Virus record (IMG/VR): IMGVR_UViG_3300046694_000046
Span: 1 to 22,632 of that record
Length of the DNA: 22,632 nucleotides
Direction: 5' to 3' (one strand)
Source: a virus
Shown: positions 1-22,632 of the stretch, one piece after another
Layout: the number at the start of each line of letters is the position of its first letter
Numbering within the stretch: the first letter of the stretch is position 1
Translations under genes and position numbers: made by a program
Notes under the pieces: generated by a model
Told to the model about the DNA's origin: nothing
Seen by the model: only the letters and a program-made list of their open reading frames with translations
Databases searched by the model: none

Positions 1-1040
1 CCATCGCCAGCGCGTGACGCCGGCCCAGCCAGCACGATCGATTGACTTCCTTGCTGCCCGACTCGCGCCAATAAGGATGTACCGGTGCATGCGGCTGTGT
101 TGCCAGACGCCCCCGTAACGAACGCCGAAGTCGACGCCGACCCAACAAGGCCGCCAGCGCCACCCGGGCATGACAACAGCGCACCAAAGCTGGTGGTGCC
201 GCCCGCACCGCCATTGGCAGCCGAACTGCCAGTGCCGCCCGGGCCGACGGTCATTGTGACGCCTGAGAATGCGCTCGTGAAATAGCCCTCAGCGTATGCG
301 CCCGCCGTGCCGCCGCTGCCGGCTGCCGCCTGGCTCGAGTTCGTGACCTGCGTACCGCCACCAGCTCCTCCGCCCGCTTGCACCTTGACATAGACCGCAG
401 CCGTGCCCGTCGTCGGCGTGTATGTGCCACCCGTAGTGAACACTTGGACATTCAGCAGGCGCCCCTTGAAGCCGGTTAGCGTTCCGGTCGCGGTGAGGTT
501 CGCCGCAGTGACCGTTCCGGTGAACGTCGGTGATGCGAGCGTCGCGTAGCTCGCAAGGTTCGCCTTCACGTACGCCGTCGTCGCGCTGTTCGTGCTGTTG
601 TCGGCGGTCGACGGCGTCGGCTGAACCGGGATGGCCGTATATGTGACGACGCCGGTAGCGTTGGCGATGCTGAACGGATTGTCGGTATAGACCCCCGACA
701 CGTAGCGGCCAATATTAAACACGTTCGCGGAAGATTTTTTGATCTCCCAAACCGCCGAACTGTTGCTGTCCAACTCGTACGAAGCACCGCTCGCGCCTGA
801 CGAATCATTCACCTTTACGACGGCGTTTGCGAACGACGTCGTTTGAATCCCTGTGAACGTGTTGGCGCCCGTCGACGGCACTCCCAGCGCCGTGCGCGCC
901 CCGCTAGCCGTTGTGGCGCCAGTGCCGCCATTCAGAACAGGAAGCGGCGCCACCCAGTTGATCAGGCTCGACGGAACGGTTGTCGCCGCCATTGCCGAGA
1001 CAGAAAGCAATGACAACAGAGCGAAGAAGATTTTTTTCAT
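1..1040 (-). CDS. Glycine-rich tail-fibre-like protein with Sec signal peptide (partial, C-terminus beyond window)
   Basis: The frame is open from ATG at 1040 to the left edge, about 346 residues with the C-terminus missing. It starts MKKIFFALLSLLSVSAMA followed by ATTV: two lysines, a hydrophobic core and an AMA cleavage site, a textbook Sec type I signal peptide. Next comes a fibre-like stretch with the motif LNGGTGATTASGARTALG near residue 37, a motif seen in many phage fibres, then ASPTFTGTVTAANLTATGTL. From about residue 215 it is a Gly-rich domain resembling that of the fibre at 2933-4561. The start overlaps the stop of the upstream tailspike gene (ATGA), so the two are probably translated together. 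A signal peptide is odd for a virion protein, since tails assemble in the cytoplasm. It could be a lysogenic-conversion protein or a fibre with a borrowed N-terminus. The reading frame is certain; the role is inferred. Confidence 0.8.
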   Translation of the reverse strand, partial: MKKIFFALLSLLSVSAMAATTVPSSLINWVAPLPVLNGGTGATTASGARTALGVPSTGANTFTGIQTTSFANAVVKVNDSSGASGASYELDSNSSAVWEIKKSSANVFNIGRYVSGVYTDNPFSIANATGVVTYTAIPVQPTPSTADNSTNSATTAYVKANLASYATLASPTFTGTVTAANLTATGTLTGFKGRLLNVQVFTTGGTYTPTTGTAAVYVKVQAGGGAGGGTQVTNSSQAAAGSGGTAGAYAEGYFTSAFSGVTMTVGPGGTGSSAANGGAGGTTSFGALLSCPGGAGGLVGSASTSAFVTGASGNTAACTGTSLLARVGQQGSQSIVLAGPASRAGD

Positions 1041-2584
1041 TGGGAGCCACCACCCACGGTGTTGTTGGTGCCAAGATTCACGACGTTGTTTGTGTTGCCC
1101 TTGTACGCATTCGATTGAACGTTCACGCTGTCAGAACCGGACTGCAAGATGACTCCATTGGTCAGCTTCCAGAACATGTTCCCAGTGATGATCCCGCATG
1201 AACCGGATTGGCTGACGTCAACCGAGATCGCTGTGCATGTCGCGCCGAACACTGCCGGCGAGAAGTGATTGCCGACGAACGAGAAGTTGTAGCTCTTGCC
1301 AAACACCACACCTTCGCCAAGGTTCGGTATCAGGAACTCGCAGTTCGACACTTGCACGTCTTGAATCTGAGATGGACTGTTGATCGCTGTGATGCAATTG
1401 AACTGACAGTTCACAACGCTTAACTGAACCAGCGAACCGTCCGGAACGCCAGGGTTGCATCCAATTCCTATCGAATCACCAGTGAAGTTGCAGCCGGTGA
1501 AAGTGACGCCCTGTACCGCTAGTCCATATACGAAACCGACGTTCAGGAGGTTGAACGTGCACCCGACGAAGTTATAGACAACAGGGATCAATGAAGCCGT
1601 CCCGAACACATTGACTCCGATTCCATGCACGGAATAGAACTCAAGCGGGCCCGTCACCTGCATATTGAAGAAGTTGATGTTTGAAACGCCGTACACGTGT
1701 ACCGCTTCGCCCCAATACTGGGATTTCGCTTGACCGTCTGCCCCCTGGAAAACAACGCCGTCAAAGATATTCAGCGCGGAGTTCCCCGGGTCGGTTATGC
1801 CGGTTCCCGTCTGGTTCAGGAAGATGCCATTTCCGCCGCCGGTCGTAGACGTGGAATAAGTGACTCCGCGCAACTGGAAGGAGTTGAAGGCACCTAGATA
1901 GTTGATCTTTAGTCCGTCGGCACAGGCCCACGATAGTTCCGTGATCCCTACCCCGGCCCCTTCGATCATCAGGCCGGCAACCAGATTCGGGAAGGTGTAG
2001 GTCGCCAGTGCCGAGAACTTGAATTTCCCGGCGGGAATGGAGATCTTTGCGCTTCCCATCGTCGACGCCTTCGCAAGCGCGGCAACCAGAGCTGCATCTG
2101 AATAGGTCGCCCCTGTGGCATCTGCGCCCGGATAGTCGGTGATGTCGATGACGTTGAAAACACGCCGAAACAGCTTCGATCCCGTTGCTATCTTCGCGTC
2201 GCTCACTGAGGCGTCCGCTGGCACGCCAATGGAACGCGCGGCACCGCCCTTCACCACTACCTGCTGCGTTCCGGCCGCAATGACAGGATTGAAGCTGAGC
2301 GTGTTTCCGGAAAGCGAGCAGTCGAGCTGCGGCACGCCGTCGAAGTAGACGTCGACATTGCTGATCGAGCCGTAGCTTCCGGCGAGCGTCAGGGAGGTTG
2401 TCGTGCCAGCGGTGAAGTTCGTACCAGCAACGAACGTTTCGACGGACCGGTTGCCCGAGAGAGCCGTTCTGAATTGAGCGAGCGTCGCCTTCGCCTCGCC
2501 GTTCTGGTCGACGTAGATCAGGTCGGTATCCGACAGGGCCACTGCCGGAGAGAATCCGTTCAGCCGAGTGCTTGCTGCAGTCAT
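1037..2584 (-). CDS. Tailspike / receptor-binding protein with right-handed beta-helix
   Basis: This 515-residue protein looks like a phage tailspike. The N-terminus (about residues 10-45, with DLIYVDQNGEAKATLAQFRTAL) resembles the particle-anchoring segment of phage fibres. Residues about 48-115 form a Ser/Thr/Gly-rich beta domain. From about residue 140 onward short beta-strand repeats with N, G and F ladders (for example GCTFNLLNVGF, GCNFTGDSIGIGC, NCQFNCITAI, NCEFLIPNLGE) indicate a pectate-lyase-like beta-helix. Such spikes bind or cleave capsular polysaccharide or LPS. The substrate and catalytic residues cannot be read from sequence. The start has a GGTGAG ribosome binding site, close to the ATG. 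An intrinsic terminator ends only a few bases before that site, so the gene needs read-through or a promoter lying inside or upstream of the hairpin. Confidence 0.85.
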   Translation of the reverse strand: MTAASTRLNGFSPAVALSDTDLIYVDQNGEAKATLAQFRTALSGNRSVETFVAGTNFTAGTTTSLTLAGSYGSISNVDVYFDGVPQLDCSLSGNTLSFNPVIAAGTQQVVVKGGAARSIGVPADASVSDAKIATGSKLFRRVFNVIDITDYPGADATGATYSDAALVAALAKASTMGSAKISIPAGKFKFSALATYTFPNLVAGLMIEGAGVGITELSWACADGLKINYLGAFNSFQLRGVTYSTSTTGGGNGIFLNQTGTGITDPGNSALNIFDGVVFQGADGQAKSQYWGEAVHVYGVSNINFFNMQVTGPLEFYSVHGIGVNVFGTASLIPVVYNFVGCTFNLLNVGFVYGLAVQGVTFTGCNFTGDSIGIGCNPGVPDGSLVQLSVVNCQFNCITAINSPSQIQDVQVSNCEFLIPNLGEGVVFGKSYNFSFVGNHFSPAVFGATCTAISVDVSQSGSCGIITGNMFWKLTNGVILQSGSDSVNVQSNAYKGNTNNVVNLGTNNTVGGGSQ

Positions 2585-2592
2585 GGCTCACC

Positions 2593-2619
2593 AAAAGAAA
2601 AAGCCGCCCTAAGGCGGCT
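2593..2619 (-). terminator. Intrinsic terminator after fibre-tail adaptor gene
   Basis: On the minus strand a 7-bp stem AGCCGCC/GGCGGCT with a TTAG loop is followed by TTTTTCTTTT. It lies between the stop at 2649 and the ATG at 2584, and its U-tract runs straight into the ribosome binding site of the tailspike gene. Nearly the same hairpin and tail occur at 8462-8488. Confidence 0.85.
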
Positions 2620-2648
2620 GAAAATGAAATTGTTTTTGCGTCGCGCGA

Positions 2649-2918
2649 CTATCTGTCGGAGACCGTGATCGTTATCGATCGGGCGTCCGTCCTTCCGGCT
2701 GACGTTGTGACCTGACACTTCACTGCATAGGATTGGCCGGCTGTCCCGCCAGAAACCCATGCCGACACGCGCGAACCCGAAACCGTCGAAGAGTTGACGG
2801 TGAGGCCGCTTGTTGCGATCACCGACGCTTCAGAGATCGTTTCGCCGGAAGCTAGCCATGCCGACCAGTCCCACTCGAAATCGAGAACGGCCACGGGGTC
2901 TTTCGTAAAGCTCTGCAT
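2649..2918 (-). CDS. Fibre-tail adaptor-like protein
   Basis: The protein is 89 residues and starts MQSFTKDPVAVLDFEWDWSAWL. The pattern (F-x-KDP-x-AVLDF-x-x-D-W-x-x-WL) matches small phage proteins annotated as fibre-tail adaptors, with a C-terminal Ig-like beta domain (SYAVKCQVTT, TDARSITITV). I place the start at ATG 2918 because AAGGAGGT lies 3 bases upstream. A longer GTG start at 2936 overlaps the preceding stop (GTGA) but would put the ribosome binding site inside the gene. It follows the glycine-rich fibre gene directly, consistent with a role in joining that fibre to the tail. The family call rests on recall of similar proteins. Confidence 0.7.
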   Translation of the reverse strand: MQSFTKDPVAVLDFEWDWSAWLASGETISEASVIATSGLTVNSSTVSGSRVSAWVSGGTAGQSYAVKCQVTTSAGRTDARSITITVSDR

Positions 2919-2932
2919 CTGACCTCCTTGGG

Positions 2933-4561
<1,629 letters not shown>

Positions 4562-4573
4562 GTGCGACTCCCG

Positions 4574-4966
4574 TTATGCGTTGCCTTCGGTGAGCGATCC
4601 CGAACTCACAGTCACAGTCGCGTTGGCGACAATTGACGTGGTCGGCATCTGCACTTCACCGGCGCCGCCGGTCGTGCTCACGTCGAAGTCGGCGACGAAC
4701 GTGCCGCCCGAGGTGGTCAGTCGCGCCCAGGTCGCGGTGCCGGTTGCCGACGCGGTGGCGTTGCCGATCGCGCCGAACGTGAGCACGCCGTTTGATACGG
4801 TCCCGAGGGTCGCCGCGCAGGTGTGCGCCGAGAGCGCCGTCGTTGCGGTACCGCCGCTCGCCGGGCGCGCGCCGCTGTAAAGCGTGAGCACTGCGCTCGC
4901 GCCGGCCTGCGTAACGATGGCAGTCGCGCGCGCGTTGCGCACTGCCGTGGAAAGTGCGATTGTCAT
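4574..4966 (-). CDS. Conserved phage protein of unknown function, probably virion-associated
   Basis: I do not recognise a named family in this 130-residue protein, which starts MTIALSTAVRNARATAIVTQ. It is mostly short beta-strand-like stretches rich in T, A, S and G (VLTLYSGARPASGG, TATWARLTTSGGTFVADFDVST) and ends SSGSLTEGNA. It has no signal peptide, membrane segment or catalytic motif. The ATG at 4966 is preceded by GGGGATC; longer upstream extensions of the frame run into the DUF1353 gene and lack a ribosome binding site. Its place just before the Gly-rich fibre and its composition suggest a small structural or baseplate/fibre-associated protein. Confidence 0.75.
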   Translation of the reverse strand: MTIALSTAVRNARATAIVTQAGASAVLTLYSGARPASGGTATTALSAHTCAATLGTVSNGVLTFGAIGNATASATGTATWARLTTSGGTFVADFDVSTTGGAGEVQMPTTSIVANATVTVSSGSLTEGNA

Positions 4967-4989
4967 TTGATCCCCAGTAGAGATAGCAG

Positions 4990-5352
4990 TTACTTCCAGT
5001 GCGACCAGCCGAAGGCACGAACGCCGGCCCACATGAGCCAGCGGCGCCATGCGGGGACGCCAGTCACGGCAGACGCCTCGCGAAGCACAGCATCGGCGAC
5101 ACGGCGCGGCACTGGCTTGTCGGTGTAGAGCATGTCGTGCACGACGGCCGCCTCGGCGCTGCTGTCGCCAGTCAGCAGAAAGACGATCGGCAGGCGCGGG
5201 ACTGACGCAAGGTCAGTCGCGAATCCCTTCGGCACGACGAAGGTCTGGTCTGCGACGTCGGACTGGTAGACGAGCGGCGCTGTAAGCGTCCAGTGCCCGT
5301 CGTCATGGTCGTCGGCCGCCTGCATCGTCAGGCGCGTCAGGAACCGGCTCAT
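4990..5352 (-). CDS. DUF1353 family phage protein
   Basis: The protein is 120 residues. Two signature motifs of DUF1353 are clear: GFATDLASVPR at residues 43-53 and VHDMLYT at 71-77. The C-terminus is Trp-rich (WRRWLMWAGVRAFGWSHWK). The family is widespread in phages near lysis and tail genes, and its molecular function is not established. The ATG at 5352 overlaps the stop of the lipoprotein gene (ATGA), with GGAG about 10 bases upstream. An upstream extension of the frame to 5679 lies wholly inside the lipoprotein gene and is discounted. Confidence 0.9.
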   Translation of the reverse strand: MSRFLTRLTMQAADDHDDGHWTLTAPLVYQSDVADQTFVVPKGFATDLASVPRLPIVFLLTGDSSAEAAVVHDMLYTDKPVPRRVADAVLREASAVTGVPAWRRWLMWAGVRAFGWSHWK

Positions 5353-5801
5353 GCAGAGACGGCTCCGCTTGCTGGCGCGGGCGCCGCGGCGGGCGCGCTG
5401 TACTGTGCGATCGCAGCGGAGAGAGCCGTCTGAAAGGCAATGAGCCCAATTTGCACACCGGTTTTCGCTGCGGGATCGATCGGCAGGAGCGTCACGACCT
5501 GGATCGCGGCAGGGATGCTGGTATTGATCAGGCTTGCGACAGTGGTCGCGTCGATCGTCGCTCCACCCGAGCAGACGGCCGCGTTGTCCTTGACGAGCTG
5601 CGCGAGCACCGCCTGTTCCGGCGCGCTCTGGACCGTCATCGCCTGCACCGACAAGAGCGTCGGCTGAACGACCGCGCACGCTTTCGCAACCTGCACTTGA
5701 ACCGCGGCCGCAATCTGCGCGGGCGACTGAGTGCCGGTCGATGCACAGCCGGCGACGAGCGCGACGAGACCTGCCGCGAGCAGCATGAAGAAGCGTTTCA
5801 T
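5349..5801 (-). CDS. Phage lipoprotein (candidate lysis accessory)
   Basis: The protein is 150 residues. It begins MKRFFMLLAAGLVALVAGC: a lysine/arginine n-region, a hydrophobic core and the lipobox VAGC with the lipidated Cys at residue 19. Ala at the position after Cys is compatible with outer-membrane sorting. The mature part is Ala/Val/Gln-rich and probably helical, and the tail is Ala-Pro-rich (SAPAAAPAPASG). AAGGAAA lies just upstream of the ATG at 5801. It follows the holin-like gene and precedes DUF1353. It might serve as an outer-membrane spanin subunit, but it is longer and less Pro-rich than typical Rz1 proteins, so that is only a possibility. The lipoprotein call itself is firm. 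Confidence 0.85.
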   Translation of the reverse strand: MKRFFMLLAAGLVALVAGCASTGTQSPAQIAAAVQVQVAKACAVVQPTLLSVQAMTVQSAPEQAVLAQLVKDNAAVCSGGATIDATTVASLINTSIPAAIQVVTLLPIDPAAKTGVQIGLIAFQTALSAAIAQYSAPAAAPAPASGAVSA

Positions 5802-5826
5802 GAGGTTTCCTTTCAGTGGTGGATAG

Positions 5827-6036
5827 TTACTTGCCAAGCTTGGCGGAGACGCCGAGGCCTGCGAGGAGCGATGCGGCGCCGACGCCATACGCCTGCATAT
5901 CAAACGGCTTGCCTGTCGCTACGCTGTAGACCTCAAGCGCGAGACCGACGACCACGGCGACAGCGGACCATGCGTACGCCGGCTCGAGCGTCGCGTTGTC
6001 GTCGCCGGTGACGAGTTGAAGGAGGCGCTTCAGCAT
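5827..6036 (-). CDS. Small holin-like membrane protein
   Basis: The protein has 69 residues, with a short basic start (MLKRLLQLV), a clear membrane segment at about residues 21-40 (YAWSAVAVVVGLALEVYSVA) and a second, Gly/Ala-rich weaker one at about 49-65. Size and topology fit a class II-like holin or holin-related protein that lets the endolysin reach the cell wall. The ATG at 6036 follows the stop of the HNH-type gene by two bases (TGATCATG) without a strong ribosome binding site, so translation is probably coupled. No family is recognised by sequence. Confidence 0.75.
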   Translation of the reverse strand: MLKRLLQLVTGDDNATLEPAYAWSAVAVVVGLALEVYSVATGKPFDMQAYGVGAASLLAGLGVSAKLGK

Positions 6037-6038
6037 GA

Positions 6039-6530
6039 TCAGAGGTGCTCGTGGTGGATGACTTCGGTCGGCGTGAACTGATAGCCTTCCTTGCCGTAGC
6101 GCTGCGCGACGAAGTACGGGAACGGCATCCAGTGAATTCCTTCGTTCTTGCCGCGGTGATGGTCTGCGCACAGCAGAAGGCCGTTCACGGTTTGATCGTC
6201 GACGAACGAGTAAGGGTCATCGGGCGAGAACCTCGACCAATCGAACGCTTGCGCATGAACGCCCCATAGACCCGCCTCGCAGTCCTTCTGGAAGCGCGGC
6301 CAGTCGATCATGTTGGCTAGCGAGCGCTCGATCGGATGGTGATGCGATTCCAGCGGATGCCCGCTGTCCTCTGCCGTGCGGCCGCACACTGCGCACCGAC
6401 CTCCTTCGCGCGCGACGAGCAACTTCTTGCTGTGCGTGAAAAGCGCAGTCGTCGTGCGCGGCTCATGCCCGGGAAGGAACACGTCGATCTGGCACGTCTC
6501 TTTCTGCTCGTGGATTTGCTCGACGCTCAT
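6039..6530 (-). CDS. HNH-type zinc-binding protein, putative endonuclease
   Basis: The protein has 163 residues. A treble-clef/beta-beta-alpha-metal pattern is visible: CAVCG at residues 46-50, a triple His at 63-65 in ESHHHPIE, Asn117 in VNGLLLC, and C121-x-x-H124-H125. This matches the HNH order (Cys pair, His, Asn, Cys/His), though the second zinc knuckle is C-x2-H instead of the usual C-x2-C. It would act on DNA if catalytic; phage HNH proteins often assist packaging or are selfish nicking enzymes. Its ATG at 6530 overlaps the endolysin stop (ATGA) and its own stop lies two bases before the holin-like gene, so it is fully embedded in the lysis operon. A non-catalytic zinc-binding role is possible. 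Confidence 0.7.
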   Translation of the reverse strand: MSVEQIHEQKETCQIDVFLPGHEPRTTTALFTHSKKLLVAREGGRCAVCGRTAEDSGHPLESHHHPIERSLANMIDWPRFQKDCEAGLWGVHAQAFDWSRFSPDDPYSFVDDQTVNGLLLCADHHRGKNEGIHWMPFPYFVAQRYGKEGYQFTPTEVIHHEHL

Positions 6531-7066
6531 GCGATCCCCAGTGCTTTCTTTGCCGCGCCATAAAGGGCCATCCGATCGGCTAGCCCGTTGGTGCCCCCGT
6601 TGATGATTCGCGTGATGCGCTCGAACTGGCCGACATCCGCGTAGCCGTTCAAGTAGTGATTCGTCCACCACCAGGCGGCCGACAGCGCCGCGTTTGCCGA
6701 TTGCTCGAGCAGCTCCGGGTGCGCAATCAAGTCCAGGTCGAGCCCGATGCTCGCGAGTTGGTAGTTGCGGCGCCCGGTGATCTGGATAAGGCCGCGCCCC
6801 ATGAAGCGCTTGCCGTCGCCGGTCTGCGTGTTGCCGAGATCGGCGCGGCCCTCATAGCGCATCTGCGCCTGTGTCGGCCCCCACAGCTCGCGCGTGCACG
6901 ACAAGCCCATCGACTCGTGACCGACTTGAGCGAGGAATGCAGCCGCGCGAAGCGGAGTGTTGATCTGATACTGATCGCACGCGGACTGCAGTTGAGGAAG
7001 CCACTGCGCTGCCCGCAGGACGGTCGCGCCTGTTCCAGACTGAACGACTTGCGGTGTGAGCTTCAT
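6527..7066 (-). CDS. Endolysin, glycoside hydrolase family 19 (chitinase-like)
   Basis: The protein has 179 residues and would cleave peptidoglycan glycan strands. The GH19 catalytic Glu is in VGHESMG (Glu51); Glu60 in TRELW is the likely second acid. The substrate-cleft motifs RYEGRADLGNTQTGDG (70-85) and FMGRGLIQITGRRNY (88-102) are diagnostic, and INGGTNGLADR follows at 155-165. No signal peptide or wall-binding domain is present, so release through a holin is expected. The ATG at 7066 overlaps the stop of the membrane coiled-coil gene (ATGA), with AAGG about 10 bases upstream. Confidence 0.95.
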   Translation of the reverse strand: MKLTPQVVQSGTGATVLRAAQWLPQLQSACDQYQINTPLRAAAFLAQVGHESMGLSCTRELWGPTQAQMRYEGRADLGNTQTGDGKRFMGRGLIQITGRRNYQLASIGLDLDLIAHPELLEQSANAALSAAWWWTNHYLNGYADVGQFERITRIINGGTNGLADRMALYGAAKKALGIA

Positions 7067-7329
7067 GCCTTGTCTGCCTTGTGATCGAGACGCTCTTCGA
7101 TGCGCTCAAGCTTCTTGAAGACGGCATCAATCGACATGCTGAATCGATCGATTGCCTTCTCCAAGGCGCTCGACGTCACATACGTTTCGGCGCAGTGGAG
7201 CTTGAAAGCTGCGAGATCTTTTTCGTTTGATTCCGCGCGTGCATGTACGCTGCGAAACATCCACCACACGACGGTTCCTATGCCGGCCACAGCAGTGCCA
7301 GCGAGGCCAAAAAGCCCGTTCAAATCCAT
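7063..7329 (-). CDS. Membrane-anchored coiled-coil protein of lysis cassette (holin or spanin candidate)
   Basis: The protein has 88 residues, with one membrane segment at about residues 6-25 (LFGLAGTAVAGIGTVVWWMF) followed by a charged helix. Residues about 55-83 (ALEKAIDRF...IDAVFKKLERIEERL) look like a coiled coil. Positive charges lie after the membrane segment (RSVHARAE) and an Asp before it, which favours the long domain staying in the cytoplasm; this fits a holin or lysis regulator better than an inner-membrane spanin. The start is ATG 7329, preceded by GGGG six bases upstream. Further upstream lies a terminator, so longer forms are discounted. It is the first gene of the lysis block. 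Confidence 0.75.
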   Translation of the reverse strand: MDLNGLFGLAGTAVAGIGTVVWWMFRSVHARAESNEKDLAAFKLHCAETYVTSSALEKAIDRFSMSIDAVFKKLERIEERLDHKADKA

Positions 7330-7342
7330 GGAAAGCCCCGGG

Positions 7343-7367
7343 AATAAAAAAGCCGCCCGGAGGCGGC
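7343..7367 (-). terminator. Intrinsic terminator before lysis block
   Basis: On the minus strand a 6-bp stem GCCGCC/GGCGGC with a TCCG loop is followed by TTTTTTATT. It lies between the stop of the fibre assembly gene (7389) and the ribosome binding site of the first lysis gene (ATG 7329). Confidence 0.85.
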
Positions 7368-7388
7368 AAGGTGGTCGATATGTTTTTG

Positions 7389-7808
7389 TCAGGTGCCCGG
7401 CGGGTATGCCGGCTTGGAAGGCATGCTCAGAGACGCGTCCAATGCTGATGAGCCGACGATCAGTCGCAGCGCCTTGCGGTAAGCGATCCAATCTGCCGGA
7501 ACTTGAACGGCATCCTCATAGCATCGCAGGACGACTTGGTCGGAGTCGATGAGCGCTGCGCTAGCGTCGGCCTTGAGCGCTTCCCATACCTGCTGCGCGG
7601 TCGGCGGAGCCGGGTCAACCCAAGCAGGAAGTCCGCCTGCATCTGAGCCGCGAACTTTGCCTTCCGGCGGATTGCCGCAGCCGAATGTCATGAACGTGGC
7701 TTGGTCTACTTCCATCAGATCCGCGGGCCAAGACCCGGCGGCCTTGTATTCCCCTTCGAAGTCGACGTCATAAAAGGCGTTGACCGATGCTGAGTAGAGA
7801 TGCGTCAT
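7389..7808 (-). CDS. Tail fibre assembly chaperone
   Basis: The protein has 139 residues. The N-terminus MTHLYSASVNAFYDVDFEGEY, the VDPAPPTAQQVWEALKADA linker and the C-terminal segment with WIAYRKALRLIV match the tail fibre assembly (Caudo_TAP) family, whose members help fold or trimerise the fibre encoded just upstream and in some phages stay on the tip. It begins at ATG 7808, one base after the stop of the short fibre gene, with GGGAAG upstream. An intrinsic terminator follows its stop. Confidence 0.85.
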   Translation of the reverse strand: MTHLYSASVNAFYDVDFEGEYKAAGSWPADLMEVDQATFMTFGCGNPPEGKVRGSDAGGLPAWVDPAPPTAQQVWEALKADASAALIDSDQVVLRCYEDAVQVPADWIAYRKALRLIVGSSALDASLSMPSKPAYPPGT

Positions 7809-7809
7809 G

Positions 7810-8451
7810 TCACTTCCCAATGATGATTCCGGAGACCGCCACGAGCGTGCTCGGTGTCGCTCCCGCAATGTTGATGAGCGCGGATGTCGTCGTCGGCGCC
7901 TGGCCGCAAAGGCTCATTCCCGCGGTGCTAGCCGCCTCTTGGACCGGGTAAAAGGAGCTGGACAACACAGCATTCGGAAACGCAATCGGGTAAGTGGCCG
8001 TGACCGTAGCCAGACCCGATCCGTTCGCCGTTGCCGTGACATTGCGAACCCACTGAACGATCAAACCACCGGGCAACTTCTGATAGCCGTTGATCGCCAA
8101 CGATGACGAAAAGTCCGCCATGCTGAAGCCCCAACGCAACCATTTCGTTGGGCTGCTCGCAGGAGTGTTCGCGATGTTGTTGTCGACGAGACTCAGGTAA
8201 GTGATCCCATCCGGACCCATGATCCGGTCATTCGACATGTACGTCTCAGCGGCGTCGTAGTCGGGAATTCCTCGGCGGCTGAAGTACCGAACGCCGTTGT
8301 AGAGGTAATTCAGCAACCAGTTGAAACGACCGCGCGAAGGCGGCGTCGTGCTCAACGGCCAGCCCGCTGCAATATAAGCGTCGGTCGGCGTGACGTTGTC
8401 AGAGGCCGTGCTCGCCCATACTGAAGTAACCGCCGGCTTCGTGAGTGCCAT
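7810..8451 (-). CDS. Short tail fibre / receptor-binding protein
   Basis: The protein has 213 residues. The N-terminal half (MALTKPAVTSVWAST..., NWLLNYLYNGVRYFSRRGIPDYDAAETY) resembles the baseplate-attaching part of phage fibres. From about residue 118 a C-terminal knob-like domain begins with INGYQKLPGGLIVQW, a motif typical of gp53-like fibre tips, and ends SGIIIGK. The partner chaperone is the next gene. The ATG at 8451 has GGGAATAG upstream, directly after a terminator hairpin. Confidence 0.85.
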   Translation of the reverse strand: MALTKPAVTSVWASTASDNVTPTDAYIAAGWPLSTTPPSRGRFNWLLNYLYNGVRYFSRRGIPDYDAAETYMSNDRIMGPDGITYLSLVDNNIANTPASSPTKWLRWGFSMADFSSSLAINGYQKLPGGLIVQWVRNVTATANGSGLATVTATYPIAFPNAVLSSSFYPVQEAASTAGMSLCGQAPTTTSALINIAGATPSTLVAVSGIIIGK

Positions 8452-8461
8452 GTGCTATTCC

Positions 8462-8488
8462 CAAAAGAAAAAGCCGCGCGAGGCGGCT
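8462..8488 (-). terminator. Intrinsic terminator before short fibre gene
   Basis: On the minus strand a 6-bp stem AGCCGC/GCGGCT with a CTCGC loop is followed by TTTTTCTTTT. It sits between the DUF2612 gene stop (8510) and the ribosome binding site of the short fibre gene. Stem and tail closely match the hairpin at 2593-2619. Confidence 0.85.
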
Positions 8489-8509
8489 GTTGAATTCGTG
8501 GCGCGAGTA

Positions 8510-9394
8510 TCAGAACTCTTCGGCGAATATCCCGCCGACGTTCTGCTGCCCCTCTTCTCCAAAGGGCAAAGTGAATACCGTCGCATCGGGGTTCTCGTAA
8601 AGCATTGTCCCGTAGACAGGAACAAGTGCGCCGTCGGCATCCTCGCCGAAGACCGGACTGCCATTTTCATCAACGACCTGCACCAGAGTCGGAAACGCCT
8701 CTTGGAAGCCGAATACATTTCCGTTCTGAAACCAAGAGCGATAATCAAGCTGCACGCCGGCCGGGCGCGGCAGAATGTCAACTTCGTTTATCAGCAGCTT
8801 CTCGAGATAGGTAACTGGCCTGCCGACTGCGATTCCGATATGCATCGTGCCCGGGTCATCCAGAATCACTGGCACCGTCGTGCTCGATCCCGAGCTGAAG
8901 AGAAACGACAGTGATGCTAGGAAGTCGTCGTTGGTGCCCTTCGTATTGTTCTTCGCGATCTTTGCTCGGATCAGGAACCGATACTCCGGATCTGCGAGAA
9001 CCGAGCTGCTTGCGACCGGCTCGCCTTCGTCGTAGAAGCGCGCGCCGATTGCTCCCTGCCCCTCTTCGCCGAACACCTGGCCGTTCGCTGTCACATCAAA
9101 CCCGAAGTACGCCAGCGGGATCGCGTTCGGGATGTAGCGCGAGATGCCAGCCCATGCGCCAACTGTGTCAAGCTGCACGCCGATCGCGCTGTCGAGGTCG
9201 AACCGCCCCGGCACGTCAGCGATGAAGTTCTGCTGGTCGACGAACGGCCCAACAAGCGCCGTGATGGTCGCGAGAAAGTTCGGCTTTTGGTGCTCGCTTG
9301 TGACGAGCGACGTATAGTCCGACACGCCAACCGGGATGACCGCATATCCGTCGGCCCAGTAACCATCGGCCACGTAGGCGTCTGAATCTGCCAT
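8510..9394 (-). CDS. DUF2612 baseplate protein
   Basis: The protein has 294 residues. DUF2612 landmarks are visible: KPNFLATITALVGP at 37-50, DVPGRFDLDSAIGVQLDTVGAWAGISR at 60-86, AYFGFD at 95-100, and DPEYRFLIRAKIAKNNTKGTNDDF at 135-158. Members are baseplate components usually encoded right after baseplate J and likely act like gpI or gp6-associated wedge proteins that hold fibres. The C-terminal 70 residues are unusual, with acidic FGEEGQ-type motifs (108-113, 249-255, 278-283). The ATG at 9394 has GGAG six bases upstream. In this genome a tailspike gene separates it from baseplate J. Confidence 0.88.
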   Translation of the reverse strand: MADSDAYVADGYWADGYAVIPVGVSDYTSLVTSEHQKPNFLATITALVGPFVDQQNFIADVPGRFDLDSAIGVQLDTVGAWAGISRYIPNAIPLAYFGFDVTANGQVFGEEGQGAIGARFYDEGEPVASSSVLADPEYRFLIRAKIAKNNTKGTNDDFLASLSFLFSSGSSTTVPVILDDPGTMHIGIAVGRPVTYLEKLLINEVDILPRPAGVQLDYRSWFQNGNVFGFQEAFPTLVQVVDENGSPVFGEDADGALVPVYGTMLYENPDATVFTLPFGEEGQQNVGGIFAEEF

Positions 9395-9509
9395 TACTGC
9401 TCCATGAGTCCATAAGTCCGGGTTTATGACTGCGCGAACTATTCAAGGTCAGCCGACCGCTTTTGAATGATCCCGAGCATTAGTATGGCCCCGTATCGCG
9501 CCGCACCAA
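9395..9509 (-). other. 115-bp intergenic region between tailspike and DUF2612 genes
   Basis: This is the longest gap in the window. It contains an imperfect inverted repeat near 9450-9475 (minus strand TCAA, then GGTC-GGCT-GACC, then TTGA) but no U-tract, and no convincing promoter with proper -35/-10 spacing. A tiny ATG-Glu-Gln-stop overlaps the ribosome binding site of the DUF2612 gene. It may be junction DNA left from insertion of the tailspike gene. Confidence 0.4.
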
Positions 9510-11543
9510 TTACGCACCCAACAGACCGTGCGTTTTCAGGTCTGTGATTAGCTGCGCAAGCGTCGCAGTAGCGCCAGGAAAAGATGCCGTCTGAACGTTG
9601 CCGGTTGGCGTTCCGTATCCAGCGATACGCGCGCCAACCACCTGATTCGATCCGACTGTGTACTTCGTCGCGAACACGTTAGCCGCGTTGAGCGTAGCCG
9701 ACCCGATGCTGTAGACGTTGTTTGTTGCCGGGAACAGGGTTCCGCTAGAGTCGATCGTCCATCGGGTCGTCATCGTGCCGCTCGAATTAGCGGTCACAAA
9801 GAGCAATCGACCGGGAACGATCCCCGAAGACGGAGCGGCGTCGACTTGCGCGATAACCCGAGCCGATGACCGGAACGAGGTGCCATCCGACGCCGAGAAG
9901 TTCAAGCCGCCAATGTTGTCGCCGCTCACCGCCGCCGCTTGCGCGCCAATTGTTGCGCCCCGGCTCTTTCCGAGTTCCACCCATCCCCCTGCTGTGTTGG
10001 CGCCATAGAACGGATAGAACACAGCGCTGCCCGTGTTCGTTCCGGTCGGCATCGTCACCGCGGGGCTGCCATCGACCGCGCTCGCGATCGGTGCGGTCGT
10101 GCCGATGACTTGCTTATTCGACAGCGTGACGGCTGTATAGGTAGTCGGCGAGACGTTCGCAAAGCGCGTCGTTACATTCGAATCGAAGATTGGGTTGTCT
10201 ACGTACAGCGCAGCGGGAGGCGTAGCGCCTGTGCAATTGATCGCGTTCCCTTGAATGTTGGAGAAATGCGGCGCCGTGATCTTGTAGATACCCGTCGTGC
10301 TCGCGATCTGGATGGCATCGCCGGGAGTCGTGCCTGTGTTCGTGTAGGCGTTAAGGAAGCGTCCGCCATCGATTTCCAGAACACCATTGAAGCTTGCGCC
10401 GACACGAATCAAGGTTCCGGCCGTCGCGAACCAGGCACCACGCGCCATGATGATGCCGCCGGTATCCTGGATGTCGAGGCCGATGCCGTTAAAGGTTGCC
10501 GCGTCGCGCGGGACCGAACCCGTATCGATCGCAGCAGTCGGCGCGATGAACGTTTCACGGTTAGGTGTTGCAACAATGCCCTGATCGATCAGGACGTTCG
10601 TTCCGTTGTTGATAATGTCGACTGTGCCGATTCCAACGCCGCCAACGTTGCCGCCGATATGAAAGCCCACCGTGCAACCGGCAATCTTCCCGTTGTCGAT
10701 GAAGAAGTCGGCTTTCGGCCCGTTGCCATTGACGCGCAACCCGTCTTGCTGCGCGCGGCATTCGAAGTCATCGAGCGTAACAAAATCAACGCCATCGAAC
10801 CACGCGCCGTGATAGAAGTTTCCGTTGCCGTCTTGGTAGCCGAACCGAACATCCCAAAAGTGTGAGCGCGTGACGTTGATGAAGTGCGCAGCTGCACCGC
10901 CCGTCATCAGCGTATTCGACAGGATGTTGATGCCGCGCATCCGCACACCGCCCTCTTCCGTCACGCCATCGCCGAGCGTGAAAACATCTGACGTCGTGTT
11001 GGCGCCACCGTAGATCAGGAACGTCTGCCGCGAACCCTCGCCAGTGAACGCCATTCGCTTACCGCCAGTGAAGACGATCGGTGTCTTAAAAAGGTAGGAT
11101 TTTGCGCCGAATCTCAACGCCCCGTTACGAGGCGTCGCCGCGTATGCGGCCATGATCGCTGCGTAGTCGTCCGTCACGCCATCGCCGACTGCGCCGAAGT
11201 CTTCTGGCGTTACAGGCGAGTCGAGCAATTTAGATGCGATCGTCCGCGCAACCGCCCCCGCCCCGCTCTGCGTGAATCCCTTATACGTCTGGATGACCCA
11301 CTGCGCGATCTTCGTCAGCGACGTTTGCAGCAGGTTCGTGCCACGGCTCACGGGCGCGACTTCAGCGCCCGTCAGTGCTCCGGCGTCATTGCCTGATCCG
11401 GTTACTGATGCCGCGACCGAATCCAGAAGATCTGCATTCGCGTTGACGGCATCGTTCAAGCTTGAAAAATTGCCGTCCAGTTGGGTGAACGAAAGCGGCG
11501 TGCCGTTGGCCGATCGGCGCGTGATGGTTGCTTTTTGCGACAA
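9510..11543 (-). CDS. Tailspike with pectate-lyase-type beta-helix
   Basis: The protein has 677 residues. The N-terminal about 95 residues (TITRRSANGTPLSFTQLDGNF..., VSRGTNLLQTSLTKIAQWVIQTY) form a virion-anchor region. Residues about 110-135 contain TPEDFGAVGDGVTDDYAAI, the hallmark start of the Pectate_lyase_3 fold of phage spikes. A long beta-helix follows to about 470, then a C-terminal beta-rich part (residues about 490-677) ending in a probable trimerisation segment (QLITDLKTHGLLGA). It would bind or depolymerise surface polysaccharide; the catalytic residues cannot be assigned. Translation starts at a TTG (11543) with AAGGG about 6 bases upstream; no in-frame ATG lies nearby. It lies between baseplate J and DUF2612. 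Confidence 0.9.
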   Translation of the reverse strand: MSQKATITRRSANGTPLSFTQLDGNFSSLNDAVNANADLLDSVAASVTGSGNDAGALTGAEVAPVSRGTNLLQTSLTKIAQWVIQTYKGFTQSGAGAVARTIASKLLDSPVTPEDFGAVGDGVTDDYAAIMAAYAATPRNGALRFGAKSYLFKTPIVFTGGKRMAFTGEGSRQTFLIYGGANTTSDVFTLGDGVTEEGGVRMRGINILSNTLMTGGAAAHFINVTRSHFWDVRFGYQDGNGNFYHGAWFDGVDFVTLDDFECRAQQDGLRVNGNGPKADFFIDNGKIAGCTVGFHIGGNVGGVGIGTVDIINNGTNVLIDQGIVATPNRETFIAPTAAIDTGSVPRDAATFNGIGLDIQDTGGIIMARGAWFATAGTLIRVGASFNGVLEIDGGRFLNAYTNTGTTPGDAIQIASTTGIYKITAPHFSNIQGNAINCTGATPPAALYVDNPIFDSNVTTRFANVSPTTYTAVTLSNKQVIGTTAPIASAVDGSPAVTMPTGTNTGSAVFYPFYGANTAGGWVELGKSRGATIGAQAAAVSGDNIGGLNFSASDGTSFRSSARVIAQVDAAPSSGIVPGRLLFVTANSSGTMTTRWTIDSSGTLFPATNNVYSIGSATLNAANVFATKYTVGSNQVVGARIAGYGTPTGNVQTASFPGATATLAQLITDLKTHGLLGA

Positions 11544-11556
11544 GGTGTCACCCTTT

Positions 11557-12729
11557 TCAGGTTGCCGTGATTGTTATGTTCGCTGCGAGACCGACCGCGA
11601 CCTCGTTGAACGCGATCGCGACGTTCGATGCCGCTGGCGCGTTCAGGTCGCGCGCGATCAGTATTGACGTTATGTCGAACGTTCCACCGTCAGCCGTGCC
11701 GGGAAGATTGGCGAACGAGTACAGCTTGTTCACGAGCACGTCGCCGCCGATGGCAAGGTTGCTGATCGCGTTGGATACTGCGGAGACGATCTCGCTGCCA
11801 ATCGCATCGGTGTAGCCTGACAATTTCTTCAGGTTAATCTGAACGATGATCGGGACGTCGGTCGGCCGGAAGAAGCTGACGTTATGCACCACTTCATACG
11901 AGTCGATCACTGTCTCGGTTGTCGTGCCATAGGTGCCCGTGCCAGGCGCTTTCTTCGTGGCGATGACGGTGGCGATCGCGGTCGCATCTCCGCCCTCCAC
12001 GACGATCGACATCGAGTGAGGCGGAAGGCCGTCGCTGTCCGTCGAATCTGTGTCGTTCTCATACGCCGCATAGCGGGTGACGCCAGAAACCGCCGCGACT
12101 CCACCGATCACGCCCTCTAGGATCGTGAGCGACGGCAGCGCGGTCGATGATGCCTGCCGCTTGCGAAGCGCCGCATCCGTTTCGACCGCCGCGCCGGGCG
12201 CCGCCGCAGACGCGTTCGTGACGGTCTGCCAGCCGAGCGTCGGCGTGACGATCTGCGTCACCGTGCCAGGAGCCGCTGCGATCGCACCAGACGTCTCGCA
12301 CGTTGCGGTGACGATGATCTGGCCGCTGACCGGGATCGTTACCGTTGGCGGCAGATCCCAGCGATACTTGTTCGAGTCCTGCACGATTCCGCTCGTGATC
12401 ACCGAGCCCGCTACGCCGACGATCGTCACGTCGACGGTCGAGTTGCTAGCGACCTGCCGCGCGAGACCGTTGATCTTGACGTTGCTCGACAGCGCCGCGC
12501 CCTGCCCTTTGGCTGGGCTGAACGAGTTGTAGACAGAGATCGTCGCCTGATTGCAGTCGTTGATCGCTTGCGCGAAGACTGCGATCAGCTGGCCGTCTTG
12601 GCTGTCCGGCTCGATATAGATGTCCGATCCGTAGATGCTCTGATAGGCCGATTTCAGCGCGGCGAGGATGTCGGTGTACGACGGCGCGGAGATTCCGTTC
12701 GCGTCGATGGTGCAAGCGAGAGTCGCCAT
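11557..12729 (-). CDS. Baseplate J/gp47-like protein
   Basis: The protein has 390 residues and is a wedge component of contractile-tail baseplates. The N-terminus (SYTDILAALKSAYQSIYGSDIYIEPDSQDGQLIAVFAQAINDC, residues 17-59) and the central PGAAVETDAALRKRQASSTALPS region followed by GVIGGVAAVSGVTRYAAYEND are characteristic of the Baseplate_J family. The ATG at 12729 directly follows the TAA of the gp25-like gene (TAAATG) with no good ribosome binding site, so translation is probably coupled. Confidence 0.95.
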   Translation of the reverse strand: MATLACTIDANGISAPSYTDILAALKSAYQSIYGSDIYIEPDSQDGQLIAVFAQAINDCNQATISVYNSFSPAKGQGAALSSNVKINGLARQVASNSTVDVTIVGVAGSVITSGIVQDSNKYRWDLPPTVTIPVSGQIIVTATCETSGAIAAAPGTVTQIVTPTLGWQTVTNASAAAPGAAVETDAALRKRQASSTALPSLTILEGVIGGVAAVSGVTRYAAYENDTDSTDSDGLPPHSMSIVVEGGDATAIATVIATKKAPGTGTYGTTTETVIDSYEVVHNVSFFRPTDVPIIVQINLKKLSGYTDAIGSEIVSAVSNAISNLAIGGDVLVNKLYSFANLPGTADGGTFDITSILIARDLNAPAASNVAIAFNEVAVGLAANITITAT

Positions 12730-13083
12730 TTAGAGCGCTGCCGTGATAGTGGTTTGCCCGTATTGGGTATTGATCGTCGCTGCCACCGTCATCGCACGCG
12801 TTGATGGATCGACCACGCTCGCGTAATCGACCAACTCGGTGACGCCCTGCGTCTCGACGATGATTTCCTGAATGGCCGCGTCGCGCGTCGCTTGTGTGCC
12901 GTAGCCGAGGATTTCGGTTTGATACGGGACGCCCGTCGTCGTGTCGAGGAAGTATTCGCCCGCGATCAGCCGAAGACGCGTCTGCACCGCCTGCGCGACA
13001 GTCTCCGGCGAGTTGATCAGGAAATTCGCCTGACTCGCGCCGATCACGTAGTCGCCGTTTTCGTCGAGGGTTCGGTATCGCAT
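12730..13083 (-). CDS. gp25/W-like baseplate wedge protein
   Basis: The protein has 117 residues. The pattern RTLDENGDYVIG, then INSPETVAQAVQTRLRLIAGEYFLDTTTGVPY and ILGYGTQATRDAAIQEII, matches small gp25-like phage baseplate proteins found immediately upstream of baseplate J. In contractile tails this protein seeds sheath assembly at the baseplate. The start at 13083 lies two bases after the spike gene stop (TGACGATG), again suggesting coupled translation. Confidence 0.88.
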   Translation of the reverse strand: MRYRTLDENGDYVIGASQANFLINSPETVAQAVQTRLRLIAGEYFLDTTTGVPYQTEILGYGTQATRDAAIQEIIVETQGVTELVDYASVVDPSTRAMTVAATINTQYGQTTITAAL

Positions 13084-13085
13084 CG

Positions 13086-13793
13086 TCAGTTCGGAGGATT
13101 GGTGTTGCTGCCCGCGCCGTTCTCGTGGTGCGTGTGGGTGCTGACGCTCTTGCCGGCTGCGGTGACGTCGTTGACGACCGTGATCGGGCCTTGCAGCGTC
13201 GCTGGATACTTTGTCGAGCCTGTGCCCTGCGAGAGTTGCCCGTTCAATGTGATCGTCGGTGCATCGACCTCAAAACCGCCGGGCGCGACCACCTTGACCG
13301 CGTGCGAGGTAGGGTTCAGCTCGATGTAAGTGCTGCCGTCATTGCTGCGAAGCTGCGTCGTCGTCGCGCTGAAGCCACTGATCTTCGTCGCCTGCGAGAA
13401 CGGGCCCGGAATCGCAAACCCGTCCGACAGGTCATGCATGCGCAGCTCGGCCTGAACCTGAACGCCGCCGGACTGCCACCACGAATCGATGCAGCGCGAC
13501 GAGAAGACGATCAGCGCCTCATCGCCGCTCGCGATCGGGAACGTCAGCGTGCAGCCGCCGCCGCGCGGGAAGCACACCGGCAAGTCAACCAGAAGCGGCA
13601 GCGTCACCCACGATGTCGAACCGTCTTTGGCGCGCACGAGTGCCTTGATGGCGGGCTGCGCCGTGCAGGTCAGTCGTGCAGCGTCGAAGCTCTGGATGAT
13701 CGCCGGCAGCGCAGTCCAGACGCCCGCCTGATGTCCATCGAGCGCCGCGCGCAGCGCTTCCTCGCCGTCAGCGGAGCGTTCGCTTTGAAGCAT
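13086..13793 (-). CDS. Membrane-puncturing tail spike, Gp138 type
   Basis: The protein has 235 residues. An N-terminal OB-like domain (WTALPAIIQSFDAARLTCTAQPAI, then LPLLVDLPVCFPRGGGCTLTFPIASGDEALIVF) fits the Gp138 N-terminal family. A beta-helical needle follows (YIELNPTSHAVKVVAPGGF, VDAPTITLNG), and the C-terminus holds STHTHHENG (His220 and His222) followed by an Asn/Pro-rich tail. The HxH tip is known to bind iron in spikes of this type. The ATG at 13793 has AAAGGA five bases upstream. The spike sits under the hub and pierces the outer membrane on contraction. Confidence 0.92.
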   Translation of the reverse strand: MLQSERSADGEEALRAALDGHQAGVWTALPAIIQSFDAARLTCTAQPAIKALVRAKDGSTSWVTLPLLVDLPVCFPRGGGCTLTFPIASGDEALIVFSSRCIDSWWQSGGVQVQAELRMHDLSDGFAIPGPFSQATKISGFSATTTQLRSNDGSTYIELNPTSHAVKVVAPGGFEVDAPTITLNGQLSQGTGSTKYPATLQGPITVVNDVTAAGKSVSTHTHHENGAGSNTNPPN

Positions 13794-13802
13794 GAAAATC
13801 CT

Positions 13803-14744
13803 TTAGCCGGCCGCCTGGACCGATTGAGAAGCCTGCGCGGAGACGTCGACTGCGAGACAGATCAAGTCGCAATACCATTCCTGTCCGCGCGTGTCGCCGA
13901 TCATCTCGTTCACAAGCACGCGGTAGAAGCCCGCCGCGGTCGTCTGTGCTGCCGCCGAGAGGCCCGAATACGTCAAGCCCTGCTCGCGCACCGTGAGCGT
14001 GTTGATGTCGGCCTGCTCGATCTGCACGAGGCAGCCGACTCGCACCAGAGGGTTCATGAGGATGCGCACGCGCACGCCGTCTTCGGTCGTCTCCGGAACG
14101 CCAACCATGCCCGTCGTCGACGAGAGCTTGACCGCCTCGCCCGGGCGGTAGCCGGTGATCGGCACAATGACGACCTGCCCGTTCTGGATGCTCCATCGGA
14201 AGCCGTACTTGTTCGCCCAGTCGCGCGCGTAGTCGCGGGACATTCCCCACAGCACCTTGCCGCGCGCGAGAGCTTGAGCCGGCACTCCGCCGACCAGCCC
14301 GTTCACGTCTGTCGCGAAGGGCAGTTTGTCCGTCTGCGAGTTCTGCTTGAAGATCGCACCGAGCACGTCGGCAGGAGAACTGCCGGCGGCGATCGTCTGA
14401 TTCACCAGCCCGAAGTTATAGAACTCGTCGCCGTCAGCCGCCCAGATCTCGAGGTACGAATCGACGTTGCGCTCGCGGCCGCGCATAAACTGCTTGATCG
14501 TCCCTTGAAAGACGATGCCGAAATTGCCACCCTCGTAGCCCGCCTGAAGCGTGATCGACGTGAACTCGCCCTGGATCTTCTGGACGGTTGCCGGCGCCAG
14601 GTTGTAGATGCGCACGTATAGCGTGTTCGGCGACTGCGTGTCGTGCTGCTGAATCGTGAACCGGAAGCGCATCTCGGACAGATCGAGGCCGCTCGCGCCA
14701 GCCGACACAATCAGCGTGGCCTTCCGTCCGAATTGATCGCTCAT
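13803..14744 (-). CDS. Baseplate hub protein, gp27-like
   Basis: The protein has 313 residues. The N-terminal segment LDLSEMRFRFTIQQHDTQSPNTLYVRIYNLAPATVQKIQ followed by ITLQAGYEG and IFQGTIKQFMRGRE is typical of phage hub proteins of gpD/gp27 type. It continues with a segment that uses DVLGAIFKQN and an RWSIQNGQVVIVP strand pair. It should form the trimeric hub linking tube and spike; the spike gene follows nine bases after its stop. The start overlaps the stop of the plug gene (ATGA) without a clear ribosome binding site. Confidence 0.85.
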   Translation of the reverse strand: MSDQFGRKATLIVSAGASGLDLSEMRFRFTIQQHDTQSPNTLYVRIYNLAPATVQKIQGEFTSITLQAGYEGGNFGIVFQGTIKQFMRGRERNVDSYLEIWAADGDEFYNFGLVNQTIAAGSSPADVLGAIFKQNSQTDKLPFATDVNGLVGGVPAQALARGKVLWGMSRDYARDWANKYGFRWSIQNGQVVIVPITGYRPGEAVKLSSTTGMVGVPETTEDGVRVRILMNPLVRVGCLVQIEQADINTLTVREQGLTYSGLSAAAQTTAAGFYRVLVNEMIGDTRGQEWYCDLICLAVDVSAQASQSVQAAG

Positions 14745-15049
14745 GAGGTGATGAAATACAGGTGGCCGGTCGTGCCGATGTTGTCGAAGGTCGGAACCGC
14801 GTCTGGATCGTTGTCCGTCTGGACGACGAGCTTCCCGCTGAAACCCAGATATGCGTACTGTCCGAGCAGGTCAACGCCAGTTACAAGCGGCAGGCCATTG
14901 ACGAGCCCGTTTCCGCTCGTGTCGGCGATGTCGAGCACCCAGCATGACGCGACCCAGTTCCATTTCAGCGTCATCGAATAGGTGACGCCACCGAGCGCGA
15001 TGCTGAAGGTCTGCGGCTTCGGCGACAGCGGGATTTCGTAGTACGCCAT
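14741..15049 (-). CDS. Baseplate plug protein (Pam3 gp18-like)
   Basis: The protein has 102 residues and starts MAYYEIPLSPKPQTFSIALGG. The pattern EIPL-x4-Q-x-F-x-I-x-L-G-G, then LKWNWVASCWVLDIAD and LVTGVDLLGQYAYLGFSG, fits small phage baseplate plug proteins of the Pam3 gp18 type, found between Dit-like and hub genes. It probably fills the hub lumen below the tape measure. The start shares one base with the preceding stop (TGATG). Confidence 0.82.
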   Translation of the reverse strand: MAYYEIPLSPKPQTFSIALGGVTYSMTLKWNWVASCWVLDIADTSGNGLVNGLPLVTGVDLLGQYAYLGFSGKLVVQTDNDPDAVPTFDNIGTTGHLYFITS

Positions 15050-15741
15050 CAGGGAATCGCCGTTACGTTGATGTTCTGCGTCGGGACCGGGTATGTCGTG
15101 CCCGCGTCCTCGACGCCTGCGTTCTTGCTCGGGTCCGCCATCACGGACGAGTCAGGGACTGTCACAGTCGTCGTCTTCGCCATCAGGATCTGGCGGCACA
15201 CCAGCCGCAGGATCATCGAGTTCTCGGTCTCCGCGCTTGTCGTCTCAGAGATCGATTTGACGATCATGTTCTGATAGACACGCTTCCCGGTGTAGACCGT
15301 AAACAGCGTTCGGGCGCGGTACAGACCGAGCAGGTTGTCGTATTCCCGCTGGACAACCGACTTCCCGGAGCCGAGCGACGTCAACGCCGTGGCGATCCCG
15401 CTCACAGCCTCGACGGCAGCGACCACCGCGCGGGCGGCGCCGCTCTGAGCCGCAGCGAATCCCGCGATAGCGCCGACGGCGCTTGTGCGGTTCGGGCTAT
15501 TCGAAAAGCCATAGGTCAAGATGCACTCTGCTGGCCGGACGAATGCATGGTCGGCGATGACCGTGCCTTGCTCGACGGGATGCTCAGTCACCTCGAGCTC
15601 GTCGCTGTGCACTTCCTCGAATACCGCGTGCGCGACGAACGACGAACTGCCGTCCGCCAGCACGAGCCCGCGCTTTGGCTTGATGACGAGCGTTTGCAGG
15701 GCAATCTGCGCGCCCGCCTCGATGAATCCCAATGCGCTCAC
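15049..15741 (-). CDS. Dit-like baseplate protein
   Basis: The protein has 230 residues. The segment FVAHAVFEEVHSDELEVTEHPVEQGTVIADHAFVRPAECILTYGFSNSP (about 35-84) matches the N-terminal domain of Dit-like proteins of contractile phages. An Ala-rich insert at about 87-123 is followed by REYDNLLGLYRARTLFTVYTGKRVYQNMIVKSI, the returning part of the fold. It would link the tail tube to the hub. Translation begins at GTG 15741, overlapping the tape measure stop (GTGA), with AGGGG upstream. Confidence 0.85.
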   Translation of the reverse strand: MSALGFIEAGAQIALQTLVIKPKRGLVLADGSSSFVAHAVFEEVHSDELEVTEHPVEQGTVIADHAFVRPAECILTYGFSNSPNRTSAVGAIAGFAAAQSGAARAVVAAVEAVSGIATALTSLGSGKSVVQREYDNLLGLYRARTLFTVYTGKRVYQNMIVKSISETTSAETENSMILRLVCRQILMAKTTTVTVPDSSVMADPSKNAGVEDAGTTYPVPTQNINVTAIP

Positions 15742-17318
15742 ACGTATGCCCCTGAGAAGTTTCGCACCATGTCAGCATTGACGCGGCGCTGCTCGTTTGA
15801 CACAGACCGGCCAGTGCCCGCTGGATCGTTCGATCCGGATACGTGGATGTCGGTCTTCTGCTGGATCGTGACGTTGCCCGCCGCGGGCGCCGCGCCATTC
15901 ACGCCGAGCTTGCCGTAAGCCGAGCCGTTTTCGTGCTGAAAGATCGAGCTTGCGACGCCGTTCAGTTGATCACCGTTCAGTGCCGTGTCGGCAGAAACGC
16001 CCAGTTGCTTCGCGACCGCAGCGATGTATGCCTGCGTGTCGTTTTCGTTCGCCGGCGCCCAGCGCGAGATAATCTTGCGGATCGTGTTGAACCCGCGTGC
16101 GGCGTAGCTCTGCAGCAGTTTGGCCGTCGCCTGGATGCCGGACTGCATGTCGCCGAACACAGCGAAACCACCGGAGTCAGCACCGGTCGCGCCCATGCTC
16201 TTCGCGAAATCGCCGTACCGGATGTTGCCCGGGTTGTTGTTCCGGATCCCGCGCGGCGCGCCGCTGGCTGGCACCTCGACAATTGACCCGTCCGGCTGGA
16301 ACCCGCCGTTGCTGGTGCCGTTGAAACGGTCCTGCATCGACTGAACCTTGCCGCGAAGCCAGCCGATGAAAGGACTGTCGCCCGCTTTCGCGCCTGGTGC
16401 CGGCGTCTTGCCTTCGCTATCGTCACCCGCGAAGAACCGCATGACCTTGGCGAATCCGCCGACGATGTTGCCGATCACCTCGGCGACCTTTCCGGCTTTC
16501 GTCAGGAAGAGGTCGACATCCTTGCCGACTTCCGTCCAGTTGATCTCTGCGACCCACTTCGCCACCGCCTCGAGCGCCGACGCAATCTTGCGCGCGACCT
16601 CGTCGGCGTGGCCGGCCGCCCAGCGCTCGAAGCCCTCGGAGATCTTGGTGAGGACCGGAGCCAGATGCTCCTGAAGCAGCACCCAGAACAGATGGATGTC
16701 GCCGGTCAGGTCGCGGATCGAGTTATCGAACGCGCGGCCCGCGTCGGCCGCCTGCTCAGGGTTGATTCCGAAGGCGCCGAGCTTCTGCCGGTACTTTTCC
16801 TGCGCCGCCTGAATCTTCGGCAGGCCGTTCTCGAGCATCAGCAGCGTGTCGGGGTCGATTCCGAACAGGCTGGCATATTGCGCCGCGATGTACGGCTGCA
16901 TCTGCTTCATCTTGCCGATGAAGCTTTCGAACTGTTCGACCGGCCCCTTGCCGGTCACGCCGAGCTGCGCGAGCAGACCGTTCATGCCGGGGTTCAGGCG
17001 CAGCGTGCGCGTGAAGCCCTCAAGCGACGCCTGCGCTTGGTCGGCGGTGAGGCCGATCTGCCCCGCGGCATACCGCAGCGCCATGATGTTGCCGACGGTC
17101 TCGCCTGTGCGCTGCGAGGCGTAATACAGGCGCTCCATCTCTCCGGAGATGACTTTCACGCCCGCGACCACAGCGACGGCGGTCGCAGCCACCGCGGCGC
17201 CGAGCTTCATCACCGTCTTCGTGACGCTCGCGAGCGATGCCGTGAACCGCTTCAGGCTGGTCTCGTCGGTCTTGTAGCCGATCGAGACCAGAAACTCCTT
17301 GATGACTTCTTCGTTCAT
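15738..17318 (-). CDS. Tape measure protein with lysozyme-like domain
   Basis: The protein has 526 residues, short for a tape measure. A hydrophobic segment lies at about residues 38-57 (LGAAVAATAVAVVAGVKVIS), as in many tape measures, followed by helical stretches to about 300. Residues about 356-470 carry RGIRNNNPGNIRYGD, DMQSGIQATAKLLQSYAARGFNTIRKIISRWAP and YIAAVAKQLGV, a virion-associated peptidoglycan hydrolase-like domain seen in phage tail and internal proteins. The order after the chaperone genes and before Dit supports the tape measure call. The domain probably opens the cell wall during DNA entry. The ATG at 17318 overlaps the stop of the frameshift frame (ATGA). Confidence 0.9.
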   Translation of the reverse strand: MNEEVIKEFLVSIGYKTDETSLKRFTASLASVTKTVMKLGAAVAATAVAVVAGVKVISGEMERLYYASQRTGETVGNIMALRYAAGQIGLTADQAQASLEGFTRTLRLNPGMNGLLAQLGVTGKGPVEQFESFIGKMKQMQPYIAAQYASLFGIDPDTLLMLENGLPKIQAAQEKYRQKLGAFGINPEQAADAGRAFDNSIRDLTGDIHLFWVLLQEHLAPVLTKISEGFERWAAGHADEVARKIASALEAVAKWVAEINWTEVGKDVDLFLTKAGKVAEVIGNIVGGFAKVMRFFAGDDSEGKTPAPGAKAGDSPFIGWLRGKVQSMQDRFNGTSNGGFQPDGSIVEVPASGAPRGIRNNNPGNIRYGDFAKSMGATGADSGGFAVFGDMQSGIQATAKLLQSYAARGFNTIRKIISRWAPANENDTQAYIAAVAKQLGVSADTALNGDQLNGVASSIFQHENGSAYGKLGVNGAAPAAGNVTIQQKTDIHVSGSNDPAGTGRSVSNEQRRVNADMVRNFSGAYV

Positions 17319-17913
17319 CGCTTGCTCTTTTCCATGTGGTCTTGGACGCGCGCTTCGTTCTCGCGCTTGACCGACAGCGCGTCATTGAGCAGAGCGACAT
17401 CGCACAGGTCAACCGTGCCGTCGATGAGGGACTCGTATTTCAGCAGCCCCTCCATCACCGGCAGCAGGAGCCAATCCTCGCCATCAGGAAGCGAAGCGAA
17501 CTCGACGCCGCTCAGGCCGCCGCGGTCAAAGCTGACGACGGCCCGCCGGGAAAAAAACTGCCGAGGTTCTGCTGAATGACCGCGACCGTCAGTTGGAGCA
17601 TCGCCGGCAGGTCGATGTCCTGAAACAGCAGACCGCCGTTCTTCACCATGACGCTCTGCCATCCTTGGCCGGATTGCCGCTGAACGACGAGCAGACACGT
17701 GTCGAGCACGTAGTCCGTATCCTCGTCGGACATCTTCGCCAGCGCTTCGGCGATCGGGCTGACCATCTCGGCGAAGCCCTTTGTCTCGCCCTTCAGTGCG
17801 CCGCCGAGTCCCGCGAGGAGCGGGGCGAGCCGCCGCGCGACGTGGAACTGACGCTTCGCATCAAGTCGGCCGATCCGGTACTGCTGGCCGTTGATTTCGA
17901 CAAGTTCGCTCAT
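17315..17913 (-). CDS. Tail assembly chaperone, -1 frameshift fusion (G-T-like)
   Basis: This is the predicted extended product. Ribosomes read the chaperone frame to the two Phe codons at residues 120-121, slip one base back on a run of seven T (17557-17551), and continue in the -1 frame for 78 more residues, giving about 199 residues. The downstream part (WLLLPVMEGLLKYESLIDGTVDLCDVALLNDAL...ENEAR) resembles a small phage protein family of the DUF6889 type. It ends exactly at the tape measure start. The -1 frame has no good start of its own: ATG at 17455 lacks a nearby ribosome binding site. In lambda and many tailed phages the two chaperones are made this way just before the tape measure. 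The alternative is a separately started 46-residue protein (17315-17455). Confidence 0.75.
17512..17557 (-). promoter_or_regulatory. Programmed -1 ribosomal frameshift signal
   Basis: On the minus strand the zero frame reads AGT TTT TTT CCC, giving the heptamer T TTT TTT at 17557-17551. After a 7-base spacer a stem can form: GGCCG (17543-17539) pairs with CGGCC (17519-17515), enclosing an inner hairpin GTCA-GCTT-TGAC (17536-17525). The zero-frame stop TGA follows at 17514-17512. Slippery site, spacer and structure have the usual layout of -1 frameshifting. Confidence 0.75.
17512..17913 (-). CDS. Tail assembly chaperone (G-like, unshifted form)
   Basis: The protein has 133 residues. It starts MSELVEINGQQYRIGRLDAKRQFHVARRLAPLLAGL and continues with helices around AEMVSPIAEALAKMSDEDTDYVLDTCLLVVQR. 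Size, charge pattern and position between tube and tape measure fit the phage tail assembly chaperone group. It coats the tape measure during tail assembly and is not expected in the mature virion. The ATG at 17913 follows the tube stop by two bases (TGATCATG). Near its 3' end it contains a slippery T-run that produces the extended form. Confidence 0.85.
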   Translation of the reverse strand: MSELVEINGQQYRIGRLDAKRQFHVARRLAPLLAGLGGALKGETKGFAEMVSPIAEALAKMSDEDTDYVLDTCLLVVQRQSGQGWQSVMVKNGGLLFQDIDLPAMLQLTVAVIQQNLGSFFPGGPSSALTAAA

Positions 17914-17915
17914 GA

Positions 17916-18359
17916 TCAGACGCCTGCGGCGAGCGCCGGGTCAACGATGCCGGCGTTGAATTCCCATTCGATGGCGCCGGCTTCCTTGGCGTAATCGTTC
18001 TTCGGGAACTTGGTGAACGCCACCGACTGGCAGGTGTAGACGTCGCCGCGCACGGTGTCGGTCGCGGTGAAGATGTTCTGCGCCCAGTTCGCCGAGCTCG
18101 TGCGCTGGAAGTTGTACATCGCCGAGAGCAGAGCGTTCACCGGCGATGCCTTCTGCACGCGGATGGTCAGCTTGCCCGCCTTGCTCGGGTTCAGGCTGTG
18201 CATCGGCGTGCCGTCAGCGCCGATCTTCATGTTGTCGGCGTCCTCGGTGAATTCGACCGAGAAGCCGCCTTCGTCGATGCCGGCGCCTGCGCCCAGCGAG
18301 ATTGCGCCGCCGGGGCCGATCAGCGATGCATTGAAGTTTTGAAACGAATAAACGCTCAT
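17916..18359 (-). CDS. Tail tube protein, DUF3277 family
   Basis: The protein has 147 residues. The start MSVYSFQNFNASLIGPGGAISLGAGAGIDEGG and the segments MKIGADGTPMHSLNPSKAGKLTIRVQKASPVNALL and FTKFPKNDYAKEAGAIEWEF match DUF3277, the tube protein paired with DUF3383 sheaths. It forms the inner tail channel. The ATG at 18359 has a strong AAAGGGG ribosome binding site, fitting its high copy number. It lies ten bases after the sheath stop. Confidence 0.93.
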   Translation of the reverse strand: MSVYSFQNFNASLIGPGGAISLGAGAGIDEGGFSVEFTEDADNMKIGADGTPMHSLNPSKAGKLTIRVQKASPVNALLSAMYNFQRTSSANWAQNIFTATDTVRGDVYTCQSVAFTKFPKNDYAKEAGAIEWEFNAGIVDPALAAGV

Positions 18360-18369
18360 GTGCGCCCCT

Positions 18370-19854
18370 TTATTGGTTCACGGTGATGGCGATGTCCACC
18401 GAGTGGATCGCGCCGGCTTCCTTCGCTGCCACCTGGAACGCCACCGACTTGCGCGCCGCGCGGTTCGCCTGGCTCTGGTTAGCGATCGGCGGAGCGTAGA
18501 CGTAGAAGCCCTTCGGCATGTAATCGCCTTCGCTCAGCGTGCCGAAGCCGCCCGAGTTCCATACGCCAGCCGCGAGGAAGCCGTTCGAGACGTACTGCGC
18601 GCACACCTGCTCGATCTTCGTGGCGATCAGGTGGTTGCCCGCGTCCGTCTGCGGGATCTTCGTCGTGCTCGTGTAGAGCAGATTGAAGACCGCGTTCTGG
18701 ATGTCGATCGCGAGGTTGTCGGCGCCCATCACCGAGTCGATGAAGTCGCCCGACGAGCACACGCCTTGCTCGATGATCGCGGTGTCGTTCTCGTACGCGA
18801 CGAAGACGTTGCAGTTGAAGCCTTCCAGCGCGTTCGCTTGCGTCGTGTTCAGGGTCTCGGCGGTGATGCCGGGCTCCTGCTTGAACTTCAGCGTGATGAC
18901 CGTGTTGTTGCCGGTGTAATCCGTCGTCAGGATCCGCGCGAGCAGCGAGACGGCCGAGTACGCGTTCGAGCTCGAATACTGCACGGCCGTCTTCTTGTAG
19001 CCGAGCTGCTTCAGCTGATACGCGACGTTCGTCGTATCGCTCGCGACCAGCACGCCGGCCTCCTGCGTCGAGACACCGTAGAAGTGCTTCGTCGAGGTGG
19101 CTTCGATGTAGCCTGCGACAGCGACGTGATCCGCATCGACCGCCGACGGGATGCTCAGCGCATACCACTGCTGACCGTAGTTGGCGTCGAAGAGCGTCGT
19201 GGCAGCCAGCGCCGTCTCTGCAGCGATGCCGCCGGAGACGTACGCGCCCGAGAACGTCGACGTCAGGCCCATGAGCCCGGAGATGTCGGTGCCGGAAACA
19301 GGCGCCTGCGCGAAGCTGACCGACGACGTCGCGCCGGTCGTCGCACTGACGATCTCGAACCGCTGGAAGTTCGCGTTCCACACGCACGTGCCGGCGCTTG
19401 TCAGCGCGGTCGTAATCGCAGACGCGACGCCGTTGAGATTCAGCACGCTGCTCAGGTTGATCGAGGCGAGCGTCTTGAGCGTGCCGTCAATCGTGACCTT
19501 CATGCCGCCGGCAGTGACCGCGGTGAAGTTCGACAGTGCTTGCTGCGCGGCCGACAGCGTGCCGCCGAGAAGCTGGCCTGCGGCGGCCGTCTTCGCCCAG
19601 CGGCCGATCATGACCGATGCGGGCTGCGGCGCCTGCTCGAACCAGAGCACAGCGGCTTTGTATTCTTCCGACGTGGTGCCGAAATCGGTGGCGACAGAGG
19701 TGATGTCACCGTAGCTACGGAAGCGCGACACGAGGTCGATAACCGCCGAGGTTCCGAGAATCAGCAGCGTCGAGGTGTTTTGCGATTGCGCGGCTTTCTG
19801 CGTGAGCGAGATCGTCGCGTTGACCAACCGGCTAATCGGCAGCGTGTTCGACAT
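18370..19854 (-). CDS. Contractile tail sheath, DUF3383 family
   Basis: The protein has 494 residues. The N-terminus MSNTLPISRLVNATISLTQKAAQSQNTSTLLILG, followed by DLVSRFRSYGDITSVATDFGTTSEEYKAAVLWFEQAPQPASVMIGRW, is the standard opening of DUF3383 sheath proteins. The C-terminal part (YMPKGFYVYAPPIANQSQANRAARKSVAFQVAAKEAGAIHSVDIAITVNQ) is also typical of the family. It surrounds the tube and contracts to drive it through the envelope, which makes the phage a myovirus-type particle. A terminator hairpin lies directly upstream; the ribosome binding site is GGGAC about 8 bases before the ATG. Confidence 0.95.
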   Translation of the reverse strand: MSNTLPISRLVNATISLTQKAAQSQNTSTLLILGTSAVIDLVSRFRSYGDITSVATDFGTTSEEYKAAVLWFEQAPQPASVMIGRWAKTAAAGQLLGGTLSAAQQALSNFTAVTAGGMKVTIDGTLKTLASINLSSVLNLNGVASAITTALTSAGTCVWNANFQRFEIVSATTGATSSVSFAQAPVSGTDISGLMGLTSTFSGAYVSGGIAAETALAATTLFDANYGQQWYALSIPSAVDADHVAVAGYIEATSTKHFYGVSTQEAGVLVASDTTNVAYQLKQLGYKKTAVQYSSSNAYSAVSLLARILTTDYTGNNTVITLKFKQEPGITAETLNTTQANALEGFNCNVFVAYENDTAIIEQGVCSSGDFIDSVMGADNLAIDIQNAVFNLLYTSTTKIPQTDAGNHLIATKIEQVCAQYVSNGFLAAGVWNSGGFGTLSEGDYMPKGFYVYAPPIANQSQANRAARKSVAFQVAAKEAGAIHSVDIAITVNQ

Positions 19855-19865
19855 GTGTGCGTCCC

Positions 19866-19895
19866 AAATGGAAAAGGCCCGCGCGTGGCGGGCCT
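19866..19895 (-). terminator. Intrinsic terminator between head-neck genes and sheath
   Basis: On the minus strand an 8-bp stem AGGCCCGC/GCGGGCCT with a CACGC loop is followed by TTTTCCATTT. It lies after the tail terminator gene (stop 19917) and ends just before the ribosome binding site of the sheath gene. It may lower read-through from head to tail genes. Confidence 0.85.
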
Positions 19896-19916
19896 CAGTG
19901 CTTTGTGAATGAGGTG

Positions 19917-20501
19917 TTACTGCGAGACGTGAATCTCGGTCGTTACGGTGTCGGTGCTCAACGTCGAGTCAGACGACAGCACGTTCAGCACGCTGTACGT
20001 GCGCACGACCTGTCGGCGGACGCGGAACGAAAGATCGAACCGGCGAAGCCACTGCTGATTGATCAGTTCGGGCGCCGCGGTCATCTTGCCGACGTCCACC
20101 AGCCCCATCGAATTCAGGGTGAGCATTCCGTGGTTCTGCTCCACATAGATGCCGTCGCGCGCCTGCGCGGCGTACTGCATTGCCGACGGCCCGTAGAAGC
20201 TGGCGAGCAACGTCAGGATCTCGTGCCGGTAAAGCTTGTCCGTGCCGTCGGTGTCGGGCACATGCACGAACGCTGGCCGCGCATCCTGCTCGATCTCGGT
20301 GACGCCGATAGCGCACCAGTTCTGGTTCGGCTCGGGCATCTTCGGCGTGACCGGCTGCCAGCGCGGCCGCACCATCGCGCCGGGAAGCCCCGTCAGGCCG
20401 ACGATCATCTGCTGGAAGATCGCGTCGAGCGCGGCATCTTCGATCGGCGGCGATGCGACGACTGGCTGAAGGTATCCGCCAGTGCTTGAGTCGTTCGCCA
20501 T
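19917..20501 (-). CDS. Tail terminator protein
   Basis: The protein has 194 residues. The core pattern LDAIFQQMIVGLTGLPGAMVRPRWQP, then NWCAIGVTEIEQDARPAFVHV, DKLYRHEILTLLASFYGPSAMQYAAQARDGIYVEQN and RFDLSFRVRRQVVRTYSVLNV, matches phage neck/tail terminator proteins of the LIC_12616-like group. It would cap the tail tube at the head-proximal end. It stands between the neck genes and the sheath, as in related phages. The ATG at 20501 has a strong GGGAGG ribosome binding site. Confidence 0.85.
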   Translation of the reverse strand: MANDSSTGGYLQPVVASPPIEDAALDAIFQQMIVGLTGLPGAMVRPRWQPVTPKMPEPNQNWCAIGVTEIEQDARPAFVHVPDTDGTDKLYRHEILTLLASFYGPSAMQYAAQARDGIYVEQNHGMLTLNSMGLVDVGKMTAAPELINQQWLRRFDLSFRVRRQVVRTYSVLNVLSSDSTLSTDTVTTEIHVSQ

Positions 20502-20502
20502 G

Positions 20503-20877
20503 TCAGCCTCCCGAGAGCGGGATCAGTTCGCACTGCGCGGCCACGAAGCCGCGGCCGTACGTCGACCAGTCCCGCACGTTCACGACGGTGTATTGCCGGC
20601 CCTGCCATGTGACGAGGTCGGCGTCGAAGCCGATCTTCCCGTCGATCAGACCGAACCGCGTGTGGATCGTGATCGATCCTTCGATGCGCGAGCCGTCCGC
20701 CCGGCGAATCAGTTGGTCGCCGGTGTCGTTCGTGACGACGCCAGCGAACCGCGTGACCGTCTGCGCGTTGCTCGCCATGCCGTTCGCGTCGATCGTCTGA
20801 GCCTGGCGCGTGCACGTCAGGCTGGTGTCCTGAAACATCGGATCGAGCAGGACATCAGTTACGTCGAGCAGCGGCAT
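20503..20877 (-). CDS. Head-tail connector / head closure-like protein
   Basis: The protein has 124 residues and starts MPLLDVTDVLLDPMFQDTSLTCTRQAQTIDANGM. It is a compact beta-rich protein (RIEGSITIHTRFGLIDG, DLVTWQGRQYTVVNVRDWSTYGRGFVAAQCELIPL), a pattern shared with phage head closure or neck proteins. Its place between a neck protein and the tail terminator supports this. The start shares bases with the preceding stop (TAATG). The specific family is not certain. Confidence 0.75.
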   Translation of the reverse strand: MPLLDVTDVLLDPMFQDTSLTCTRQAQTIDANGMASNAQTVTRFAGVVTNDTGDQLIRRADGSRIEGSITIHTRFGLIDGKIGFDADLVTWQGRQYTVVNVRDWSTYGRGFVAAQCELIPLSGG

Positions 20878-21356
20878 TATTTCTTCTCACGAATGACGTG
20901 CGTGACGGAGTTGCGAAGGGAGCCGGTATCGACCAGCGTGTTCTCGCGGGTCACGCCGCGCGCGCGCCGCGCTGCCAACGTGGAGTCGGCGAGCTTCGGC
21001 TGGATGTTGCTGTTGATCTTGGCCTTGACGCCCATCTCGGCAGTCAGACCGGCAGCAGTAAGCGCCGAGTCGACGCCCTGCTGATTGCCGCCGAGCGCGG
21101 CTGTCGCGCCTTTCTTCAGACGCTCAGCGCATTCGTCCTGCACCTCTTCCACACCCGGGACGAGCCACGGCCGTGCCGGGATGTTCTTCGCGGGCGAGCC
21201 GCGGTCGAGAATGTAGCCGATCTGCGCGTTCGTGATCGGCGTGTCTTTGCGCTCCGGCGCGGTGTCGGGGATGCCCACCAGCACATCCTTCTTGACCAGC
21301 GCGTTCATGCTGCGGAGCACTTCCTGCAGCTTGTCGCGCGTGATCTTGACGCTCAT
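20877..21356 (-). CDS. Neck / minor tail protein (gp10- or Z-like)
   Basis: The protein has 159 residues. The motif set DVLVGIPDTAPERKDTPITNAQIGYILDRGSPAKNIPARPWLVPGV (about 24-69) is found in many phage proteins of the head-tail joining or virion morphogenesis type. A Lys-rich helix region follows, and the C-terminus LVDTGSLRNSVTHVIREK is also characteristic. It probably takes part in neck or tail completion. The ATG at 21356 overlaps the DUF4054 stop (ATGA). Confidence 0.8.
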   Translation of the reverse strand: MSVKITRDKLQEVLRSMNALVKKDVLVGIPDTAPERKDTPITNAQIGYILDRGSPAKNIPARPWLVPGVEEVQDECAERLKKGATAALGGNQQGVDSALTAAGLTAEMGVKAKINSNIQPKLADSTLAARRARGVTRENTLVDTGSLRNSVTHVIREKK

Positions 21357-21736
21357 AGTTGCATGCCGCCAGCGCCCATCAGGCGCGCGAGCCCAAGGAA
21401 GCGGATGCCGTAGCTGGTCATGTTCCAGAATCCTGCATCGGTCAGGCTGACAGCGCCGGAGTCATACCCGACGCTGACCTTGTCGACCGACTTCGAGTTC
21501 GTCGGGCCGGTGACTTGGCCCGGGATTCCGCCAGCCGTGGCCGCCTGCTCATCGCGTGCGGCCATCGCCAGATGGTGAGCCGTGACCAACTCGATCCCGA
21601 TGTTCGTCAGATCGCCCCAGCGGCACGCGTTCACGAGCGATACCGCGACCGTCAGCCAGAGGTTGACCATCGAGTCGGGATACTGCGTCGTGTCGGCGAA
21701 CTCGGGAAAATCCGTTCGGAATTGAGTTGAATCCAC
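21353..21736 (-). CDS. DUF4054 head-completion (connector) protein
   Basis: The protein has 127 residues. FRTDFPEFADTTQYPDSMVNLWLTVAVSLVNACRWGDLTNIGIELVTAHHLAMAARDE spans the first half and is the classic DUF4054 pattern; SVDKVSVGYDSGAVSLTDAGFWNMTSYGIRFLGLARLMGAGGM follows. Members act as adaptor-like proteins between portal and tail. The gene begins at GTG 21736 with AAGG about 7 bases upstream. Confidence 0.92.
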   Translation of the reverse strand: MDSTQFRTDFPEFADTTQYPDSMVNLWLTVAVSLVNACRWGDLTNIGIELVTAHHLAMAARDEQAATAGGIPGQVTGPTNSKSVDKVSVGYDSGAVSLTDAGFWNMTSYGIRFLGLARLMGAGGMQL

Positions 21737-21739
21737 GGC

Positions 21740-21910
21740 TTAGCCTTTGGTCTTGGCGGTCTTCGTCTCGGGCCTCACGACTTGCGCGTGCTCCTGGACG
21801 TACCAGTGTTTGGCGGTCGCGTCGTCAACCTCATGCTCGCCGGCCGCGAACTCTCGCTGGCCGGCGGCATCGGTGAGAACGAACGGCTTCTCAACGATGA
21901 TTTTCGGCAT
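21740..21910 (-). CDS. Small phage protein, STY1053-like
   Basis: This 56-residue gene starts MPKIIVEKPFVLTDAAGQREF and continues AAGEHEVDDATAKHWYVQEHAQVV. The pattern (short beta start, Gly-Glu-His turn, then HW) resembles small STY1053-family proteins encoded between capsid and head-completion genes in many phages. The tail is Lys/Thr-rich (RPETKTAKTKG). It has no known function; a minor head or capsid-accessory role is a guess from position. The ATG at 21910 follows the capsid gene stop by two bases (TAACGATG), so translation is likely coupled. Confidence 0.75.
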   Translation of the reverse strand: MPKIIVEKPFVLTDAAGQREFAAGEHEVDDATAKHWYVQEHAQVVRPETKTAKTKG

Positions 21911-21912
21911 CG

Positions 21913-22632
21913 TTAGATACCGTCACGATAGCCGAGCGTCTCCGGATACACCACTTCGACCACACCCAGACGGCCGAAATAGGTCGTCAGTTGGCGGATG
22001 TCGCGGTATTCCAGCGGCGTGCGTTGCAGCGGCACGAGCGGGAAGCGCACGCGCTCTGCGTCCTTCGTGTACGCGACCATGCGGTTCGTGCTGCTCGTGC
22101 CGCGGCTGGTCAGCCACTTCGACGGCAGGATCTCGAGCGGACGACCGTTGATGCTGTTCGACAGCGAGTTCATCTTCAGGAACTCGAGCACGCTGATGTT
22201 GCCGGCCGAGCTGACGAGCGTCGCGACGAGGCGCGAGTAGTTCAGCGGGTCGATCAACAGACGATCCGGGCAGATCGCGTACGCCGAAGCCGCCCACACG
22301 CTGTTGAGCAGTTCGTTGACGTCCGCGAGCATCTGCGCCGGCGTTGCCGTGCCCCAGCCGCCGGTGACGGCGTTCGAGACGTTCGTCACGTTGGCGTTGT
22401 TCACCAGACCCGTCACGCCCAGAACGGTGTCGCCGATGTAGACCTGCTCATCGACGTCCATGTTGTGCTTCAGGTTCATGCCGGCGAACTTCTGCTGATC
22501 CACCGGGCGGCCGAGCTTCTGAGCCGATTCCAGTTCCGGAATCGTCCAGCCGATCTGCATTGCCCAGAGGGTCAACGGGTTCGGCGTCTTGCCGATGTCC
22601 AGCGCGATGCCGGCGATTGCCGATGCATCCTT
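21913..22632 (-). CDS. Major capsid protein, DUF2184 type (N-terminus beyond window)
   Basis: The frame is open through the right edge; the visible part is about 239 residues, so the N-terminal portion is missing. Diagnostic stretches include QKFAGMNLKHNMDVDEQVYIGD, GLVNNANVTNV, LADVNELLNSVWAASAYAICPDRLLIDP, AGNISVLEFLKMNSLSNSINGRPLEILPSKWL, NRMVAYTKDAERVRFPLVPLQRTPLEYRDI and YFGRLGVVEVVYPETLGYRDG. These match DUF2184 phage major head proteins (HK97-like fold). A TTG at 22575 is internal, not the start, because the family homology continues upstream (IALDIGKTPNPLTLWAMQIGWTI). It forms the icosahedral shell. Confidence 0.92.
   Translation of the reverse strand, partial: KDASAIAGIALDIGKTPNPLTLWAMQIGWTIPELESAQKLGRPVDQQKFAGMNLKHNMDVDEQVYIGDTVLGVTGLVNNANVTNVSNAVTGGWGTATPAQMLADVNELLNSVWAASAYAICPDRLLIDPLNYSRLVATLVSSAGNISVLEFLKMNSLSNSINGRPLEILPSKWLTSRGTSSTNRMVAYTKDAERVRFPLVPLQRTPLEYRDIRQLTTYFGRLGVVEVVYPETLGYRDGI

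Follow-up and report, generated by a model that had tools for sequence, protein, structure and literature searches.

The window analysed here is a 22,632-nt stretch of viral DNA (IMG/VR record IMGVR_UViG_3300046694_000046, positions 1 to 22,632), in which a set of tail genes occupies the minus strand (Table 1). Their order is sheath, likely tube, chaperone, extension and tape measure, which fits the placement of lambda G/GT-type genes. The zero-frame product of the chaperone gene matches PF21822 (Phage_TAC_15, E 7.5e-32) and PHROG 1688 (tail assembly chaperone, E 6e-37), and the 78-residue extension in the -1 frame matches PF21829 (DUF6889, E 2e-20); the stop codon of the extension shares bases with the start codon of the tape measure gene (ATGA, with the ATG at 17318). 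The gene in the same position as the likely tube gene has been assigned as tube via HHpred in Bordetella avium phages (PMC10269795). At 526 aa the tape measure protein is short, and the C-terminal third of it (residues 352-498) resembles an endolysin family (PHROG phrog_873, E 3e-42), which suggests a built-in cell-wall-degrading domain. The closest relatives are viral contigs and a prophage of Caballeronia telluris (96% identity), so the host of this contractile-tailed phage or prophage is probably a member of the Burkholderiaceae.

Table 1. Features of the chaperone locus and its surroundings in the window.
Feature	Position	Strand	Remarks
Tail sheath protein	18370..19854	-	PF11863 DUF3383, E 4e-137; PHROG 205 tail sheath, E 6e-120
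Likely tail tube protein	17916..18359	-	Directly 5' of chaperone; PF11681 KPP10_Orf10, E 2e-45
Tail assembly chaperone, short form (lambda gpG-like)	17512..17913	-	133 aa; zero frame, stop TGA 17514..17512
Slippery heptamer T_TTT_TTT	17551..17557	-	Zero-frame codons TTT TTT; T7 run in phase
Spacer CCCGGC, slip site to stem	17545..17550	-	6 nt
Hairpin	17514..17544	-	Arm 17544..17536 (GGGCCGTCG) pairs with 17522..17514 (CGGCGGCCT); 8 bp plus G.U
-1 frame extension	17315..17551	-	78 aa, TCC at 17551 to TGA 17317..17315; DUF6889 near C-terminus
Tape measure protein	15738..17318	-	PHROG 2276 tail length tape measure protein, E 2e-64

The initial annotation had placed an in-phase T TTT TTT ahead of the zero-frame stop, and its coordinates and frames hold on the minus strand, where the context reads CTC GGC AGT TTT TTT CCC GGC GGG CCG TCG TCA GCT TTG ACC GCG GCG GCC TGA. 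T_TTT_TTT is an in-phase X_XXY_YYZ heptamer, which permits re-pairing in both the P and the A site. It is the sole T7 on the minus strand of the window (62% GC), the chance expectation for A7 or T7 runs being about 0.4. A putative fusion of chaperone and extension would comprise about 199 aa. The -1 frame, described as open from the slip point to the tape measure, does reach the start of that gene, but it is also open on the 5' side of the zero-frame stop, over about 346 nt. This means that the window alone leaves the entry point unfixed, and it is the relatives that fix it.

A blastn search of phage records gave only one partial match, and relatives were therefore sought with protein and profile searches. 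The search that started from the chaperone covered viral contigs, bacterial genomes and phage records, and yielded 133 distinct junctions. In all but one of them (L124) the extension is reached via the -1 frame. An independent search starting from the extension gave the same direction, with the extension lying -1 to an upstream chaperone in 80 of 80 loci (none in frame, none +1), and all 58 sampled extensions match DUF6889. In-phase XXXYYYZ heptamers occupy 192 of 381 tested junction positions, versus 0.2% of positions upstream in the same genes, and at the junction the other two phases hold 24 and 0 in 508. The exceptional L124 (1501-1974), from an uncultured betaproteobacterium, has a chaperone homologue without extension, slip motif or FFxR junction, and the tape measure gene follows directly. 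In L150 (1840-2110) the extension is split across two frames near a local CCCGGCCCGG stretch downstream of the junction, which is either an assembly error or a sign of a decaying prophage.

The point of entry is set by five lineages (L102, L168, L119, L122, L143) in which a -1-frame TAA, TAG or TGA stands immediately 5' of TTT TTT. Explaining these stops on the chaperone tree takes five separate changes, and since they abut the TTT TTT, the T run is the earliest point at which the -1 frame can be entered. Conservation of the -1 product begins right at the slip codons, with the pattern F[FY]xR, in which the arginine is present in 120 of 127 junctions. Beyond the zero-frame stop, the extension has, on a codon alignment, a dN/dS of 0.12 in the -1 frame, versus 1.56 and 2.63 in the other two, while the chaperone itself has a value of 0.14; judging by these ratios, only the -1 frame evolves as protein 3' of the zero-frame stop. 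Among 11 near relatives in the clade of the window, TTT TTT CCC is invariant and the neighbouring codons vary.

A different origin for the extension would be a separate gene, translated from its own start codon or by coupling at the zero-frame stop. It is annotated as a separate CDS in two relatives, Bordetella BgManors32 (where it overlaps the chaperone stop) and Edwardsiella ZHS, and the extension in the window has a GTG/ATG pair 32-33 residues in. Both of those records, however, themselves retain the open -1 junction. No ATG, GTG or TTG lies between slip site and domain in 73 of 126 loci, only one of the 126 has a start with a Shine-Dalgarno-like match, and the conserved F[FY]xR begins at the slip codons, 5' of any such start. 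The description of a conserved 78-residue extension without a credible start is borne out, a separate start finds no support, and a separate gene appears quite improbable. T runs are also generally known to slip during transcription, in which case RNA polymerase would yield some mRNAs with an altered U run, encoding an in-frame fusion nearly identical to the frameshift product (PMC3711429). Transcriptional slippage is tied to T runs >8 (PMC3711429), however, while the longest run among 127 junctions is T7, and many relatives carry CCCTTTTA, AAATTTTA or GGGAAATAC, which are ribosomal -1 motifs and not long homopolymers. This explanation appears more improbable still; it and the separate start are both rejected on comparative grounds. 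Homopolymers are generally known to be error-prone in sequencing, and a miscounted run, or decay into a pseudogene, might have split what is really one gene. But the identical split recurs across well over a hundred genomes and contigs, whose junctions show at least 8 different sequences, and purifying selection acts on both frames; an error or pseudogene is already refuted by these comparative data and is the least credible reading, with a negligible chance of being correct.

This leaves a programmed -1 ribosomal frameshift of the lambda G/GT type in the tail assembly chaperone gene, linking the two frames, as the favoured reading, to which we assign a probability of about 95%. Comparison across the family establishes the predicted slip site and its direction, purifying selection on the extension, the junction and its family-wide conservation. 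Most ribosomes would stay in the zero frame and stop at the TGA, giving the 133-aa chaperone. A smaller share would slip back one base in tandem, from T_TTT_TTT to TTT_TTT_T, with perfect re-pairing, while tRNA-Phe decodes TTT TTT and the hairpin stands 6 nt ahead. A slip on the T_TTT tetramer would yield the same SFF|SRR junction peptide as one on the heptamer. The slipped ribosomes would then read the 78 residues of the -1 frame, producing a minor, DUF6889-bearing fusion of about 199 aa. This frameshifting presumably happens at a useful rate, with the hairpin probably acting as a stimulator. If the two forms act as their lambda counterparts do (PMC5009743), the tape measure protein is probably coated by the short form, and tail tube subunits are probably recruited by the rarer long form.

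The motif at the junction differs by clade, being TTTTTTT, TTTTTTG, TTTTTTC, CCCTTTT, AAATTTT or GGGAAAT, and natural junctions in the family include GGGAAATAC, AAATTTTAT, CCCTTTTAT and GCCTTTTAT besides TTTTTTG and TTTTTTT. The class of slip site has changed at least 26 times on the chaperone tree, in which many forks are unresolved. The initial annotation had held that relatives with a disrupted T run and both frames intact would refute a frameshift. Such relatives were literally found (CCCTTTT, AAATTTT, GGGAAAT), yet at these same codons each has a different -1 slippery motif. Since the replacements are slippery at the same place, they extend the frameshift reading and do not refute it. A canonical XXXYYYZ is missing in 17 of the 133 junctions, and all of these but L124 retain an in-phase T_TTT. 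In 119 of 127 junctions the zero frame retains an A-site TTT able to re-pair as TTT, the main exception being GGGAAAT slightly upstream. In E. coli, A-site re-pairing matters most, H_HHU_UUY is among the efficient -1 heptamers, and shifting also occurs on the tetramers U_UUC and U_UUU (PMC4066793); the retention of the A-site TTT across motif turnover fits these measured rules. The all-T heptamer had been called less common, but it is not exotic, given H_HHU_UUY in E. coli (PMC4066793), TTTTTTG in phage P2 (PMC3091744) and the poly-T motifs proposed for other myoviruses (PMC12846349). An earlier comparison found A_AAA_AAG to be much more shift-prone than U_UUU_UUU (cited in PMC5009743).

Immediately downstream, the hairpin ends with a pair that involves the T of the zero-frame stop codon. 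Its predicted fold has an energy of -23.2 kcal/mol, and the fold of the window alone is unexceptional (z -1.6); support for the hairpin comes from its conservation in the clade and from sister clades, not from the window's fold alone. The spacing of the stem is 6 nt rather than the 7 first described, within the ~5-9 nt expected between a -1 heptamer and a downstream structure. An inner hairpin, also proposed, does not appear when the minimum-energy fold is predicted, and relatives whose loop has a 3-nt deletion have lost it. In the clade of the window, 81 of 81 pair cells are kept in nine sequences, and three pairs vary, on one side only. As these changes are one-sided (G.U or A-U swaps), the evidence from this clade is conservation and not covariation, and the shuffle control is uninformative there. 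The CCCTTTT clade has 98 of 98 cells paired, with three pairs changed on both sides, and the Acinetobacter AAATTTT clade 93.8% paired, with eight both-sided cells; the covariation score of each was reached by none of 500 shuffles. No consistent hairpin was found in the enterobacterial clade (mean fold z -0.2), and by these comparisons the hairpin is not a family-wide requirement. An Rfam scan of 17200..18000 returned no family.

A wider reading, which could fall either way, is that Phage_TAC_15/DUF6889 forms a natural series, its frameshift signal repeatedly rebuilt at a single fixed codon position (as GGGAAAT, AAATTTT, CCCTTTT, TTTTTTN, or a bare T_TTT whose P site is imperfect), while A-site re-pairing of UUU as UUU is almost always kept and hairpins occur in some clades only. 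Selection would then hold the ratio of the products and not a particular signal, and DUF6889 would be a tube-recruiting, gpT-like domain.

The arrangement resembles lambda G/GT in its position between the tail tube and tape measure genes, in the -1 direction, in an extension without its own start, and in a predicted pair of products, a short form and a low-abundance, C-terminally extended form; the comparison of 133 junctions supports this likeness, which had been drawn at the outset. The lambda frameshift was reportedly worked out by Levin in 1993 and by Xu, Hendrix and Duda in 2004 and 2013, and the slip site of lambda is GGGAAAG. Unlike lambda (reviewed in PMC5009743), the window has T_TTT_TTT, and the families are Phage_TAC_15 and DUF6889. 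The E/E+E' genes of phage P2 and its Burkholderia relatives are similar in having a T-rich heptamer (TTTTTTG in P2), a -1 shift and contractile tails (PMC3091744). Enterobacterial members of the present family share the TTTTTTG of P2, for which no hairpin has been reported either (PMC3091744), in contrast to the TTTTTTT and downstream hairpin of the window. A further likeness is to the Pakpunavirus/Vandenendeviridae and Andersonviridae (phage Adele), myoviruses in which the -1 frame is open to the end of the extension (PMC12846349). The 3' end of their chaperone gene carries a poly-T slip motif (GTTTTT), for which a 2025 paper argues a -1 frameshift (PMC12846349). The likely tube gene of the window matches the KPP10_Orf10 family, and the Adele-type chaperones are likened here by description and not by sequence.

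Among deposited records, the homologous tape measure chaperone of Burkholderia phage Magia and Klebsiella phage Mulock is given as a joined 'frameshift product', although the frameshift is not discussed in the Mulock genome paper. The heptamer is C_CCT_TTT in Magia, and Mulock has overlapping GGGAAAT/AAATTTT/TTTTTTG, compared with T_TTT_TTT in the window. Five other public records, Bordetella IFTN9 (L014) and BgManors32 (L015), Edwardsiella ZHS (L017), Acinetobacter AbTJ (L018) and Salmonella SEN34 (L019), all keep the -1 junction, and have either the short chaperone alone annotated or the extension as a separate hypothetical protein. A PMC search found no paper naming DUF6889. The phenomenon itself is textbook, -1 chaperone frameshifts being known from many tailed phages. 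What is modestly new is the identification of DUF6889 as a frameshift-encoded domain, the mapping of slip-site turnover and the hairpin covariation. The Pfam family DUF6889 thereby gains a likely role, as the frameshift-encoded C-terminal domain of a tail chaperone, and the family offers a ready panel for studying how a frameshift rate persists while the slippery motif and the stimulatory hairpin turn over.

Structure predictions used an alignment without two rows from annotated records. The AlphaFold2 model of the chaperone has a confident core, with the last ten residues at low confidence, and that of the extension is mostly helical. Foldseek gave no match at E 0.001 with the chaperone model and no PDB match with the extension model, and searches of solved-structure sequences with chaperone and extension profiles found no meaningful relative. 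In a second-look alignment (VIA) of the chaperone model, the top two rows are 5IR0 (Z 8.5) and the HK97 tail assembly chaperone 2OB9 (Z 5.7), both with middling scores.

Two further ORFs on the minus strand of the window are of note. The first (3-1040), at the window edge, begins MKKIFFALLSLLSVSAMAA, which resembles a bacterial secretion signal and is unusual, as its neighbours are tail-fibre-like genes. The same start carries the other 7-base A/T run of the window (1031), which is out of slip phase. The second (2933-4561) is glycine-rich and consists in part of many degenerate repeats of ~25 residues, of the type 'SxAGTLAGVTGxFSASE'.
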